This document shows, in pieces, positions 1 to 64,000 of a stretch of 64,000 bases of DNA (its first letter is position 1; each line of letters starts with the position of its first letter). Position numbers and translations under genes: made by a program. The stretch comes from a virus. Where the stretch lies: positions 1 through 64,000 of IMG/VR virus record IMGVR_UViG_3300037504_000682. One strand, given 5' to 3'. Below the pieces are notes generated by a model. That model saw only the letters and a list, made by a program, of their open reading frames with translations. It had not been told where the DNA came from and searched no databases.

Positions 1-2
1 AA

Positions 3-920
3 GAGGATATGTCCATCGCCCTCACCTGCGGCAGCTTCGAGGCCAACATCCGGGGCATTGACGCAGATGAGTTTCCCGGAACCCCAACCGCCGCCCCCGA
101 GGGCTGGATCACCGTGCCGTTGCCCGCAGATTTCTCCGAGCGGGTAGGGCGGGTGGCCTTTGCTGCCGCAACTGACGAGAGCCGGCCTGTCTTTCAGGGC
201 GTCGCCCTCGTCCTGAATAGGCTCAACTTCACGATGGTAGCCGCTGACGGGTTTCGCCTGAGCCTCGACCAAATGACCTGGGACTGCCCCGAGGCGGTGG
301 GGCAGCAGATTGACGAGAGCGGGATAAAATGGACCGAGACCAGCGACACGGAGCTGCCCCATCTCATCTACATCGTGCCGGCCGCCGCCTTAACCGAGGT
401 GGGGCGAATTGCCAAGGACAGCGGTTCACCGCTGTCGATGCACGTTGACCCGGACGGCCGGCAGGTAGTTTTTACCTGCGGCCCGACTACCGTCACCAGC
501 GCCCTGATTGAAGGAGACTTTCCCAACTATCATCGCGTCCCGCCTACCAACCATACCACCTCGACTGTTATCGACCGCAGTCAGCTATCGAGAGCGGTGA
601 AGATGTCCCATATTTTCGCCAAGTACGGCGCGGACATTCTCAAGGTGACCATCACCCCCTCTCCCAACGGCGGGGCGGGCACCGTGGCTCTGTTTGCCCG
701 GTCGGATGAGGCCGGTGACAACGAGGCCGAGCTGAGCGCCGCTATCGAGGGCGAGCCCGTAGAAATCGCTTTCAGCGCCGTCTACCTGGGCCAAGCCCTG
801 GCGGCGGTGAATGGCTGGGAGCAAGTGAGGCTCCAGACGGGTACGCCCTCAGCGCCGGGCAAGCTGGAGGTGGTGGGGCTGGATGACTGGACACACGTAA
901 TAATGCCGATGCATATTTAG
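3..920 (+). CDS. dnaN: DNA polymerase III beta subunit (sliding clamp), 5' end outside window
   Basis: Processivity clamp that encircles DNA and tethers polymerase and other enzymes. The frame is open to position 3. The first ATG (9) lies inside the strand that closes domain I (LTCGSFEANIRGIDADEFP), so about 100 residues are missing upstream. Domain II follows (AADGFRLS near residue 78, a typical clamp segment), then domain III, ending VIMPMHI like the usual C-terminal VMPMRL. A phage clamp implies that its polymerase or modifying enzymes dock on it; two proteins in this window carry clamp-binding-like pentapeptides (1639-1911 and 32737-33450). Family assignment is firm; only the true start is unknown. 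Confidence 0.88.
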   Translation, partial: EDMSIALTCGSFEANIRGIDADEFPGTPTAAPEGWITVPLPADFSERVGRVAFAAATDESRPVFQGVALVLNRLNFTMVAADGFRLSLDQMTWDCPEAVGQQIDESGIKWTETSDTELPHLIYIVPAAALTEVGRIAKDSGSPLSMHVDPDGRQVVFTCGPTTVTSALIEGDFPNYHRVPPTNHTTSTVIDRSQLSRAVKMSHIFAKYGADILKVTITPSPNGGAGTVALFARSDEAGDNEAELSAAIEGEPVEIAFSAVYLGQALAAVNGWEQVRLQTGTPSAPGKLEVVGLDDWTHVIMPMHI

Positions 921-931
921 GAGGAGCAACG

Positions 932-1138
932 ATGACAAAAGGTATCTTATGGCGGCGCGAAAGCGACGCCCTCCAGACCGACATCGACCGGGCCGCCGCC
1001 CGGCTCAAGACAAAGACCGGTCAGGAGGCAGTTGTTTGCCTCGTCCGGGTGGGCGAGGCCGATGAGGCCGAGGGCGTAGAGGTGCGGGAGGCAAAGAATA
1101 TTCAGCCCAATCACATTCTGGTGGGGGTGGACGAATGA
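932..1138 (+). CDS. hypothetical protein, 68 aa
   Basis: No family recognised. It starts at an ATG behind a good ribosome site (GAGGAGCAACG) 12 bases after the clamp stop and overlaps the next start by four bases (ATGA), so it is translationally coupled. The protein is acidic at the C-terminus, with a short hydrophobic strand (AVVCLVRVG) near residue 33. The role is unknown. Confidence 0.6.
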   Translation: MTKGILWRRESDALQTDIDRAAARLKTKTGQEAVVCLVRVGEADEAEGVEVREAKNIQPNHILVGVDE

Positions 1139-1533
1139 AACCGGACAAATATCAAGCGCCGGCCTGGGAGACCTGGGCCTTTAAGGACGACCTGCTGGCT
1201 GACCAGATGGAACACGCCCTGGGCCAGTTGGTAGCCGAAGCGGGGGAGTTGCTGGGAATGGCTGTGAAAGCAAAATATAAACCCAGCTACCAGTACAGCC
1301 GGGAGGCCGAACTGGATGAGTGGGGCGACTGGTGGTACTACTGCCGGGTGAGCGCCTACTTATCCGGGTGGGCGGTTGAGCCGTGGCTTGTGGTTGACAT
1401 CCGAGATATTAAGGAACCCGGGAAGAGCTACCCGCTTTTTGAGGCGGCCCAATTTTTGGTGTCGCAGAGCAATCTGCTATTAGAGGATTACCTGATAGGC
1501 TTCCCCCCGATGATGTCATCCTGGGCAAATTAG
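1135..1533 (+). CDS. MazG-like nucleotide pyrophosphohydrolase
   Basis: Probable all-alpha NTP pyrophosphohydrolase that would hydrolyse (d)NTPs to NMP and pyrophosphate. The family metal-binding pattern ExxE..ExxD is seen as E35-A-G-E38 and E62-W-G-D65, followed by WWYY as in phage MazG proteins. The 132 residues suit a single-domain phage version. It lies between the clamp and small genes, consistent with nucleotide-pool control during replication. The substrate cannot be told from sequence. Confidence 0.72.
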   Translation: MKPDKYQAPAWETWAFKDDLLADQMEHALGQLVAEAGELLGMAVKAKYKPSYQYSREAELDEWGDWWYYCRVSAYLSGWAVEPWLVVDIRDIKEPGKSYPLFEAAQFLVSQSNLLLEDYLIGFPPMMSSWAN

Positions 1534-1576
1534 AGTTGGGCGGTTGCAACGCTCCAACCGTAATCTCATTCGCAAT

Positions 1577-1642
1577 ATGAGGCCAATTGAAGCGGCGAAG
1601 TTGAATGGCCAGTATTGGGCCTGGATACGGAGTGAGCGATGA
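1577..1642 (+). CDS. possible 21-aa coupled leader peptide
   Basis: ATG-initiated 21-codon frame whose TGA overlaps the ATG of the next gene (ATGA at 1639). No clear ribosome site precedes it. It fills an otherwise empty 105-base gap and could couple translation, but a chance frame is quite possible. Confidence 0.25.
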   Translation: MRPIEAAKLNGQYWAWIRSER

Positions 1643-1911
1643 CCAGCAATCACCAAGCCAACCGTTGGCGCAAGTACGAAGTCAAGGCCCCTACGCTGCT
1701 TCAATTCTTGGAGCAATACCATCGCCACGACCGCTTTCGAGGCCGGGGAGAGGACTACGCCCAGGCTTGCATCGAAAGCCACCGGGTGGCAGTCGAAAAG
1801 CAAGGCTACACCCTGCTGAGCCGCCACGATAATGCGACCGGGCAGCCGGTGACGTGGTTCGCTAGGCCGGAACGTGTGGAGCCAAATCAATTGAGTATGT
1901 TTGAGGAGTGA
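1639..1911 (+). CDS. small protein with C-terminal clamp-binding-like motif
   Basis: A 90-residue protein of unknown fold, rich in Arg and His. It ends NQLSMFEE: residues 84-88, QLSMF, match the bacterial clamp-binding pentapeptide (consensus QL[SD]LF) in the usual place, an exposed C-terminal tail. Since a clamp gene sits just upstream, a clamp-docked accessory or inhibitor is a reasonable inference. No catalytic motif is visible. Confidence 0.6.
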   Translation: MTSNHQANRWRKYEVKAPTLLQFLEQYHRHDRFRGRGEDYAQACIESHRVAVEKQGYTLLSRHDNATGQPVTWFARPERVEPNQLSMFEE

Positions 1912-1914
1912 GCG

Positions 1915-2205
1915 ATGACCGCCCCCTGCACCAACTGCCGCCGAGAGCCCCGCTATGGCCACGGTCTCTGTCGCAACTGCTACGACTACGAGCGCCGGAC
2001 CGGCAAGCCTCGCCCCAAGCGGCTCTACAACCCTGGCTCCGTGCCGGACTGGACCCCGCAGTCGGAGCGGTGCGAGTGTGGCCGGCCAGCGGTGCGGCGG
2101 GTAGCGGTGGTGGGGGTGAAGGGGCAGCAGGTTTGGTATTATGACCTGTGCGCATCGTGTTGGCGGGAGGAGCAGGAGACACGGCGGCGGGTGAGGGCGG
2201 CTTGA
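1915..2205 (+). CDS. small double zinc-ribbon protein
   Basis: A 96-residue basic protein with two Cys clusters: CTNC..CRNC (residues 5-22) and CECG..CASC (near 45-82), the spacing of treble-clef or zinc-ribbon nucleic-acid-binding proteins. ATG at 1915 follows the previous stop by three bases and is preceded by GAGTGAGCG. Probably a DNA- or RNA-binding accessory factor; the specific role is unknown. Confidence 0.6.
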   Translation: MTAPCTNCRREPRYGHGLCRNCYDYERRTGKPRPKRLYNPGSVPDWTPQSERCECGRPAVRRVAVVGVKGQQVWYYDLCASCWREEQETRRRVRAA

Positions 2206-2243
2206 AAAGTGCAATTATTTTTTAGCGATGGAAAGGAAATATT

Positions 2244-3131
2244 GTGGCAAACCAAACATTTACCGGGACAGATAGCAGGGCGAGCGTTTTGGATAGACGC
2301 TATTTTGATCTTTGCATTTACCACGGCGGTTGCCTTGATGGCTTCACGGCGGCCTGGGTGGTTCACGATACGACAAACAAAGCGATTGAATTTATCCCCG
2401 CCAAGTACGGGGATGACCCGCCCGGCGTGACCGGCAGAGACGTTATCATTGTCGATTTTAGCTATCCCCGTGATGTACTGGTGGCAATGAATGAGCAGGC
2501 CAACAGCTTGCTCATTTTAGACCACCACAAAAGCGCCCGGCAGAATTGCGAGGGCCTCCCATTTGCGGTGTTCGATATGAACAAAAGCGGGGCAATGTTG
2601 ACTTGGGAACATTTTTACAGGCCGGAAGCGCCGCCGGAAATTATACGTTATGTTCAGGACGGAGATTTGTGGCGTTTTGAGTTGCCCCACAGCAAAGAAA
2701 TTCGAGCGGCTATGTACTCTCACCCAATGGAATTTATTATCTGGGATGGGATTGCTGTTGCGCTTCAGAGCGATGTTGGCAGCATCTCCCACCAAACCCT
2801 GTTAGCTGAAGGCGAGGCCCTGCTCCGTGATCGACAAAAAACAATCGACAGCCTCACATCCGGCTGGGCAATCGAGCGGCAGACTATTGGCGGCTATGAT
2901 GTGCCTTGCCTCAATTGCCCCCGGTGGTTGGCAAGCGACACGCTGAACGCCCTGGCGGTTGGGGAGCCGTTTGCCGCCAGCTACTATGACAGCGCGGACA
3001 AGCGGACCTTTGAGCTTAGGTCAGCACCGGACGGGGTTGATGTCTCTGAGGTTGCCGCCCGGTACGGCGGAGGTGGACATAAACACGCCGCCGGGTTTGC
3101 CGCCGAGAAGCCGGAAGTTTTATCATCCTAA
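2244..3131 (+). CDS. DHH/DHHA1-family phosphoesterase
   Basis: Member of the DHH phosphoesterase superfamily (RecJ, NrnA and relatives), which use metal to cleave phosphodiesters in oligonucleotides or cyclic dinucleotides. Motif I is IYHGGCLDGF (25-34), the signature LDHH is at 92-95, and the C-terminal DHHA1 glycine-histidine motif reads YGGGGHKHAAG. GTG start at 2244 behind GGAAAT. At 295 aa it is close to NrnA in length. A paralogue sits at 54704-55513. The substrate (nano-RNA, ssDNA or a signalling nucleotide) is undetermined. Confidence 0.8.
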   Translation: MANQTFTGTDSRASVLDRRYFDLCIYHGGCLDGFTAAWVVHDTTNKAIEFIPAKYGDDPPGVTGRDVIIVDFSYPRDVLVAMNEQANSLLILDHHKSARQNCEGLPFAVFDMNKSGAMLTWEHFYRPEAPPEIIRYVQDGDLWRFELPHSKEIRAAMYSHPMEFIIWDGIAVALQSDVGSISHQTLLAEGEALLRDRQKTIDSLTSGWAIERQTIGGYDVPCLNCPRWLASDTLNALAVGEPFAASYYDSADKRTFELRSAPDGVDVSEVAARYGGGGHKHAAGFAAEKPEVLSS

Positions 3132-3150
3132 ATTTTGCTTAACGGAACTA

Positions 3151-3179
3151 TTGACCTATGTAAACATTTATGGTAAACT
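3151..3179 (+). promoter_or_regulatory. sigma70-type promoter with extended -10
   Basis: TTGACC, a 17-base spacer and TAAACT, with TGG directly before the -10 (extended -10). The spacer end and -10 (TTATGGTAA) are the same as at 11393-11421. It would drive the lysis-like and packaging genes from 3308 on. Confidence 0.65.
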
Positions 3180-3188
3180 GAAACATAT

Positions 3189-3290
3189 GGCATAGGGGGC
3201 GGCACCAGACCGCTACTCCCTATGCCTCTATTTGTTTACAGCCCCGATGCCGCCGCCCCCTATGCCAAGGCGTGCCGGTATCGGGGTTTT
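3189..3290 (+). terminator. structured leader with intrinsic terminator and competing arm (attenuator-like)
   Basis: Arm 1 (3189-3203) is perfectly complementary over 15 bases to arm 3 (3252-3266) and over 9 bases to arm 2 (3218-3226). A terminator stem (3242-3252 with 3276-3286, one G-U) is followed by TTTTATTATTT. Pairing of arms 1 and 3 would trap the left terminator arm in its loop, so the two folds exclude each other unless they form a pseudoknot. This is the layout of an attenuator or antitermination site upstream of 3308. Confidence 0.55.
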
Positions 3291-3307
3291 ATTATTTGGA
3301 GCGAACT

Positions 3308-3679
3308 ATGGACTTAACATCACTACCGAACATTTTAGCGAGCCTGGTGGGTGGGGGGCTAACGGTTCCGGCTACCAGCTATGTAATCAACTGGCTTGGC
3401 CCCCGCATCAAAACCCCGCTCACCAAAAACCAAAAGCGTGTCATTTCTTTTGTTGTCGCTGCTGTCATTATGGTAGCGGCGTTTTTGCTTCAGGTGAGAT
3501 TGGGCTATGCGCCAGCGCCCACAAGCCCGGCGGCGTGGTTTGAGCAGGTGACGCCGTTCTTCTTTGCCGCCTGGACCGTCAGTCAGGGCGTGCTATCGGC
3601 CTGGAAGCGGGGTAAGGCGGAGCCGGATGAAGAGATGCGGATTTTGCCGGTGGAGGATGAGCCGGAGCCGGGGGCCTAG
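3308..3679 (+). CDS. small membrane protein, holin-like
   Basis: A 123-residue protein with hydrophobic segments at about residues 5-30 and 40-60 (VISFVVAAVIMVAAFLL), a further aromatic stretch near 85, and an acidic tail. ATG at 3308 has the ribosome site GGAGCGAAC. Position before another membrane protein and a glycosidase suggests a holin, but no family signature proves it. Confidence 0.5.
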   Translation: MDLTSLPNILASLVGGGLTVPATSYVINWLGPRIKTPLTKNQKRVISFVVAAVIMVAAFLLQVRLGYAPAPTSPAAWFEQVTPFFFAAWTVSQGVLSAWKRGKAEPDEEMRILPVEDEPEPGA

Positions 3680-3680
3680 A

Positions 3681-4205
3681 TTGCCTGTCCCGCTTGATAG
3701 CTTGCCGACCTATGTCGCTTTGTTCGTTGGGGGCCTTATTGCTGTTTGGTACTTTATGACAAAAGTTGTCTATCCCTGGTGGGCCGGTGAAATGGCCAAA
3801 CAGCGAGAACACGACCGACAACAGGCCGAAGCCAGGGCCGCCGCTGAGCAGTCGGAAGAGGTGGCCCTGTGGTCGCAGATGGTCCAACTCCAAACCAGGG
3901 TACTAGACCAAAATAGCCTCCTACTCGACTTCCTAATCACGCTGGCAACCGAGAGGTCAGACACCTACAGCAAAGAAACACAAGAGAAATTTACAGCCGT
4001 AACGGGAAAAATGGCGGCAATTCAGCACGAGATCAGGGAGCTTCGGACCAGCATCAGCATTTTGGTTCACGATGCCGCCAATAATGAGCGAGACCGGGAG
4101 GCACTAAAAAAGGTGCCGGCATACCTACTGGAAATACAAAGTAGGCAGCAAGAGTTTTTTAGGGAGGTCCGGCATCTGATACAACCAGAGCGAGCGAGCG
4201 AATGA
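3681..4205 (+). CDS. membrane-anchored coiled-coil protein
   Basis: TTG start at 3681, two bases after the previous stop, with GGGGGC upstream. One N-terminal transmembrane helix (about residues 9-30) is followed by a long charged, Gln/Glu-rich region predicted to form coiled coil. The topology resembles spanin or holin-partner proteins, but no lipobox is seen. Overlaps the next start by four bases. Confidence 0.5.
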   Translation: MPVPLDSLPTYVALFVGGLIAVWYFMTKVVYPWWAGEMAKQREHDRQQAEARAAAEQSEEVALWSQMVQLQTRVLDQNSLLLDFLITLATERSDTYSKETQEKFTAVTGKMAAIQHEIRELRTSISILVHDAANNERDREALKKVPAYLLEIQSRQQEFFREVRHLIQPERASE

Positions 4206-4543
4206 GCGACGAGTTGGGTATGGACCGGGCAACCCGGCATCTTCAAGAGTTAAACAATAAAATTGATGAGATTATGGTCGCTGCTGATGTTGTCAAGAAG
4301 AAAACCGAGGCGGCCCTGGTTAAACTGAATGACATTAGAACTCTGGCCGTCAATTGGGAGAGCCGGGCGGAAATCAACGGATTTTCTGTTGTGGCGGCCA
4401 GAGGGGAGCCGGGGCCGCTAGTAAAGGAGCTTAAGGCAGATAATGATCGACTGCGGGAGGAGCGGGATAGGTTGAGACAAAGCAACCGAGAACTCAAGGC
4501 CAACCTTGACGCCTGCCTGAGCCGGGAGAGGCAGCGCAAATGA
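4202..4543 (+). CDS. coiled-coil protein, 113 aa
   Basis: ATGA-coupled to the preceding membrane protein. Two helical coiled-coil stretches are visible (residues 10-50, and 75-113 with heptad-like LREERDRLRQSNREL). No family recognised. It may form a complex with the coiled coil of 3681-4205, judging only by adjacency and shared character. Confidence 0.5.
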   Translation: MSDELGMDRATRHLQELNNKIDEIMVAADVVKKKTEAALVKLNDIRTLAVNWESRAEINGFSVVAARGEPGPLVKELKADNDRLREERDRLRQSNRELKANLDACLSRERQRK

Positions 4544-4794
4544 AAGCCTATCACGGCATCGACCTGCCAGTCAATGACCCCCGTCTTGCCGGGCAATCTT
4601 TGGCCTGCGGGGAGCGGGTGCGACTGATGGAAGAGGGGGAGCTGTGGGAGTGCCAGGTGGTGATTGTCAACGACGGAAAGGCCCGGCTGCTGCCGATGTT
4701 TAGGCCCAGGCAACGCAGCGCCCCCGGCATTACCACGGCCCAGGAGCAGCGCAACTGGCAGCGGGTGGCCTTCACGGGCCTGGAGAACAGATGA
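4540..4794 (+). CDS. hypothetical protein, 84 aa
   Basis: Unrecognised. ATGA overlap on both sides places it in one operon. It contains a small beta-rich segment (GERVRLMEEGELWECQVVIV) that could be an SH3-like barrel. Function unknown. Confidence 0.5.
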   Translation: MKAYHGIDLPVNDPRLAGQSLACGERVRLMEEGELWECQVVIVNDGKARLLPMFRPRQRSAPGITTAQEQRNWQRVAFTGLENR

Positions 4795-5096
4795 CCGGTA
4801 TCCTAGCCGCCCTACTCGCCCTCGCCGGCCTGTACCTCTGGCTCTACTACCGACCCTGCCAGACCGTGCCGCCGGTGGTGGATTACTACGACTACATCCG
4901 GTCGGCAGAGTGGCGCGAGCGGGCTATCGACTGCAAGCAGACCGCCAACCAGATTTGCGCCGACTGCAAGCAAAAGTACGAGCTTTGGGAGTTGCAGGCC
5001 CACCACGTCACCTACGAGCGGCTGGGTAACGAAAGGCCGGGGGACTTGGTTTGTTTGTGCGATGGGTGTCACAAAGGGAGGCACGGGATTGATTGA
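4791..5096 (+). CDS. HNH endonuclease with N-terminal membrane segment
   Basis: The HNH core reads CADC (56-59), HH (71-72) and LCDGCH (89-94), i.e. a zinc-bound beta-beta-alpha-metal nuclease. Phage HNH proteins often assist terminase cleavage or act as homing nucleases. Unusually, residues 1-20 (MTGILAALLALAGLYLWLYY) form a hydrophobic helix. The ATG overlaps the previous stop (ATGA), so this start is well supported. An internal start near residue 33 would give a soluble form. Confidence 0.65.
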   Translation: MTGILAALLALAGLYLWLYYRPCQTVPPVVDYYDYIRSAEWRERAIDCKQTANQICADCKQKYELWELQAHHVTYERLGNERPGDLVCLCDGCHKGRHGID

Positions 5097-5114
5097 CATT
5101 TTTGGGTGGCAGCA

Positions 5115-5291
5115 ATGACCAATGATTTACTGCTAGATATTTTAGAACGCATCACAAAGCCATTTACGGATGTTTTTTGGTCCGCCTATCTTAAGGCCGG
5201 AGCGCCGTATGGTGAAACGGATGAGGGATTTGCGCGGTGGCTAAAGGAAATCAACGACAAGCTAGACAATCATCATTTGTTACAGAGATGA
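5115..5291 (+). CDS. hypothetical protein, 58 aa
   Basis: Small acidic protein starting at ATG 5115 (an in-frame GTG at 5106 is an alternative). Its TGA overlaps the ATG of the glycosidase gene (5288), implying coupled translation. No domain recognised. Confidence 0.45.
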   Translation: MTNDLLLDILERITKPFTDVFWSAYLKAGAPYGETDEGFARWLKEINDKLDNHHLLQR

Positions 5292-6490
5292 CCGACAGCC
5301 TCAAGTTTTGGAACGATCCGATTGACACGTTTTACGACAGCGCAATGCAAGCCGGAATGGAGGCAGAGCAAATGAAACCGCAATCAGCGGCGTGGGTGCA
5401 ATCGTGGCAGATTGTACCGTGCAGCAATCAGCAATGGTGCATCGACCGGGTTATTGAGAGCTGCGCTGGTAAATTTACCGACTTGCTTTTGGGCGTATTA
5501 CACCTGACCGGCGGGGACAGCGACGGGGCGTGCCTGGGTTATTCCGGGCACTACCACCAACGACCGGAGCGTATTAATGGCCTGACGATGCTGGAGTACT
5601 TCACCCAGCAGGCTCACGCCGCCGGGATGAGGGTTCACGGCTGGCACGTCGTTGGTCTGTTCGGTGGCCACCGGGGGCTGGTTGACCCGCTGCCTGATGA
5701 ATGGAATTTGAAGGGGGGATGCGGTGATCGGTCCTGGGTCGACTTCCGCAGGGAGGAAGCCCGCCAGCGCATCGCTGATGCCATTATGGACATTCAACGG
5801 CTCAACAAGCTAGATGGTGTTCACCTGGATTACATTCGCTACCACTTGAGCGCCCACGGCTGCGCCGGGCTCCACGCCGACCAGATTACCGACATCGTGG
5901 AGCGGGTGCGAGCTGGTCTGCCTGCCGGGCAGGATGTTAGCGTTGCTTTCCTGGGCGATGCGCCGGACGCCTACGGGGGCAGTAAGTCATCGAATACCTA
6001 TCAGGACATTGACGGCTGGCTCGACCGGGGGCTGGTCGATTTTGCCTGCCGGATGCGCTACCACGATGACCCGTCAGCAGTGGCGGCCCCCAATGTAGAG
6101 AGCTGCCCCAACAGCCACCTCATCCTCCCCGGCGTGTCTGCCGAACCGGCGGTGTACGATGACCCCGATACCGCCGCCGCTTTTATTAAGCAGGTGAAGG
6201 AATGGAAGGCCCTGGGCTATACCGAGCTGTCCTATTTTGACCACGGTCGGTTGGATGACCTGCCGATTGAGGCGTGGGCCGTGATACCGGATGTCCAGCC
6301 GGTGGCGCAAGAGCCGGAGCCGCCGGCAGAGCCGGAGCCGGGGACCATAACGATGCCGATTGGCGACTATAACAGCATCATTCTTTCGCGCGACCGGGCA
6401 CGCCAACAGGTGCAGGCTATTGGGGAGGAATTGGCCCGACTGCGGCAGATGGTAAACGAATTGCAGGCCGGGATGGAGGGGGAGGGATGA
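5288..6490 (+). CDS. glycoside hydrolase-like protein (GHL10/DUF187-type TIM barrel)
   Basis: A 400-residue protein whose barrel part contains GVHLDYIRY, the hallmark strand of GHL10/DUF187-type hydrolases, and a preceding MRVHGWHVVGLF strand. After about residue 335 a Pro/Glu-rich linker leads to a C-terminal coiled coil. It lies behind two small membrane proteins, so it may be the cell-wall hydrolase of the lysis module; a virion-associated glycanase is the alternative. No classical lysozyme or amidase is visible in region A. Confidence 0.6.
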   Translation: MTDSLKFWNDPIDTFYDSAMQAGMEAEQMKPQSAAWVQSWQIVPCSNQQWCIDRVIESCAGKFTDLLLGVLHLTGGDSDGACLGYSGHYHQRPERINGLTMLEYFTQQAHAAGMRVHGWHVVGLFGGHRGLVDPLPDEWNLKGGCGDRSWVDFRREEARQRIADAIMDIQRLNKLDGVHLDYIRYHLSAHGCAGLHADQITDIVERVRAGLPAGQDVSVAFLGDAPDAYGGSKSSNTYQDIDGWLDRGLVDFACRMRYHDDPSAVAAPNVESCPNSHLILPGVSAEPAVYDDPDTAAAFIKQVKEWKALGYTELSYFDHGRLDDLPIEAWAVIPDVQPVAQEPEPPAEPEPGTITMPIGDYNSIILSRDRARQQVQAIGEELARLRQMVNELQAGMEGEG

Positions 6491-6669
6491 CGCCAGAAGA
6501 TCGACAAGAAGCAATTGATGGATTGAAGGAGATTTGTGTGGAAATCGGATGCAGTGGATGGTCACCAAGGCTGTGCCAAAACCAGCCCCATCGTTGTGAA
6601 ATTATTAAAAAGATTGTTTGTCCAAATGGGGTTGAGCTGGTGGACAACAAATGGGTGGCAAAAAAATGA
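6487..6669 (+). CDS. Cys-rich small protein, 60 aa
   Basis: ATGA-coupled to the glycosidase gene. Five cysteines (CVEIGC..LC..RC..VC) within about 30 residues suggest metal binding or disulfides. No family recognised. Confidence 0.5.
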   Translation: MTPEDRQEAIDGLKEICVEIGCSGWSPRLCQNQPHRCEIIKKIVCPNGVELVDNKWVAKK

Positions 6670-6956
6670 CCGACATCCTACACCAAGCCGCAGCCATAGC
6701 CGAGGCCGCCCAATCGCCGCTTGACCGGCTGGAGCAACTCTACGGCATCGACACCGAGAGCGACGCGCCGCGCTGGCGTATCTGGACCAATGCCGGGCTG
6801 CGCCATTGCCGACACTGCGGGAGAGCGGACCGCTGGACAGACGAGGGCGCGAGCTACGTGTGCGAGCACGAACCGCCGGAGTGGGGCTGCTGGGCCATCC
6901 GGCAGTTGGACAGCGTGGGCCGGGGGTGGGTAGTTGATGCGGAGGTGGCGGAGTAG
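6666..6956 (+). CDS. small zinc-finger-like protein, 96 aa
   Basis: ATG at 6666 overlaps the previous stop. Contains CRHCGRADRW..VCEHEPPEWGCW, a four-Cys/His cluster at about residues 42-77 that resembles a zinc ribbon. Its TAG overlaps the GTG of the small terminase. Possibly a DNA-binding accessory to packaging; unproven. Confidence 0.5.
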   Translation: MTDILHQAAAIAEAAQSPLDRLEQLYGIDTESDAPRWRIWTNAGLRHCRHCGRADRWTDEGASYVCEHEPPEWGCWAIRQLDSVGRGWVVDAEVAE

Positions 6957-7387
6957 TGGGAAGGGCTGACAGCAGGCTTGATTATGACCGGGTAGCCACC
7001 ATTTTGGTGGAGGCTGCTTTTTTTGGTGATAGTCAAGCTGCCGAGCGGTGGGGTGTATCGGAGCGGACGGTACAAAGATACCGAAAGAGAATGGGCAAAA
7101 GTGACGAACTGTCGTCTATTGTCGCCTTAAAAAAAGAAAATTTTGAGCAAAACTGGGCCGATGAAATCCCCGCCGCTATTCGCTCTGCTACCCGTTTTTT
7201 GATGAACGCCAGCCGACAGGCCGACCCAACGGACCCGGCCGCCATTCACGCCGTAGCCGGGGCGATGAAAATAATGGCCGAAGTTGGCTTAACAAAGGAA
7301 ATCTTAGATGTTCGGCTTGGTCGATACGATAGACCGAACGGAGAAGAAAATAGACAGGTGGATAGTATCCCAGCCTCAACAGGGTAG
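6956..7387 (+). CDS. terminase small subunit-like protein
   Basis: GTG start overlapping the preceding stop (TAGTG). Residues 25-46 (DSQAAERWGVSERTVQRYRK) form a helix-turn-helix of the type used by terminase small subunits to bind pac/cos DNA; the remainder is helical and suited to oligomerisation. It directly precedes and overlaps the large terminase, the standard gene order. Assigned by context plus HTH. Confidence 0.65.
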   Translation: MGRADSRLDYDRVATILVEAAFFGDSQAAERWGVSERTVQRYRKRMGKSDELSSIVALKKENFEQNWADEIPAAIRSATRFLMNASRQADPTDPAAIHAVAGAMKIMAEVGLTKEILDVRLGRYDRPNGEENRQVDSIPASTG

Positions 7388-8750
7388 GGACGAGTTGCCA
7401 TTCACCGACTTCGTTAACCGCGTCAACCCCCGGTATGAATGGTACGGATACGCCCGGCGACTTGCCGGCCTGTTGCAGCAGGTGGCGGACGGGGAGACAA
7501 AGCGGCTTATGATATTTATGCCGCCCCGCCACGGCAAGAGCGAGCTTGTCAGCCGGTTATTTTCGGCATATTACCTTTACCGCCATCCGGAGCGATGGGT
7601 GGGTATCAGCAGCTACGCGGCTGAGCTGGCCTACACCTTTAGTCGCAACGCTCGGGACAACTACACCAGAGCGGGTGGCACGCTCAAGAGCGACGCCAGT
7701 GCGGTGAAACATTGGGAGACCGGGCAAGGCGGCGGCCTGTGGGCGGCTGGGGTTGGCGGGCCTATTACCGGCCGGGGCTTCCACCTGGGCATTATTGACG
7801 ACCCAATCAAAAACGCTGAGGAGGCCGCCAGCGAGACAATCAGAGCAAAACACAAGGACTGGTATGACAGCACCTTCTACACCCGCGAGGAGCCGAACGC
7901 CGCCATTGTGGTCATTCAGACCCGGTGGCACGAAGATGATCTGTCCGGCTACCTGCTCAGCAAAGAGCTAGACGAGCCTGAGCAGTGGCGCATCGTCCAC
8001 TTTGAGGCAATCAAGCGAGAGGATGAGCCGGACTACCCGCAAAGCTGCACCACAGAACCGGACCCGAGGGAGCCGGGTACAGCCCTGGCCCCGGAGCGAT
8101 ACGACATTGACCGGCTGCGGCGCATCAAGGGGCGCATTGGGGATTATTTCTTTGCGGCGCTTTATCAACAGTGCCCCCGCCCCCGTGAAGGCAATATGTT
8201 TAAGCGGGAGTGGTTCGACATCGTTTCGGCCCCACCCGCCAACGCCCGGCGGGTTCGGTACTGGGACAAGGCCGGCACTGCTGACGGCGGAGCCTATACC
8301 GCCGGGGTGAGAATGTCGGTCGATGAGAATAGCGTCTACTACGTAGAGGATTTGGTTAGGGGCCAGTGGGGAGCAGCGGAACGAGAGGCGGTCATCAAAC
8401 AGACCGCCCAGATGGATGGGCGGGACGTGGGTATCTTTGTGGAGCAGGAGCCCGGCAGCGGCGGCAAAGAGAGCGCAGAGGCCACCATCCGCAATCTGGC
8501 GGGCTTCACCGTTAAGGCCGACCGGGTGACCGGAGACAAGGTGACGAGAGCGGAGCCATTCGCCGCCCAGGCCGGTGGGCGCAACGTCAAGCTGGTCAAG
8601 GCCGATTGGAACCGGGGCTATCTGGACCGGCTGATGTCGTTTCCCCACGGGACGTATAAAGACGACATCGACGCCTCAAGTGGGGCGTTTAACAGGTTGG
8701 CCGAGCCGATAGCGGTCCAATACCAAGAACACAATCCATTTTACGGATAG
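7308..8750 (+). CDS. terminase large subunit
   Basis: Packaging motor ATPase/nuclease. Walker A-like PPRHGKS (72-78), Walker B LGIIDDP (160-166), coupling motif QTRWHEDDL (204-212), then an RNase H-like nuclease domain with YWDKAGTADGG (319-328) supplying metal-binding aspartates. At 480 aa, length is normal. The ATG at 7308 overlaps the small subunit by 80 bases; no later start is better supported. Unrelated in detail to the second terminase at 58935. Confidence 0.88.
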   Translation: MFGLVDTIDRTEKKIDRWIVSQPQQGRDELPFTDFVNRVNPRYEWYGYARRLAGLLQQVADGETKRLMIFMPPRHGKSELVSRLFSAYYLYRHPERWVGISSYAAELAYTFSRNARDNYTRAGGTLKSDASAVKHWETGQGGGLWAAGVGGPITGRGFHLGIIDDPIKNAEEAASETIRAKHKDWYDSTFYTREEPNAAIVVIQTRWHEDDLSGYLLSKELDEPEQWRIVHFEAIKREDEPDYPQSCTTEPDPREPGTALAPERYDIDRLRRIKGRIGDYFFAALYQQCPRPREGNMFKREWFDIVSAPPANARRVRYWDKAGTADGGAYTAGVRMSVDENSVYYVEDLVRGQWGAAEREAVIKQTAQMDGRDVGIFVEQEPGSGGKESAEATIRNLAGFTVKADRVTGDKVTRAEPFAAQAGGRNVKLVKADWNRGYLDRLMSFPHGTYKDDIDASSGAFNRLAEPIAVQYQEHNPFYG

Positions 8751-8759
8751 AGGCGACAT

Positions 8760-10181
8760 ATGCCAGAAGCGACGCGATACATTACAGACACCGACAGCAC
8801 CGAATACAGGGCCGTCGAGGATGCCTTTGTGGGTGAGTACAACCGACGGGCCAAGAAAATCTCAACCGGCTGGGACTACTACAATGGCAACCACCGCAAG
8901 CCATTAAAGGCGCAAAAGGACGGCTACGATGATAACGTGGTAGTCAACCACGTTGAGAGCCTGACCGACCGGATCATCGGCTTCCTGCTAGGCGACGGCA
9001 TTATGTTTGACGCCAGCGGGGACGATGAACAATCACAGATTGATGAGCGAATAGCTACCCTGCTTGACGCCAATCGGAGTGCGATTATGATTGAGAACAT
9101 CGCCCTGGCCGGGGCAATCGAGGGACACTGTGCCGTCAGGCTGGTGCCCGCAGATGGCGACCTCCCCCGCCTCATTCGCATCAAGCAGCGCCATTTTAGC
9201 GCCTTTTGGGATGCCTTTGATATGGACCGCGTTTTGTGGTATCGCTTGCAGCATACCAGCGGCGGCGTGGGCCGGCGCATCGACTACGTTAAAGGCCGAG
9301 AGATGAATGGGCGGATTGACCACACCCTGGACGGTTGGACCGAATATGTCTACAAGCTCGACAAGGCGACCGATAGCGGCGGGGGGCTGCTCATCCAGCC
9401 GTCAGCTAAGTGGGAGCTGGCACAGGAGCCAGAGGTGTGGGAGTTTGATTGGCCCCCAATCACCGACTGGCAAAATCTACCGGACCCAAACAGCTACTAC
9501 GGGCGCAACGACATTGACGCCGCCATCAGGCTGAACGACGCCACCAACTTCATTCTCAGCAACACCCAGCGGATTATCAAACACTTTGCCGACCCCAAGA
9601 CGGTAGTCATCGGGGCCAAAGCCGGGCAGATTGTACCAACCGCCGTGGGTGGCCTGTTCTCCATCCCCAGCTCTGACGCCAAGGTGATGAACCTTGAGAT
9701 GCAGAGCGACGGAGAGCTGTCCAGGTGGCTAGCTGAGGTCATCACCGCCGCCCTATGGGAAAGCGGGGGAATGGTCGACCCGCAAAACGTCAAGGATATG
9801 GTGGGGCAGCTAACCAACTTCGGGCTCAGGGTGCTGTTTGCCAACGCGGTCAAAAAGACCGGCAAAAAGCGCATTTTGTACGAGGAGGCGTTCAGCGAAA
9901 TGATACGCCACGCCCTGGAGCTTGCGGGCACGGCTGCGCCGGATATGGTCGCCACAATCTGGCCTGACGTGCTACCGACCGATGAGGAGCGGGAGGTTGA
10001 GGTACTCGGGGCTGACCTGGACCGGGGCGCGATCAGCCTGCAAACCTACCGGGAGCGCCGGGGCTACGACAACGAGCGGGAGTTAAACCGGCTTGAGCAA
10101 GAGGGCTCGGTTGGCGGCGACCCGGGGGTGGCTATCCTGGGCCTACTCAATAGAAACCGACCATTTAATCAAGGTGGATAA
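8760..10181 (+). CDS. portal protein (SPP1 gp6-like)
   Basis: Dodecameric head vertex through which DNA passes. The 473-residue protein begins with the typical helical YNRRAKKISTGWDYYNGNH region, then NHVESLTDRIIGFLLGD, as in the SPP1-type portal family. It lies between large terminase and MuF-type protein, the canonical place. ATG at 8760 with GAGGCGACAT upstream. Confidence 0.85.
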   Translation: MPEATRYITDTDSTEYRAVEDAFVGEYNRRAKKISTGWDYYNGNHRKPLKAQKDGYDDNVVVNHVESLTDRIIGFLLGDGIMFDASGDDEQSQIDERIATLLDANRSAIMIENIALAGAIEGHCAVRLVPADGDLPRLIRIKQRHFSAFWDAFDMDRVLWYRLQHTSGGVGRRIDYVKGREMNGRIDHTLDGWTEYVYKLDKATDSGGGLLIQPSAKWELAQEPEVWEFDWPPITDWQNLPDPNSYYGRNDIDAAIRLNDATNFILSNTQRIIKHFADPKTVVIGAKAGQIVPTAVGGLFSIPSSDAKVMNLEMQSDGELSRWLAEVITAALWESGGMVDPQNVKDMVGQLTNFGLRVLFANAVKKTGKKRILYEEAFSEMIRHALELAGTAAPDMVATIWPDVLPTDEEREVEVLGADLDRGAISLQTYRERRGYDNERELNRLEQEGSVGGDPGVAILGLLNRNRPFNQGG

Positions 10182-11254
10182 TGCCACGACCCAACGCCAT
10201 TGAAGCCTCCGAGCGGTTTCGGCAGCAGCTACTAAACGAGGTGGCGGCCGCAACCGAGCGAATGGCTATCATCTACAACCGCATATTCACCGGCCTCCAG
10301 GATGAAGTCAGCCAGTTAGCAGAGCAGATAGCCGAGATGGAGCCGCCGGACAAAGAGGACATTATGAGGCTGGCCCGGATGCAACGCGTCTTGCGACAGG
10401 TGGCCGACCAGGCCGAACGGTTTGGGGGCGTGGTCCAAAACGAGATAGCCGTCATTCAAACGCAGTCTATTGAAAAGGGCATAGATGACACCTTGAAGCT
10501 GATGGAGTTATCGTTACCAGAATTGCCACCTGAATTACAGCGGGAAATTGTTGGCTCATTCACCCGCCTGCCGGCTGATGCGGTTGAAGCCGCCGCCGGC
10601 TTGTTTGGGGATGACAGCCCGCTGGTGGAGCGATTACAGTCAGCGTATGGTGAGTATGTAGCTAGCCAGGTAGAGAAGCATATCGTTGATGGCATAGCGG
10701 TGGGACAGAACCCCCGCCGGATAGCCCGGCTCCTTGAGCGCAACCTGCAAAGCTCATTGGGCAGCGGCCTGTCATCGGCCTTGACAACGGTTCGGACGGC
10801 TCAAATCAAAAGCTATCAGATAGCCAACCACGCCACCTACCGGGCTAACCCCAACCTGGTGCCGGGGTGGATTTGGCACGCCGAGCTTGATGATCGGGTG
10901 TGCCTCAGTTGCGTGGCCCAGCACGGCACGGAGCATCCGGTTGATGAGCGGCTAAACGACCACCACAACGGCCGGTGTGCCCCGTTGCCCAAAACAATCA
11001 CCTACCGGCAACTAGGTATAGACTTACCTGAGACCGTACCGCCCACCCAACGGGGAACCGACTGGTTCAGGCAGCAATCCGCCAGCCGGCAGCGGGCTAT
11101 GATGGGCGGGGCGATGTACGACGCCTGGCGGGCGGACAAGTTTCGACTGGAGGAATTGAGCCGGCCTTATGATGACGTGGTGTACGGGGAGCTACTCAGG
11201 GAGGCCAGCTTAAAGGATTTGTTGGGGGAACAGGCCAGGGAGTTTTACAAATGA
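10181..11254 (+). CDS. MuF/SPP1 gp7-like minor head protein
   Basis: Head morphogenesis protein, 357 aa. The conserved C-terminal region contains TTVRTAQIKSYQIAN and the Cys/His cluster DDRVCLSCVAQHGT..HHNGRCAPLP, typical of the MuF domain. It starts one base into the portal stop (TAATG) and is followed by a coupled 39-aa gene. Probably present in the procapsid and possibly ejected with the DNA. Confidence 0.82.
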   Translation: MPRPNAIEASERFRQQLLNEVAAATERMAIIYNRIFTGLQDEVSQLAEQIAEMEPPDKEDIMRLARMQRVLRQVADQAERFGGVVQNEIAVIQTQSIEKGIDDTLKLMELSLPELPPELQREIVGSFTRLPADAVEAAAGLFGDDSPLVERLQSAYGEYVASQVEKHIVDGIAVGQNPRRIARLLERNLQSSLGSGLSSALTTVRTAQIKSYQIANHATYRANPNLVPGWIWHAELDDRVCLSCVAQHGTEHPVDERLNDHHNGRCAPLPKTITYRQLGIDLPETVPPTQRGTDWFRQQSASRQRAMMGGAMYDAWRADKFRLEELSRPYDDVVYGELLREASLKDLLGEQAREFYK

Positions 11255-11370
11255 CCGACAAGGCTTTTGCCATCAGCATCCGCCGGCTTCTGCTGTCCAT
11301 TGCCCATCAGGTGAGACGGAAATATGGCAGTGAGGTGCTGCTGATTATATTGACCGGGGAGGCAAAATAA
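11251..11370 (+). CDS. small basic/hydrophobic protein, 39 aa
   Basis: ATGA overlap with the MuF-type stop. The protein has an amphipathic basic helix (SIRRLLLSIAHQVRRKYG) then hydrophobic LLIILTG. Translational coupling argues that it is expressed. Function unknown. Confidence 0.45.
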   Translation: MTDKAFAISIRRLLLSIAHQVRRKYGSEVLLIILTGEAK

Positions 11371-11392
11371 TCACATCTCTAATCGTTTACTG

Positions 11393-11421
11393 TTGCAATC
11401 AAACTTATTTTATGGTAATAT
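11393..11421 (+). promoter_or_regulatory. sigma70-type promoter for the head genes
   Basis: TTGCAA, 17-base spacer, TAATAT, with TGG immediately upstream (extended -10). Spacer end plus -10 (TTATGGTAA) matches the promoter at 3151. It directs transcription toward scaffold and capsid. Confidence 0.7.
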
Positions 11422-11435
11422 AGAAGATAGCACAA

Positions 11436-11529
11436 CCCAATAGATTTGGGCCAACTCTATTTTAAGACAACGCCCGTTTGTGACAGGTCAACGCCCGGAG
11501 CGACGCCTGCCGCAAGCGGGCGTTTTTTT
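11436..11529 (+). terminator. leader RNA with terminator and duplicated left arm
   Basis: A small hairpin CCCAA-TAGAT-TTGGG is followed by two copies of AACGCCCG (11469-11476 and 11490-11497) that can each pair with one right arm CGGGCGTT (11517-11524), ending in seven T. Transcripts from 11393 would stop here unless antiterminated. Just after, ATTCGC-CAGGA-GCGAAT (11530-11546) places a ribosome-site-like sequence in a loop. Confidence 0.65.
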
Positions 11530-11558
11530 ATTCGCCAGGAGCGAATAGGGAGAGACCA

Positions 11559-12215
11559 ATGGCAAATGATAAGAACCCCTTGACCAGCTCGGAGCCGGCG
11601 GGGGATGAAGGCGACCAGCAGCAGCCGGATCTTGAGCTAAACGACAGCGACACCAGTCAAGCGGAGCCAGAAGGCGACAGCGGCCAGGAGCCAAAGACGT
11701 TTGACGAGGATTACGTCAAGAAACTGAGGGACGAGGCGGCTAAATACCGCACGGACTTGAGGGACACCCAAAAAGAGCTTGACGCTCTTAAAAAGACCGT
11801 CTCCAAATTTGAGAAGTCCCAGAGCGAGCAGGAGCAGGAAGAGCTCAAGAAACAAGGCGAGTGGAAGGCGGTAGCCGAACAAAACGCGATGGAACTGGCA
11901 AAGTTGGAAGATGTGGCCGATCAACTCGAACGCTATAAGGCCACGCTAACCGACATCCTGGACGGGCAACGAGAGGGCATACCGGCCCCGGTTGTTGATC
12001 TGCTCGACAGGATGGAGCCAATCGAACAACTTGAATGGCTCGCCAAAAACAAAGGCGAACTCGTCAAGCCGGAGCCGCAGCAACAAAATCGCCAACAACT
12101 GGCGGACTTCAACCCGCAGGGCAACAGCGGGCCGGCGGAGAACGACGAGCAGCGTATTGCCAGAATGACGCGCAATATGGGCCAAATGGTCTCGCCCTTC
12201 GGTAGCCAAAAATAA
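11559..12215 (+). CDS. capsid scaffolding protein
   Basis: A 218-residue acidic, Gln/Glu-rich, coiled-coil protein with a disordered N-terminus and heptad segments (DTQKELDALKKTVSKFEKS), between MuF-type protein and major capsid. This is the position and character of phage scaffold (DUF4355-like) proteins, which shape the procapsid and then leave. ATG preceded by GGGAGAGACC. No protease gene is visible next to it. Confidence 0.72.
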   Translation: MANDKNPLTSSEPAGDEGDQQQPDLELNDSDTSQAEPEGDSGQEPKTFDEDYVKKLRDEAAKYRTDLRDTQKELDALKKTVSKFEKSQSEQEQEELKKQGEWKAVAEQNAMELAKLEDVADQLERYKATLTDILDGQREGIPAPVVDLLDRMEPIEQLEWLAKNKGELVKPEPQQQNRQQLADFNPQGNSGPAENDEQRIARMTRNMGQMVSPFGSQK

Positions 12216-12237
12216 CAACGAGACATAGGAGCGAACT

Positions 12238-13104
12238 ATGGCCGCAGGATTAACGACTTTTGCCCAAATCGAGGCGAGAGTCAACGATTTGATTGAAGAT
12301 AGCCTGGCGGTAGCTCGTATGGCCAACGTCCTGACCCCAACCGTGACGCAACTCAGCGCCACCGGGATGATGGACAGAAAAGTCAACGAGTACAACGCCA
12401 TCACCTTTGCTCAGGCCGGTGAGGAGGACGACACCTCCGCTCAGCAGTTCACCAAAGATGCCTTGAGCACGCTCAGCCCAAACATCTACCGGGCGCGAGT
12501 GGATATGACCGACCCCCGAATGGAAACCGACTTTGACGCCGAGATGGCCAATGCTGCGATGGAGCTTGGTAGCGCCGCTGCCAAGCATATCGACAATAGT
12601 ATTGCCAGCCTGTTTAGCTCGGCTACGGCCGGGACCATCGGCTCCGGGTCCGGTGATACCATCTCCTGGAGCGACATCACCGCCGCGTATGCCATTCTGA
12701 GCAATGCCAATATCCCGGCCGGAGCGCCGGTCTATTGCGCTCTGCACCCGTACCAGTGGGAGCCGCTTTTGCGGGCTAACACCATTGCCGGGGCTTCGGC
12801 TTCGGTTGCGCCGAATTTCCAGGACCGGCTGACGGCTGCGCCCAACTTCTTCCAGGTGCCGCGCTTCCAGGGGGTCACTTTCGTGATTAGCAACAGCATC
12901 ACGATCACCTCTAGCGCCGCTACTGGGGCGATGTACGTGCCTCAAGCGTTTGCGGTTGACACCCGCAAGCCGTTTGACATCCGGCCGCAGCGAGATGAGA
13001 GTAACGAGCTAACCGAACTGAACGCGTCAATGTGGTATGTAGCCGGTACTTGGCGACCTGCCTTTGCCGTCGCACTCAACACTGACGCGGCTACGCCGTC
13101 GTAA
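12238..13104 (+). CDS. major capsid protein (HK97 fold)
   Basis: A 288-residue protein following the scaffold, with the common MCP features: helical N-arm, a central ALHPYQWEPLL segment, and C-terminal VDTRKPFDIRPQRDESNELTE-like stretch. ATG at 12238 has the recurrent ribosome site AGGAGCGAACT. Length and position fit a scaffold-dependent HK97-type shell protein. Confidence 0.82.
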   Translation: MAAGLTTFAQIEARVNDLIEDSLAVARMANVLTPTVTQLSATGMMDRKVNEYNAITFAQAGEEDDTSAQQFTKDALSTLSPNIYRARVDMTDPRMETDFDAEMANAAMELGSAAAKHIDNSIASLFSSATAGTIGSGSGDTISWSDITAAYAILSNANIPAGAPVYCALHPYQWEPLLRANTIAGASASVAPNFQDRLTAAPNFFQVPRFQGVTFVISNSITITSSAATGAMYVPQAFAVDTRKPFDIRPQRDESNELTELNASMWYVAGTWRPAFAVALNTDAATPS

Positions 13105-13115
13105 GGGGGATAACG

Positions 13116-13508
13116 ATGAATAGCAAATTTTTTGTAGTCAATCCTGACACGATGCCCGGCGACGGCGACTTGTGTATGGTGGCCAAAGCCTCAGACATTC
13201 ACGGCGGCTTTACGGTGGTCAACGCCTGGGCCGTCTCTGATGCGGTGGGCACGCTCAATCTGGTGCTGCAAAACTACGGCACCAGCGGCACGGTGGCCGG
13301 AGGGACGGTTGCCGGGATGGGTAGTGGAACCGCCACGGTCTGGGCCGAACACACGCCGCAAGAGCTGACCATTACCGCCGCCAATGCCTTCGTTGACGCC
13401 AACGAGGTGCTGATGCTCAAGAAGGTTGAGAGCGCGGCCGGCAATGACCTTGGCACCGCTGCCGCCGTCGTTGTGGAGTATGTTGACGGCGTGGTAACGC
13501 AGGGATAA
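13116..13508 (+). CDS. probable capsid decoration or accessory head protein
   Basis: A 130-residue Gly/Ala/Val/Thr-rich beta protein directly after the capsid gene. Low Cys content, repeated GTVAGGTVAG-like strands and the position suggest a shell-decorating or stabilising protein. No family signature is recognised. Confidence 0.5.
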   Translation: MNSKFFVVNPDTMPGDGDLCMVAKASDIHGGFTVVNAWAVSDAVGTLNLVLQNYGTSGTVAGGTVAGMGSGTATVWAEHTPQELTITAANAFVDANEVLMLKKVESAAGNDLGTAAAVVVEYVDGVVTQG

Positions 13509-13514
13509 AAATAA

Positions 13515-13557
13515 CCGGGGTTGGCGGTGAACCCTCCGTCACCGCCGCCCCGGCTTT
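13515..13557 (+). terminator. strong hairpin between head and glycan genes
   Basis: CCGGGG..GGCGGTGA with TCACCGCC..CCCCGG makes a long stem after the decoration gene. Only CTTTA follows, so it is either a weak terminator or an mRNA-stabilising or processing hairpin that would set head-protein versus glycan-gene expression. Confidence 0.5.
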
Positions 13558-13569
13558 ACGGAGGGAATA

Positions 13570-14781
13570 GTGAGAATTTACGCTCATTCAACGGCACCGT
13601 GGAGCCCATCGAGCTATAGCGTTCTGGTGAGCCGGACTCTGCCGAATATGGTCAGGGACGGTCACAAGGTCACGCTTGGCACCTGGTACGGCCTGGCTGG
13701 TCAACCGCTCCCCTGGACGATTGCCGGGAGAGAGGGCCAGCCGGCCAAATCTGTCACGGTGCTGCCGGCCAAAAATGGCTCAAACTATGCCATTGACACA
13801 ATGGTTGCCAGCTACAAGCACTTCAAGGCTGAGGTACTCATCACCATCTCTGACGTGTGGGTGTTCCCTAAGGACCAGACCAGAATGACAAACTTCTGCC
13901 CCTGGCTCCCCATCGACCACGATCCGCCACCCAAGCCCGTACTTGAGGCCCTGGAGCCAGCCATTTACCCGATGGTGTACAGCCGCTGGGGGGTTGAGGT
14001 GCTTAAAGAGGCTGGCGTGAAGGCTCACTATGTCCCCTGTAGCGCCCCGGCCAAGCAGTTTACGCCGGGCGACAAGGCCAAGGCCCGCGTCGACCTGGGC
14101 TTTGCTGATGATGCTGATTTTGTGGTGTCAATCGTGGCGGCCAACAAAGACCCTCACGACCGCAAGGGATTCGCCGAGGGGCTTTTGGGCTTTGCCCGCT
14201 TCTTGGAGAGCCGCCCCAATACCTACCTGTATCTCCATACCGATTGGAGCGGGGCCATTGACATCCCGGCTCTGGTTGAGAACCTGGACATCAAGGACCA
14301 GGTGATTAAGCCGGACCCCTACGCCTACGCCCTGGGGCTGCTTGATGCGGAGTATATGACCAGCGTCTACCGGGCCAGCGACGTTCTACTAAATTCTTGC
14401 AAGTCCGAGGGGTTTGGGCTGCCGTTGGTGGAGGCCCAGATGTGCGGAACGCCGATTATAGCCACCGACTTTGCCACCACTGACGAGCTGATGTTTGCCG
14501 GCTGGCGATTGCAAGGTCAACCGGATTGGTCAAACGGCTTAAATAGCTGGCGGATGCGGGTGAACGTTGACGACGTGGTGAGCGCCTTAGAAGAGGCGTA
14601 TCACGAAAAGGACAATCGGAAACTGGCCAAAAAGGCCACCAACGGAGCTCGGCGGTATGACAATGACACGATATTCAATCAGCACTGGCGACCGGCCCTA
14701 AAAGATATTGAAGAACTGGTAAGCGATGAAAAAAACGTCTTTAGCCTTACCGAAAATCTCGATATGGTCTCTGTTCCGTGA
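13570..14781 (+). CDS. GT-B glycosyltransferase (GT4-like)
   Basis: A 403-residue nucleotide-sugar-dependent transferase. The C-terminal half shows the GT4 donor-site pattern: VYRASDVLLNSCKSEGFGLPLVEAQMCGTPI (residues near 260-300), including E-G-F-G-L-P-L-V-E-A. GTG start at 13570 behind CGGAGGG. It is the first gene of a four-gene glycan cassette between capsid and connector genes. Acceptor unknown; a virion protein or host surface glycan are both possible. Confidence 0.8.
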   Translation: MRIYAHSTAPWSPSSYSVLVSRTLPNMVRDGHKVTLGTWYGLAGQPLPWTIAGREGQPAKSVTVLPAKNGSNYAIDTMVASYKHFKAEVLITISDVWVFPKDQTRMTNFCPWLPIDHDPPPKPVLEALEPAIYPMVYSRWGVEVLKEAGVKAHYVPCSAPAKQFTPGDKAKARVDLGFADDADFVVSIVAANKDPHDRKGFAEGLLGFARFLESRPNTYLYLHTDWSGAIDIPALVENLDIKDQVIKPDPYAYALGLLDAEYMTSVYRASDVLLNSCKSEGFGLPLVEAQMCGTPIIATDFATTDELMFAGWRLQGQPDWSNGLNSWRMRVNVDDVVSALEEAYHEKDNRKLAKKATNGARRYDNDTIFNQHWRPALKDIEELVSDEKNVFSLTENLDMVSVP

Positions 14782-15487
14782 CGACGCGGGCGACAACATA
14801 GCCCGATACCGAAAACAGGTGACTGGCCTGGATTATCCGCCTGAGCTATTGCGCTTCTATCTAGTCGAGGGGGATAGCCAGGATGATACGCTTTCTGAGA
14901 TCAAAGCTTGGGCGGTTGAAGATGAGCGCGTGACAGTAACGACCCACAATACCGGGCTGTCCCGGATGCGTCACACACCCCATCCCGAGCGAGTTGCCGG
15001 CCTGGCCTCCACCGGCAACGCCGCCCTGGACGCCTTGGCTGCTGACAACTGGGGTGATTATGCCCTGTTGATTGAAAGCGACCTGATCTACCAGCCCGAT
15101 GTCATTCTATCCCTGCTCACTAATCTGCCCCACCCTGATGCCGTAGTCTCCCCATACATTTGGATACCCGGCGATGGATCATATTTACAGTTTTATGACA
15201 TTTGGGCCTTTCGCACTGCGGCGGGCAAGATGTTTCGCCCCTACCAGCCGCTTTGGTATCAGGTGCATATGCCGACAGGACCGTTTGAGATAAATAGCGC
15301 CGGTTCGATGGTGATGTTTCCCATTGCCCCTATTGTGGACGGAGTGCGCTACCCACTGGAGACGGCCATTATGGGCATTTGTGACCAGTACCGGGAGAAA
15401 GGCTATAAAATCTACGCTGACCCGCAAACAAACATTTTTCACCCAAAGGTTCTTAATCCTTATCCTTTGGTTGATAACCAAACGTAA
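14726..15487 (+). CDS. GT-A-type glycosyltransferase (GT2/Anp1-like)
   Basis: A 253-residue protein overlapping the previous gene by 56 bases. The strand ALLIESDLIY carries the DxD-like metal-binding acidic motif and is preceded by an ASTGNAALDAL helix, as in Anp1/GT2-like folds. Later PTGPFEINSAGSMVMFP resembles the acceptor-site region. It acts with the GT-B enzyme upstream in an unknown glycan pathway. Confidence 0.72.
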   Translation: MKKTSLALPKISIWSLFRDDAGDNIARYRKQVTGLDYPPELLRFYLVEGDSQDDTLSEIKAWAVEDERVTVTTHNTGLSRMRHTPHPERVAGLASTGNAALDALAADNWGDYALLIESDLIYQPDVILSLLTNLPHPDAVVSPYIWIPGDGSYLQFYDIWAFRTAAGKMFRPYQPLWYQVHMPTGPFEINSAGSMVMFPIAPIVDGVRYPLETAIMGICDQYREKGYKIYADPQTNIFHPKVLNPYPLVDNQT

Positions 15488-15515
15488 CAAAACGAAAGCA
15501 AACGAAAGGCGTACA

Positions 15516-16163
15516 ATGAACGTTGTCATAATCGGCACAGGGGGGATGGCCAAAGAGATTTACGGAATGCTGCTTGATTGTGGCCATACCGTGACGGGCT
15601 TCATTGCCGCTCTGGACAGCTACCCCAATCTGTTTATGGACCTACCAGTCCTGGGCGATGATAGCTGGTTTGTCTCTGAGCGGGCGCTTGACGTGGTGAT
15701 AGCCAACGGCTCCCCGGCGGTTCGGCGCAAAATCAGAGATTATTACTCGACCAGCGCCCACCGCTGGCCCAGGTTTATCCATCCTGGCTCGCACGTTTTT
15801 GAGCAGGTGATTGTTAATGGCGGCTCCACCGTTATGCCCGGCGGGGTAATCCAGCCGGACACGCGAATAGGGCGTTATGTTCACGTCAATATGGGCGTGA
15901 CTATCGGCCACGACGTTTCAATCGGGGACTACTCCGTTATTAACCACAACGCTGGGATTAGCGGTAATGTCAAGGTTGGCGAGGGGGTATTGATTGGGGC
16001 CGGGGCCACGATCATCGAGAACAACACCATCGGAGCCGGAGCCACCATCGGAGCCGGGGCGGTAGTGACAAAAGATGTACCGCCCGGTGAGACCTGGGCG
16101 GGAGTGCCGGCAAGGCCGCTGGTTAAAGCCACGAACGGAGCCAAGCGTGAAGAAATTATTTAA
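15516..16163 (+). CDS. NeuD/PglD-type sugar acyltransferase
   Basis: A 215-residue protein. The N-terminal Rossmann-like half starts MNVVIIGTGGMAKEIY, the standard NeuD/PglD opening. The C-terminal left-handed beta-helix shows hexapeptide repeats (IGRYVHVNMGVTIGHD, IGAGATIGAGAVVTKDV). This family N- or O-acetylates UDP-amino sugars or sialic-acid-like sugars. ATG at 15516 after GAAAGGCG. Confidence 0.82.
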   Translation: MNVVIIGTGGMAKEIYGMLLDCGHTVTGFIAALDSYPNLFMDLPVLGDDSWFVSERALDVVIANGSPAVRRKIRDYYSTSAHRWPRFIHPGSHVFEQVIVNGGSTVMPGGVIQPDTRIGRYVHVNMGVTIGHDVSIGDYSVINHNAGISGNVKVGEGVLIGAGATIIENNTIGAGATIGAGAVVTKDVPPGETWAGVPARPLVKATNGAKREEII

Positions 16164-16773
16164 GGCCGCCAGTTACAAGCCAAATAACGATTTTGTCCGG
16201 GAAGTAATGGAGCAGCTAACTGATGATCCGGTCTGGACGCTCGATATACTGGAAATTGTGAACAACCGGGAGCCAGACATCAGGACGTTGCTCAGTTATC
16301 TGGCCAACAAGTTTGAACCCAAAAACTATCTTGAGATTGGCGTCAGGCGGGGCTTCTCTATGGCAATGGTGGCCGCTCGCTGTCCCGAGTGCGACATCTA
16401 CGGGTTCGACTTGTGGAAGGCCAACTACGCCGGGGTGCCCAACCCCGGTCCTGAGTTTGTGGAGCAGGAAATCAAGCGATTCAACCATACCAGCAAGTTG
16501 GCCCTCATTAGCGGGGATACGGCAATCACTCTTGAAGCCTTCTTTGATGACAACCCTGATCTTGAATTTGATTTGATGCTGGTCGACAAGGAGGGACCGC
16601 TAAACGACCTGCGGTTGTGCCTCCCTCGGCTGGCCAAAGGTGGCTACCTGGTGACTGATGATCTCAATATGCCAGAGCAGGCCCACACCTGGGATACCAT
16701 CAAAAAAGAATTTGCCAAGGGCTACACCTACCACGCTGAGGGGCGGGTGGGCTTGGTGAAGCGAGGTAAATAA
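16147..16773 (+). CDS. class I SAM-dependent methyltransferase
   Basis: A 208-residue protein. GTG start at 16147 overlaps the acyltransferase stop. Motif I is YLEIGVRRGFSMAMVA with DIYGFDLWK as the acidic second strand, then FDLMLVDKEG, a Methyltransf_24-like arrangement. As the last gene of the glycan cassette it probably methylates a sugar or glycoprotein. TAATG overlap with the next structural gene ties the cassette into the late operon. Confidence 0.75.
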   Translation: MKKLFKAASYKPNNDFVREVMEQLTDDPVWTLDILEIVNNREPDIRTLLSYLANKFEPKNYLEIGVRRGFSMAMVAARCPECDIYGFDLWKANYAGVPNPGPEFVEQEIKRFNHTSKLALISGDTAITLEAFFDDNPDLEFDLMLVDKEGPLNDLRLCLPRLAKGGYLVTDDLNMPEQAHTWDTIKKEFAKGYTYHAEGRVGLVKRGK

Positions 16774-17384
16774 TGGCGGTCCGGGACGGGATGAGCAACC
16801 TAATAGCTCGCGTCCGGTCGCTGGCCAACGCCGGCACAGCCGAGTACACCGTTGGCGGCGACACCTACTGGACCGATCAGCAGATACAGGACATCCTGGA
16901 CGGTAACAGCCAATTTATTGTTGACAGCCGACTCCATTGGCAAGAGCAGGACGTAAGCGGTACCAGCGTCTATTACACCGCCCAGGCCGCCTACCGTGAT
17001 TTTGAGGAGGCAGACAGCGGCACCGCCCGTTGGGCCGTTCGGGATGGACCGGGCAACTTGCAATCAACCGCCAACTACACGGCCGATTACCGCAGTGGCC
17101 GGATTACCTGGAGCGCAAACCAGGATGGCACCATCTATTATCTGACGGCCTACACCTACGACGTTCACGCCGCCGCCGCCGACATCTGGCAGCAGCGAAT
17201 GGCCCACTTTTCCGACTGGTACGATTTCCGGGCGGACAATCAATCCTTTAGCCGGTCACAGGCATTTGAGCACGCCCAAAAAATGGAAGACGCGATGAGG
17301 GCCAGGGTTGGGGCCAATGTGGTAGGCCAGCCGGCGGGCGGGTTCCGAACCGGCGTATTTTACAGGACGGACCTAAATGGCTAA
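16773..17384 (+). CDS. head-tail connector-like protein
   Basis: A 203-residue protein at the connector position. The N-terminal half is compatible with gp6/gp15-type adaptors (LIARVRSLANAG..DQQIQDILDGN), the C-terminal half contains YDVHAAAADIWQQRMAH, a common connector helix. Assignment rests mostly on gene order. Confidence 0.6.
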   Translation: MAVRDGMSNLIARVRSLANAGTAEYTVGGDTYWTDQQIQDILDGNSQFIVDSRLHWQEQDVSGTSVYYTAQAAYRDFEEADSGTARWAVRDGPGNLQSTANYTADYRSGRITWSANQDGTIYYLTAYTYDVHAAAADIWQQRMAHFSDWYDFRADNQSFSRSQAFEHAQKMEDAMRARVGANVVGQPAGGFRTGVFYRTDLNG

Positions 17385-17565
17385 AGGCCCTGCAATCGAG
17401 GTCAGGAAAATGCCAAAAACCATAACGATGCAGATGGATTTGCATTTAACTCGCGAATTTTTAATCCGTCGCTGGGTTGCGGTCAAACTGATTATGATGG
17501 CGGCTTGGGTTTTGGGGTGCAACATAGAAATTAAAACATACGATGTGGAGCAATCAAATGTCTAA
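17377..17565 (+). CDS. small hydrophobic protein, 62 aa
   Basis: Overlaps the connector gene by eight bases. A single hydrophobic stretch (WVAVKLIMMAAWVLGCNI) could be a transmembrane helix. An internal ATG at 17410 is possible. Unknown role in an otherwise virion-protein operon. Confidence 0.45.
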   Translation: MAKGPAIEVRKMPKTITMQMDLHLTREFLIRRWVAVKLIMMAAWVLGCNIEIKTYDVEQSNV

Positions 17566-18097
17566 AGCCGAGATAGGCGCAGGGCAATCAGCTAATCCAT
17601 TTATCGACAGCGCCACTGGCGGTCTCATAATCCTAGATGTGCCACACCAAAAAATTCACAACGGTAATCATTATTACATTGCCGGCTACGAGACCGTTGG
17701 CAGTGATGGTACATTGAACTTTACCGTCACTGCCAACGCAGATGATTTTGTTCATCTAACGTTTCACATCTCCGGCACAAATGTAACCACTGTTGATGTT
17801 TATGAAGGGGCGTCTGGCATTAGTGGTGGTACTGCCCTGACCCCGATAAACAATAACCGAAACAGTAGTAACACCAGCGGCTTAACGGCAAAAGTCAACC
17901 CAACTGTTACACCAGGCTCAAATACCATTGATGGGTACAAATTCGGATCAAACGGCGGCGGTAACGCGCCAGATATCGGTGGCGGGGTAGCCAGAGAGGA
18001 TGAGATAATATTAAAGCGATCCACCAGCTACCTGTGGCAAATAGTATCCGGGGCTGCTGACAATCTGATTAGTTACCGCATTGATTGGTACGAGTAA
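17558..18097 (+). CDS. beta-rich virion protein, 179 aa
   Basis: ATG at 17558 lies eight bases after GGAG. The protein is Gly/Asn/Thr-rich and beta-predicted (DGTLNFTVTANADDF, TTVDVYEGASG), typical of head or tail decoration proteins. TAATG overlap with the next gene. No known family. Confidence 0.5.
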   Translation: MSKAEIGAGQSANPFIDSATGGLIILDVPHQKIHNGNHYYIAGYETVGSDGTLNFTVTANADDFVHLTFHISGTNVTTVDVYEGASGISGGTALTPINNNRNSSNTSGLTAKVNPTVTPGSNTIDGYKFGSNGGGNAPDIGGGVAREDEIILKRSTSYLWQIVSGAADNLISYRIDWYE

Positions 18098-18462
18098 TGA
18101 CAGCCCTGACTAGCCAGGAGCTAATCGATATGAGGGCGGTCGCTGATGACTTCTTCCCGGACATATGCACCATTCAAACGCCTACCGACACGACCGACGC
18201 AAGCGGCGGGGTGTCTACTTCTTACGCTAACACTTATACCAATGTGGCGTGCCGTCTGGACCCGGATACGGGCGGGGGTGAGGCATCTAACAACTTTGCG
18301 CTAGAGAGCGGCTCAGAATGGTGGCTCAACATCCCCTACGACCAGGCCATTGACGCAACGTATCGAGTGGTTCACAGCGGCAGCACCTACGAAGTCAGCC
18401 ACGTGATGGACACCCACAGCTATGCCACCATCCGCCGAGCGGCGCTGATTAGGATTGACTAA
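18097..18462 (+). CDS. head-closure / head-tail adaptor protein (SPP1 gp16-like)
   Basis: A 121-residue protein with the family-like pattern PDICTIQTPTDTTDASGGV and later YRVVHSGSTYEVSHVMD, matching small stopper proteins that close the portal after packaging. It sits directly before an HK97 gp10-like gene. ATG at 18097 overlaps the preceding stop. Confidence 0.68.
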   Translation: MTALTSQELIDMRAVADDFFPDICTIQTPTDTTDASGGVSTSYANTYTNVACRLDPDTGGGEASNNFALESGSEWWLNIPYDQAIDATYRVVHSGSTYEVSHVMDTHSYATIRRAALIRID

Positions 18463-18812
18463 TGGCAACCGAAGTTAAGATTGACGACAAGGTACTTCAA
18501 GAGATTATTAAAAACGTGGCAAATTTGGAACCACGACGCTATATCATTGCTGACGGCGTAGAGTATGGTGTATTTCAGGAGTTTACCGACAAAGGCCACC
18601 CATCACTGAGGCCGGCCTTTGAGAAGCACACCACGCGGATACCGGATATAGTCGGAGCGGTGATAGAAAGAGCCCCCAACCGGGGGTTGGCCACGGTAAA
18701 CCTGAATAGGGCGATGAAAAAGCTGGCCTTTGACATTGCCAACGAGTGGGCGGCAGATGTCAATGTCGACACCGGGGCCTACAAAAACAGCATCCACGTC
18801 GAAGAGGAGTAA
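18462..18812 (+). CDS. HK97 gp10-like tail-completion protein
   Basis: A 116-residue protein with YGVFQEFTDKGHPSLRPAFE and the C-terminal VDTGAYKNSIHVEEE, the ARPFLRPA/TGxLxxSI-type signature of the HK97 gp10 family. TAATG coupling on both sides. Joins head and tail. Confidence 0.78.
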   Translation: MATEVKIDDKVLQEIIKNVANLEPRRYIIADGVEYGVFQEFTDKGHPSLRPAFEKHTTRIPDIVGAVIERAPNRGLATVNLNRAMKKLAFDIANEWAADVNVDTGAYKNSIHVEEE

Positions 18813-19222
18813 TGGCCACGCCTGTCGCCGCCCTTGAGGAAGCTCTTTATACCACGCTATCTGCCACCAGCGCCCTAACAACGGAGCTGGGGGGGACGGC
18901 GATTTACAACAAACGAGCCCCGCAGCCGGCCCCGGACAAATACGTTATATTCCAGTGGCAGGGCGGAGGTGACCTGAACGAGTCGCCCACCCGGATGAGA
19001 AATCCGATCTACACCGTGCGGGGGGTTGCACCCACCCAGGCCGGAGCCAGTGCCATAGATGACGAGATTGACGCGGCGCTGCATAATCAGGAATTAACCG
19101 TCACCGGCTGGACCAACATCTGGATGGCCCGGGAGGATGACGTAAATTTTGTTGAGTACGACGCCAGCGGGGTGGCTCACTACAACGTCGGCGGGCAGTA
19201 CAGAATAATCATAGATAGCTAG
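18812..19222 (+). CDS. tail-terminator-like protein (DUF3168 type)
   Basis: A 136-residue protein with ALEEALYTTLSATSALTT, VIFQWQGGG and YRIIIDS, the pattern of DUF3168 tail-completion proteins that cap the tail tube. Position between gp10-like and tube genes agrees. Confidence 0.68.
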   Translation: MATPVAALEEALYTTLSATSALTTELGGTAIYNKRAPQPAPDKYVIFQWQGGGDLNESPTRMRNPIYTVRGVAPTQAGASAIDDEIDAALHNQELTVTGWTNIWMAREDDVNFVEYDASGVAHYNVGGQYRIIIDS

Positions 19223-19230
19223 GAGCGAAT

Positions 19231-19632
19231 ATGACCGCCTATACCGGCAAAAATCTATACCTACTCTGGAACGGCACGTCTATCGAAAGCGATTACCGCA
19301 GCTTTGACCCCACCGAGGAGATGGGCACCGATGACGCCAGCGCCGGCAGCGATGCCGCCGTAACTCGCAAAACCACCCTCAAGGACGGAAACGCCAGCCT
19401 GACGATGCGATCTATTTCTGGCACCGCCGGGACCGCTCTGTGGGCTACTACAATGGCGGTGGGTACTGAGGGCACCCTGGAATGGGGCCCAGAGGGGACA
19501 GCCACCGGAGAGAAGCGGGCCTACGTCAACGCCATTCTGACCAGCCGCAGCGAGTCAAATGCCTACGCCAACGTAGTTGAGTGGACGTTTGATTGGGAAT
19601 ACTCTGGAGAAGTCACCTATACCACATATTAG
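19231..19632 (+). CDS. major tail tube protein
   Basis: A 133-residue beta protein with the usual tube-protein pattern (GKNLYLLWNGTSIESDYRSF, later NVVEWTFDWEYSGEV). Preceded by AGGAGCGAAT and followed by the tail chaperones and tape measure, the standard siphophage order. Confidence 0.72.
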   Translation: MTAYTGKNLYLLWNGTSIESDYRSFDPTEEMGTDDASAGSDAAVTRKTTLKDGNASLTMRSISGTAGTALWATTMAVGTEGTLEWGPEGTATGEKRAYVNAILTSRSESNAYANVVEWTFDWEYSGEVTYTTY

Positions 19633-19652
19633 AATTATTGACGGGGGGATAA

Positions 19653-19910
19653 ATGGCAGAAGATATTAAGGTTGATTTGAACCAAATCACCCGCCGGGAG
19701 TTTAGAAAGTTTCTGGCAGACCTGGACAGCGCCAAAGACGGCTTTGAGCGGGATGACCTGACCGGGGCGCTTATTGAAAAGGTGGTTGTGTCCTGGCCTT
19801 TTGATGAGGAAATTACCAAGGATGGCTACCTGTCGCTGGGCCTGGCTGACAGCAACCGGGTTGACGCCTTGTTGACTGACGCCCTAAACGGGGTTGGCAA
19901 AAAAAAATAG
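19653..19910 (+). CDS. tail assembly chaperone (short form, gpG-like)
   Basis: An 85-residue acidic protein ending GVGKKK followed by TAG. The last three codons are nine consecutive A (19899-19907), a slippery site allowing part of the ribosomes to shift -1 and read into the downstream frame. Chaperones of this kind coat the tape measure during tail assembly. Confidence 0.75.
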   Translation: MAEDIKVDLNQITRREFRKFLADLDSAKDGFERDDLTGALIEKVVVSWPFDEEITKDGYLSLGLADSNRVDALLTDALNGVGKKK

Positions 19911-20149
19911 GTGAGGTTATCTATCTCTCTGGTAAATATAACGAACCACTTAACGTGGTGGCAAGCCGGGAGGGCGTGGGATTAGATGTTGAGGACTTAT
20001 ACTATCGGGCCAAAATCGCAATGATAACGGGCTGGGAATATGAGTATATTGATACCCTGGGCGCGGTTGATGTAGAGGCAATTATGCAGGTTTACGAGGC
20101 CGAGCAGAAAATGGCAAAGCCAAAACCGAAGGCTAAAAAATGGCGGTAA
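19653..20149 (+). CDS. tail assembly chaperone, -1 frameshift fusion (gpGT-like)
   Basis: After a -1 slip on A9 at 19899-19907 translation continues G-E-V-I-Y-L-S-G-K-Y-N into a frame open to 20149. The downstream part (64 aa if begun at 19955) has no good ribosome site of its own and contains DVEDLYYRAKIAMITGWE, ending in a Lys/Pro-rich tail. The location just before the tape measure is diagnostic of the lambda-type G/GT arrangement. Confidence 0.7.
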
Positions 20150-21807
20150 CAGTTGCATCGCTTATGGCGGTGCTAGACATTGATAAAAAGAAATTTGAGA
20201 AGGGCTTAAAGGACGCTCAGGGGCGGCTCAATAAAGTTGGCGATGCCCTCAAAGGTGGCTTGCTTGTTGCCGGTGGCGCTGCGGCTGCTGGTCTGGCCGC
20301 AGCCGGAACCGCCGCAGTGAATTTTGAGAACGACCTACAAAAAGCGACGTCTAACCTGGCCACCAACCTGGGGATTAGTGCGGATGAGGCCGCGCAATTT
20401 GAGGATACATTAACAGGGATTTTTGCAACGCGCCCCGGCCGGTCGCTGGAGGAAATAGCCGAGGCCGTTGGGTTGATAGACAAATCAATTGAAGGGCTGG
20501 ACCAAAAACAACTTGAAGCCCTGGCCGGGGGGGCGCTTGATATCGAGCGCCAATTCGGAAAGGACCTTAATGAAACCGTCGACGCCGCCGCCGTGCTTAT
20601 GGATGAATTTGGGCTGAGCGGACAAGAAGCCTTGAACTTTATCGAGAAGGGCCTAACCGAGGGGTTGGACCGCTCTGGCGATTTCCTGGACAGCGTAAGG
20701 GAGTACGGTAATCTGTTTGGTGAGGCGGAGGCCGACGCGGGAGAGTTTTTTAGCATCCTGGAGAGCGGGGCTCAAGGCGGGGTGTTGGGCACCGACAAAG
20801 TAGCCGATGCTTTCAAGGAGTTTCAGATACGTGCCCTGGAAGGTAGCGACGCTGTATATGGTGCCTTTGAGGATATGGGGCTTAGTTGGGATCAATTCGC
20901 CCAGGGCCTCAGCGATGGTTCATTGAACGCCACAGATGCCTTTGCTACTATCATTGACCGGCTGAACCAGATTGAAGACCCGATTGAGCGCCAGCGCCTT
21001 GGAGTGGCCCTGATGGGCACCCAGTTTGAAGATTTGGGGCAAACGGCGGCTGGCGAACTAAGCACGGTGTCCACCAGCCTTGGGGACATACAAGACCTTA
21101 ATAGCACGCTTGGGGAGCAGTACGACACCCTGGGTGGTAAATTTGGGCAGTTGAAAAATCAGGCCCTTGTTGGACTGGCCCCGGTTGGTGAGATAATCGC
21201 CAGCGGGCTAACTGATTTTATCGAGGGGGCTATACCCATTGTTCAGGAGTTCGCCGCATCTTTTAGCGAAAACCTTGGGCCAGCCACGATGGTTATCAAT
21301 GACGCCCTGACCAGGATGGGGCAGGCCCTGGGGATTACCAACGAAAAGGTAACCGGGATGGATGTTATTTTGTCTATCCTTAAAGGTACTCTGGATGCTA
21401 TTGTTATCGGTGTGCAGGCCACTGCCGTTGTTATGAGCTTATTGGCCGATTCGGTTGAGTGGGTCACCCAAACAATTAACGAGGGTGTAGCTGGCTGGCA
21501 AAAATTCGGGGACAGCCTGGGGGCGCTAAAGGACAAAGCACCCGACTGGATTATACCAGGCTCGCCGACCCCATTCGAGCGGGGGATTAGGGGGATAACA
21601 AGCGCAATGAAGGCGCTCCCGGATATGGATGGCGCCCTATCTCTTAGTGGCGGTACGCCTATTGCTTCTGCTGCCGGCGGGGCCAGTAGCACAATCAATA
21701 TTGATATGGGTGGTCAAAGCCTGTCATTCTCTAATGATGACCAAGGGATTAATCAGGCGATGATCGCGATTGTCCAAATGCTACGCTCACAAATATCTAA
21801 CCAGTGA
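20140..21807 (+). CDS. tail tape measure protein
   Basis: A 555-residue protein with a typical TMP N-terminus (DIDKKKFEKGLKDAQGRLNK), a hydrophobic GGAAAAGLAAAGTAAV stretch, long amphipathic helices and hydrophobic helices near 415-435. TMP length sets tail length, so a fairly short tail (order of 80 nm) is expected. Overlaps the chaperone by ten bases. Confidence 0.85.
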   Translation: MAVTVASLMAVLDIDKKKFEKGLKDAQGRLNKVGDALKGGLLVAGGAAAAGLAAAGTAAVNFENDLQKATSNLATNLGISADEAAQFEDTLTGIFATRPGRSLEEIAEAVGLIDKSIEGLDQKQLEALAGGALDIERQFGKDLNETVDAAAVLMDEFGLSGQEALNFIEKGLTEGLDRSGDFLDSVREYGNLFGEAEADAGEFFSILESGAQGGVLGTDKVADAFKEFQIRALEGSDAVYGAFEDMGLSWDQFAQGLSDGSLNATDAFATIIDRLNQIEDPIERQRLGVALMGTQFEDLGQTAAGELSTVSTSLGDIQDLNSTLGEQYDTLGGKFGQLKNQALVGLAPVGEIIASGLTDFIEGAIPIVQEFAASFSENLGPATMVINDALTRMGQALGITNEKVTGMDVILSILKGTLDAIVIGVQATAVVMSLLADSVEWVTQTINEGVAGWQKFGDSLGALKDKAPDWIIPGSPTPFERGIRGITSAMKALPDMDGALSLSGGTPIASAAGGASSTINIDMGGQSLSFSNDDQGINQAMIAIVQMLRSQISNQ

Positions 21808-21882
21808 GATCAAGGTGCACGCGCCACAGGCTAAAAGTAGCACTGCGGCATAGATGACTAAATTCTTACCGGCTTTAAACAT
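21787..21882 (-). CDS. antisense mini-gene: 31-aa hydrophobic, lipobox-like peptide
   Basis: On the minus strand an ATG follows AGGAGGG-TAAA and a perfect extended -10 (TGTTATAAT, 21908-21900). The expected start of transcription falls almost at the ribosome site, giving a very short leader. The peptide is one hydrophobic helix with LLLAC, a lipoprotein-cleavage-like motif. It overlaps the 3' end of the tape measure. It could be a moron, an exclusion peptide or a toxin-like peptide. Confidence 0.5.
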   Translation of the reverse strand: MFKAGKNLVIYAAVLLLACGACTLISLVRYL

Positions 21883-21899
21883 TTTACCCTCCTGAGACC

Positions 21900-21908
21900 A
21901 TTATAACA
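21900..21908 (-). promoter_or_regulatory. extended -10 promoter of the antisense mini-gene
   Basis: Minus-strand TGT followed by TATAAT, i.e. TGN plus a perfect -10; a -35-like TGTACA lies 18 bases upstream. It is the only minus-strand promoter of this quality noticed within region A. Confidence 0.5.
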
Positions 21909-21912
21909 CAAA

Positions 21913-22263
21913 ATGACCGTAACTGTACAGATAAACGGAACCACATTAAACCCGCAGCCTTCCGAGACTGCCTGGGAGGAGAGCGTGACCGGCGGCAAGC
22001 TCGACGGCACGGACGCCCTGGGCGCTTACAGCGTGCTTACCCTGCGGGCTCCGGTAGAGAGCGGAGGCACGGCGAATTGGAACTGGTCGGACTTTGAAAA
22101 CCAGGTACTTACCTCTATCACCGTGCCAGACCGCCTTGAAACGATGCGCGGCACCGGCACCACCTACAGCAGCGGGGTTGTCTCCAAGAAAATCACCAAG
22201 ACAAACGCCCCGCCGGGTGGCCTGGTACGGGGGGTAGAGATGCGGGTACTGGTGGTGACATAA
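21913..22263 (+). CDS. tail protein, 116 aa
   Basis: Beta-rich small protein (TVTVQINGTTLN..; WNWSDFENQVLTSI) between tape measure and tail-tip genes. No named family recognised. TAATG overlap with the next gene shows that it belongs to the tail operon. Confidence 0.5.
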   Translation: MTVTVQINGTTLNPQPSETAWEESVTGGKLDGTDALGAYSVLTLRAPVESGGTANWNWSDFENQVLTSITVPDRLETMRGTGTTYSSGVVSKKITKTNAPPGGLVRGVEMRVLVVT

Positions 22264-23123
22264 TGCCCACCACGCCATTTAGTGATGACCTGGTCGACAA
22301 GCTCAAGGGCGCTACAGCCTGGCGTTTTGACAGCAAGCTCGGCCCCGTGTTTACGCCCCGGTTTTTTTGCTGCACTGACCCAAACGCCCTTGGTATCTCT
22401 GACGGCAAGGAGCCGGTGGCCATTATCCAGCTCTCCCCCAGCCCGGCCTTTACTAATGAAACCGTAGACTACGACGGCACCCTGAGTTATGATCCCGATG
22501 GCTCCATCACCGGCTACGCCTGGACATTTGAGAGCCACACCCCCACCAGCGGAACCGCAAACAGCGGCACCCTCAACTATAGCACGTCTGGCACCTACAC
22601 CATAGAGTTGGTCGTCACCGACGGGACCGGCTTAAAAAGTTCCCCGGCCCGGACCGAACTCGTGGTGGTCGACCCGGCCTTTATGGGATACGTTGCCACC
22701 AGCAGCGGAGTATTTTACAGCGACGGTACCAACCCGGTCACCTGGATCGACAAAAACAGCGGGCTAAGCGGTGATGACCTGGTGGCCAACTGGGTGGCAA
22801 TCGACCCGGCAACACAAACACTGCCGGAGGCCAGCAAAACCGTTTGGCGCTCGACCGACGGCGGCATCCAGGTGTCCAACGACGGTGGGGCGAGCTGGAC
22901 AGAAAAAAACCCCTCAACTATCCCCAACGACCAAGGGGACAGCCCGGCCCCCACCGTATCAGACGTTTCATTCCAACAACTCCATTTTGTGGGTGACAGG
23001 TTGTTCGTGATTGGCACCTGGGCCAACGGCAGTGGGGACGAGCGGTCCGCCATATTTTATACCGATAATGCGCCGGATGTACGAAGCGACACCAGCGCAA
23101 CGGTGACCTGGAGTAACGTGTAA
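22263..23123 (+). CDS. tail protein with PKD domain and BNR/sortilin-like repeat
   Basis: A 286-residue protein. Residues about 50-140 form a PKD-type Ig fold (NETVDYDGTLSYDPDGSI..YAWTFE..GTYTIELVVTDGTG). The C-terminal part carries STDGGIQVSNDGGASWTE, an Asp-box-like SxDGGxxW repeat of beta-propeller proteins. Such modules bind glycans or proteins, so a receptor-binding or tip role is likely. Confidence 0.65.
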   Translation: MPTTPFSDDLVDKLKGATAWRFDSKLGPVFTPRFFCCTDPNALGISDGKEPVAIIQLSPSPAFTNETVDYDGTLSYDPDGSITGYAWTFESHTPTSGTANSGTLNYSTSGTYTIELVVTDGTGLKSSPARTELVVVDPAFMGYVATSSGVFYSDGTNPVTWIDKNSGLSGDDLVANWVAIDPATQTLPEASKTVWRSTDGGIQVSNDGGASWTEKNPSTIPNDQGDSPAPTVSDVSFQQLHFVGDRLFVIGTWANGSGDERSAIFYTDNAPDVRSDTSATVTWSNV

Positions 23124-24817
23124 TGGCACTTGCCGCAAATGCACCAGTCCAAGTTGATGGCAACGTCTGCCAGCCGTTTGCTATCACCGAGGTTGATACC
23201 GGCATAGGTATCGCAGCCTATCGTGATGTAGACAGCAATCAGACTGAGGCTCGGGTGATTGACATTACCGGCGGCTCCATCTCGGTTGGGGCGCAAACCG
23301 TCTACAACGGCACGCCGGACGGAGAGCCGGACATCGACAAGCTGGAAACGGACAAGGCGTTTAGCTCTGTCTGGGAGGGGGGTGCTAGCGGATACGTTAA
23401 AGGGATGGTCCTTACTCGCTCCAGCTCAACCGTCAGCAGTGGCACCTTATCCAGCGCTGCCGATACGGGCGACGTTAACGCCGCTGCCTGCTGCGTTGCC
23501 ACCAGTTCTAAGGCGCTGGTGGCCTGGGACAATTCAACCGGCGGGGCTCAGATGGCCCATTTTAGTATTAGCGGTACAACCGCAACCCCCGGCACGGCTC
23601 AATCTATTTCAACACGCATCAGGCCAGTGTCAGCCTGTAGGCTGACCTCAACTTACAGCATAGTTTTTGGTCGGCGTTTTACCGCCACCGGGGCAGACCG
23701 CGCCCGTTTCATCCTGGTTGACACCAGCGGCACCAACCCCAGCTCATCGGATGAGGTGGACGACTTGAGCGGAAACCTGATGGCCGGCGACCAGGGGGAC
23801 ATTGCCCGGCTGGATGACAATACCGCCATTGCCACCTGGGAGGATGACACCACCTCTCCGGGTGATACTTACGCCGTGATTATTACCCGCTCCGGCTCAA
23901 CCATCTCGGTCGGCACCCCGCAACTTGTCAACTCAAACGGCGGGCAGGTTGCCATCGTGGCCCCGAATGCCACAGAGGCCGTCCATTTTGACGGCTCCGG
24001 CACCAAAGACGGCACCGCTACCAAGCTAACTATCTCAGGCACAACCATCACCGTCACGGCCGACACGGTTGAATTTGGCACTACGGCCAGCGTTGACACG
24101 CCCGGCGCGGCTATCCTATCTGACACCAAGCCGGTCATCTGCTACTACAACGCCACCGACGGCCGGGCGGTGCTGCTTACCGGGGCTCCTTCATCTGGCG
24201 CGTCCACCTACGAAATCCGCCACCTCGGCCTGGCCAGCGACAGTGAAAACCTCTACGTCACCGGCAATGAGAGCGGGACGCTGACCACCTGGGTCTATGA
24301 CCTGTCCACCCTGACCGAGCAAACCAGCTACACCCACGGAGCGGCAACCTACGCCGAGCTGGACAACCGGACCTATGGTGTATTTCCGGCAGCCAGGCCG
24401 GGCTCTGACAACATACTTTACATTTACGGCCGGGACGGCAACGACAAGCAAGTGCAATACCTGGACCGCAATGGAACCCTGGGAGTTCAGGACGTGGGGC
24501 CGGGGACGGCGACCTGGGGAACCGCCAAATACGCCAACGCCTTAATGGCCGACCCCCTCACCCCCAATGACGTGATCGTGTCCTTTGACGACGATGACCT
24601 GTACCGAACCACGGACGCTACCGCCAACTGGGTTAAAATGGGCGACGCCACCAGCGGGCTTAGGACTTCCCAGCGCTTCCCGACCGACAGCAACGAGATT
24701 ATTTTAGGCGGCACGGCCGCCGGTACGGCTCACTATACGCCTAATTTTGGCGTCAGCTACGGCGACGTAAGCGGTACGTCGCTGGGCACGATTAACTGGT
24801 TTGAGGTGAGCCGATAA
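23123..24817 (+). CDS. large beta-propeller-like tail protein
   Basis: A 564-residue protein of repeated strands (TRSSSTVSSGTLSS, TRSGSTISVGTPQL, ISGTTITVTADTVEFG) suggesting blades of a propeller, ending with an Asp-box-like DDDDLYRTTDATANW segment. Overlaps both neighbours by one base. Probably a structural or receptor-binding part of the tail tip; enzymatic residues are not evident. Confidence 0.55.
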   Translation: MALAANAPVQVDGNVCQPFAITEVDTGIGIAAYRDVDSNQTEARVIDITGGSISVGAQTVYNGTPDGEPDIDKLETDKAFSSVWEGGASGYVKGMVLTRSSSTVSSGTLSSAADTGDVNAAACCVATSSKALVAWDNSTGGAQMAHFSISGTTATPGTAQSISTRIRPVSACRLTSTYSIVFGRRFTATGADRARFILVDTSGTNPSSSDEVDDLSGNLMAGDQGDIARLDDNTAIATWEDDTTSPGDTYAVIITRSGSTISVGTPQLVNSNGGQVAIVAPNATEAVHFDGSGTKDGTATKLTISGTTITVTADTVEFGTTASVDTPGAAILSDTKPVICYYNATDGRAVLLTGAPSSGASTYEIRHLGLASDSENLYVTGNESGTLTTWVYDLSTLTEQTSYTHGAATYAELDNRTYGVFPAARPGSDNILYIYGRDGNDKQVQYLDRNGTLGVQDVGPGTATWGTAKYANALMADPLTPNDVIVSFDDDDLYRTTDATANWVKMGDATSGLRTSQRFPTDSNEIILGGTAAGTAHYTPNFGVSYGDVSGTSLGTINWFEVSR

Positions 24818-25857
24818 TGGCCAGCGTCGATGTCTTAGGTCGCATCGAGGGGAGCCTGCAAGATGGGGGCTGGAAGGCCAGCGGGAACGTGTTTGGGGAT
24901 GCCGACCGGCTGAACTTCTACCAGGAGATCATCGCCTGGTTCGATTTTTACGGCGATGGATGGGAGGGCCAGCCCCGCCCGGCCTTTAGTGGCCACCTGC
25001 TGCCTGACCCCTGGGCCAAAACCTTCCAGGATAGCGACGCCCCATTCTCTGCCTTCACCGCTCAGGAATTTATGAAGCGCGGGCGGGTGCAGGGTATCTA
25101 TTTCAAGGATGACAGTACACCAGCCAACGACCACCAAATAAACGGGATGCAACTGGCTGACATCGTGGAGCATATTCTGGGCAAAAGCGGAGAGTATGGC
25201 CATTGCAATCTGGTCGATGGCGTATGGCCGGAGGGGTTTTTGGAGCTGGACATTGACGCCACCAACAGTACCACGGTGGCAGAGTACGAGGTCAAAGAGG
25301 GCAACTTCTGGAGCCGACTTAAAGAAATTGCGGACATCGAGTTTTACCTACTCTACGTCGATAAAACGAATACGCTTCATTATATACCGCATCCGATGTT
25401 TGACGCCTCGCTGCCGGACCCGGTACTGACCATCACCAGCGACCTGCTACTTGAGCCGCTTGATTTTGACCGGCGGCACACGGAGCAGATAGGGCAGGTT
25501 AAGTTACAGGGAACGACGCCGGCCGGCCTTCAAATCAGCGGCAAGTATCCGACCGACGCCAACCCCGGGCCGGTTATGCAGCGGGCCGGGTATCTGGCCA
25601 CCAGTAACGCGCTAATGAACACCATTGCCGAGCGGATGTATAAATTTGAGGCCCGTGATTATACCATCACCGCTCAGCTATCCGGGGCGGTGGGGCTGAT
25701 GCTTGACATTTTAGACCGGGTAGCCGTCACCTATACCAGTAGCGGAGACGGGATCACCTGGAGCAGTAAAAAATTTTGGATAAGCAAAGTCGTTGTAGAA
25801 ATTATGGAAAATTTCACCGCTCGCACCACGTTAACAATGGATGCCGAAAATGCCTAA
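24817..25857 (+). CDS. tail-tip hub-like protein
   Basis: A 346-residue protein with the organisation of gp27/gpD-type hub proteins: an N-terminal beta domain, central VEHILGKSGEYG and KEGNFWSRLKEIADIEFYLLYVD, and C-terminal TLTMDAENA. Located after the tape measure and before the fibre gene, as expected for a baseplate hub. Confidence 0.6.
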   Translation: MASVDVLGRIEGSLQDGGWKASGNVFGDADRLNFYQEIIAWFDFYGDGWEGQPRPAFSGHLLPDPWAKTFQDSDAPFSAFTAQEFMKRGRVQGIYFKDDSTPANDHQINGMQLADIVEHILGKSGEYGHCNLVDGVWPEGFLELDIDATNSTTVAEYEVKEGNFWSRLKEIADIEFYLLYVDKTNTLHYIPHPMFDASLPDPVLTITSDLLLEPLDFDRRHTEQIGQVKLQGTTPAGLQISGKYPTDANPGPVMQRAGYLATSNALMNTIAERMYKFEARDYTITAQLSGAVGLMLDILDRVAVTYTSSGDGITWSSKKFWISKVVVEIMENFTARTTLTMDAENA

Positions 25858-27106
25858 CGGATTATCACCGGACCTGATGCAAGAGATCATCGGCCTGGCT
25901 CGGGAGATGGGCAATAAATTTGCCCAGTCTGAATTTATCCCAGGCTGTGAGGTCAAGGACGTATCCGATAAGAACCAGTACGACACAGACAACGGTTGGA
26001 TTGAGGCCATCGTTGGCCAGCACAACCAGCAGCGGTGCCGCTGGAAGGGGCAATACCCCAACGTCTCCGTTGGTGATTTTGTTGACGTGCTTTATTTCCC
26101 GACCAGACGGCTATTTGAGGTTTGGCGGCAAGGGGGGAGCGGCTCACTGGTAACATCAAACACGCTCAACAACTTCACCGCCACCACCGACCCTGGCACC
26201 GGTGACGACGAAAACGACGGCTACAGCGACGGCTCTGTTTGGCTCAACACCTCAACCGACACGGTTTTCCGCTGCGCCGACGCATCAGCCGGGGCTGCCG
26301 TCTGGCGGGAGCTGATTGACGCCAACTCAGATGCGACTTTTGACGCCGGGGTGACGGTCTCGACCGACAACCTTGACAGCGTATCATCTGGCGGCATTGC
26401 GGTGGCTGATGACCTGGAGCTGGCTGATGGAAAAGACATATTCCCGGACGGTCAGCAATTTGGGCTATGGAACCGCAACGTAAATTATGGCGTTAGTCCA
26501 GATGAGCGGTGGACCAACAACTCAGATGATATATCCTGGGCCGGCTGGGCCAGCTATACCGGATTTGGTACACCATCCATAATTAGCACCACCAACAATA
26601 TCTATCGTGTCGCCAACGCCGGAGCCACCAAGGCATTTCGGTATAGAGCGGCCTCGACCGGGGCTCATATATTTTTGCGGTGCCGGGTGTCGATTACCTA
26701 CGTCGTATCCGCCGGTCTAATGATAGATGACGGTGTAGACGCTGGCGACGGCAACGGAGCCAACAATTTCTACCGTGCCTACATCACTCAATCGACGCTG
26801 GCAGGCCCGGTGAATTTGGTGGAACAGTATCGCACCGGTGGCGGCTCTGTAACCACGAATACCTCTACCGGCACGGTTGCGCTTGGCACATTCATCGGAC
26901 TTAGAATAAATACCGACGGGACCAGATGGACAAGTTGGTCTTTGCGCCCTAATTATTTCGGCGAAGCAGGCGAGGCTGTTCAATTTACCAGTGGCGTTGG
27001 GGCGCAAACCTGGACACCGGCCCGAGTGGGGCTATATTGGGTCGGGACTGCTGTGGATGGCAACCGCAAAGGCTTGTGGGACTGGTACGATGAGGCAACG
27101 AGTTAA
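25841..27106 (+). CDS. tail spike or fibre protein
   Basis: A 421-residue protein. The N-terminus (residues 30-100) has an OB-like strand set, then a linker with SDGSVWLNTSTDTVFRCADASAGAAVW, a common phage fibre repeat, and a C-terminal jelly-roll-like domain. It is the distal structural gene of the tail cluster. ATG 25841 or 25850; neither has a clear ribosome site and translation is probably coupled. Confidence 0.6.
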   Translation: MPKMPNGLSPDLMQEIIGLAREMGNKFAQSEFIPGCEVKDVSDKNQYDTDNGWIEAIVGQHNQQRCRWKGQYPNVSVGDFVDVLYFPTRRLFEVWRQGGSGSLVTSNTLNNFTATTDPGTGDDENDGYSDGSVWLNTSTDTVFRCADASAGAAVWRELIDANSDATFDAGVTVSTDNLDSVSSGGIAVADDLELADGKDIFPDGQQFGLWNRNVNYGVSPDERWTNNSDDISWAGWASYTGFGTPSIISTTNNIYRVANAGATKAFRYRAASTGAHIFLRCRVSITYVVSAGLMIDDGVDAGDGNGANNFYRAYITQSTLAGPVNLVEQYRTGGGSVTTNTSTGTVALGTFIGLRINTDGTRWTSWSLRPNYFGEAGEAVQFTSGVGAQTWTPARVGLYWVGTAVDGNRKGLWDWYDEATS

Positions 27107-27570
27107 TGAAAGCCGAAATAAACGGTCTGATAATAGAGAATGATGATCCAGCCGGATTTGCAGCGGCATTTATTCAGGCGCATTATGAGCCCGACCTCGC
27201 CACCGTCCGCTCCTGGGCACTGACCACCGTCCGGCAACTGGCAGCCGAGCGCGAAAACCAGCTCGACGCGCTGGTAGCCGGCAGTCGGACGCGGGCCATT
27301 ATGCTCAATACGGAAATTACCAACTACTGGCAGTCTGACCGCCCGGCGGACCCGAACCCAGCTGTCTACGCTATCGCGAACAGTCTGGCTACGCGGCGCG
27401 GGGCGACCCTGCGGGCGACGCTGGAGGGGCTATTCACACGCTGGCAGGCGGTCCGGGATCGGATTGTGACCATCACCACCGAGCTGGACCGGCTAGAGGA
27501 GGAGATAGCGGCGGCCTCGACGGTAACCGACATCGAGGCCGCGATGGCGGGGATCGACTGGGGGGCGTAG
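27106..27570 (+). CDS. coiled-coil tail protein, possible fibre chaperone
   Basis: A 154-residue helical protein, TAATG-coupled to the fibre gene, ending with a heptad-rich DRIVTITTELDRLEEEIAAAS. Last gene of the + strand cluster. Could be a fibre assembly chaperone or small tail component; unrecognised. Confidence 0.5.
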   Translation: MKAEINGLIIENDDPAGFAAAFIQAHYEPDLATVRSWALTTVRQLAAERENQLDALVAGSRTRAIMLNTEITNYWQSDRPADPNPAVYAIANSLATRRGATLRATLEGLFTRWQAVRDRIVTITTELDRLEEEIAAASTVTDIEAAMAGIDWGA

Positions 27571-27602
27571 GCAACAAAAAAGCCCCGGCGAGCCGGGGCT
27601 TG
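27571..27602 (-). terminator. intrinsic terminator between convergent operons
   Basis: AGCCCCGGC-ga-GCCGGGGCT with A6 on its left side, so a T-run for leftward transcripts: it ends the minus-strand operon beginning at 28471. For rightward tail transcripts it is only a hairpin. Its first 18 bases (27571-27588) are repeated exactly at 28609-28626. Confidence 0.75.
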
Positions 27603-27616
27603 TGGGGGGGGGCTGG

Positions 27617-27889
27617 CTATTCGACCTCCACCAGCCAATCGAACTCGGACCAGACCTCGTGTAAAATGAGGCCAACCCGCTCGGCCTCATCGCTGTCGGT
27701 ATCGCCGTCGACCGAGTAGCGGCCGTGGCCGGTTGTGATCTCGATCTCGGCGTCGGGGTAATGTTTCCGTAGCTCGGCCTCTAGCATTTGGTCGAATTTG
27801 GCCTCGCTGGCCTCGGTGTCGTAGCCGTCCGCGCCCTCGGGGCCGTACATCGCGTCCTCTGAATTATCGTATTCGATTTTTATGTGCAT
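27617..27889 (-). CDS. acidic protein, 90 aa
   Basis: Starts at an ATG preceded by GAGGAGAAAAACAG, a very good ribosome site. The protein is strongly acidic with a short hydrophobic C-terminus (LILHEVWSEFDWLVEVE). The frame is open further upstream through a helix-turn-helix remnant, so a longer form from 27967 is possible. No family recognised; the acidity could suit a DNA mimic, but that is speculation. Confidence 0.5.
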   Translation of the reverse strand: MHIKIEYDNSEDAMYGPEGADGYDTEASEAKFDQMLEAELRKHYPDAEIEITTGHGRYSVDGDTDSDEAERVGLILHEVWSEFDWLVEVE

Positions 27890-28005
27890 TCTGTTTTTCT
27901 CCTCGACTAATTCAATCAATTTGTAAATCAGCGCCTCGGTCGGCTGCCGCTGGCCGGACTCAATCATCGAAACATACGTTTTGACAATGCCTAGCTGGCC
28001 GGCTG
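27890..28005 (-). pseudogene. remnant of an XRE-type helix-turn-helix
   Basis: In-frame codons read QLGIVKTYVSMIESGQRQPT, the second half of a Cro/cI helix-turn-helix, fused in frame to the 90-aa gene. The first helix is absent: a TAA lies at 28037-28039 and no start codon lies before 27967. A truncated regulator, or a coupled short peptide from ATG 27967, is the simplest reading. Confidence 0.5.
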
Positions 28006-28011
28006 GTTGGT

Positions 28012-28245
28012 TTATGCGGCCGGGTCGTTCCGGCCTTTATCTGTCAACTCGTCCGCCGCTTTCAGCTCAGCGGCGATGATTTCCATTAACCTGTCGTTGC
28101 GTACCACCCGCCGGAGGAGGGCTCGCCAGGTGGGCTCGCCAGCCGTCTGGCCGGCGGTGGCTACGGAGCCGGTGGCAGCGGCCAGGTCGTCCAGCCGCTG
28201 CCAATCCTCCGGAGCGAGCGTGGTGCTACGTCGCTCTTGTGGCAT
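28012..28245 (-). CDS. small helical protein, 77 aa
   Basis: TTLAPEDWQRLDDLAAATGSVATAGQ..PTWRALLRRVVR resembles a ribbon-helix-helix-type small regulator, but the match is weak. It is four bases from the upstream gene and in the operator-controlled minus-strand operon. Confidence 0.5.
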   Translation of the reverse strand: MPQERRSTTLAPEDWQRLDDLAAATGSVATAGQTAGEPTWRALLRRVVRNDRLMEIIAAELKAADELTDKGRNDPAA

Positions 28246-28249
28246 CGGA

Positions 28250-28471
28250 TTACCTCAATAGGTAGGCGTCAACCAGGTCAGCGGCGGTAATCTCAAAACC
28301 GTCCGGATGATTTCGGTTGAACACGCGGGCCACAATTGTGTCGCCCTTGCCACGATCAACCAGGCTATCCACACTCTCGCCAGCGTTGACCGGCTCCCAC
28401 TTGCCAGACCTGATACCGGCCTGGCGGGCGATTGCTTTGACCTCGGGTGAGGCATTATTCAGGTTAAACAT
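28250..28471 (-). CDS. small protein, 73 aa, first gene of regulated operon
   Basis: ATG preceded by AAGGAGATCAAAA. Contains NLNNASPEVKAIARQAGIRSG and a C-terminal FEITAADLVDAYLLR. No family recognised. Transcribed from the operator-containing promoter at 28526-28554. Confidence 0.5.
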   Translation of the reverse strand: MFNLNNASPEVKAIARQAGIRSGKWEPVNAGESVDSLVDRGKGDTIVARVFNRNHPDGFEITAADLVDAYLLR

Positions 28472-28504
28472 TTTTGATCTCCTTGTTTTGTTGGTTGATT
28501 TAAT

Positions 28505-28554
28505 AACTAGCTACTTACAATTCCTATAATATCATACAACTAGCTAGTTGTCAA
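28505..28554 (-). promoter_or_regulatory. strong promoter with palindromic operator
   Basis: Minus strand TTGACA, 17-base spacer, TATTAT. The 16-base perfect palindrome ACAACTAGCTAGTTGT (28536-28551) overlaps the -35 and fills most of the spacer. A second, imperfect copy (AACTAGCTACTT, 28505-28516) lies just past the -10. A dimeric repressor bound there would block the 28471-27617 operon. Confidence 0.7.
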
Positions 28555-28608
28555 GCGATTTACACGGTTTAAAAATCAGTTTTTCAAAATCTGCGTCTTT
28601 TTAAGGTT

Positions 28609-28641
28609 GCAACAAAAAAGCCCCGGTCCGGCCGGGGCTTT
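28609..28641 (-). terminator. bidirectional intrinsic terminator
   Basis: AAAGCCCCGG/CCGGGGCTTT stem with A6 on the left, thus a T-run for minus-strand transcripts coming from the transfer operon (29000 and above). Shares GCAACAAAAAAGCCCCGG with 27571. Confidence 0.75.
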
Positions 28642-28700
28642 CCTGGCGGCGTCGACGCTCGCGCCGCAGTCGCAAAACAAACTGTTGGTCATTCAGTTGG

Positions 28701-29000
28701 TCATTCTTTCCTCCCCGGCAGAAATTTTCTCACTCCCGCCGCCAGGCCAGGCCGCCGCGCCGGCGGCTCGATGTAGTAATAATTCTGCCGGCCAATGGCC
28801 TTCCGATAGGCGATTTTACAGCCGGTGTAGGTGATCAAAAGCAGAGCCAGGCCCCCTGCCACAGACCAGATGATCCCGATGATCTGCTGAGCAATCACCA
28901 GGGCCGCCGTGGCCAGCACCAGGGCGGCAGCCCCAAATAGTACATAGCTCCAGGTCCGCAGCCATTCCACTGGTCCGTCCCAGTCATCTCTGTTGGTCAT
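28701..29000 (-). CDS. small membrane protein, 99 aa
   Basis: ATG at 29000 after GAGGCCAAAA. Two transmembrane helices (about residues 18-36 and 41-60), then a basic tail (RKFLPGRK). It lies at the end of the DNA-transfer operon, just after the octamer array. A spread (Spd)-type or accessory transfer role is conceivable. Confidence 0.5.
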   Translation of the reverse strand: MTNRDDWDGPVEWLRTWSYVLFGAAALVLATAALVIAQQIIGIIWSVAGGLALLLITYTGCKIAYRKAIGRQNYYYIEPPARRPGLAAGVRKFLPGRKE

Positions 29001-29038
29001 TTTTGGCCTCGATTCTCTCTGATTTAAGTGCGACACCC

Positions 29039-29153
29039 CCACGACAAAGCCACGACACCGGCCCGACCACCTACGACGGCGCTACGACAGCCTCCCCCGG
29101 CCGCCCCCGCCCCGGCGTAGCCCTGTCGTGGCTATGTCGTAGCATTGTCGTGG
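29039..29153. repeat. inverted octamer array ((C/T)ACGACA), clt/TRS-like
   Basis: Octamers at 29039 and 29050 (CCACGACA), 29071 (CTACGACG) and 29082 (CTACGACA) face inverted ones at 29113 (CGGCGTAG, degenerate), 29124 (TGTCGTGG), 29135 (TGTCGTAG) and 29146 (TGTCGTGG). Neighbours are 11 bp apart (8 plus 3). The right cluster overlaps the last codons and stop of the FtsK/TraB-like gene. Actinobacterial TraB translocases recognise repeated octamers (clt) next to traB; this has the same layout. Confidence 0.7.
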
Positions 29154-30406
29154 CCCCGTCGGGCCTCATCAGCCCGCTTTAGCAGCTCCTTGATCTCCTG
29201 GAGCTGCCGGCCGTTAGGCTTGTCGGTGTCATAAAACTCCCGGGCGATGGCCGTCACCGATTCCCCGGCGGCGTGCATCGCCTGGGCCTGGAGTACCCGG
29301 GCGTCCGGCAGCTCCAGGACCACCTTCCCAGCCGGCTGGGCGTAGCCCGGGAACGGCCCCGGCAGGGCATACTCGACCGGCCGGGCCTTGCTGCCATCCG
29401 GATTGACCTTGCTGTTGGGATGGATGAAGGCCCGGTGAGGCTCGCCCTGGCCGCCGATCAGCTCGACCAGGATGGCGCTCTTCCGGATAGCCGCGCTGAT
29501 CCCCAGGGTGTCGACATTCGGCGAGTGGGTGATCACCGTCAAATGGATGTTGACCTTCCGGCTCTCCGTCAGAAGCGTCTCGAAATACTCGCCGGCCCGT
29601 TCCACCTTCCGCTGGATGGAGGTCCACTCCTCGATAAAGACGCTCACCCGGGCGTGCTGGCCGTAGCCCATCAGCCCTTCAGCCACGTCGGTATAGCGGC
29701 TGGTCATCATCCAGACCAGCGACTGGAGAGCGTTGGCGATGGCCTCATAATCCCGGCCGGCCCCGATCACGTCGATCCCCAGCACCTTACTGGGGGAATG
29801 AGGGTCAATCATCACGATCTGGCTATGATCCGCCCGGCTGGCGATAAGATGCTTGACCAGGGTCGACTTGCCGGCATCCGAGCCGCCGGTGATGATCAGG
29901 CGCTGAGCCGGGGTCAGCTTGGGCAGGATGGGCGCAAGCGACGGCCCCTCCTCCGGCGGGGCCAGCTGGGCCACCTGCTGGGCCTGCCGCGCCGCCCGGC
30001 CGTGGGCGACGTTGAACAGCTCATAGCGCCCCACCTCGTCCCGGTCGAAGGCCGAGGGGTGACCGTTGATCCGGCCAGGGATCAGATGCAGAGGGATGGT
30101 GATAGTGGTGCCATTGGCCTGAGTGAGATAGACCTGCTGGCCAGGGTCGGCCACGGTCACCAGGACACCCGCCTCCAGCCGGGCCTTATCGGCCCGGGCC
30201 CGGGCCTCGTCGCTCTCGTAGCGCTTTCGGTTGACCAGGTGCCGGGCCATCAGGGCCAGGCCGACCACAAACACCAGGCCGGCCAGGGCCATCGAGCCGG
30301 CCACGACCAGCAGGATCAGGCCGACCTCGTACCGGTAGACGCCGGCCAGGTAGATGGTCAGGGCCGTGCCGCCGATTGCGATCAGGACCTTCCAGATAGT
30401 ATTCAT
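29132..30406 (-). CDS. FtsK/TraB-like membrane-anchored DNA translocase
   Basis: A 424-residue protein. Two N-terminal transmembrane helices (5-25, 28-54), then an FtsK/HerA-type ATPase: Walker A GGSDAGKST (174-182), Walker B SVFIEE (255-260), later ILVELIGGQGEP. The C-terminal 60 residues contain a helix-turn-helix-like AAGESVTAIAREFYDT, where FtsK and TraB carry their DNA-reading winged helix. ATG at 30406 follows GATGGGAGT. With the DUF2637 protein and the octamer array it forms a conjugative-translocase-like set; a phage packaging or segregation role is the alternative. Confidence 0.75.
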   Translation of the reverse strand: MNTIWKVLIAIGGTALTIYLAGVYRYEVGLILLVVAGSMALAGLVFVVGLALMARHLVNRKRYESDEARARADKARLEAGVLVTVADPGQQVYLTQANGTTITIPLHLIPGRINGHPSAFDRDEVGRYELFNVAHGRAARQAQQVAQLAPPEEGPSLAPILPKLTPAQRLIITGGSDAGKSTLVKHLIASRADHSQIVMIDPHSPSKVLGIDVIGAGRDYEAIANALQSLVWMMTSRYTDVAEGLMGYGQHARVSVFIEEWTSIQRKVERAGEYFETLLTESRKVNIHLTVITHSPNVDTLGISAAIRKSAILVELIGGQGEPHRAFIHPNSKVNPDGSKARPVEYALPGPFPGYAQPAGKVVLELPDARVLQAQAMHAAGESVTAIAREFYDTDKPNGRQLQEIKELLKRADEARRGHDNATT

Positions 30407-30678
30407 ACTCCCATCACCCCCCATCTTATGGAGTTCACTCCAACGGCCAGCACCTTGCCGGCCGTGTCCAGCCGCCTGGACCACCTGTCCATCCATCTGG
30501 CCAACCTGAACCGGACACGGTTGACGTTTACCTGAACATTCCAGATGAACATCAGGATGGCCGTCAGGCTGAACAGGTCCAACACGGCCACCTGGACGCC
30601 ATCCTGTTCATCTCGCCTGGTCACGGTCAGGGTCAGATGGACGGCCACCTGGCTGGATCGTACAATCGCCCGGCTCAT
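30403..30678 (-). CDS. small membrane protein, 91 aa
   Basis: Starts four bases after the DUF2637 gene and overlaps the translocase start by four bases. Contains a hydrophobic stretch (LFSLTAILMFIWNVQVNV) flanked by Arg-rich segments. Probably a membrane partner in the transfer complex; no family recognised. Confidence 0.5.
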   Translation of the reverse strand: MSRAIVRSSQVAVHLTLTVTRRDEQDGVQVAVLDLFSLTAILMFIWNVQVNVNRVRFRLARWMDRWSRRLDTAGKVLAVGVNSIRWGVMGV

Positions 30679-30682
30679 ATGG

Positions 30683-31423
30683 TCACCCCCTGACCTTCCC
30701 ATTGAGTGCCCGTAGGTCACGCCGGATGGTCGCCCGGCTCACGTCCAGGGCATCGGCCATCTCGGTCTGGTTCATTCCCTGTTCATGTAGCACCATAACC
30801 TGTTCACGTCTCTGTTCAATGGCCAGGTCTCTGGCCTCGTTGGCCTGGTCTAGTCCGGTCATTTGGGTGGCCATTTGGTGATGTTCACCCACTTTGGCCT
30901 CTTTGACCTGGTCACTGACCCGGGCCAGGGCCTCACGGCGCTGACCGATCTGGTCATTCAGGTGGTCAATCTCTGTCCGGGCCTGGTCCACCCGGGCGGT
31001 CATCTCGGCCAGGGTGGTCACCAGCCCTGACCGTTCGATCCGAACCTTGACCAGTTCCCTGAGCACCTCGGAGGCCACGAGCAGGGTCACCGGCGGCAGG
31101 GCGGCCACGAACCAGGCCACCGAATTGGGCGGGGCGTGCAGCACGTTGCCGGTGATGGTGATCACCCCGTAGGCCAGGATCAGGCCGATGAGCCATCGCC
31201 GCCGGACGCCGATCAACTGGAAGGCGAGCAGGACGGCCGTGAACACGACCAGGGCCACGTCCACAATGACCGGCCATATCCAGGCCAGATGAGCCGGCTT
31301 GCCATTGGTTATAGCCAGATCGTTCAAGGCCTCGAAGCTGAGCACAAATGAGCCCAGGGCGATCAGTGCAACGGCCACCACCACGGCCAAAGAAACGGAA
31401 TCGATCAGCTTGTTGTTCATCAT
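30683..31423 (-). CDS. DUF2637/SpdB-like membrane protein with C-terminal HTH
   Basis: A 246-residue protein with four transmembrane helices in residues 5-120 (SLAVVVAVALIALGSFVL; WPVIVDVALVVFTAVLLAF), matching DUF2637, found in spread and transfer loci of actinobacterial plasmids. A coiled coil (130-170) follows and then a clear helix-turn-helix, EQGMNQTEMADALDVSRATI (near 215-234). The HTH suggests that it binds DNA at the membrane. Confidence 0.68.
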   Translation of the reverse strand: MMNNKLIDSVSLAVVVAVALIALGSFVLSFEALNDLAITNGKPAHLAWIWPVIVDVALVVFTAVLLAFQLIGVRRRWLIGLILAYGVITITGNVLHAPPNSVAWFVAALPPVTLLVASEVLRELVKVRIERSGLVTTLAEMTARVDQARTEIDHLNDQIGQRREALARVSDQVKEAKVGEHHQMATQMTGLDQANEARDLAIEQRREQVMVLHEQGMNQTEMADALDVSRATIRRDLRALNGKVRG

Positions 31424-31433
31424 CTGCTCGCTT

Positions 31434-31624
31434 TCTCCAAACGCACGTTTAAAAATAAAAAGCGCCCTCTACTTTGCGCAGGGGACGCTCAACCAATACA
31501 ATAAGCACAGGTCTCCCACCGCCCCTGTCGGTCGGGAGGCTCAGGCCGGGGTTGCTGGTGTTGGCGCACCAGTCCCGGCCGCTTTTATTTCTCACATTTT
31601 AACACAGCTCCCCGCCGGCTGCAA
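31434..31624. promoter_or_regulatory. structured promoter/leader region of the transfer operon
   Basis: Minus strand: TTGCAG (31624-31619), 17-base spacer, TAAAAT (31601-31596) with TG extension, then hairpins CTGGTG/CACCAG nested in GGCCGGG/CCCGGCC, CTCCC..GGGAG, and AGCGTCCCCT/AGAGGGCGCT before TTTTTATTTTT. Plus strand: TTGCGC, 17 bases, TACAAT (31496-31501) and the GGCCGGGG/CCCGGCC hairpin before CTTTTATTT. Either an attenuated leader for 31423 or a small plus-strand RNA. Confidence 0.5.
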
Positions 31625-31911
31625 TCGGCAATCTGGCGGCGATACTCATCCGGCCCCTGACCGTTGAGCGTTCGCCGGGCGATCACCTCGGCCTGGTCGA
31701 GGTCGACCTTGTGCCAGATGGCTACGGCCAGCAGGCAGCGCGGCTCGACCGACCGGCGGCGGATGTCCCGGGGAGGCGCGTTCATTTCGTCGCAGGTCGA
31801 GGCCGGCAGCGGGCAGCTCAGGCACACGTCGGTGCCGGGGGTCCGGTAGTACAGGTTGGGCCCCGGGCCGGCCTTATCCTCATCCTGAAACAGCTTGATC
31901 GACTTCCCCAC
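31585..31911 (-). CDS. Cys-rich small protein of the dpd-like operon
   Basis: A 108-residue protein, GTG start. Cysteines at 30, 33, 40, 59, 97 and 106 (VCLSCPLPASTC) could hold zinc or an iron-sulfur cluster. It is the last gene of the operon that includes the DpdA-like enzyme, and the transfer-operon promoter lies within its 3' end. Function unknown. Confidence 0.55.
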   Translation of the reverse strand: MGKSIKLFQDEDKAGPGPNLYYRTPGTDVCLSCPLPASTCDEMNAPPRDIRRRSVEPRCLLAVAIWHKVDLDQAEVIARRTLNGQGPDEYRRQIADCSRRGAVLKCEK

Positions 31912-31918
31912 GCCGCTA

Positions 31919-32740
31919 CTACTCCCGTGTCTCCCCGGCTGGATACTCCTCCCGCCAGGGCGACCACTCCAAATTGCCCTTGAAAAATACCGGCACCTCC
32001 CACCCGTCCAGCACGGCCAGCAGCCGCTCGACGTGCCCCGGCTCCGGCTGGTAGTAGGTCCGGCCGCTGCTGGCCGCCCCGATCACCGCCCACCGCAGGG
32101 CATCGGGGTACTGCTCGACGATCCCCGACACGTCCCAGCTCAGCGGCTCAAAGCTCATCCAGGTGACGAGGTCATCCGGCAGCTCGCTCAAAACGGCCAG
32201 CGCCTTGTGCAGCAGTCGCTCCTGGTGGTGGCGACCCAGCCGGCCGCCGTGCATCCAATCCGGCGGGGAGCTGGCCCCCGGCCAGAAATTGGCCGGAAAA
32301 TCAAACCGCTCCATCCGGATCGGGTTTTTGGTCAGGCTCAGGAACGTATGCCAGCTGGCCTCCCGGCAGACATCGAGAACCTGCTCGACCTGGCCGGCCG
32401 GCACCCAATGGCCGAAGAGGTCCGACATTGAGTCCAGGAAAATGCGCGATGGCTGGGTGACCTTAAGCGGCTCCTCCAGCCGTTCAGGGTGCCAGTAGTG
32501 GTGCTCGAAGCCTTCCGGGTAGGCGGCCCTGGCCACCCCTTCGGCCACGGCCTCGGCATAGCAGATGGCCACCGTGCCGTCGGGCATCTCCCACCGGCAG
32601 CGGTGTTTGCAGCCGCCGGGCACGTTCCAGGTGTAGCCCCGGCTCTCGTGGCCGTCCGGGTGGATGGTTTTGCACCACTCGATTCCGCCGGCGACCTTCT
32701 GGAGGCCGTCTACCATCACCAGTTTGCCTTGTTTGTTCAT
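31919..32740 (-). CDS. DUF5131 (phage Gp37/Gp68-like) protein
   Basis: A 273-residue protein. Cysteines at GGCKHRC and ICYAE (C-x3-C-x11-C) follow a WNVPGG turn, the metal-site region of DUF5131, a radical-SAM-related family common in phages; the spacing between cysteines is longer than usual. Later FLSLTKNPIRM and VTWMSFEPLSWDV are typical barrel strands. ATGA-coupled to the preceding gene. The substrate is unknown; association with a TGT-like enzyme makes base modification plausible. Confidence 0.68.
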   Translation of the reverse strand: MNKQGKLVMVDGLQKVAGGIEWCKTIHPDGHESRGYTWNVPGGCKHRCRWEMPDGTVAICYAEAVAEGVARAAYPEGFEHHYWHPERLEEPLKVTQPSRIFLDSMSDLFGHWVPAGQVEQVLDVCREASWHTFLSLTKNPIRMERFDFPANFWPGASSPPDWMHGGRLGRHHQERLLHKALAVLSELPDDLVTWMSFEPLSWDVSGIVEQYPDALRWAVIGAASSGRTYYQPEPGHVERLLAVLDGWEVPVFFKGNLEWSPWREEYPAGETRE

Positions 32741-33450
32741 ACCGTCGCCTCCTGAAATAATGGCAGCTGCAACCGCCAGCCAACCGCGTGCAGCCGCGCT
32801 CGATCTTTGAATAAATCAGGCGGGCTGGCCAGATACCGCCTGACGTTTCTGGCGCTCATTCTCATTAGCGTATGGCTGTGGAATCGATTCCTTACCTCCC
32901 GCCAGGTATTTCGCCTGGCGCTCCAGAAAGAGCCGTAGTCCTGGGCCTTCTGGAAGATAGCCGAGCAGTCGAGGCTAACGATCCTGGACCCGGCATATTT
33001 ACGCATCAGGATCACATATTGATCAGGATGACCGCCCAGCAGGTGCAGCTTCCGGCCGGCGACCTCTCCAGACTCCGGTAAAAATCCGGCGTAGCTGGTG
33101 GGCACCGAGATAGCCACGATCACTCCGGCCGGAACGTCGGCCGCCGCCCCAGGGAATTTGGGGCAGACCATCGGCCAGCTGCCGGCCCCCAGCACGTCCC
33201 AGACCTGGGCCAACATCTCCCTCTTTTGGGCCGGCGATTCGTAATCGGCCACCATGGCCAGGTCAGGCTGCCAGAAGCGGATCACGGCCAGGTGCTCACT
33301 CCAGTCGTAATCCCGCCATTTGATGTCCACGAAGTAGGGCCGCCCGTAGGCCGTGGCGTCGCTCCGAAAGCCGTACAGCCATCCCTCGGCCTGGAGCAGG
33401 CGAGGGGCGTCCGGGTCGCCACCCCGGCAGCCGATCAGCTTCACGCTCAT
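32737..33450 (-). CDS. DpdA-neighbour protein (TGT-like barrel / DUF6610-like) with clamp motif
   Basis: A 237-residue protein coupled (ATGA) to the DpdA-like gene. Strands WPMVCPKFPG, GVIVAISVP and KLHLLGGHPDQY follow the order of the TGT-type barrel, but the zinc motif is absent; similarity to DUF6610 is suspected, not proven. Residues 228-232 are QLPLF, a clamp-binding-like pentapeptide on the C-terminal tail. Likely a partner or shortened paralogue of the base transglycosylase. Confidence 0.5.
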   Translation of the reverse strand: MSVKLIGCRGGDPDAPRLLQAEGWLYGFRSDATAYGRPYFVDIKWRDYDWSEHLAVIRFWQPDLAMVADYESPAQKREMLAQVWDVLGAGSWPMVCPKFPGAAADVPAGVIVAISVPTSYAGFLPESGEVAGRKLHLLGGHPDQYVILMRKYAGSRIVSLDCSAIFQKAQDYGSFWSARRNTWREVRNRFHSHTLMRMSARNVRRYLASPPDLFKDRARLHAVGWRLQLPLFQEATV

Positions 33451-34370
33451 ACCGCCGCCACCTCCATCTGCCGCCGGTGGGCCCGCATCAGCATATTCTG
33501 GTTGTGAGCCGCCCGCCCCATATTATTCTCATTCGATCCATACGTCCGCGTATCCACCCCCTGCCGGCGCAGCACCTCGCAGGCCCGGCAGTCGCAGCGA
33601 GGCGCGGTGATCGGTTCAAGCAGCCGGTCCGGCCGGCCCCGTTCGGTCCGGGCCGCCTTATGCCGGACCAGCTCCCCATCCTGCTCCATAAAATAGATCC
33701 CGGCCGTGAAGGCTTGCTTGAAGTGACTGGAGCCGTCGAAGCTATTAATCCCCAACCGGCTCCACTGCCCCGCATAATCCGGCGAGGAGAGGCCCAGGAC
33801 GTGCAGATAGTGCCAGGGCAGCTCAGCCCGGATGGCCTCCACCGCCGCGATGTTATCCGCCTTGGCGCTGGCCCGGCCGGCCAGGCCACCCAGGGCGATG
33901 GCTTCATAACCCAGGTCGGCCAGCCAACGGGCGTTCTCTACCTTCTCGGCCAGGTCGACCCCGTGGGCCGTGACCACCGGCTCGAAGTCCGTCCCCGCCA
34001 CCAGCTCCAGGAACTCAGCAGCCGACCGGCGGTTGAATCGCCGGCGCTCCTCCAGGTTGCCGTAGCGACCGATTAACATATGGTCCGGAGCGATGAGGTA
34101 ATCGCCGGGCCGGGCCCGGGCCAGGTACTGCCGGAAGGCCCAGCCGGCCGTGACCCGTTCGCCGCGCAGCTGCGGCACCGCTTCGGCCCGGTAGCTCCAG
34201 GCCCCGCAGTCGAAGATCATTCGCTGGCGAGGCGGCAGGTCCTCCCGGGCGTAGGCCAGGGAGGTGAGCCAGCCGGCCGGTTGCTCGTCCAGGAACTCCC
34301 AGTAGGGCCGGGGCCGGCCGTCGATCTTGATATAGTCCCGGTTGCCGATCACGCCGAAGTAGCTACTCAT
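33447..34370 (-). CDS. dpdA: DpdA-like DNA (7-deaza)guanine transglycosylase
   Basis: TGT-superfamily enzyme, 307 aa. Zinc motif C259-D-C-R-A-C264 with H289 (CxCxxC..H), barrel residues MIFDCGAW (51-58, the position of the substrate-binding Asp), LGGLAGR (160-166), HVLGLSSPDYAG and NSFDGSS (209-215), where D212 matches the catalytic Asp of FDC in TGT. DpdA-type members insert 7-deazaguanines (preQ0) into phage or island DNA. No preQ0 synthesis gene (queC, D, E, folE) is in the window, so host preQ0 would be used. The start at 34370 overlaps the upstream stop. Confidence 0.72.
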   Translation of the reverse strand: MSSYFGVIGNRDYIKIDGRPRPYWEFLDEQPAGWLTSLAYAREDLPPRQRMIFDCGAWSYRAEAVPQLRGERVTAGWAFRQYLARARPGDYLIAPDHMLIGRYGNLEERRRFNRRSAAEFLELVAGTDFEPVVTAHGVDLAEKVENARWLADLGYEAIALGGLAGRASAKADNIAAVEAIRAELPWHYLHVLGLSSPDYAGQWSRLGINSFDGSSHFKQAFTAGIYFMEQDGELVRHKAARTERGRPDRLLEPITAPRCDCRACEVLRRQGVDTRTYGSNENNMGRAAHNQNMLMRAHRRQMEVAAV

Positions 34371-34560
34371 CGGCCGGCTCCTGGGGAAGGGCTCGCTGTG
34401 CAGCCTCCAGCTCTTCGTCAAGGATGAAGACAGCCTCGTCCAGGCTGCGACCCGGGCCGGGGCCATACTTGCCGATATAAGTCTTGAGTTGCGCCCTGAT
34501 TTGGTGAAGGTCTCTAATCGCCTGGGGACTGTTCTGGAACCTGAATGGTCGGGCGCTCAT
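34363..34560 (-). CDS. small protein, 65 aa, dpd-like operon
   Basis: ATG at 34560 overlaps the preceding TGA (ATGA), and its own stop overlaps the DpdA-like start. Basic N-terminus (RPFRFQNSPQAIRDLHQIR), acidic C-terminal helix. Probably helical; function unknown. Confidence 0.55.
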   Translation of the reverse strand: MSARPFRFQNSPQAIRDLHQIRAQLKTYIGKYGPGPGRSLDEAVFILDEELEAAQRALPQEPADE

Positions 34561-34823
34561 TCTGACCACCCCTGCCGCTTATACTCCGCCACACTCTCCC
34601 GGGTCCGCTGCCAGACCTCATCCGTCTCCGGCAGATCGAACACGCACAGATCCGCCCGCTCGGCTCCGTTGAGCCGGCAGTACCGGGGCCGTGCATTCAG
34701 CTGCGGGCAGCTGCCGGCCCCCTCAATGTCGTCGGCCCGGGCATATTTGCAGTATATTCGCTCGTCGAGCCAGTCGACCGGCCTTACCTGATCCGTTCGC
34801 AACTGAATTACAAGTCCTTCCAT
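34557..34823 (-). CDS. Cys-containing small protein, first gene of dpd-like operon
   Basis: An 88-residue protein. ATG after AAAAGGAGCGCATT. Cysteines in IYCKYA, SCPQL, YCRL and LCVF suggest a metal site. Leads a chain of six mostly overlapping genes ending at 31585, implying one functional unit. Unrecognised. Confidence 0.55.
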   Translation of the reverse strand: MEGLVIQLRTDQVRPVDWLDERIYCKYARADDIEGAGSCPQLNARPRYCRLNGAERADLCVFDLPETDEVWQRTRESVAEYKRQGWSE

Positions 34824-34839
34824 AATGCGCTCCTTTTAG

Positions 34840-34918
34840 TATAATAGGGTCGGCCGGGAGATAGTGCGCTCGCCTGGCCGAGGCCCACCGGGTTACGGCC
34901 GGTGGGCCGGTTTTATTT
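34840..34918 (+). ncRNA. candidate small RNA on the plus strand
   Basis: TATAAT (34840-34845) is followed by a TCGGCC..GGCCGA hairpin and a 10-bp terminator stem GGCCCACCGG/CCGGTGGGCC ending TTTTATTTT. Flanking genes are all on the opposite strand, so the product would be an RNA of about 65 nt antisense to the junction of two operons. No good -35 is seen. The same hairpin lacks a T-run for leftward transcripts. Confidence 0.4.
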
Positions 34919-37432
34919 TGCCGTCTTGCCATTCATCGCCGGCTGAGCCACCCCTGCTGATTTGGCTTCCGTAGTCGCCAGCCAATCAAACAGGGTCGGG
35001 GCCAGGGCCTGCTGCTCAATTGTCTCGCAGTACCTGACGCCATTCTCGAAGTAGGTGTCGCTCAACTCGATCCCATAGCCGCGCCGGCCGAGTTTGACAG
35101 CCAGATACGGCACAGTAAAGAGGCCGGCGAACGGGTCCAGGATCAGATCATCTTCATTGCTATAGAGCCGGATGGCCCGCTCCACGATGTCAAACGGCAG
35201 GGGACACAGGTGGTTTTCCTGCTGCTTGCGCCGCTGCTCGCTGTTGAGGCAGCGCATAAAAACGATGTCGTCCCAGACCCAATCGCTGGTGCTGACCGGT
35301 GGCTCGTAGAAAAAATGAGCCGGCAGGTTGCCCGCCGCCTCTTTGGTTTCCAGCCGGGCCACGTGGGCCTCGTAGTCATAGAGCTCGGCCGGCTGCAGCA
35401 TGCCGTTTCCATTTGACCGCCAAAAGCCATGAGCTGCGATTTGCCACCGGGCCCGGCTGTAGTCGGCCTTGTCTTTAGTCACCGGCTCATCGGCGTATTG
35501 ATCAGAATTGTCGGTCGGCGGCTTTCGGAAAAGAAGCAGGTACTCCGGCAGGCCGGAACCCATCTTGGTGGCATCCTTGGTCATCTCGGTCCATCCCAGC
35601 CGGTATGTTGACGCGTTCTCCCGGACCACGTCGGTAACGATGGTCCGCCGGCCTTCGTACATCCAGCCGTGCTCCCGGAAAGCCATCACGCACTCATCAG
35701 AGAATGGCGCAATTTCGGTGAAGCCGTGGGGCGTCTGGTGGCCGTAGAGAACCCGGTCTTTGACGTGAATGGCCGCCACCCGGCCGGGCTTTGTCACCCG
35801 CAGGAGCTGGGGGATGAGAAAATCCATCTGCTCCCAAAACTCGACATCGGTCGAGTTGTGACCAAAGTCCTCGTACTGGATGGTATATTCGTAGTGATTA
35901 CCAAACGGGATCGAGGTCATAATCATATCGACCGAATTGTCCTCCAGCCGAGGCATCTCCAAAACACAGTCGTTATTGACCGCCGTGAATCGTTTGCCTC
36001 CCGCCTCCCGCCGGTCGATGCCGATCTGGCGCTTCAGGTCGCTGGTTAAGGCCGCGTGGGAAAGTCCATATTTTCTCACGATCCGCTGCATCTTCTCTAC
36101 CTGCCGCTCGTACTGGCTCCACTTGCGTTGAAGGGCCTTAACCACCTGATCTTCGCTCTCGGCGTAGATGATATGGATGTTAACCTCTTTTCCCTGCTGG
36201 AAGCGGTATAGCCGGTGAACGGCCTGGATGAAATCCTGAAACTTGTAATCGACACCCAGAAAGACGGCGTCCGAGCAGTAGTGCTGGAAGTTACAGCCGG
36301 ATCCGGCGATCTCCGGCTTGGTGGCCAGGATCGGGAACTGACCCCGGCTAAAACCCAGGATGCGCTCCTCTCGGAGCTCCAGGGCCTGGGAGCCGTAGAC
36401 GCTGATCGCGTCCGGGACGGCCCGCTCGATGGCCCGCCGCTCATCCTCCAGGTGGTGCCATAGGAGCCAGTGGTGGCCGGGATTGGCCTCGATGATCTCG
36501 ACCATCTTGCCTACCCGGGCGGCCATCGTGGCCCGCTTTTCGGCAACCGCCTCCCGGACCCCACCGGCCGCATCCAGAAACAGCCGGTGCTGGCCCCGGT
36601 TGTCGGTTTGCTCCCAGGCCCGTTGGTGGTCAACCGGGAGGCGGTGCCAGTGAACCTGAAGTGGCGGCAACTCGTAGCCCTCGTCTGAGTAGCCCAGGTC
36701 GCTGGGCTTGTAGACAAAGAGCGCCCAGCTGGCCACCCACAGCCAGAACTTCTTTTCCTGGTTGGGGATCAGGGTCAAATTGCCGGCCTTGTTCACGTCC
36801 CGCTGGAAAAAGCGGGTCAGGGCCTGGCCGTTGTCCATAATGTCCAGGAAGTTGGCGTAGTAAATAAGCTCCCGGTATCGGTTGGGGTCGGGAGTGGCTG
36901 TGCAGACCCACCGGTACGGGACGCCGGCAAAAACTTCGTTGAAGATGTGGTAGGTTTTGCTGTCCAAGCTCCGGAGGACGCTGCCCTCATCCAGGCTGAC
37001 TCCGGCGATATCATGCAGCCGGGGGTCGATGTCGCCGTCTCTAACCCGCTCGTAGTTGGTGATCAGATACGGCGTGTCTGCCGCCTCGATCTCGGCGTCA
37101 GTCCGGACGTACTGGAACCGGACGCCCATAGCGGGCCCGTCCTCTTCGGAAAACTGATGCTTTACCCCAAGGGGGCAAACGATAAGGAACTTACCGCCGC
37201 GGCGGCGGGCCAGAACCTGGCGGCCCAGCTCGATCTGGATTCTGGTTTTGCCCAGGCCAAAGCTCATTGCCACCAGAGCTCTCCCCTGGCGAGCAGACCA
37301 GACCACGGCGTCTCGCTGGTGAGGCTTTAGCAAGGCGGGGTCGAGATCGTTCGGGTCGAGATGGAAGCCGGCCCGGACGGCGATGTCGGCTTTTTGTTGC
37401 AGGAATTTGAGATAGTTACCGTTGTTGTTCAT
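34913..37432 (-). CDS. SNF2/DEAD-like helicase fused to DNA methyltransferase
   Basis: An 839-residue fusion. Helicase half (1-470): FGLGKTRI (58-65), DEGS (148-151) in place of DEAH, CTATPDP (177-183), AGSGCNFQH (376-384) and QAVHRLYR (403-410). Methyltransferase half: motif IV TSIPF (506-510) and, at the far C-terminus, motif I DPFAGLFT (766-773) with GYGIEL, the circularly permuted order of amino-methyltransferases (N6-A or N4-C). Both catalytic motifs are unusual (SIPF; GLFT for GSGT). Could modify or remodel replicating phage DNA. Confidence 0.75.
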   Translation of the reverse strand: MNNNGNYLKFLQQKADIAVRAGFHLDPNDLDPALLKPHQRDAVVWSARQGRALVAMSFGLGKTRIQIELGRQVLARRRGGKFLIVCPLGVKHQFSEEDGPAMGVRFQYVRTDAEIEAADTPYLITNYERVRDGDIDPRLHDIAGVSLDEGSVLRSLDSKTYHIFNEVFAGVPYRWVCTATPDPNRYRELIYYANFLDIMDNGQALTRFFQRDVNKAGNLTLIPNQEKKFWLWVASWALFVYKPSDLGYSDEGYELPPLQVHWHRLPVDHQRAWEQTDNRGQHRLFLDAAGGVREAVAEKRATMAARVGKMVEIIEANPGHHWLLWHHLEDERRAIERAVPDAISVYGSQALELREERILGFSRGQFPILATKPEIAGSGCNFQHYCSDAVFLGVDYKFQDFIQAVHRLYRFQQGKEVNIHIIYAESEDQVVKALQRKWSQYERQVEKMQRIVRKYGLSHAALTSDLKRQIGIDRREAGGKRFTAVNNDCVLEMPRLEDNSVDMIMTSIPFGNHYEYTIQYEDFGHNSTDVEFWEQMDFLIPQLLRVTKPGRVAAIHVKDRVLYGHQTPHGFTEIAPFSDECVMAFREHGWMYEGRRTIVTDVVRENASTYRLGWTEMTKDATKMGSGLPEYLLLFRKPPTDNSDQYADEPVTKDKADYSRARWQIAAHGFWRSNGNGMLQPAELYDYEAHVARLETKEAAGNLPAHFFYEPPVSTSDWVWDDIVFMRCLNSEQRRKQQENHLCPLPFDIVERAIRLYSNEDDLILDPFAGLFTVPYLAVKLGRRGYGIELSDTYFENGVRYCETIEQQALAPTLFDWLATTEAKSAGVAQPAMNGKTAK

Positions 37433-37634
37433 TCAGCGCTCCCCTGACAGCTCGTTCTATGTTCTCCACCCGCTCGCTCACCCTGGCCGCCAGGACCGGG
37501 TCGCAGTCGGCCAGCACCTCGGCACACTCGGCCAGGAGCTGCCCGTCAAGCCGGATCTGGGCCGCCAGGCCGGCGATGAACTGCTGGGCCTTGCGAGGGG
37601 ATAGACGTGTTGGGGTTTTTCCGTTTCGTTTCAC
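37416..37634 (-). CDS. small helical protein, 72 aa
   Basis: Basic N-terminus (MKRNGKTPTRLSPRKAQQF), then helices. Overlaps the helicase-methyltransferase start by 17 bases, so probably coupled. No family recognised. Confidence 0.5.
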   Translation of the reverse strand: MKRNGKTPTRLSPRKAQQFIAGLAAQIRLDGQLLAECAEVLADCDPVLAARVSERVENIERAVRGALNEQQR

Positions 37635-37653
37635 TTCCGCCGCCTCCTGTGCT

Positions 37654-38028
37654 CTACTCTATCCGGACGGCCGTCTGCCGCCGGCTTGATTTGTCCGGCC
37701 GGGCCATCTCTCCCAGGTCCAACAATTGCCCCCAGACCAGGCCATAAGCCGCCGCCCGGGCCGGCCCCTGCTGCCGGTGGACCTCGGTCTTGAAGTTGCT
37801 GTAGTCCAGTCCCCGGATGATCTGGGCCAGGCCAATCCCGAGGTTCGTGGGGCTGACCGTGGCCCGGTAGCGGTAGTCGGTGCCGGCTCCGGCCACCGTC
37901 TCGCCTAATCCCGGAACGCGCGTTCGGAGATTGTCCAGGTCCTCGGCCACCCGGGCCCGGACCGTCAGTTTGGTGTCGCCCGGCTTCTGCACGATGCTGA
38001 AGAAGCCGAAGGGGGTAAAAATCCACAT
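37654..38028 (-). CDS. conserved small protein of unknown function (FTPFGFFS family)
   Basis: A 124-residue protein beginning MWIFTPFGFFSIVQKPGD, with LTVRARVAEDLDNLR and YRYRATVS. I recall this pattern in widespread bacterial proteins of about 120 aa without known function. Ribosome site AGGAGCATACCT. Its presence among DNA-modifying genes may reflect cargo picked up from a host. Confidence 0.65.
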   Translation of the reverse strand: MWIFTPFGFFSIVQKPGDTKLTVRARVAEDLDNLRTRVPGLGETVAGAGTDYRYRATVSPTNLGIGLAQIIRGLDYSNFKTEVHRQQGPARAAAYGLVWGQLLDLGEMARPDKSSRRQTAVRIE

Positions 38029-38038
38029 AGGTATGCTC

Positions 38039-38545
38039 CTAAAGGTCTATCACTTCTCTGGCTAGATGTTTTTTGGCGTAATCCAGCGGGACGATCAAGC
38101 CGTGGGTGTTATAGCCGTCGTTCTGGTTTTTGCTGGTCGCCACTTCTCGAAATTTTAGCTTCAGGCTATCCATCTGGGCCCGCAGCTCGTCCGGCCAGAA
38201 GACCAGGATCACCCCGTTGAGCAGGGCCGCGTAGAGGATGTAATCGGCCCGGCTGGTGTAGACCCAGCCCGGCTTGCCGGCGGTGTCGACCGAGATGGTC
38301 TCCAGGAAGATATTGCCGGTGTAGAAGGTCTGGATTCCGGACTTGTATTCAACAAACCAGGTCGTTCCGTCCTTGCTGAATATCCTGTCCCCCAGGCAGA
38401 GTACCCGCTCCTGGTGCGGGGTCGTTTTCTCGATGGTAAAGCCCCGGGCCTCGAAGTAGTCATCCAGAAACGCCTCGACTTGCATCCCCCGGATGTACTG
38501 GGGAGTCTTAGTAAATTGGCTGGTCACTCCGGTCGACCGTTGCAT
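38039..38545 (-). CDS. PD-(D/E)XK nuclease-like protein
   Basis: A 168-residue protein. The segment CLGDRIFSKDGTTWFVEYKSG contains D-x(n)-ExK (V-E-Y-K), the catalytic core of PD-(D/E)XK nucleases, in a Holliday-junction-resolvase or restriction-like context. ATG at 38545 behind GGGAAGGAAATTACCT; overlaps the methyltransferase gene by 38 bases. It may be the cleaving partner of that methyltransferase or a recombination nuclease. Confidence 0.6.
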   Translation of the reverse strand: MQRSTGVTSQFTKTPQYIRGMQVEAFLDDYFEARGFTIEKTTPHQERVLCLGDRIFSKDGTTWFVEYKSGIQTFYTGNIFLETISVDTAGKPGWVYTSRADYILYAALLNGVILVFWPDELRAQMDSLKLKFREVATSKNQNDGYNTHGLIVPLDYAKKHLAREVIDL

Positions 38546-39662
38546 AGGTAATTTCCTTCCCTATTTTGAGTCCCCAGGTGAACCAGGCCACCGGGAACTG
38601 GGCTCCGGCCCCATCCCAACCCTTGTTGGGCATCTTGAAGTTGATCCGCTTGTCCAGCAGGATCAACTCCAGGCCGAAGACCCGAAACATATCCTGGGCC
38701 GTTTTGGCCCCCAACATTTCAACCGGCATCAGGAGGGCGAAGGGCTGGCCCAGCTGATAGCAGCGCTCAAGCCACGGGTACTTAATGCTATAGGGCGGGT
38801 TCGTGACCAGGCAGTCCCAGAGACCATCCGGCTCATAATCGAAAAAATTCTGGCCGTCCAGCAGGTCAGATGAAACAACCTCGAAGCCGGCGTCGTAAAG
38901 GCCCTCGACCAGATAGCCCTCTCCCCGGGCCGGCTCCCAGATCGTGGTAAAGCGCTCGATGTAGGGCAGCAGGGGATCAATGGCATAGGGCGGGGTCTGG
39001 CAGGCGTCGTATCCCTTGGGGACGTAGATGTCTCCCTCTCGGTTGGCCTTATTGTCCCGCTTGTAGTTGGGCTGCTGGGGCCGGCAATCCGGGCAGGTGG
39101 CCCCTTCGTAAACCTGGCCGCAGCCCTCACAGATCGGCAGGGCCGATTCCTCGATAGCGGCCTCCAGGTGCTCGTCCTTGCCATAAAGCGGCCGGGTGTC
39201 GGCCGGAATCGGGCTGGGGACGGTAGCCTGGAAGGTGCTGCCGTTCTGTTTTGGTTCCTTGTGCCGGTCGACAATGTCCCGGCCGGTGGAATAGGTGATC
39301 CGCTCGCCGGCTTCAGCCCGGGCGATGGCCTCCTGCCGGGCTTCGTCGGGGGTTTTTGGTTCTGCCAGCAAATACAGCGCCTTTGCTTGAAATTCCAACC
39401 CGGTTGGAATTTGAGGGAATTCACGAGCAACGTTCATAAAGCGCCGCGCTGTCTCTTGGCTCCACCCAAACTCACTTTCAAGCCACCCACCAAAAGCGCC
39501 GTGGGGCAATCGCTCTTTTACCTCGATCAACTTCTCCCCAATCTCGATAATATCCTGGGCCGTCCGGCGCATCAGGGTTTTGATCTCGCTGGTCCGCTGC
39601 TCGACCACGATCCGGGTCTCGGCGTCCAGTTGGGTGTAGTTAAATACCGTCGTTATTTCCAC
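38508..39662 (-). CDS. DUF3102 / zinc-ribbon / DNA adenine methyltransferase
   Basis: A 384-residue three-part protein. Residues 1-110 are DUF3102-like (EIGEKLIEVKERLPHGAFGGWL..FGWSQETARRFM), as in phage ParB-like and methyltransferase fusions. Residues about 177-193 hold CEGCG..CPDC. The C-terminal domain has WEPARGEGYLVEGL (motif I) and VTNPPYS (motif IV, NPPY), so N6-adenine methylation is expected. Partly overlaps the nuclease gene. Confidence 0.75.
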   Translation of the reverse strand: MEITTVFNYTQLDAETRIVVEQRTSEIKTLMRRTAQDIIEIGEKLIEVKERLPHGAFGGWLESEFGWSQETARRFMNVAREFPQIPTGLEFQAKALYLLAEPKTPDEARQEAIARAEAGERITYSTGRDIVDRHKEPKQNGSTFQATVPSPIPADTRPLYGKDEHLEAAIEESALPICEGCGQVYEGATCPDCRPQQPNYKRDNKANREGDIYVPKGYDACQTPPYAIDPLLPYIERFTTIWEPARGEGYLVEGLYDAGFEVVSSDLLDGQNFFDYEPDGLWDCLVTNPPYSIKYPWLERCYQLGQPFALLMPVEMLGAKTAQDMFRVFGLELILLDKRINFKMPNKGWDGAGAQFPVAWFTWGLKIGKEITYATVDRSDQPIY

Positions 39663-39672
39663 AAGTCGCTCC

Positions 39673-39963
39673 TTATTCCGCTCTGCCTAATAGTTCAATG
39701 GCCGGCACCGCCGGATTATTGCGCTCCGGGGTGAGATCGACCCCGAAATGAGCCATCAGGAAATCGGCCACGCCGGGAAAGTACAGCCCGCTCACCCACC
39801 AGGCCCGCCGGTCCTTCACCCACCGCCGGGCGTGGGGCGGCAGGAGCTTCAGGTCGTGGACCAGGTCGGAGTTGTACGAAAACTCCAGCAGGAAGCCCTC
39901 GGTGAGCGGGGTGATAGAGAAGCTGCCGTGCTCGGTGTTATAGGTCTTCTTGAAGCTGGTCAT
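39673..39963 (-). CDS. stand-alone HARP-like domain protein
   Basis: A 96-residue protein. FSYNSDLVHDLKLLPPHARR and WVKDRRAWWVSGLYFPGV follow the HARP/N-terminal SMARCAL1-like pattern (F.Y...LV..LK..P.A.W....K.W.V), which recognises forked DNA when joined to annealing helicases. Here it stands alone beside the loader gene. Function inferred only. Confidence 0.58.
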   Translation of the reverse strand: MTSFKKTYNTEHGSFSITPLTEGFLLEFSYNSDLVHDLKLLPPHARRWVKDRRAWWVSGLYFPGVADFLMAHFGVDLTPERNNPAVPAIELLGRAE

Positions 39964-39973
39964 CGCCCCCCCC

Positions 39974-40879
39974 TTAAACCACCGCTCGTTGATCCGGCCC
40001 TACGACCTGGACTTGCGCCCATAGCTGGCCGGTAAGGCGGCTGAGTAGCGCTCCTCCGATGTCGGCCACGTAGCCACCTTGCCGCCGCCAGACATCAGCC
40101 AGATCGTCCAGGCTGTGATTGGCGGTGATAATCAACGGCTTCTCGTACATGTAGCGGTAGTGAATGACCTCATACAGTTTGCCCAGGGCCCATTCGCTAG
40201 GCATCCGCTTGTCGATGTCGTCTATCACCAGAAACGTGGCGTAATTCATCCCCCGCCAAAGCTGGCCCTCGGTCGGGCCGGGATTGTCGCTCTTGTCCCA
40301 GCTCTGCTGAACCCGGGAGCAGTGCAGAACCCACTCGACGAAGCGAACGGACAGGTTGGGCGGGCCGGCATCTATGGCGTCCCAGGCCATTTTGCGCAGG
40401 GCCGAAACGGCCAGGTGGGTTTTACCTACCCCGTACTCCCCCCCCCAGAGCCACAGCAGATTCCGCTCCCGGCTGTAGGTTTCGGTGTACTCAATGACAT
40501 CTCCTAGGTGCTTTCTGGCCAGGCCGTGACGGGCGATGTCCCAGTTCTCAAATGTCATCCGGGCGTAGCGGCCGGCGTCAATGCCGCCAGCCCGTGAAAC
40601 AATTTCCCCGTAGGCCGCCTGCTTCTCCTGGTGCTTTTGCTCTGCCAGCTGCCGGTTGCGCTCCTCGGTCACCGCCGGGCAATCACACGAAACACGCCAA
40701 TAAACGGTCACCTCGTCGCTCATCTGCATGCTGCCGGGCTCCACAATCCGGCCGCAGTGTTCGCAGCTGTAGCGGTACTCATCGGGACCTTGCTGCGATA
40801 GCTGCCGCTCTAGCACTGTGCCCAGCGGTAACGGTCTCTTCTGTCGGTCGTGGCTTCTTCCGTTTGCCTGAATGTCCAT
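39974..40879 (-). CDS. DnaC/IstB-like helicase loader ATPase
   Basis: A 301-residue protein. The N-terminal Cys cluster (CEHCG..CDCP, residues 39-70) resembles a zinc finger. Then Walker A GGEYGVGKTHLA, Walker B FLVIDDID, sensor LIITANHS. ATG 40879 has GGAGCGCAAA; the first 101 bases overlap the replisome organiser. The order organiser then loader is the usual phage replication module. Confidence 0.8.
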   Translation of the reverse strand: MDIQANGRSHDRQKRPLPLGTVLERQLSQQGPDEYRYSCEHCGRIVEPGSMQMSDEVTVYWRVSCDCPAVTEERNRQLAEQKHQEKQAAYGEIVSRAGGIDAGRYARMTFENWDIARHGLARKHLGDVIEYTETYSRERNLLWLWGGEYGVGKTHLAVSALRKMAWDAIDAGPPNLSVRFVEWVLHCSRVQQSWDKSDNPGPTEGQLWRGMNYATFLVIDDIDKRMPSEWALGKLYEVIHYRYMYEKPLIITANHSLDDLADVWRRQGGYVADIGGALLSRLTGQLWAQVQVVGPDQRAVV

Positions 40880-41720
40880 TTTGCGCTCCGTTCTTTCGTT
40901 CCACTTGCTGAATCTGCCCGGTGATTGTCTTGATCAAGCTACCCGGCGACTTGTGGGTGTACCGCCCCCTGTTTAAAATTTCTACAGCCTCGTCTATCAA
41001 CCCCCTCGCCCGGCCGACGTCACCCCCGGCCAGGTCTAAAATGTCGCAACAATCATCCTCCCACATCTGGGCGTCCGTAATCCCCCTGGGGGCGTTTCCG
41101 GTTTCTTGCTGGTAATAGGTGGCCAGTTGATCAGCCGGGTTTTGTTTCGGGATTTTTTCTCTAATTCCTTGTTCAGGGCCCTCTCTCGCATGCGCGTGCG
41201 CGATAGTAGTAGGAGTCTTTAAATTAACCTTCTCTTTAAACTTCTTATTAGGCCGCCGTTCTGGCGGCACGCTTCCGGAATGGTTCCGGCTTTCTTCCGG
41301 CAAGTTTCCGGAAGGCGGTTGGGCCTCCTGATCCAGGTTTCCGTCAGGTGTCGGGGCGTCCTGGTCATTGTCGCCGTCCTGGCTGCTGTCCTGGGGTGGC
41401 TCCGGGTAGGTTGACGTCTCCCGGTCGGCCCTGAGTCCGATCTGGTTGTCGTTGAAGCCGGGCCAGTATTGCCATTTTTCGCCGTCGGCTTCGAAGAGAA
41501 CGATCAGGCCGACCTTCTGCATCTCCTGGAGGTAGTGCTCCACCGCCTCGATTGAGACGTCGCTGCGCCAGGGGAAGACAAGGGAGCGGACCATCACCGG
41601 GTCACCGTAGAAGACGCCGTTTTTGTCCAGATGGCTGATGATCCAGGTGGCCAGGAGCCGGCAGGTGTCATCGGGGAGGTTTTTGAACTTTGAGCTGCGG
41701 CTGATCGAGTTGTTTACCAT
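40779..41720 (-). CDS. phage replisome organiser (DnaD/winged-helix-like)
   Basis: A 313-residue protein. The N-terminal part (SKFKNLPDDTCRLLATWII..GVFYGDPVMVRSLVFPW) is the winged-helix start of phage replication initiators; a long polar linker follows, then a DnaD-like helical segment (ADQLATYYQQETGNAPRGIT). ATG 41720 is preceded by AGAGGGCGA; ATG 41735 is an alternative. It would bind the origin and recruit the loader. Confidence 0.7.
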   Translation of the reverse strand: MVNNSISRSSKFKNLPDDTCRLLATWIISHLDKNGVFYGDPVMVRSLVFPWRSDVSIEAVEHYLQEMQKVGLIVLFEADGEKWQYWPGFNDNQIGLRADRETSTYPEPPQDSSQDGDNDQDAPTPDGNLDQEAQPPSGNLPEESRNHSGSVPPERRPNKKFKEKVNLKTPTTIAHAHAREGPEQGIREKIPKQNPADQLATYYQQETGNAPRGITDAQMWEDDCCDILDLAGGDVGRARGLIDEAVEILNRGRYTHKSPGSLIKTITGQIQQVERKNGAQNGHSGKRKKPRPTEETVTAGHSARAAAIAARSR

Positions 41721-41727
41721 TCGCCCT

Positions 41728-41979
41728 CTAGCCATTGGTGACCACCCCTTCCATCGCCGGTAGCTGCGCTCGCAGGGTCGTGATTTCCTCCCTGGCCAGC
41801 CGCGCTTGCTCCATATGGTAGAGGTATCTTCCCCAAAGTTCCTGGCCTCCATCCGCCACTTGATCGGCGTAGCCAAACCATCGACACCAAGCCCTGTTGG
41901 CGTCCCGGAGGTGTCGCTTCCGCTTATTGTGCTGCCGGTCGATTTCCGCCGTAATAGATTGTGTAATTATGCTTGTCAT
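41728..41979 (-). CDS. small basic protein, 83 aa
   Basis: N-terminal basic RQHNKRKRHLRDANRAWCRW and a C-terminal coiled coil. Upstream of the replisome organiser in the same operon. ATG at 41979 after AAAGAGCGGATTA. Unrecognised. Confidence 0.5.
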   Translation of the reverse strand: MTSIITQSITAEIDRQHNKRKRHLRDANRAWCRWFGYADQVADGGQELWGRYLYHMEQARLAREEITTLRAQLPAMEGVVTNG

Positions 41980-42008
41980 TAATCCGCTCTTTCGCTTGTC
42001 ACCGGCCC

Positions 42009-42209
42009 CTACGCCGGCTCACTCATTAATGGTTTCTGCCGGATCACGGCCAGCGCCTCCCTGAGCCTGGCCCGCTCCCGGCTGGCCTTGAGGCCCGCCG
42101 GCGTATCCAGCCCGAACCGCTCATGCAGGTTAGCGTTGACCTCCAGCCGGTCCTGGATGTACTTCTCTACTACTTTTGTCACCAGCTGCACCGCCGCCCC
42201 GTGGTCCAT
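42009..42209 (-). CDS. small helical protein, 66 aa
   Basis: TGATG overlap with the preceding stop supports the start. Helical, charged (VEKYIQDRLEVNANLHERFG; RERARLREALAVIR). Unknown function in the replication operon. Confidence 0.5.
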   Translation of the reverse strand: MDHGAAVQLVTKVVEKYIQDRLEVNANLHERFGLDTPAGLKASRERARLREALAVIRQKPLMSEPA

Positions 42210-42439
42210 CAGGCCGCTACCGCCGCCGGCACCCGGGCGGACCGGTTGGCTATCGCTTTTGGGATTTTGCCCAGCCGCTGGTGCTGGCTGGTATTGTGCC
42301 ACCAGCCGCACTCCGGGCAGGGGTAGGTGTAGAGCCGGTGCCGGTGTCGCTGGCAATAATCTGTGGCGACCCGATGGGCCGAACCAAAGTCCGGGAAGGC
42401 ATCCTTTCCACTGGGGCAATCTAATTGTTCTGCAATCAT
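42209..42439 (-). CDS. small zinc-binding protein, 76 aa
   Basis: DCPSGKDAF..ATDYCQRH..YPCPECGWWH: several Cys and His (CPEC) indicate a zinc finger of a kind common in short phage proteins. Overlaps the next gene by one base. Confidence 0.55.
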   Translation of the reverse strand: MIAEQLDCPSGKDAFPDFGSAHRVATDYCQRHRHRLYTYPCPECGWWHNTSQHQRLGKIPKAIANRSARVPAAVAA

Positions 42440-42442
42440 CTC

Positions 42443-42904
42443 TCACCTCAATTCGTTGAAAATTTCGGGGATGGTCACCCCGTCCGATTCCATTGGGATC
42501 AGCTTCATCCCGGCCTGGATGTCCCGGGCCGCCCCGGCCGAGATGTCGACCAGTCGGGCCACGACGATCCAGTTGTTCTGCTTCCGCTCCGGCCCGATCA
42601 GCTCCATCGCCCGGACGATCTTGCCGCTCTGGGCCACCACGTCCAGGGCTACCTCGCTCCACTTCGGCGGCCGGCCGCGCCGCTTCCCGGCCTTGCCGGC
42701 TATCCGCCGGGCCTGCTTCTTGATGGCCCGGGCTTTCTCCTCGACAAGCGGCAGCAGGATGTCGACCACCTTGTAATTCTTGTCTTTGATTCCCTCCACC
42801 TGGAGGGTGTCGATCAGGCTACCGATCCGCCGCGCTTCGGCCAGGATCAGTTCGGCCGGCTCGACGGCCTCATCGGGCCAACCCTGGAGATTACTGTTCA
42901 CCAT
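42443..42904 (-). CDS. DNA-binding-like protein with AT-hook-type motif, 153 aa
   Basis: Helical protein with a basic centre, KAGKRRGRPPKW, containing the GRP core of AT-hooks, followed by WIVVARLVDISAGAARDIQ, which could be an HTH. It may act as a regulator or nucleoid-like protein. ATG overlaps the preceding membrane-protein gene by 14 bases. Confidence 0.55.
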   Translation of the reverse strand: MVNSNLQGWPDEAVEPAELILAEARRIGSLIDTLQVEGIKDKNYKVVDILLPLVEEKARAIKKQARRIAGKAGKRRGRPPKWSEVALDVVAQSGKIVRAMELIGPERKQNNWIVVARLVDISAGAARDIQAGMKLIPMESDGVTIPEIFNELR

Positions 42905-43232
42905 TCTCGACCTTGTCCTTGAGTTTTTCGGCCCGGCGCTCCTGGGCCCGCTTTTTCCAGAGCTGGCCGGCGATCATCGGTCCGCCGGTCAGCAGGTGAC
43001 TGATAATCGGCTGTACGGCCACAAACCAGGGGTTGACCGGATCGCCCGACAGTAAAATGGTCAGGATGGCGGCCACGGTGCCGATGTCGGTCCAGCCGTC
43101 GCCGATCACCACGCTGAGCCAGGTCCAACCCTGCTCAAATGAATTATGGTAAATATAGACCGCGTAGCCGATGCCGCCGGCCAGGAGTAGGGACCAGATT
43201 GCAATCAGGATGGATAATGTCGTCGCTGTCAT
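42891..43232 (-). CDS. small membrane protein, first gene of leftward operon
   Basis: A 113-residue protein. ATG at 43232 after AAAAAAGG. Hydrophobic helices at about 7-27 (LSILIAIWSLLLAGGIGYAV), 45-62 and 68-88, basic tail. No family recognised. A holin-like or superinfection-exclusion role is possible. Confidence 0.5.
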   Translation of the reverse strand: MTATTLSILIAIWSLLLAGGIGYAVYIYHNSFEQGWTWLSVVIGDGWTDIGTVAAILTILLSGDPVNPWFVAVQPIISHLLTGGPMIAGQLWKKRAQERRAEKLKDKVENGEQ

Positions 43233-43298
43233 AAAAAAACCTTTTTTCTGATTAAAATTTGAATTTAATTTGGTTAGCCTGGATTTTTCGGAATCCGT

Positions 43299-43400
43299 GA
43301 TAGAATGAGTCTGATCCTTAACAACCCGGCCTGCCGCCCCTACGACAGGCCGGACTTTTTCATTGGGCCGCCAACGGTTGGCGACGGGGGCGGCCCAATT
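43299..43400 (+). promoter_or_regulatory. extended -10, terminator and second hairpin upstream of integrase
   Basis: TGATAGAAT (extended -10), then CCGGCCTG..CAGGCCGG followed by ACTTTTT (terminator ending near 43358), then ATTGGGCCGCC/GGCGGCCCAAT, a perfect 11-bp stem. A separate -10 (TATAAT, 43419-43424) could drive integrase. No coding frame is supported between 43233 and 43465. Confidence 0.5.
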
Positions 43401-43465
43401 CCTCCTCCGTTTTGTGTATATAATGGTGTATCTATCAACCAGTACCAAAGTACCAGGAGGAGAAA

Positions 43466-43510
43466 ATGAAACCTCAATTAAAACCCGTTAGGAGGTCGAT
43501 TAATCTATGA
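43466..43510 (+). CDS. 14-aa leader peptide overlapping integrase start
   Basis: ATG behind AGGAGGAGAAA encodes MKPQLKPVRRSINL and ends on a TGA overlapping the integrase ATG (ATGA). The integrase ribosome site (TAGGAGGTC) lies within this frame. Suggests translational coupling controlling integrase level. Confidence 0.5.
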   Translation: MKPQLKPVRRSINL

Positions 43511-44412
43511 AAAGGTGGGACCGATTAATCGACCGTTTCGCTACCGGCAAGGCCGTCCGCCGCAAGCCGGTGACCGTCGAGTGGTATCGCCAAAGGCTCA
43601 GTCACTGGGCCGAATTCACAACTAGCCGCAAGCTCAAGCCCAAAAAAGTAAAAGCTAAACATCTTGACAAGTTCTTTGCCGGCCTTAGAGAGGCCGGATA
43701 CACCGCCAATACCATCAAAGGCACCGAAACCGCCCTTCGGACTTTTTTCGGCTGGTTGGTCCGCCGGGGCAAGATGAAGCGCAATCCGTTCGACCGCTTC
43801 GAGCCGGTTGAGGTTCCCCGCCAGTCGCAGCCGATCATCCGGCTGGAGTACGCTTACCGGATGATCCGGGCGGCCGAAGCCGACGATTCCGTGATCGCCC
43901 GCCGGGACGCCGCTATTATGCGCTTCCTGCTCAGCACCGGAGCGCGTAGAGAGGAGGTGGTTTCTGTCAGATGGGAGTGGCTCGACCTGGCCGGCGGCCT
44001 GGTCAAGTTGCGGGGCAAATTCGGCCACGAACGGTTGATTCCACTCGTGGCGACCACCGTCACGGCCCTGGCGATCTGGATCGAGGCCCGGCCAGCCAGT
44101 GACTGGCTGTTTGTCAGCCTGAAGGCTAACCAGTACAATCAAGTCGGGGACAAGCTGGCGGTCAATACGATCAACAAGCTGCTTGACCGCTGGAAAATCG
44201 CGGCCGGCCTGCCAGAAGAGGCCGAGGTCAATCCCCACGCCTGGCGACGCAGGTTCGCCACGGAGCTGGCCAAAGCCGGAGATCCGTTCCGGCTCCAGAC
44301 CCTGCTGGGTCATCTGGATATGAACACGACAAAAAAATACATCCTCGATCAGCCCGATATTTTGAGGGAGATGATCGAGCGCTATGGGCCGGGAATCAAA
44401 GGCGATACGTGA
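43507..44412 (+). CDS. int: tyrosine recombinase / integrase
   Basis: A 301-residue site-specific recombinase with an N-terminal SAM-like DNA-binding domain (1-100) and catalytic domain. Catalytic set: R in TGARREE, K in LRGKFGHER, HAWRRR (HxxR), LLGHLDM (second H) and Y in TTKKYIL. It lies 54 bases before a tRNA-Leu 3' segment, the probable att core, so it likely directs integration into that tRNA gene. Confidence 0.9.
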   Translation: MKRWDRLIDRFATGKAVRRKPVTVEWYRQRLSHWAEFTTSRKLKPKKVKAKHLDKFFAGLREAGYTANTIKGTETALRTFFGWLVRRGKMKRNPFDRFEPVEVPRQSQPIIRLEYAYRMIRAAEADDSVIARRDAAIMRFLLSTGARREEVVSVRWEWLDLAGGLVKLRGKFGHERLIPLVATTVTALAIWIEARPASDWLFVSLKANQYNQVGDKLAVNTINKLLDRWKIAAGLPEEAEVNPHAWRRRFATELAKAGDPFRLQTLLGHLDMNTTKKYILDQPDILREMIERYGPGIKGDT

Positions 44413-44466
44413 TAATCTCTCACGTACCGCTTGGTTTTTCGAGCAGGTTGCCAACGGGGAGCCTTC

Positions 44467-44525
44467 GGCAGATGATTTAGGATCATGTGCCGAAAGGCGT
44501 GCGGGTTCGAGTCCCGCCTTCCCCA
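44467..44525 (+). other. probable att core: 3' part of tRNA-Leu (UAG)
   Basis: From GGCAGA (end of D-loop) the sequence follows tRNA-Leu: anticodon loop TTTAGGA (anticodon TAG at 44478-44480), long variable arm GTGCCGAAAGGCGT, T-arm GCGGG-TTCGAGT-CCCGC, acceptor CTTCCCC and A73. The 5' acceptor and most of the D-arm are missing (only GGGGA resembles it), so this is not a complete tRNA. Such 3' halves are typical attP/attR cores next to tyrosine integrases. Confidence 0.7.
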
Positions 44526-44572
44526 CTAACTGGTGACCTGTTTTTTGTTGCCGGTTCATGAATATAAATCTC

Positions 44573-44740
44573 CTACCCTTCTGAGGGTAGCGTGATTAGT
44601 CGCTCGAAAGAGCGGCGAGTGCTGTTGTTCACCCGGGGTTGTTTGGCGACGGGTCCGGGTGAGCGGTTCTGTAGCTGGCGATTGCCATTACAGAACAAAA
44701 GGAAGACGCTCCTGCCTCAGTCGGTGGGGGCGTCTTTTTT
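44573..44740 (+). ncRNA. candidate structured RNA with terminator
   Basis: Consecutive perfect stems CTACCCT/AGGGTAG (44573-44590), CGCTC-GAAA-GAGCG (44601-44614), TCACCCGG/CCGGGTGA (44629-44662), GTTCTGTA/TACAGAAC (44666-44696) and a terminator GACGCTCC/GGGGCGTC with six T (44705-44740). No coding frame fits. The upstream promoter is weak, so it may be processed from integrase or att read-through. Unknown class. Confidence 0.45.
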
Positions 44741-44741
44741 A

Positions 44742-44993
44742 TTATCCCTTACTTTCGTCTTCTTTGTGCTTTTCCAGGAATTCAGACAGAGGCACGCCGA
44801 CGGCATCAGCAATTGCTCGCAGGGTATCCAGGCGAGCTCCGGGCTTGTACCCGTTTTTTACGATACCGTAAGTGTGACTGTACGACCGGTCGATCTCCCG
44901 GCAAAGCCAGTCGATGGTTTTGCCCATCTCGTCAAGACGCTGCTCCAGGAATGTTTTTTGTTCCTCTTGTTCCATAATAGCGGTGGCCAGCAT
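44742..44993 (-). CDS. XRE-family repressor-like protein
   Basis: An 83-residue Cro/cI-like HTH protein: EQRLDEMGKTIDWLCREIDR, SYSHTYGIVKNGYKPGARLD, then TLRAIADAVGVPLSEFLE. ATG 44993 lies ten bases after AAAGGAG; GTG 45002 is an alternative. Divergent from the early genes and flanked by operator-like repeats, so the probable immunity repressor of the element. Confidence 0.7.
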   Translation of the reverse strand: MLATAIMEQEEQKTFLEQRLDEMGKTIDWLCREIDRSYSHTYGIVKNGYKPGARLDTLRAIADAVGVPLSEFLEKHKEDESKG

Positions 44994-45049
44994 CAACAGC
45001 ACTCTCCTTTCTGTTTGGTTTGGGCCGCCCCTGGGCGACCGTTTCTAAG

Positions 45050-45078
45050 ATAGTATCACAGCTTTCCGAGCTGGTCAA
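45050..45078 (-). promoter_or_regulatory. repressor promoter
   Basis: Minus strand TTGACC (45078-45073), 17-base spacer, TACTAT (45055-45050). A TATACACT operator-like site lies just upstream at 45086-45093. Confidence 0.6.
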
Positions 45079-45082
45079 GACA

Positions 45083-45157
45083 GTATATACACTTCACTAT
45101 ATATTTTAAGGATTTCTCAGAACGCACGTTGAGAAGTCCGTCAAAATCGGTTATACT
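45083..45157 (+). promoter_or_regulatory. operator-like repeats and rightward early promoter
   Basis: AGTATATACACTTCACTATATAT (two opposed half-sites, 45083-45105) followed by TTGAGA (45129-45134), 17-base spacer and TATACT (45152-45157) leading to the gene at 45178. TATACACT recurs at 45992 and inverted at 45959. Confidence 0.6.
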
Positions 45158-45177
45158 GGACAAAAACGAGGTGGATA

Positions 45178-45888
45178 ATGCTTGAAGAGATCAAAAACGA
45201 TCGCATCACCCTGATTCTTTCGGTTGTCTTCGTCCTGCTCTTGTGCGTTAGTGTTGGTATGGTTGGCCTGCTCGGTTTTTTATGGCTCAACCGTTCGGCC
45301 GAAGTGGCCGGCCCGCCGCCGGCCGAGTCCGCGGACTCCGTTACTGGCGACGAATTACCGCCACCCGCCGAAGATGCGCAGCCTACCGAGGAGGCCCCAC
45401 CCCCGGCCGGGCCGGTGGCCGATCAGCCCCAGGAGCCAGCCCAGCCCCCGGCCGAGATGACCGAGGGGGTCCAGCAGGCTTATCTCGCCCTGGTGACCTA
45501 CGATTCCACCCTGGCGTTACTTTCCGAATTGCCCGGCCGTCCGGCCGACAGCCCGGAAGCCATTGGCGAGCGGCTGGGGGTCGTGATCGGAGCGACGGCC
45601 ATCCTGGAGGCCGTATCCCAGAAGCTGGAGCAGGAGCCGCCGCCGGGCTTTGAGCCGGCCTGGGAAACGGCCCGGCAGTCGATACCAGTCACCCAGGGGG
45701 CACTGGCCGCCTGGTCCGATCAGGAAGTCAACCTGTCTCAAATGGCTGAGCAGTTGCCGTATACCCTGGTCGACCAGGCCGTCGACCAGGCCGACCGGGC
45801 CCTGGTGGAGCAGTACGGCGGCAGCCAGGCCGATCTGGACCGGATGCGAGCCGAAGCCGAAGCGAAGTTGGTGGAAGCTCTGGAGTAA
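45178..45888 (+). CDS. membrane-anchored protein with Pro-rich linker
   Basis: A 236-residue protein. One N-terminal transmembrane helix (ITLILSVVFVLLLCVSVGMV, 11-30), a Pro/Glu-rich extracytoplasmic linker (40-90) and a helical C-terminal domain. First rightward gene next to the repressor, where superinfection-exclusion or lysogenic-conversion genes often lie. No family recognised. Confidence 0.55.
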   Translation: MLEEIKNDRITLILSVVFVLLLCVSVGMVGLLGFLWLNRSAEVAGPPPAESADSVTGDELPPPAEDAQPTEEAPPPAGPVADQPQEPAQPPAEMTEGVQQAYLALVTYDSTLALLSELPGRPADSPEAIGERLGVVIGATAILEAVSQKLEQEPPPGFEPAWETARQSIPVTQGALAAWSDQEVNLSQMAEQLPYTLVDQAVDQADRALVEQYGGSQADLDRMRAEAEAKLVEALE

Positions 45889-45907
45889 AATAGCAGCCCG
45901 CTCACCC

Positions 45908-45937
45908 TCAAGGGTCGCCACTCGGCGGCCCTTTTTT
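45908..45937 (+). terminator. intrinsic terminator
   Basis: AAGGGTCGCC-actc-GGCGGCCCTT with TTTTTT, directly after the membrane protein gene; separates it from the next early operon. Confidence 0.75.
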
Positions 45938-45958
45938 GTTGTCTACAATGTATACTGG

Positions 45959-46013
45959 AGTGTATATTTTTAAGGTTTATCAGGTTGACAATATACACTG
46001 AATATTATATACT
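45959..46013 (+). promoter_or_regulatory. near-consensus early promoter with embedded operator
   Basis: TTGACA (45985-45990), 17-base spacer, TATACT (46008-46013). The spacer contains TATACACT (45992-45999), and an inverted copy lies at 45959-45966. Probably the repressed main early promoter for 46062 onward. Confidence 0.72.
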
Positions 46014-46061
46014 AGAGATTATAAACACCCGTTAGAAATTCTTCACAGAAAGGACCTTTCG

Positions 46062-46355
46062 ATGGCCTACAATCTACCGTTTATCAACGATTATCGAAGT
46101 CAACAGCCCGAAGCCGACAGCGCCCTTCCCCAGACCGAGGCCGCCAAGTACGAAGTCGAGTGGCTCACCTGGATGGAGCGCAAAACGGTCGGCCCCAAGA
46201 ATTTCAAGGCCACCCTGGCCACCTTCCGGCGGGACTTCGGCCCTCAGACCGACTGGTCCGAAGACTGGTCCGTCCAACAAGGCGAGACCCTGCTGATCAC
46301 CGTCGCCCTCCGGGAGCATATCCTGGACTTGTCCGCTCAAGAGAATAGCCAATAA
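46062..46355 (+). CDS. early protein, 97 aa
   Basis: ATG after GAAAGGACCTTTCG. The central WLTWMERKTVGPKNFKATLATFRRDFG is helical and basic, the rest acidic. Not recognised. First gene from the operator-controlled promoter; could be a small regulator (Cro-like position), but no HTH is clear. Confidence 0.5.
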   Translation: MAYNLPFINDYRSQQPEADSALPQTEAAKYEVEWLTWMERKTVGPKNFKATLATFRRDFGPQTDWSEDWSVQQGETLLITVALREHILDLSAQENSQ

Positions 46356-46358
46356 AAA

Positions 46359-46395
46359 AGCCCCACCGGCCGGCGGGAGTACGGCCGGGTGGGGC
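46359..46395. terminator. strong hairpin after first early gene
   Basis: AGCCCCACCGGCCG pairs with CGGCCGGGTGGGGCT (one bulge). A6 on the left makes it a terminator for leftward transcripts; CTCCTTTAATT on the right makes it weak for rightward ones, so partial read-through to 46445 is expected. Confidence 0.55.
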
Positions 46396-46444
46396 TCCTT
46401 TAATTGGTGCGAAAGCACCGGAGAACACAAGGAGTATAGCACAA

Positions 46445-46783
46445 ATGTCTCAAAATGGTAAAAGTTTTGTAGTCCTAAGCGATGGCAGTCTGGCCCCGGT
46501 TCCCGAGGGAGCTGACCCGGACTTCATCCGGCGCTTTGAAAACGCCAAGCTGGAAGCGGCCAAAAAGCCTAAGAAAAAGAAGCGCCGCTCCCGCCGGTCC
46601 TCCGGCTCCCGCTACGCCGGCAAAAGCTGGCGGGCCGACAGCGTCTTGGGCCGCAGCTCGTACTTCGAGCAGCAGGCCGAGACCTACGAGGCCACCCGGG
46701 AGCTGGTCGACCGGGCTAACGGCAACGAAGAGGCCGACGAGGATGAAGAAATCCAGGTCATCCTCGAAGGGCGACCCTGGTAA
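46445..46783 (+). CDS. basic-centre small protein, 112 aa
   Basis: Ribosome site AAGGAG ten bases upstream. A poly-Lys/Arg patch (KKPKKKKRRSRRSS, near residues 40-55) between acidic ends suggests nucleic-acid binding. A 12-of-13 hairpin (46787-46821) follows. No family recognised. Confidence 0.5.
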   Translation: MSQNGKSFVVLSDGSLAPVPEGADPDFIRRFENAKLEAAKKPKKKKRRSRRSSGSRYAGKSWRADSVLGRSSYFEQQAETYEATRELVDRANGNEEADEDEEIQVILEGRPW

Positions 46784-46859
46784 AAAGCGAGCGGCCGGGT
46801 GCTGCGAACACCGGGCCGCTCGATAGTCAGTCTCTCCGACCAAAGAAAGGTGACTTGAG

Positions 46860-47264
46860 ATGAGTGTAGCACAGAAAACCAGAGATCGTCAAATGAAGCA
46901 TTTAGAGAATGTAGTCGAGAGACACAATCTCAACCGCTCCATTTTGCTTCAGGCCCAGCGAACCGGCAACCCGGCCGCCGGCCTCAAGGTCGCTCTCCGC
47001 CGGCTCTTTCCGACCGCCGGGGCCACCGAAGCCGATCACCTAGAGGCCCCCGCCGTTGTCGACGAGCCGGGCCCCAAGCCCAAGCCGGCCATCCAGAACA
47101 TCGGTCACAGTATTCAGCAGCTCCTGGGCCAGGAGCCGGTGACCCACAGCCCCAAGCCTCGGCAACTCACCGCCGAGGAGCGTGAGCGAGGCTACGCGGC
47201 GGCCCTGCGGCCGGACGCCTGCAACCGTAAGCGCCGAAACAACTGGCAGTTTAAGGCCCGGTAG
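46860..47264 (+). CDS. hypothetical early protein, 134 aa
   Basis: Helical N-terminus (HLENVVERHNLNRSILLQAQ), Pro-rich middle, basic C-terminus (NRKRRNNWQFKAR). Located in the early operon. Unrecognised. Confidence 0.5.
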   Translation: MSVAQKTRDRQMKHLENVVERHNLNRSILLQAQRTGNPAAGLKVALRRLFPTAGATEADHLEAPAVVDEPGPKPKPAIQNIGHSIQQLLGQEPVTHSPKPRQLTAEERERGYAAALRPDACNRKRRNNWQFKAR

Positions 47265-47280
47265 CGAAAGGACTCGGAAG

Positions 47281-47541
47281 ATGTCACAGACCGTAAACGT
47301 CACCTCCAGACCGGCCGGCCTCGGCACCCACTGCGACGCCTGGCACCGCAATCCCGACCCCGGCGGCCCGTATCTGGTCCGCTGCCGGCGGACGGCCCGC
47401 CGCCGGCTGGTAATTGTCGACAGCCGGGAGGCCTACACCGTGAAGCGCTGCGACGAGTGTGCCGGCCGGTTGCAAGAGAAGGCCGCTAACGGAGCCACCT
47501 TTGAGATTTTATCTGATGAACCAATCGGAGCATTAGTATGA
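47281..47541 (+). CDS. small protein with CxxC, 86 aa
   Basis: ATG at 47281 after GAAAGGACTCGGAAG. Contains THCDAWHR and VKRCDECAGRL, a possible single zinc site. Overlaps the next start by four bases. Confidence 0.5.
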   Translation: MSQTVNVTSRPAGLGTHCDAWHRNPDPGGPYLVRCRRTARRRLVIVDSREAYTVKRCDECAGRLQEKAANGATFEILSDEPIGALV

Positions 47542-47747
47542 ATACCTACGACGTTGAAGTGAGACGGCAGGGCCAGCTGGTGGCCACGGTACGAACCAAC
47601 GCCGACAGCGGCCTTGAGGCCTGCGACCGGGCCGAACGGAAGATGAAGGCCAGGCCGAAGGCCTGCCACCTGGGAGAAAATGGCAAAACACGAATAGTTT
47701 ACTGGGCCGGGTTCGATACCTGCGCCCGGCAAGTGATAGGAGCGTAA
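47538..47747 (+). CDS. hypothetical protein, 69 aa
   Basis: ATGA-coupled. Beta strands (YDVEVRRQGQLVATVRTNA) and a short helix suggest a small alpha/beta fold. Unknown. Confidence 0.45.
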   Translation: MNTYDVEVRRQGQLVATVRTNADSGLEACDRAERKMKARPKACHLGENGKTRIVYWAGFDTCARQVIGA

Positions 47748-47750
47748 CGA

Positions 47751-48923
47751 ATGGGATTTCCAAAATTCAAACAAGATCACAAAGAGCCGATCTTTTGCTG
47801 GCTCTACGGCGTAGCCCGGGGTGGCAAAACCACCCTGGCCCTGGACTTCATCCGGGAAAATCAGCCCGGGGTCGTGATCCCGATGGATCAGCGCTTCGAG
47901 GTCTACCGGGACCTGGCCCTGGCCGAAGGGGTCGATGTCTGGCCGGTCAGTGACCCATCTGACCCAACGGTCTGGGCCAGTGCCGATCACATTATGGAAA
48001 ACCTTCGGCGCAACTTCCCCGGCTCCGGAGCCCGGTCGCTGGTCTGGGACAGTATCAGCCCCGAGTTCCGGCACTGGGTCGAGTGGGCGATGGCCTACGC
48101 CGACAAAACTCCCCAGGAGCGGCAGCAGGCCCTGGGCCCCAAGTTCAAGAATAAGTCGGCCCTGTTCCAGCCGAAGGCTCACTATATGGAGCAGGTGGCG
48201 ATGATCGCCAATTACGGCGTCAGCTGCATCTGGGTCTCCCATGAGCACCAGGGCGGCGACCAGTCCGGCAATCTGGTGATGAAGACCTCGATCACCGACC
48301 AGGAGCGGCTGAAGTTTCAGCGCAACGTCAACCTGGTCTTGAAGGTTCACCTGAACAGCGGTCGCTACGGGGTCGAGATCGAGGAGGCTCGGAACCGGCC
48401 GGAGTTGAACGGCCGGGTGATCTGGGATGAGCCGGGCAATATGTTCAAAGGCGTCTGGAAGCAGATCGAAGCCGCCTTCTACGCGGCCCAGGTGGTCGAC
48501 TGGGACCAGATCGAGCAGTTCGCCTCCGACCGGCAGGCGGCCGATCTGGCGATGGAGCAGACCCGGGAGGTAGACGGCGAGATCGTGACGCCGTTCAAAA
48601 ACGTCCACCACGCCTTAAACGCCCTGGCCCAGGTCAAGGAGAAGACCGGCCACCAGTCCGGGATAGACCTGGCCAAAGCCTGGAAGACCGAGGTCGAGGC
48701 CCGGCTGCAAGCGGCCGCCTCTGACCAGAGCAACCCGCCGGCCTTCAAAACCCTGGAGGACCTCCTGTTCCAGATGCACCTGGAGTTCAACCTCAAGGAA
48801 GGCCCGGCCAAGAAACTGCTCAAGGAACTGGGTTTCACCTCCCTGCCCGCCAACGGCGGACTCCAGGAGCGGCTGGCCGAGATGTACGCGGCCGTTAAGG
48901 AGCATATGGAGGCGCAGCAGTAG
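47751..48923 (+). CDS. Sak4-like RecA-fold ATPase (single-strand annealing/recombinase)
   Basis: A 390-residue protein. Walker A GVARGGKTT (20-28), Walker B RSLVWDS (95-101), then GVSCIWVSHEHQGGD (156-170) as motif 3, the order of phage Sak4/RecA-core proteins. Residues after about 300 form an extra helical domain (LEDLLFQMHLEFNLKEGPAK). Expected to promote strand annealing in replication-recombination. ATG after GGAGCGTAACGA. Confidence 0.68.
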   Translation: MGFPKFKQDHKEPIFCWLYGVARGGKTTLALDFIRENQPGVVIPMDQRFEVYRDLALAEGVDVWPVSDPSDPTVWASADHIMENLRRNFPGSGARSLVWDSISPEFRHWVEWAMAYADKTPQERQQALGPKFKNKSALFQPKAHYMEQVAMIANYGVSCIWVSHEHQGGDQSGNLVMKTSITDQERLKFQRNVNLVLKVHLNSGRYGVEIEEARNRPELNGRVIWDEPGNMFKGVWKQIEAAFYAAQVVDWDQIEQFASDRQAADLAMEQTREVDGEIVTPFKNVHHALNALAQVKEKTGHQSGIDLAKAWKTEVEARLQAAASDQSNPPAFKTLEDLLFQMHLEFNLKEGPAKKLLKELGFTSLPANGGLQERLAEMYAAVKEHMEAQQ

Positions 48924-48989
48924 TCAACCCAAAGGTCCCGGCTTGGCCGGGGCTCAATTGCAACCCTACGTAAGAAAGAGAAGAATAAA

Positions 48990-49940
48990 ATGCCTAAAAC
49001 AATCGTTACTCACACGAACCCTGATCTGGACGCCGTAACGGGCGTCTGGCTGCTCAAGAGATTTCACGCGATGGCCGAGGCCGAGGTTGCTTTTGTCAAC
49101 ACCGGCAACCCTGACCCTGACGTTCTGGCCGAAGCGACCGCCGTGGTCGATACCGGCCGGGAGTTCGATGACAGCCGGCTACGGTTCGACCACCACCACC
49201 TGCCCGGCCAGGCGGCTAACGACACCTGCGCAGCCCGGCAGGTGTACGAGTTTGTGAATTACTTCCTGTATTCCTGGTCCGGCTCCTGGGAGCTGGACTA
49301 CCTGCGGCCGCTCGTTGATCTCGTTTTTGCCGGCGACACCGGCCGGGATGAGGCCAATCAGAGCCGGGAGCTTGGCTTACACGCCATCTTTGCTGGCTAC
49401 AAGTCAAGAATGAAGGACGAAAGCGAAGACGGCCGGGTGTCGGATATGGCCGTCCTGCAGATGGGCTTCAGCTTATTGGACGCCCTGGAGACTCGTCTGC
49501 GCAAGCAGGTCGAGGTCAAGCGAGACCTGGCCCAAAAGGTCGTCTATAAGTCGGACGACGGCCAGGTATGGGGCATCCGGCACGGCACCAGTGGGCACGC
49601 CTTTGCCGCCTACGAGGCCGGGGCGAGGGTGGTTGTGTTTGAGGGTGAGCCGACCGAGGTCGAGGGTGGCACCACTTACCCGGTCGGCATCATGCGGGCC
49701 GGTGAATGGCAGGAGCCCCACGTTGGCGAGTTGGTTGAGACCATCCTGGCCGGCCTTAGAAATTACACGGCAACTGATGGTCAGGCAGAGGCCATTTACT
49801 CTGAGCTTGATAGCTGGTTCAAGCATCCGGCCGGTTTTTTCGCCGGTCGGGGGACGCCCAAGGCTCCGGTATTTGAGCCGGTCGAGATCGACCTGGCCTG
49901 GTTGGCCGCAGAGGTCTCCGACGCCTGGGAGAGAGAGTAA
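48990..49940 (+). CDS. MYG1/UPF0160-like DHH-superfamily exonuclease
   Basis: A 316-residue protein. THTNPDLDAVTGVWLLKRF (motif I, 7-25), VVDTGREFD (52-60) and RFDHHH (65-70) match the MYG1-type metal site; the C-terminal half includes GTSGHAFAAYEAGARVVVF. MYG1 proteins are 3'-5' exonucleases. This is a third DHH-superfamily enzyme in the window and lies beside the recombination ATPase. Confidence 0.65.
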   Translation: MPKTIVTHTNPDLDAVTGVWLLKRFHAMAEAEVAFVNTGNPDPDVLAEATAVVDTGREFDDSRLRFDHHHLPGQAANDTCAARQVYEFVNYFLYSWSGSWELDYLRPLVDLVFAGDTGRDEANQSRELGLHAIFAGYKSRMKDESEDGRVSDMAVLQMGFSLLDALETRLRKQVEVKRDLAQKVVYKSDDGQVWGIRHGTSGHAFAAYEAGARVVVFEGEPTEVEGGTTYPVGIMRAGEWQEPHVGELVETILAGLRNYTATDGQAEAIYSELDSWFKHPAGFFAGRGTPKAPVFEPVEIDLAWLAAEVSDAWERE

Positions 49941-49953
49941 TCAGGAGAAAACG

Positions 49954-50952
49954 ATGATAGGTTATCTGGTAATCTGGCGCATGGCCGACGTGGCCGCGCC
50001 ATACGACGACCTTGAAGAGCTGGCCGGCGCGGTGGGCTTCGACCTGGACTACATCCCCAGCCCGCCGCAGCCCCGCCACGCCTGGGAGAAGGCGACGAAC
50101 CTCAAACGGCAGAAGTTGATCGTGCCGGAGGCCTACACCGCCCAGGTCAAAGCCAAGTACAGTTGCGAGCCGGCGGTGGTAGCCGAGACCAAGATTATCT
50201 CTTCCACCACCCGGCACCTGGTCCGCTACATCATCGTCAAGGGGGCCGACAAGCGGGACAAGCAGCTAGATATGAAGTCGGTGGCCGTCTTGAAGTACGA
50301 CGACGACCGGCTGGACGACGCCGATAAGTTCGTCGGTCTCTACCATCCCGACTACGACCCCAGTGGAGCCACCAACGGCAACATTCCGGCCCTGATCCAC
50401 CGGATGCAGACGGAGTACCAGCGCCAGCTAAGTATGGCCGATGGTCAGGACGTGCGTTACAAAATCCGCTCCTACCTGGAGAAACTGAGCGCCACCTGCC
50501 TGGCCGATGGGACCTACTTCATCCCCGGCGGGGTGGTCGGGGTCCAATCCAAGCTGGATAGCCTCCAGGCCTTTATCCTGGGCCTCCAGGAGTGGAAGGT
50601 GACCGACAGCGCCCTGACCTGCCAGGTCTACAAGGTGGACGACGACGGCAGCGCCATTAGCCAGCGCAACCGGGCCGAGGTGGCCGAGGGGGTGATCCGG
50701 CAGTTCAAGACCCGGCTCACCTCGACGATGGAGGCCCTGACCACGCCTGATAAGCGGGGCCAGCTGGCCACCCAGCGGCGGGTCGAGCAGGCCTCGGCCG
50801 ACTTCCTGGAGATCAAATCATCAATCAAACTGTACCAAGAGACGCTGGGCGAGGAGATGCAAGCCCTGGCCGATATGCTCCATATGTGCCAGACGGCGAT
50901 GTTCACCGCCCACGATAAGCTAGAGGAGAGCACCGATGCACACTCAAATTAA
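49954..50952 (+). CDS. DUF6744-like protein, MoxR partner
   Basis: A 332-residue protein, ATG after CAGGAGAAAACG. Mixed N-terminal domain (MIGYLVIWRMADVAAPYDD..), then VRYIIVKGADKRDKQL and a long C-terminal helical region. Its position immediately before a MoxR ATPase and a VWA protein, with a 17-base overlap, matches DUF6744-type proteins that accompany such pairs; identification by recall and context only. Confidence 0.5.
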   Translation: MIGYLVIWRMADVAAPYDDLEELAGAVGFDLDYIPSPPQPRHAWEKATNLKRQKLIVPEAYTAQVKAKYSCEPAVVAETKIISSTTRHLVRYIIVKGADKRDKQLDMKSVAVLKYDDDRLDDADKFVGLYHPDYDPSGATNGNIPALIHRMQTEYQRQLSMADGQDVRYKIRSYLEKLSATCLADGTYFIPGGVVGVQSKLDSLQAFILGLQEWKVTDSALTCQVYKVDDDGSAISQRNRAEVAEGVIRQFKTRLTSTMEALTTPDKRGQLATQRRVEQASADFLEIKSSIKLYQETLGEEMQALADMLHMCQTAMFTAHDKLEESTDAHSN

Positions 50953-52171
50953 TGGTCGTACCATCACACTCACCCAGCCGGCCCGCCCTATTCGCGCCCT
51001 CCTGGCCGGCCGGGCCTGGCAGACCGACGAGCAGCCGGCCGATGGCCCGGCCGACCTGGCCCAGGTATCAAACGACCTGCAAGCCCTGTGGGGTGAGCTT
51101 GAGGCCAAGTTCATCGACCGCTCCGAACTGATCGAGGCCGCCCTGACGGCTCTTGTGGCCGGCGAGCACACCTTCGTCTACGGCCCGCCGGGGACGGCCA
51201 AGACGGCGGTGATCGAGACCCTGGCCGCCGGGATCGGCGGCACCTTTGCCGAGCGGCAGATCACGGCCGAAACCACCACCGACGAGGTATTCGGACCCAT
51301 CGACGCTGTGGCCTTCAGCCAGGGCCAGTACACCCGCCGTTGGGCCGGGATTGCCGTAGCCGACGTCTTCTACATCAACGAGGTCTGGGAGGCCTCCTCG
51401 ACCGTGACTAACATTTTCAAGACGGCGCTTGAGAGCCGCAAGGTCCACGACGGCGACGTGGAGCGGGCCATCCCCCTCCTGTCTGCCATCGCCGACAGCA
51501 ACCACGTCCCGACCGACAAAAACCAGCAGGCCGACTGGGATCGATTCCTGGTCCGGCTGGCGGTGGGCTACATCCGGGACGCGGGCCTGTTTGATCTGAT
51601 GCTGACGGCCGATGCCGGCGGCACCCGGCCCTTCTACCCGGATCTGACCCCGGACCACCTGCGGCTGACGGCCGCCGCCGCTGAGCTGATGGCCCTTAAC
51701 CCGCCGGCCGACCTCAAGGAAGTGCTGGTCAGCCTGTGGCGGGAGCTGGGCCAGAACGGTCGCAGCGTCTCCGACCGGCGCTGGCGAAAGACCCTGAAGC
51801 TGGCCTGTGCGGCCGCCCTACTTGAAGGGGTCGACCCTGAACCGCGCCACCTGGCCGTGGGTCGCTGGACGCTCTGGAACGAGCTGGACGAGCGGGAAGA
51901 GGTGGCCAACCTGGTGATGAGCCAGACCGATCCCCTGGCCGGGGAGGTGCTGGACGCCGAGGCCCTGCTGGCCGATCTCAAAAAGGCCCGGGACAGCATC
52001 GCCCGGGGTGATATGATGGCCCGGCAGGAAGTGATCAGCCGGGGCCGGAAATTGTCGAAGCAGGCTCAGGAATTGATCGACCGGGGAGCCAACGGCTACA
52101 CCGGCCGGCTCCAGACCGTGATCGAGCAGGCGGATCAGGTCTGGGAAGAAGTCCTGGATTGGAAGGTGTAA
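50936..52171 (+). CDS. MoxR/RavA-type AAA+ ATPase
   Basis: A 411-residue protein. Walker A GPPGTAKT (83-90), ITAETTTDEVFGPID (109-123), Walker B FYINEVWEA (145-153), sensor AIADSNHVPTD (184-194), DRFLVRL (202-208). Relative to RavA (FLDEIWKA) the Walker B Asp is Asn148, which may lower hydrolysis. MoxR proteins act as chaperone-like motors on client proteins with VWA partners. Coupled to the VWA gene one base downstream. Confidence 0.8.
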   Translation: MHTQINGRTITLTQPARPIRALLAGRAWQTDEQPADGPADLAQVSNDLQALWGELEAKFIDRSELIEAALTALVAGEHTFVYGPPGTAKTAVIETLAAGIGGTFAERQITAETTTDEVFGPIDAVAFSQGQYTRRWAGIAVADVFYINEVWEASSTVTNIFKTALESRKVHDGDVERAIPLLSAIADSNHVPTDKNQQADWDRFLVRLAVGYIRDAGLFDLMLTADAGGTRPFYPDLTPDHLRLTAAAAELMALNPPADLKEVLVSLWRELGQNGRSVSDRRWRKTLKLACAAALLEGVDPEPRHLAVGRWTLWNELDEREEVANLVMSQTDPLAGEVLDAEALLADLKKARDSIARGDMMARQEVISRGRKLSKQAQELIDRGANGYTGRLQTVIEQADQVWEEVLDWKV

Positions 52172-52172
52172 G

Positions 52173-53729
52173 ATGACCAGACTGTGGCGAATTAAGGACG
52201 TTGAATCGATCTTTGAGGCCAACCGCTTCGATCTGGCCGACTACCGCCAGGCGGTGGGAGCTTACCCCCGCCTCTCGACGGCAAACAGCCGGGCCCGGGA
52301 TGAGCTGGGCGGCGGCCAGCCGGCTCAGGACGCCTTCCTGGACCTGTACAAGGCGGCTCCCCGCCTGGCCGAACCCTGCCCAGCTGCCCTCTCCGGTCTG
52401 CGGCAGCTGGTCGAGCGGGGCCGGCAGACCCCGGAGTACCAGAAGCTCCGGGCCGGCAGCGTGGGCGATCTGGTCAGCGCGGCGGTGGGGGCCGAGGTCT
52501 ACGTCGACCGGGTGATGAAGCACCTGCCCGATGAGGTCAAAGAGGCGATCAAGCAGCAGTCGGTCGCCCAGAAGAAGGCCGACGAGGCCCACCGGCAGGC
52601 CCAGGCGGCCCGAGATTTCTCCGAGCTGCTGGGGCAGATAATGGAGCAGACCGACGACCCGGCCCGCCTGCGGGATTACGAGCAGCAGCTGCCGCAGGCC
52701 ACCTATCAACAAGAAGCGGCCGAGGCCCGGGCCCAGGAGATGCAGGCGGCAGCCGACGAGTTTAAGGCCGCAGCCGATGAGGCAATGGCCGGCCACGAGG
52801 CCCAGGTCACCGCCGCCCTCAACCAGGCCGCCGGCCAGGCGGCCCAGGAGGGACAGCAGGTCAGCCAGGTGGTGCGAGGCTTCAGCCAGGCCGCCGGCGG
52901 AAGCGGGGAGTACGTCGACCCTGAGCAGGTCCGGGGCGTTATGGACCTGATGGCCCGTCAGCCCAACCTCCAGGAGCTGGCCGAGCTTCTGGGCTGGGCC
53001 CGGCGGATGGTCCGGGCCGAGTGGCGAAAGAGCCCCCGGGGCCGGACGGAGCTGACCGGCTACCGCAAGCAGGCCCTGGTCCCGTCCCGGATGGCCACGG
53101 CCGAGATGGCCCGGATGGTTTCGCCGGCGGCAGCGATCCGCCAGGACTGGCAGCGGCGGGCGGTCGATAACGCCATTATGCACCGCCAGTATGAAGGCGA
53201 GAGCCAGGAGGGCCGGGGGCCGCTGGTGATGGTCCGGGATGAGAGCGGCTCGATGGAGGGAGCGCCCCACGCCCTGGCCGTGGCCCTGGAGTGGGCCCTG
53301 CTGGAGATCGCCCGGCGGGACGGCCGGCCGTTTGTCTGCATCCCCTTCTCGGGGGCGGGGCAGTCTGAAATCTGGCGAGCCCCGGAGGCGGGCAAGCCGG
53401 ATATGGAGAGCCTGCTTCACCACCTGGGTCACTTCTACGGCGGTGGGACCGAGCCGTATAACCCACTGGCGGCGGCCCTGGATGTGATCGAGGCGGATGA
53501 CCTGAAGGCCGACGTGCTGCTGCTCACCGATGCCGACTTTGCCTCACCCCCGGCCGACTTTATGGAGCGACTGGACGAGGTTCGCTCCGGCCGGCCGGTT
53601 AAGATGGTCTCGGTCGTGATTGGGGCCGGGGGCCATCAGGCCCGGAAGTTCAGCGACAAGGTCATTTTTGTGGGTGACCTACTGGCCGACCGGGAGAAGC
53701 TGGCCGGGGCTGTGGGGGGGGTGGTCTAG
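52173..53729 (+). CDS. VWA-domain protein (ViaA/CoxE-like), MoxR partner
   Basis: A 518-residue protein. The N-terminal 300 residues are helical and Ala/Gln-rich; the C-terminal VWA domain has an intact MIDAS: D-E-S-G-S near 355-359, Thr in GGGTEP near 425 and Asp in LLTDADF near 452. With the preceding ATPase it forms the classical MoxR-VWA pair. Confidence 0.8.
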   Translation: MTRLWRIKDVESIFEANRFDLADYRQAVGAYPRLSTANSRARDELGGGQPAQDAFLDLYKAAPRLAEPCPAALSGLRQLVERGRQTPEYQKLRAGSVGDLVSAAVGAEVYVDRVMKHLPDEVKEAIKQQSVAQKKADEAHRQAQAARDFSELLGQIMEQTDDPARLRDYEQQLPQATYQQEAAEARAQEMQAAADEFKAAADEAMAGHEAQVTAALNQAAGQAAQEGQQVSQVVRGFSQAAGGSGEYVDPEQVRGVMDLMARQPNLQELAELLGWARRMVRAEWRKSPRGRTELTGYRKQALVPSRMATAEMARMVSPAAAIRQDWQRRAVDNAIMHRQYEGESQEGRGPLVMVRDESGSMEGAPHALAVALEWALLEIARRDGRPFVCIPFSGAGQSEIWRAPEAGKPDMESLLHHLGHFYGGGTEPYNPLAAALDVIEADDLKADVLLLTDADFASPPADFMERLDEVRSGRPVKMVSVVIGAGGHQARKFSDKVIFVGDLLADREKLAGAVGGVV

Positions 53730-53992
53730 TGCCTCTCCTGAACTACAGGTTCGCAACTGCGAACATCGGCCTCAACCTCGGTCAGGCCCTGGAGGACTAT
53801 TGGACCAGGTTTGGACAGGAGCCCCGGGGCATCGTGGTTAACCAGAAGCAGCTGGCCGAGGCCCAGGCTTACACCCGGAAGATCAGACTGCCGGAAAACG
53901 TGACCATCTCCGGCAGCGGCGGCTGCTTTACGTGTGAAGTGTGGCTGGAGACGAATGGCGACCAAACGAACGGGAGAGGCCCTGATGGATGA
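53729..53992 (+). CDS. hypothetical protein, 87 aa
   Basis: GTG start overlapping the VWA stop (TAGTG). Contains LEDYWTRFGQEPRGIVVNQK, an alpha/beta pattern seen in small phage proteins without known role. Its stop overlaps the next start. Confidence 0.5.
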   Translation: MPLLNYRFATANIGLNLGQALEDYWTRFGQEPRGIVVNQKQLAEAQAYTRKIRLPENVTISGSGGCFTCEVWLETNGDQTNGRGPDG

Positions 53993-54236
53993 TAGACATC
54001 TGACCATAGAGGATGCAAAAAGGATCATAAAAACTGGAGTGCCCGGGGCTGTGACCATTACCCAGATCATACACGGAAGGCCCATCAGCTGGTGGACGCC
54101 GGCCATAAACGAGATACCCATCAGTTCAACTGGCGATGTTTTGCAGTTCAGCAACCCGAGCGACGCCCTGGATAAGGCAATCGAGCTACAAAAAGAGGCC
54201 ATAGCCAGGCGGGAAGTCGAGGAGGGCTCACCATGA
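53985..54236 (+). CDS. hypothetical protein, 83 aa
   Basis: ATG 53985 overlaps the previous stop; ATGA overlap with the next. Mixed alpha/beta, with a long C-terminal helix (DALDKAIELQKEAIARREVE). Unrecognised. Confidence 0.45.
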   Translation: MDDRHLTIEDAKRIIKTGVPGAVTITQIIHGRPISWWTPAINEIPISSTGDVLQFSNPSDALDKAIELQKEAIARREVEEGSP

Positions 54237-54409
54237 ACGGATTCACCGTTTATCTTGTCGTCGGCAGGTGGGCAAAACCCGGTGTCGCTATCGACGGGAA
54301 CGTATTACGGATTGTTCTCGGCTTTATCGCCATTGGCTTTATGCTAACCGACCTTGAAGTCTTTATGGGAGAAATCCTGGACGTATTGGAGGAGAAAACC
54401 AATGGTTAA
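54233..54409 (+). CDS. small membrane protein, 58 aa
   Basis: ATGA-coupled on its left and overlapping the next gene by eight bases. One hydrophobic segment (VLRIVLGFIAIGFMLTDL, 24-41) with an acidic C-terminus. Unrecognised. Confidence 0.5.
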   Translation: MNGFTVYLVVGRWAKPGVAIDGNVLRIVLGFIAIGFMLTDLEVFMGEILDVLEEKTNG

Positions 54410-54707
54410 ACCTGCTCACCACGTCGAACCAGAGGTTCTGGTCGAAAATCAAACCCACAAAATCTTTGCCAAAGGTGGCCGGCTATTCAAGATCGAGTAT
54501 ATCCGGGGCCAGGAGCAGGACCGGCCAGAAGACATTATTTTCTGGATTTGGACCGCGAACGGCTGGCGACTTTTTGACTCCCTGAAGGGTTGGCCTGATC
54601 AAGCTATTTATACCCTGGCCGGCCTGATAGTCGAATTGACCGACCAGGCCATTACCGTCTCAGGTTCTGACCATTCCGTAGAAATCTACAAGGAGCTTTT
54701 GCAATGA
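54402..54707 (+). CDS. hypothetical protein, 101 aa
   Basis: ATG 54402. Beta-rich core (HKIFAKGGRLFKIEYIRG; IIFWIWTANGWRLFD). ATGA coupling to the DHH gene suggests a linked role. Unrecognised. Confidence 0.5.
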   Translation: MVKPAHHVEPEVLVENQTHKIFAKGGRLFKIEYIRGQEQDRPEDIIFWIWTANGWRLFDSLKGWPDQAIYTLAGLIVELTDQAITVSGSDHSVEIYKELLQ

Positions 54708-55513
54708 TCTGCATTTACCACGCCGATTGCCCGGACGGCTTCGGAGCCGCCTGGGTGGTCAACCGCTGGGCCCGGCAAAATGAGGTATCGGTCAGGTTCA
54801 TTCCGGCTGCCTACGGCGACGAACCTCCCGACGTGGCCGGCCAGGAGGTGGTCATCGTCGACTTCTGGTATCCCCGGGACGTCCTCCTGGAGATACACCG
54901 CCAGGCCAAAAGCCTGATCGTCCTGGACCACCACGACGGGGCCAGAGAGGCCCTGGCTGGCCTGGAGTTCGTTCGGGTCGGCGACCAGGCTGGCTGCATG
55001 ATGGCCTGGGGCCATTTCTTTTACGGCTGCGAGCCGCCGCTCTTTTTGGAGTACATCCAGGAAGGCGACCTGTACCGCTGGAAGCTGGATCACTCCCGGG
55101 AAGTCTACGCGGCCATCTGTAGCTACCGCCAGGATTTCAACCTGTGGAGCAAGTGGGAGAGCCGGGGCGCGGTCTACCGCCTGGCCGAGGAGGGCCGGGC
55201 CATTATGCGGGAGCGAAACAACCAGATCGCCAAGCTCGCAAACGGCCCGGTGGTCCGGGTCGAGATCGGCGGCTACAACGTGCCGTGCGTCAACGCGCCC
55301 CACTTCCTGGCCAGCGATTTGTGCAATCTGCTGGCCGTAGGTGAGCCGTTTGCCGCCAGCTACTGCGACGAGGCCAACCACCGCCGCTTCAGCCTGCGGG
55401 CCACTGCTGCCAGCGGAGTCCACGTTAACCAGGTGGCCCGGCTCTACGGCGGCGACGGCCACGAGCGGGCGGCGGGATTTACCATCAAGAAACCTGAAAT
55501 TTTGGGAGGATAA
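54704..55513 (+). CDS. DHH/DHHA1-family phosphoesterase (second copy)
   Basis: A 269-residue protein. IYHADCPDGFGAAW (4-17), VIVDFWYPRD, LIVLDHHDGAR and C-terminal YGGDGHERAAGF give complete DHH and DHHA1 signatures. Homologous over its whole length to 2244-3131 in region A (same Y-H-x-x-C-x-D-G-F start and DFxYPRD), yet clearly diverged. Probable oligonucleotide or cyclic dinucleotide phosphodiesterase. Confidence 0.8.
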   Translation: MICIYHADCPDGFGAAWVVNRWARQNEVSVRFIPAAYGDEPPDVAGQEVVIVDFWYPRDVLLEIHRQAKSLIVLDHHDGAREALAGLEFVRVGDQAGCMMAWGHFFYGCEPPLFLEYIQEGDLYRWKLDHSREVYAAICSYRQDFNLWSKWESRGAVYRLAEEGRAIMRERNNQIAKLANGPVVRVEIGGYNVPCVNAPHFLASDLCNLLAVGEPFAASYCDEANHRRFSLRATAASGVHVNQVARLYGGDGHERAAGFTIKKPEILGG

Positions 55514-55514
55514 C

Positions 55515-55631
55515 GTGACTATTATCGTTGGCGCGATTTGTGGCTTGGTCGGCCTAATCGACGGCTTTGTGGTCGGCTTTACGGCCGGCTCCGACACGGC
55601 CACAGACGAAAACAGGAGAAAGTATCAATGA
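55515..55631 (+). CDS. 38-aa membrane peptide
   Basis: GTG start after GGGAGGATAAC. A Gly-rich hydrophobic helix (IIVGAICGLVGLIDGFVVGF) then a polar tail. Overlaps the next ATG by four bases. Short phage membrane peptide of unknown role. Confidence 0.5.
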   Translation: MTIIVGAICGLVGLIDGFVVGFTAGSDTATDENRRKYQ

Positions 55632-55957
55632 AACAGGCGATTATGAACCTCGATGACCAAATGGTCATCAAAAAACTCAACGAGCTGGGCTTGTATGACC
55701 TCTTCCACGAACAGGCCGGCCGGGCCCAGGGGCCGGATCGGGACGTAGTGATGGAGCATCAGGAGGACGATACCATTTATTGGTTCGTGCTCCACAAAAA
55801 CTACACCGATCCCAAAGACAACGGCTACCTGATGATCCACCTCTCTGGCGCTTCAGGCGACCGGGAGGCGGTCGAGGTCGTCCGGCAGTCCTTTGAAGCT
55901 CTGAGCAAAACACCCATCGAACCGCTCTACGTCGATGAGCCGGGCAAGAGAAACTGA
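55628..55957 (+). CDS. hypothetical protein, 109 aa
   Basis: ATGA-coupled. Contains LNELGLYDLFHEQAGRAQG and GYLMIHLSGASG; alpha/beta, acidic. No family recognised. Confidence 0.45.
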   Translation: MKQAIMNLDDQMVIKKLNELGLYDLFHEQAGRAQGPDRDVVMEHQEDDTIYWFVLHKNYTDPKDNGYLMIHLSGASGDREAVEVVRQSFEALSKTPIEPLYVDEPGKRN

Positions 55958-55970
55958 AACGTCCGTTCTG

Positions 55971-55979
55971 TGATATAAT
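55971..55979 (+). promoter_or_regulatory. extended -10 promoter
   Basis: TGATATAAT, a perfect extended -10, in the gap before 56001; no clear -35. Gives a leader of roughly 10-15 bases carrying AGGAGGAAGCT. Confidence 0.55.
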
Positions 55980-56000
55980 AAGCGCAACCAGGAGGAAGCT

Positions 56001-56261
56001 ATGGACAATCCCCTTGCCATCAAATGGTCCCCGCTCCAGCGGGCCCAGAACGTAGTGACCAATCTTGAGCAGCGCGGCCTCCGGATCGACCAGCCTCACC
56101 GCAGCGACCTGGTCGCCCTGGTGCTTCACGAGATCACCCAGGCCGAAGAGGAGGCCCGCCGGCAGGAGCGGCGCAAGATCGCGGCCGAGTGGCTGGTCGA
56201 AAGCCTGCCGGCCGACGTACTGCAAATGGCCGCCGAGCGGGTCACCGCTCAGGAGTGGTGA
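56001..56261 (+). CDS. hypothetical helical protein, 86 aa
   Basis: ATG after AGGAGGAAGCT. Long charged helix (EITQAEEEARRQERRKIAAEWLVE). Last + strand gene before the hairpin-rich gap; its 3' end overlaps the minus-strand gene by 20 bases. Confidence 0.5.
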   Translation: MDNPLAIKWSPLQRAQNVVTNLEQRGLRIDQPHRSDLVALVLHEITQAEEEARRQERRKIAAEWLVESLPADVLQMAAERVTAQEW

Positions 56262-56442
56262 GAAAGGCCTGGGCCAGTTCGGCCAGCGACCCGGGCCGGA
56301 TTCCGGCCAGGGTGGCCCGTTCCTGATCGGAGAGGTCGAAGTCCTGGCCGGATCCGGCCGGATCCCCCAGCAGCTGCCGGCAGAAGGCCGGGTCAACCAG
56401 GGCCTGGGCGAATAATTTGGCGAGTTCTCTGCTTGGTTCCAT
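56242..56442 (-). CDS. Os1348/NHLP-like small protein
   Basis: A 66-residue protein. RELAKLFAQALVDPAFCRQL, then FDLSDQERATLAGIRPGSLA follow the pattern of the Os1348/NHLP-type small protein family (LVGRALTDPxFRxxLL..LSxEExAAL), often peptide-precursor-like. The only minus-strand gene among + strand genes, so a candidate moron. No good ribosome site is seen. Confidence 0.6.
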   Translation of the reverse strand: MEPSRELAKLFAQALVDPAFCRQLLGDPAGSGQDFDLSDQERATLAGIRPGSLAELAQAFLTTPER

Positions 56443-56454
56443 AGGGCCAGTCTA

Positions 56455-56843
56455 GCCCCGGCCGGTCACCGAAAGAGGCTCTTTTCTGCCGGCCGGGGCG
56501 ACAAATCAAAAGGCGTTAAATTCAAAATAGGCCGGCTTATTTTGTGACAGCCACCAAGGAAATTACTGGTCGCTAAATGCAAGATAAGCCGGCCTTTTTG
56601 TGTGGTCGTTCGTCAGAAATTATCAGCCGGTAAACCAGGGATAGCGCCAACTAATTTCTCTGGCCACAGGAGAGAAATAGTGGCGACTAAAGGCGGGCTT
56701 ATTTCTCTCTCTTGTCCACACGAATTACCGGAGCCTATTCTGGAAATAGCCCAGTTTATTTTCTCCCGGCCACCCGAGAAAATAACGGCCATTAATCGCC
56801 GGTTAAGCCGCTCTATTTTCTCCCGGGCCGGACGAGAAAAATA
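56455..56843. repeat. non-coding segment with a run of large hairpins
   Basis: Perfect or near-perfect inverted repeats: GCCCCGGCCGG/CCGGCCGGGGC (56455-56499), AGGCCGGCTTAT/ATAAGCCGGCCT (56529-56595), ATTTCTCT/AGAGAAAT extended outward by CGCCA/TGGCG (56644-56688), GGGCTTATTTC/GAAATAGCCC (about 56695-56752), TTATTTTCTC/GAGAAAATAA (56756-56785) and TATTTTCTC/GAGAAAAATA (56814-56843). Weak frames cross it on both strands, but their repetitive translation argues against coding. Origin, recombination site or structured RNA are options. Confidence 0.55.
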
Positions 56844-56847
56844 AACG

Positions 56848-56876
56848 TTGCAAAGTCGGAACAAACGTGCTACACT
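56848..56876 (+). promoter_or_regulatory. promoter of the late packaging module
   Basis: TTGCAA, 17-base spacer, TACACT, just right of the hairpin run; the same -35 as the head-gene promoter at 11393. Confidence 0.6.
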
Positions 56877-56882
56877 ACTGTC

Positions 56883-56971
56883 AGCGGCGGGAGTCCAGTG
56901 CGGGCTACCCCGCCGCTTACAATTTTAAAGGCCCTCGGACACCCCGTCGCCGTCCGAGGGTCGTTTTTTTT
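56883..56971 (+). terminator. two-hairpin leader ending in intrinsic terminator
   Basis: AGCGGCGGG/CCCGCCGCT (56883-56917) and GCCCTCGGAC/GTCCGAGGG (56931-56960) followed by TCG and eight T. The start codon at 56978 lies six bases beyond, with no ribosome site between, so transcripts must pass the terminator for late expression. Confidence 0.7.
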
Positions 56972-56977
56972 GTACTT

Positions 56978-57571
56978 ATGCCATCACTCCAGGAAATTGC
57001 CGCATTTTTAGCCTTCATCGCCCCGGCCGCCGGGGCTGTCTGGCTTTTGATCAGAGAACGGACCACTCAGCGGCTCAAGGCTGAAATCGAGGCTCAGAAC
57101 AAGCGGTTGGAGCTGGAGCTTGAGGAGTCGCGCCAGCGGCTGGAGGAGCGCAACAAGCGACTGGAGGCCGAGCTAGAGAAGGCCCGCCAGCAGCTCGGGG
57201 CCGAGATTGACGCCCAGGCCGACCACCGGGAACACGTCCAGAAGCAGTCCGATCTTGAGACTGCCTACCACCTGGCCGAGGGAGCGGCAGCCCAGCAGGT
57301 TATGGCTGAGTTGGTGGCCAACTCCCAGGATAAGCTCGACGACGCCTACGGCTTCATCAGGTCGGACATCAAGGCCGACCTGGAGCAACTTCAAACGCTC
57401 GTTGACGAAATACAGAAACAGCTCTTGTCCTATTACCCGAAGATCGACGAGGTCCCCTCGATCAAATACGAACTCAGAAACTTCTCCACCCAGTCCCGTC
57501 TCCTGGTCAACCTCATTAGAGAGATTTACGAAAAATTATTCAAGGAGCAGTCGGATGAAAAACTGGACTAA
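56978..57571 (+). CDS. membrane-anchored coiled-coil protein
   Basis: A 197-residue protein. N-terminal transmembrane helix (IAAFLAFIAPAAGAVWLLI, 7-25), then a long coiled coil (LKAEIEAQNKRLELELEESR and on to about 80). Resembles 3681-4205 of region A in topology and place before terminase, so it may have the same lysis-related role. Start weakly supported because no ribosome site is seen. Confidence 0.55.
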   Translation: MPSLQEIAAFLAFIAPAAGAVWLLIRERTTQRLKAEIEAQNKRLELELEESRQRLEERNKRLEAELEKARQQLGAEIDAQADHREHVQKQSDLETAYHLAEGAAAQQVMAELVANSQDKLDDAYGFIRSDIKADLEQLQTLVDEIQKQLLSYYPKIDEVPSIKYELRNFSTQSRLLVNLIREIYEKLFKEQSDEKLD

Positions 57572-58109
57572 TCGGCTGGTCGGGCCAGCAGGAACCGTTT
57601 TGATCACTATTGGATATTGCTACCTGTCCACCCTGTGGCCAGACATTATCCCCAGCACTGCCGCTATCCTTTTTCCGGTTGTCGCCGTCGCCGCTTTTAT
57701 TAGTGGCTTGCGGGCCGGGCTGGTCGCCGCCCTGTGGACCGGAGCTTACAGCGCCTGGCAGCTGTGGCCGGCCGATATTCCCCGGGCGGTGGTCGTTACC
57801 GCCAGCGCGGTCGCCCTGGCGGTTGTGGTTGGCGTGCTCAAGCGGCGCTCCCGGCTATCAGACCTGGCTCGCCGCAAGGCGACCGCGTTCGACGAGGTCA
57901 ACGGCAATATCCTGCGAATAGGACAGATGCAATCCCGGCTCTTTGAGCTGCTCTCCGGCTGGCGGCACATCCCCGATAAAGAAAAGTATCGCCAGGTCGA
58001 GATCGTTTACGGAGGCCTGGTTACCCTGGCTACGATGACCGCCGGCTGGCACCAGCTGGCCCGGGAAAAGAAGGAAGTTCAATCCGGAGGTCCGACAAAG
58101 GAGCACTAA
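57555..58109 (+). CDS. multi-spanning membrane protein (holin-like or DUF4118-like)
   Basis: A 184-residue protein overlapping the previous gene by 17 bases; ATG after AGGAGCAGTCGG. Three to four helices within residues 10-95 (AAILFPVVAVAAFISGLRAG; AVVVTASAVALAVVVGVL), then a cytoplasmic helical domain. The helix pattern resembles the KdpD-type DUF4118 module. A holin role is inferred from context only. Confidence 0.5.
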   Translation: MKNWTNRLVGPAGTVLITIGYCYLSTLWPDIIPSTAAILFPVVAVAAFISGLRAGLVAALWTGAYSAWQLWPADIPRAVVVTASAVALAVVVGVLKRRSRLSDLARRKATAFDEVNGNILRIGQMQSRLFELLSGWRHIPDKEKYRQVEIVYGGLVTLATMTAGWHQLAREKKEVQSGGPTKEH

Positions 58110-58250
58110 GTGGGCGAACGGCTCAACATCCGCCACTCCGGGGTGGGGATGAGGCCGGACCACTCCGGGGTGGCCCTGGTCTTTCAGCTGTTTCGGCCGG
58201 GAATCAAAACCATCGGCGAGCGGCTGGCCGCCCTCGAAGCCGGGGGATAA
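58110..58250 (+). CDS. small protein, 46 aa
   Basis: GTG start with AAAGGAGCACTAA. Contains HSGVGMRPDHSGVA, encoded by a duplicated CACTCCGGGGTGG. Lies between membrane and terminase genes; role unknown. Confidence 0.4.
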   Translation: MGERLNIRHSGVGMRPDHSGVALVFQLFRPGIKTIGERLAALEAGG

Positions 58251-58279
58251 TTTATCTTTGAGCTTTCCAGGGGGAAGCG

Positions 58280-58942
58280 ATGGCAGTTGAATTAGTTTAC
58301 GGCGAGCGCAAAGAGCGCGAGACCAAAAAGGCGATCCTGGCCTGCAACGACTACTTGCGGATGGGACCCGGCCGGAGCTTACAGAAGCTACACGACCGTT
58401 ACCAGGCCGTATCCGAACCGTTACCACCAACCAGGCGAATTACCACCTTAAAGCGTTGGTCAAAGGATTTTGAATGGCAAAAACGGGCCGCTGATTACGA
58501 AGCCTATCTTGACCATCAAAAGACCGAAATGGCCGAGCGACGCCGGCGGCAGGCGATGGAGCAGGGCCTAGCCCTCGACTACGAGCGGGTCACCGTCCTG
58601 AAAAACCTGACCTCTCTGCTTCTGGGCGAGATGCTCAAAAAAGACCCGGCTACCGGCAAGTTGATCAACATCTGGCTCCAGGACGCCAAGCAGATCGGCT
58701 CCGGAATTGACGCCGAACGGGTCGACATCGAACACTTCAACGCCGCCATCATTCGGGAGCTGCGCGGCCTGCTGGACGACCTGGCCAAAGAGACCGGCGG
58801 ACGCAAGGAGAAACACGAATTCAGCGGACCGGGCGGCGGGCCGATCAAGACCGAAGACACCACGATGGACGACGATGGTCGGGCCCGGCGGATCGTGGAA
58901 CTACTGACCAAGGTCAAAGGGCGCGTGAGCGACGATGATTGA
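58280..58942 (+). CDS. terminase small subunit (second set)
   Basis: A 220-residue protein. The N-terminal helical DNA-binding part (ACNDYLRMGPGRSLQKLHDR..RRITTLKRWSKDFEW) resembles terminase small subunits with a Trp-containing recognition helix; the remainder is helical. Overlaps the large subunit by eight bases. Unlike the small subunit at 6956. Confidence 0.7.
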   Translation: MAVELVYGERKERETKKAILACNDYLRMGPGRSLQKLHDRYQAVSEPLPPTRRITTLKRWSKDFEWQKRAADYEAYLDHQKTEMAERRRRQAMEQGLALDYERVTVLKNLTSLLLGEMLKKDPATGKLINIWLQDAKQIGSGIDAERVDIEHFNAAIIRELRGLLDDLAKETGGRKEKHEFSGPGGGPIKTEDTTMDDDGRARRIVELLTKVKGRVSDDD

Positions 58943-60494
58943 CGAGTGGGAGGTCAGTCAGCTTCAGCAGCATATGACCGGCCGGGAGCGGGCCTACCTG
59001 GAGGCCTTGCTTTCTGACGAGTTCATTTCGCTCTCGCAATACATCCAGGCCGCCTGGCCCGTGGTCGAGCCGGCCACCGACTTCATCTCCAACTGGCATA
59101 TCGACGCCATCAGCGACCACCTGGAGGCGGTCACCTGGGGCTGGATCAAAAACCTGATCATCAACATCCCCCCGCGCCATATGAAATCCCTGACCGTCTC
59201 TGTCTTCTGGCCGACCTGGGCCTGGACCTGGCGGCCGGAGCTGCGCTGGCTCTTTGCCTCCTACGCCGAGAAGCTGGCCATCCGGGATAACGTCAAGAGC
59301 CGGCGAGTGATCAAATCGCCCTGGTATCAGGCCCGCTGGGGCCACGTCTTTCGGCTGACCGGCGACCAGAACGAGAAGATGCGCTTTGAGAACGACCGCT
59401 CCGGCTACCGGATCGCCACCAGCGTAGGCGGCAGCGCCACCGGCGAGGGCGGCGACATCATCGTGGTCGACGACCCCCACAAGATGAAGGAGGTCGAGAG
59501 CGACCTGATCCGGGAGGGGGTCCTGGACTGGTGGGATGAGACGATGAGCACCCGCCTCAACGACCCCAAGAGCGGCAATAAGGTGATCCTGATGCAGCGG
59601 GGTCACGAACAGGACCTGACCGGCCACGTCCTGGAAAAGATGGAGCAAGGGGGCGAAAGCTACGAGCACCTGTGCCTGCCGGCCGAGTATGAGCCGACCA
59701 CCTATGTGACGGCCATCGGCTTTGAAGACCCCCGCACTGAGCCGGGCGAGCTCTTGTGGCCGGATCACTTCGACCAGGAGGCCATCGACAACCTGAAGAT
59801 TTCGCTTGGCTCCCGGGCGTCTGCCGCCCAGCTCCAGCAGCGGCCCAGCCCGGCCGAGGGCGACATCTTTAAGAAAAAATGGTGGCGCTTCTGGATTCCG
59901 CCCGGCTCCAACCTGCCGCCTTACCGGATCAAGCTGCCGGACGGCTCTCTCTTTGAGTGCGAGCAAAGGGAGTTGCCGGCGTTTTTCACCGAGCAGCTCC
60001 AGAGCTGGGATATGGCCTTCAAGGACACCAAGTCCAGCGCCTTTGTGGCCGGCCAGGTCTGGGCCCGGCTGGGGGCCGACAAGTTCCTGCTCGACCAAGA
60101 GCGAGATCGGTGGGACTTCCCGGCCACCCTGGCCGCCGTCCGCCGGGTGACCACCCGCCACCCGGCCGCTCACGCCAAGCTGGTCGAGGATAAGGCCAAC
60201 GGGCCGGCCGTGATCCAGACCCTGCGCAGCAGTGTCGCCGGCCTAATCGCGGTCAATCCGGAGGGGGACAAAGTCTCCAGGGCCAACGCCGTGACCCCAG
60301 ACATCGAGGCCGGCAACGTCTACCTACCCCACCCGGCCATCGCGCCCTGGGTCGACGGCCTGATCGACGAGTGCGCCTCTTTTCCTAACGGCGCTTTCAG
60401 CGACCAGGTCGACACCCTGAGCCAGGGGCTGGTCCGGCTGAAGAAAAACGAGCAGCGGGATCAGAAAAGCAGGCCCCGCTCCCACAGTTTGTAA
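58935..60494 (+). CDS. terminase large subunit (second set)
   Basis: A 519-residue protein. NIPPRHMKS (about 76-84) is the Walker A-like loop, DIIIVVDDPHK-type strand with VVDDP the Walker B, LMQRGHEQDLTG the coupling motif, and SWDMAFKDTKSSAF starts the nuclease domain with further acidic residues (LVEDKANGP). Diverged from the terminase at 7308, confirming a second packaging system in the window. Confidence 0.88.
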   Translation: MIDEWEVSQLQQHMTGRERAYLEALLSDEFISLSQYIQAAWPVVEPATDFISNWHIDAISDHLEAVTWGWIKNLIINIPPRHMKSLTVSVFWPTWAWTWRPELRWLFASYAEKLAIRDNVKSRRVIKSPWYQARWGHVFRLTGDQNEKMRFENDRSGYRIATSVGGSATGEGGDIIVVDDPHKMKEVESDLIREGVLDWWDETMSTRLNDPKSGNKVILMQRGHEQDLTGHVLEKMEQGGESYEHLCLPAEYEPTTYVTAIGFEDPRTEPGELLWPDHFDQEAIDNLKISLGSRASAAQLQQRPSPAEGDIFKKKWWRFWIPPGSNLPPYRIKLPDGSLFECEQRELPAFFTEQLQSWDMAFKDTKSSAFVAGQVWARLGADKFLLDQERDRWDFPATLAAVRRVTTRHPAAHAKLVEDKANGPAVIQTLRSSVAGLIAVNPEGDKVSRANAVTPDIEAGNVYLPHPAIAPWVDGLIDECASFPNGAFSDQVDTLSQGLVRLKKNEQRDQKSRPRSHSL

Positions 60495-60507
60495 CGGACG
60501 TTTGAAA

Positions 60508-60711
60508 ATGACCGACACACCCCAGGACATCGAAGCCGCGCAGCGCCGCATCCGGGAGCTGGAGGCCGCTCTTGACCGGGAGGCCCGCTGGGCCGAGTTG
60601 TACCACGACCGCTGGCTTTTGTCCCACGACCGTGGGAACCATAGCATCGACTGGCAGGCGACCAACGACTACCGTCACCTGATCGGAGGAGAGAATGGCT
60701 ACATTCGATGA
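60508..60711 (+). CDS. small coiled-coil protein, 67 aa
   Basis: ATG 60508. Helical (DIEAAQRRIRELEAALDREA) then HDRWLLSHDRGNHS. Overlaps the portal start by 17 bases. Unrecognised. Confidence 0.5.
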   Translation: MTDTPQDIEAAQRRIRELEAALDREARWAELYHDRWLLSHDRGNHSIDWQATNDYRHLIGGENGYIR

Positions 60712-62281
60712 ACTGACCCTCAAGGACGCCGAGGAGCGTATTCCGGACCGGGGCGAGGATTGGCTAAAGGCCAACCGGGCCTACTACCACGGCGACCACT
60801 GGCAGGATGGCGACGGCTGGTCCGGCCCGATGCTGGATATGAAACATAAGCTATATAGCCAGATGCTGCTCGAAATCCAGCGAGCCTTCGTCTCCAAAAA
60901 CACCATCGCCGAGGTGGCCGAGAGGCATAGCGCCGGGGTGATCGGCCGGGAGCCGCGCTGGCGGCTGACCGTCCGCCGGCCGCTGGCCGACGGCGAGGAG
61001 CCCACGGCCCAGGAGCAGACCTTGATCGACGAGGCCGAGATGCTGCTTAACGGCTGGTGGGAGGATCGGGGCTGCCATAAGGTGCTCAGGGAAGCGGCCG
61101 AGACGATGCTCCTGGCCAAGCGGGGCTCTCTCAGGCTCTTTGTGCCGCCGGGGCTCCTGGTCGACGGCTTGGTGCCCCGGGAGCCGGTCGAGGAGGCTAT
61201 AGGCCGCATCTACCTGCACCATCCGGAGCCGGAGCAGGCGGCCGTGCCCCGGGACCGAAACACGATGCAGGACATCGGCATCTACCTCTTTGAGCGCAAC
61301 AATCAAAAGCTGGCCGAGCTGATCTACCTGGATGGCGACTGGACGGTGATCCGGCTGGCCGAAGCGACCAGCGACGAAGGCGAGGAAGAAGAGCAGCCCG
61401 AGCCCTGGCGCTTCAACCTGGGTGGCCGGCTGACGATGTTTGAGATGAATCGCCGGCTGCTTATTACCGAGCAGGTCCGGCAAAACCAGAAGCTGCTTAA
61501 CCTGGCGCTCACGATGCTTCAGCGCAACGTGATCCAGGGCGGCTTTCTGGAACGCACGTTTTTTAATGCCCAGCTGCCCGGCAAAGATATACCCGATCCG
61601 GACCGGCCGGGGGAAACCAAGTTCGTACCGGAGCCCCTGCACGTCGGGCCCGGGGCTACGAACTTCCTCTCCGGCGTGGTGACCGAAGACGATCAGGGTA
61701 ACACAGTGGTGGCAACTCCTTCGGTGGTCTACCGGAACCCGGTGCCGGTAGAAACCTTTGCCGAGACCAAGCGGGAGGCCTACAGCTGCATCCTGGAGGA
61801 GGTTGACCAGCTGCACGTCCTGATCACCGGCGACGCCACGGCCAGCGGTGAGAGCCGCAAACAGGCCCAGACCGACTTCCGGCAGTCCCTGCTGGACAGC
61901 AAGGATCAACTGGAGAAGGCCACCGCTTGGCTCCTGGAGACGGTACTGGCGATGGCGGCCGAATTCTCCGGCCAGGCCGGCCGGTACGAGGAGCTCCGGG
62001 TTGACGCCGAGTGCCGGGTCGACCTGGGTCCCATCTCGGGCGACGAGCAGCGGGTGGCCAGGGAGCTGGTCGAGGCTCAGATCATCTCGAAGCGAACGGC
62101 AATGAGCCGGGTGGGGGTGGACGACGCCGACGCCGAGGCCGGCCAGATCGCTACCGAGCAGGAGGAGAGCAGCCAAAGGCAGCAGCAGAGCCTGGCCACG
62201 GCCGTACTGAACGCCCAGCGGCAGCTGGCCGGCGGGCAGCAGTCGACCGGCCTGGAGCAGCCGGAGGGAGAGGAGGAGTAG
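60695..62281 (+). CDS. portal protein (second set)
   Basis: A 528-residue protein. WLKANRAYYHGDHWQDGDGW at the start, followed by QRAFVSKNTIAEVAERHSAG, and later a TATASGESRKQAQTDF-like stretch (DATASGESRKQAQTDF), all typical of portal proteins; a Gln-rich C-terminal tail (ESSQRQQQSL). Directly after terminase. ATG behind GGAGGAGAG. Confidence 0.82.
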   Translation: MATFDELTLKDAEERIPDRGEDWLKANRAYYHGDHWQDGDGWSGPMLDMKHKLYSQMLLEIQRAFVSKNTIAEVAERHSAGVIGREPRWRLTVRRPLADGEEPTAQEQTLIDEAEMLLNGWWEDRGCHKVLREAAETMLLAKRGSLRLFVPPGLLVDGLVPREPVEEAIGRIYLHHPEPEQAAVPRDRNTMQDIGIYLFERNNQKLAELIYLDGDWTVIRLAEATSDEGEEEEQPEPWRFNLGGRLTMFEMNRRLLITEQVRQNQKLLNLALTMLQRNVIQGGFLERTFFNAQLPGKDIPDPDRPGETKFVPEPLHVGPGATNFLSGVVTEDDQGNTVVATPSVVYRNPVPVETFAETKREAYSCILEEVDQLHVLITGDATASGESRKQAQTDFRQSLLDSKDQLEKATAWLLETVLAMAAEFSGQAGRYEELRVDAECRVDLGPISGDEQRVARELVEAQIISKRTAMSRVGVDDADAEAGQIATEQEESSQRQQQSLATAVLNAQRQLAGGQQSTGLEQPEGEEE

Positions 62282-62282
62282 G

Positions 62283-62504
62283 ATGACTTCATACACGGAC
62301 CGGTATCCAAAGAGATGGGAGGACCGACCGGAGGGGCGGCAGACAAACATTTTCTTGTGTCCGTTTTGCCAGAGGGAGCGGTGTGATTGTTTAGAAACGA
62401 TGATATACCCTGCACGAGATTGGCCCGGCAAGGGGACCGATGCAAAAATCAACATCACCACCAGAGAAGATACCGGCAGCGCGAGTACAACATCAGGAAG
62501 GTGA
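62283..62504 (+). CDS. small Cys-containing protein, 73 aa
   Basis: ATG directly after the portal stop. CPFCQRERCDC (26-36) suggests a zinc site; the part after residue 55 is low-complexity. An alternative frame (62387-62608) encodes another Cys/His-rich peptide, so the exact gene here is uncertain. Confidence 0.4.
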   Translation: MTSYTDRYPKRWEDRPEGRQTNIFLCPFCQRERCDCLETMIYPARDWPGKGTDAKINITTREDTGSASTTSGR

Positions 62505-62514
62505 AAGGGGTGCT

Positions 62515-62589
62515 ATGCGGAAAGTCTCGACCGTTCCGGTCCGGAAGGTGGGCCGGTTTGAGCAGGTTGGCGGGCCGAGGGAGGAATGA
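62515..62589 (+). CDS. 24-aa peptide
   Basis: ATG after GTGAAAGGGGTGCT; TGA overlaps the next ATG (ATGA). Basic peptide (RKVSTVPVRKVGRFEQ). Coupling suggests translation; function unknown. Confidence 0.35.
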   Translation: MRKVSTVPVRKVGRFEQVGGPREE

Positions 62590-62699
62590 TGAACATCTGG
62601 CTGATTGATCTCATCTGGCGGATGAAGCGCAGCCGGGAGCGGCGATATGATCACTCCTGGACCGAGCTAATAAAACTCACAAGGAGAGTTTGGCCGTGA
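62586..62699 (+). CDS. 37-aa basic peptide
   Basis: Coupled to both neighbours (ATGA left; GTGA right). IWLIDLIWRMKRSRERR suggests an amphipathic membrane-associated helix. Unknown. Confidence 0.4.
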   Translation: MMNIWLIDLIWRMKRSRERRYDHSWTELIKLTRRVWP

Positions 62700-63469
62700 A
62701 ATACATTTTAGATGGCAGGTTTTGGGTGAGCTGGCAAAACCTGAATAGAAAGTTCGACCGGCTCGGAAATCGGATCAAGCAAGGCTCCGGCTTCTGGCAC
62801 GGCCGGGCCTGGATACACAAGTCTGAGGGTAGATTTTCTGCCAAGGTTGAGTGGAACTTCAAATCTAGCTTTTGTTTCATCGGCCTATCGGTTGGTGGCG
62901 ACGAGAACGACCTTGGGTTCCATGTCGCCCTGCCGCCGGTGGCCATTTGGGTGAGTGTCGCCGGCATTGTGCCGCGACGCTGGGTCAAAAACCTCGATTG
63001 GTGGTATCGACCCTGGCCGAAAGAGGTCGACCTCACCGTTTACGCCGGCAGCCTGTGGTGGAAACTGTGGCGCAGCGAAAGCGACTGGATGGACGACGCC
63101 ACTGGCTGGGAAGGCAACTTCAACTTCGTTGATTTCTTTTTGGGCCGGGATAAATGCCGCCACGAGACGCTTTACGAGATCGACGAGATGGAGGTCCGGC
63201 TCAAAGACGGCGATTATCCGGTCTCGATCCGTATTTTCCGCAGCTACTGGGACCGGCCACGCTGGCTCACCCGCTCCATTGTTCGGGCCACGGTTACATC
63301 CCTGGACGAAAGCGGCGTTCCCACTGGTGACGAAAAGTTCGGAAGCGACAACAACACCATCTCCTCCACCTTCCCGGCTTCAACCATCCGGGAGGCGGTC
63401 GAGAAATTCTGCGAAGACATCGAGATCGCCCGGCAGAGATATGGGTATTACCGGAGGGTGGGCTCGTGA
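62696..63469 (+). CDS. phage protein of unknown function, 257 aa
   Basis: GTG start about nine bases after AAGGAG. Aromatic-rich beta protein (FWVSWQNLNRKF; LDWWYRPWPKEVDLTVY; GNFNFVDFFLGRDKCRHETLY). No family recognised; its place after portal would suit a head-associated protein, but the aromatic, regular strands are unusual for that. Confidence 0.55.
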   Translation: MKYILDGRFWVSWQNLNRKFDRLGNRIKQGSGFWHGRAWIHKSEGRFSAKVEWNFKSSFCFIGLSVGGDENDLGFHVALPPVAIWVSVAGIVPRRWVKNLDWWYRPWPKEVDLTVYAGSLWWKLWRSESDWMDDATGWEGNFNFVDFFLGRDKCRHETLYEIDEMEVRLKDGDYPVSIRIFRSYWDRPRWLTRSIVRATVTSLDESGVPTGDEKFGSDNNTISSTFPASTIREAVEKFCEDIEIARQRYGYYRRVGS

Positions 63470-63825
63470 AGCGAAACCGTAGAGCCGAAGCCAAAAAGAA
63501 AGCCCGCCAGCAGGCCCGCCGCAAGGAGGTCGAGGCCCTGCTTATGGCGATGGGCCAGGCGGCCGTAGAGGTTCTGGTCACCCACTTCGACTTCACCGAG
63601 GCCCAGGCCGTACACTTCCTGAAGTTCGTCCGGCAGCGACTGCCCGACATTCGCCCTGTCCGGCCGGTGCTGAGCCACCTCGACCGGTTGGAGACCACGG
63701 CCCAGCGCTTTGGGGTGGCCGGGATGCAGGTCTTGACCGGCATCTACGGCCTGGAGCAGGCTCAGGCCGATGACTGGTTGCAAAGAATGGTCGAGGCCGG
63801 CCGGCAGATGGACAAGGCGGCGTGA
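63466..63825 (+). CDS. helical protein, 119 aa
   Basis: GTG start overlapping the previous stop (GTGA). Very basic N-terminus (KRNRRAEAKKKARQQARRKE), then helices. Unrecognised. Confidence 0.5.
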   Translation: MKRNRRAEAKKKARQQARRKEVEALLMAMGQAAVEVLVTHFDFTEAQAVHFLKFVRQRLPDIRPVRPVLSHLDRLETTAQRFGVAGMQVLTGIYGLEQAQADDWLQRMVEAGRQMDKAA

Positions 63826-64000
63826 TGAAAACCGTCCCCGAGTGGGTTATCGACTGTATCACCGAATGGAAATCCACCCTCCTGCTCCAGGAGTGGACTT
63901 TCGAGACCAGTTTGAGCCCCCACCCCGGCGGTGACGGATCCGGCCATACCAGCGCCCATATTACCCTGTGGCCGGACATCCGCCGGGCCCAGCTGGAGAT
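63825..64000 (+). CDS. hypothetical protein, 3' end outside window
   Basis: ATG overlaps the preceding stop (TGATG). The visible 58 residues start MKTVPEWVIDCITEWKSTLL and continue without stop to the window edge. Too little to classify. Confidence 0.45.
   Translation, partial: MKTVPEWVIDCITEWKSTLLLQEWTFETSLSPHPGGDGSGHTSAHITLWPDIRRAQLE

Follow-up and report, generated by a model that had tools for sequence, protein, structure and literature searches.

An array of short repeats at the 3' end of a gene for an FtsK-like translocase is probably the recognition and loading site of that translocase, read by the C-terminus of the overlapping gene's own product. The array lies in a 99,175-bp contig held as an IMG/VR virus record (IMGVR_UViG_3300037504_000682), the first 64 kb of which form the window, i.e., the whole stretch of DNA analysed here. 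Arrays also stand beside homologous genes, and their repeated word changes with the DNA-reading tail of the protein; on these two observations the array is taken as the pump's own loading site.

The array occupies positions 29028-29164. Its CYACGACA-type units recur at an 11-bp pitch in two blocks of opposite orientation, with six phased cores on the + strand and four on the - strand. The outer block (29028..29089, +) has CGAC cores at 29031, 29042, 29053, 29064, 29074 and 29085 (spacings 11, 11, 11, 10 and 11); three of its six phased units are exact octamers (29039, 29050 and 29082) and three are degenerate. A G+C-rich spacer (29090..29123) separates it from the inner block (29124..29164, -), whose four units have the opposite orientation, with cores that read GTCG on the + strand at 29125, 29136, 29147 and 29158 (spacing 11) and exact octamers at 29124, 29135 and 29146 only, the other core being degenerate. 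Exact octamers account for 6 of the 10 units. The inner block extends over the final codons and stop of the FtsK-like gene (29132-30406, -), the end of which reads GCT ACG ACA TAG CCACGACA, so that the TAG stop (29132-29134) is itself the 3-bp spacer separating two octamers. The initial annotation had described octamers on an 11-bp pitch in two inverted clusters, one of which overlapped the last codons and stop of a translocase gene. The units, the reading frame and its end agree with that description, and the limits are slightly wider than the 29039-29153 given there.

The array is real and exceeds chance. Across the contig, the longest core runs phased at 10 or 11 bp are those of six units and, on the other strand, four, both in the array; no run elsewhere exceeds three, and 60 dinucleotide-shuffled versions of the whole contig (99,175 bp) likewise gave three at most. 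An independent method, an 8-mer cluster score, placed the 1-kb interval of the array above 200 of 200 shuffles. The whole-contig octamer count, which had been proposed as a check, gave 10 CYACGACA sites in 99 kb against 4.4 expected; 6 of them lie inside the array, and the number of the others is close to expectation. Since the octamer is concentrated in the array and not dispersed, it does not have a KOPS-like genome-wide distribution. Outside the array, YACGACA occurs 12 times on the + strand and once on the - strand, and CGAC overall numbers 786 against 461 in the whole contig; the YACGACA strand bias is weak (about P = 0.02 by our own binomial estimate) and unexplained.

The product of the overlapping gene, P0001 (424 aa), is an FtsK-like membrane-anchored ATPase with an N-terminal hydrophobic segment, a motor, a linker and a putative C-terminal helix-turn-helix (HTH). 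Hydropathy and the helices at residues 2-21 and 27-78 indicate one or more N-terminal transmembrane segments, which are likewise present in most homologues. The motor is of the FtsK/SpoIIIE type, with its core at about residues 168-320 (29447..29905, -) and the P-loop GGSDAGKS. Pfam FtsK_SpoIIIE (PF01580) matches the 424-aa protein weakly (6.6e-5; 22.9 bits against a cut-off of 24) and passes the cut-off, at 24.8 bits, when the frame is read whole. The AlphaFold model of P0001 has a mean pLDDT of 60, with the motor at about 85, and its best structural matches in the PDB are FtsK motor structures (6t8b, E 1.4e-7), followed by TcpA of pCW3. Against TraB of pIJ101, only the motor was aligned by BLAST (E 4e-5), and hhalign gave 2.4e-6. 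The gene had been called FtsK/TraB-like, and the FtsK-like part of that name is borne out by the Pfam, pIJ101 TraB and 6t8b matches. The C-terminal HTH region (about residues 369-412; 29171..29302, -), which is the proposed reader of the array, has weak HTH_7 and HTH_38 matches and helices modelled at low confidence, and it has no clear sequence match to FtsK-gamma. In one relative, L020, the C-terminus is modelled as a winged helix with a mean pLDDT of 82.

The surroundings are those of a phage, as the initial annotation had supposed, with genes for terminase, portal, head morphogenesis, tape measure and a helicase-methyltransferase, and a replication-initiation-like gene (40779-41876). Just past the array starts the next gene downstream, which encodes a 99-aa protein with a hydrophobic segment (28701..29000, -). 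A DUF2637 membrane protein (30683..31423, -) with four hydrophobic segments and a clear C-terminal HTH (PF08279, 6e-6) is a possible partner of the translocase or an alternative reader. DUF2637 was rejected as an indicator of conjugation modules; it is not diagnostic, since in the three DUF2637-bearing Actinomycete plasmids examined no FtsK-like gene is annotated beside it. Elsewhere in the contig there are two large-terminase genes (7308-8750 and 58935-60494), which may belong to two adjoining phages or reflect a mosaic. Genes for DUF5131, DUF6610 and a TGT-like protein stand in a row at 31919-34466 (-) and may form a DNA modification module of the 7-deazaguanine type, and a helicase fused to an N6/N4 DNA methyltransferase (phrog_16, 8e-100) is encoded at 34913-37432.

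Homologues of P0001 were gathered by protein similarity alone and then scanned for arrays. Their sources were one Pseudanabaena plasmid, other cyanobacterial plasmids, cyanobacterial genomes and the viral contigs L009 and L016. Searches of IMG/VR, phages, plasmids and genome contigs yielded no close homologue of P0001; the phage and plasmid records gave one distant match only, P0001 was absent from the partial contigs of three TerL-related phages (59-65% identity), and the DUF2637 protein had no close relatives in IMG/VR. The comparison of arrays is one among divergent homologues, near relatives of the window array having not been found. When IMG/VR was searched with the array pattern, only L007 was returned, an unrelated phage contig in which tandem copies of CCACGACAAAT at 11 bp lie between two tail genes (L007:7554-7594), the last copy carrying the ATG of the next gene; it was judged a coincidence.

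The arrays use words of 7-9 bp that are particular to each lineage and are mostly arranged as two blocks facing opposite ways. The arrays overlap the stop or lie in the linker between the motor and the DNA-binding domain in L008, L009, L012, L016, L061, L063, L064, L074-L076 and L078, and they lie past one small downstream gene in L019-L023, L037 and L079-L081. Words near the gene 3' end are TGCTGACA (L008 and L017), GTAGAACC (L009), CCCGACA (L064), ACACTAC (L076), GGTAGAC (L061), GTCTACA (L075), GTCGAAC (L074), TGAAACG (L078) and GGCTTCCG (L012). L063 carries nine copies of CGGAACC within the linker-coding part, and the arrays past a small downstream gene (L019-L023, L079 and L081) use TTTAGTC, ATGAGACA, CTCAGGAT, TAGACGG, CTCATGAT and AAAGACA. 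L016 is a second phage, with terminase and portal genes, and its GATGGAC array lies over the translocase stop codon as in the window. By direct inspection, a GAC or GAAC core is common to many of the words, which would be compatible with a single reader family. L077 has neither a C-terminal reader, by inspection, nor an array. More short-word arrays occur away from the translocase (L017:4724-4868, L024 near +1639, and L061 at +984 and +2212) and are probably replication or partition sites.

The association was assessed in an interval from -420 to +610 around the stop, with homologues grouped at <60% identity (n = 26). A cluster score unreached by any shuffle was found in 17 of the 26 groups and at 12 of 86 control gene ends from the same loci (Fisher P = 9e-7), and 9 of 26 groups had no significant array in the 3' region. 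In 11 of 26 groups, against 2.6 expected, the interval contained the highest-scoring cluster of the entire locus (P = 1.6e-5, 1-mismatch 8-mer scan); without the window this was so in 10 of 25 groups (P = 8e-5). With an exact 7-mer scan the positional support was weaker (8/26, P = 0.002). The interval was chosen when a first few loci had already been viewed, which somewhat weakens all of these figures, the comparison with control gene ends included. A single switch of orientation, giving two opposed blocks, was seen in 12 of the 20 arrays with units in both orientations, against 1.8 expected (P = 5e-5). The initial annotation had proposed looking for the same array beside homologues and had named its absence there as an argument against the idea; arrays do stand beside most homologue groups, and their words differ by lineage.

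Comparison of relatives suggests which domain reads the word. In one close cyanobacterial family, identity is 79-96% among the motors and 26-81% among the C-termini. In Mantel tests, similarity of the array word went with similarity of the C-terminal domain (r = 0.64, P = 2e-4; r = 0.65, P = 2e-4 in the partial test), and the motor showed no such correlation (r = 0.10, P = 0.2). The Spearman form of the test was weaker than the Pearson form (r 0.31, P 0.02), because unrelated words mostly have near-zero similarity. The five most alike array pairs (L023/L037, L019/L079, L083/L085, L020/L081 and L019/L088) belong to proteins with C-termini 57-81% identical, whereas L020 and L022, with motors 96% and C-termini 54% identical, differ in their words. 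L088 has the N-terminus of L019, and its C-terminus and array word both resemble those of L019, but its P-loop motor is an entirely different one. A second family behaves similarly: L008 and L095, with C-termini 60% and motors 52% identical, have the words TGCTGACA and GTTGACA, and L008 and L018, with motors 87% and C-termini 42% identical, have TGCTGACA and TTGAGACA. As judged from these sequence comparisons, the word follows the C-terminal DNA-binding domain; it does not follow the motor, and this holds also for proteins in which another ATPase has taken the motor's place. For the window phage, homology suggests the C-terminus of P0001 as the reader. The reader class of the translocase family is also found in L083, L085 and L088 with the motor swapped for another ATPase, and zinc-ribbon C-termini take the place of the helix-turn-helix in L069, L024 and L011.

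In the proposed mechanism, the C-terminal DNA-binding domain of P0001 would read the repeated octamer, the motor would assemble on the array, and it would then pump the DNA of the phage through a septum or membrane. With two opposed blocks, motors would be loaded facing both ways. The process may serve virion-free spread between cells, or the segregation of a prophage kept outside the chromosome. A wider and more speculative idea is that modular address-reading pumps are common to phages and cyanobacterial plasmids, with reader and octamer array swapped as a cassette independent of the motor, and that in phages they might mediate a TraB-like, virion-free transfer of the genome, e.g., along filaments. 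A sequence-directed translocation site of the element's own, with a new octamer, had been suggested from the start; the arrays of homologues and a word that follows the C-terminus favour it. The match to pIJ101 TraB is limited to the motor, and P0001 is at most a candidate member of TraB proper.

Other explanations of the array have to be weighed. It could be a partition centromere bound by a small adaptor protein and not by the translocase. In parC of plasmid R1, 11-bp repeats form phased iterons in two blocks, so that the ParR-parC centromeres resemble the window array in this respect, and a role in segregation would suit an extrachromosomal prophage. However, neither ParA nor actin-like families were found among the scanned neighbours of the window array, and the array adjoins no partition NTPase. 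In some relatives an actin-like gene (ALP_N; annotated ParM/StbA in L012) lies several kb away, and L021 has a separate array with another word beside its actin-like partition gene, which points to a separate system. The array words follow the translocase C-terminus, and a centromere is considered unlikely. We give a similarly low probability to binding by the DUF2637-HTH membrane protein, or to an operator, in which case the array would act in regulation or docking and not in motor loading. That protein has a clear C-terminal HTH and belongs to the same gene block, and the second phage, L016, likewise has a membrane-HTH protein beside its array; but most relatives' arrays are at the gene 3' end or within the linker-coding part and not at a promoter, and the words of the cyanobacterial families track the translocase C-terminus.

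The inverted blocks might instead form an RNA hairpin, i.e., an attenuator or terminator between two genes, and the minus-strand RNA does fold to -88.9 kcal/mol (z -6.1). Such a hairpin needs neither an 11-bp pitch nor a repeated octamer and no T-run follows it, several arrays of the family are within coding sequence, and other arrays of the family fold hardly or no better than shuffles (z -1.0 in L063, +0.7 in L069 and -0.8 in L074), which makes this explanation very improbable. Iterons are frequent at phage replication origins, and the tandem CCACGACAAAT copies of the unrelated contig L007 have no translocase nearby. Yet the initiation-like gene is 11 kb from the array at 29.1 kb, and repeats arising by slippage fail to explain opposed, phased blocks and the family-wide association; an origin or a slippage product is just as hard to credit as the hairpin. 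Loading of the FtsK-like translocase on its own array is the reading we prefer.

Sequence-directed pumping of double-stranded DNA by a plasmid-type translocase is already known from actinobacterial TraB. New here are the carriers (phages and cyanobacterial plasmids), the division of the arrays into two opposed blocks, and the exchange of a reader along with its word. None of the papers searched describes such arrays in cyanobacteria or phages, although their absence from the literature is not thereby proven. A TraB-like logic would now extend to phages and to a range of cyanobacterial plasmids, with an address word particular to each. With this natural set of paired readers and words, the code by which such translocases recognise DNA can be tested directly, and for cyanobacterial plasmids typed as non-mobilizable the arrays offer candidate sites that would act in cis in transfer or stability.

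Among known systems, FtsK-KOPS and SpoIIIE-SRS have the FtsK motor fold in common with P0001, and their asymmetric octamers are read by a C-terminal gamma (winged-helix) domain (PMC2680272, PMC8190038). There, the octamers are dispersed and polarised over the chromosome, whereas here they form a local array beside a gene whose product has no clear FtsK-gamma match. TcpA of pCW3, which is among the best fold matches of P0001, and TdtA of Thermus are FtsK-HerA-type ATPases in DNA donation; in the parts of the source consulted, TcpA works with a T4SS-like system, TdtA is described without a recognised DNA-binding domain, and no adjoining octamer array is mentioned for either (PMC5365140). The actinobacterial TraB-clt/TRS systems of pSVH1, pJV1, pIJ101 and pWTY27 share with the present family a membrane-anchored FtsK-type motor and a C-terminal DNA-binding domain (putative in P0001), and also several 7-9-bp repeats beside or overlapping the gene 3' end that vary between elements. 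TraB recognises TRS octamers at clt through a C-terminal winged helix (PMC4170104), and the clt of pWTY27 comprises 16 bp inside the 3' end of traA plus 159 bp, with four footprinted TGACACC 7-bp repeats (PMC3583192). The present family differs in that P0001 is much smaller and its motor is only remotely similar to pIJ101 TraB, in the usual two opposed blocks, in its phage and cyanobacterial plasmid carriers, and in a reader domain that varies among HTH, winged helix and zinc ribbon. The best reading by analogy is that array and pump would work like TraB-clt of Streptomyces, a likeness of arrangement between remotely related motors.
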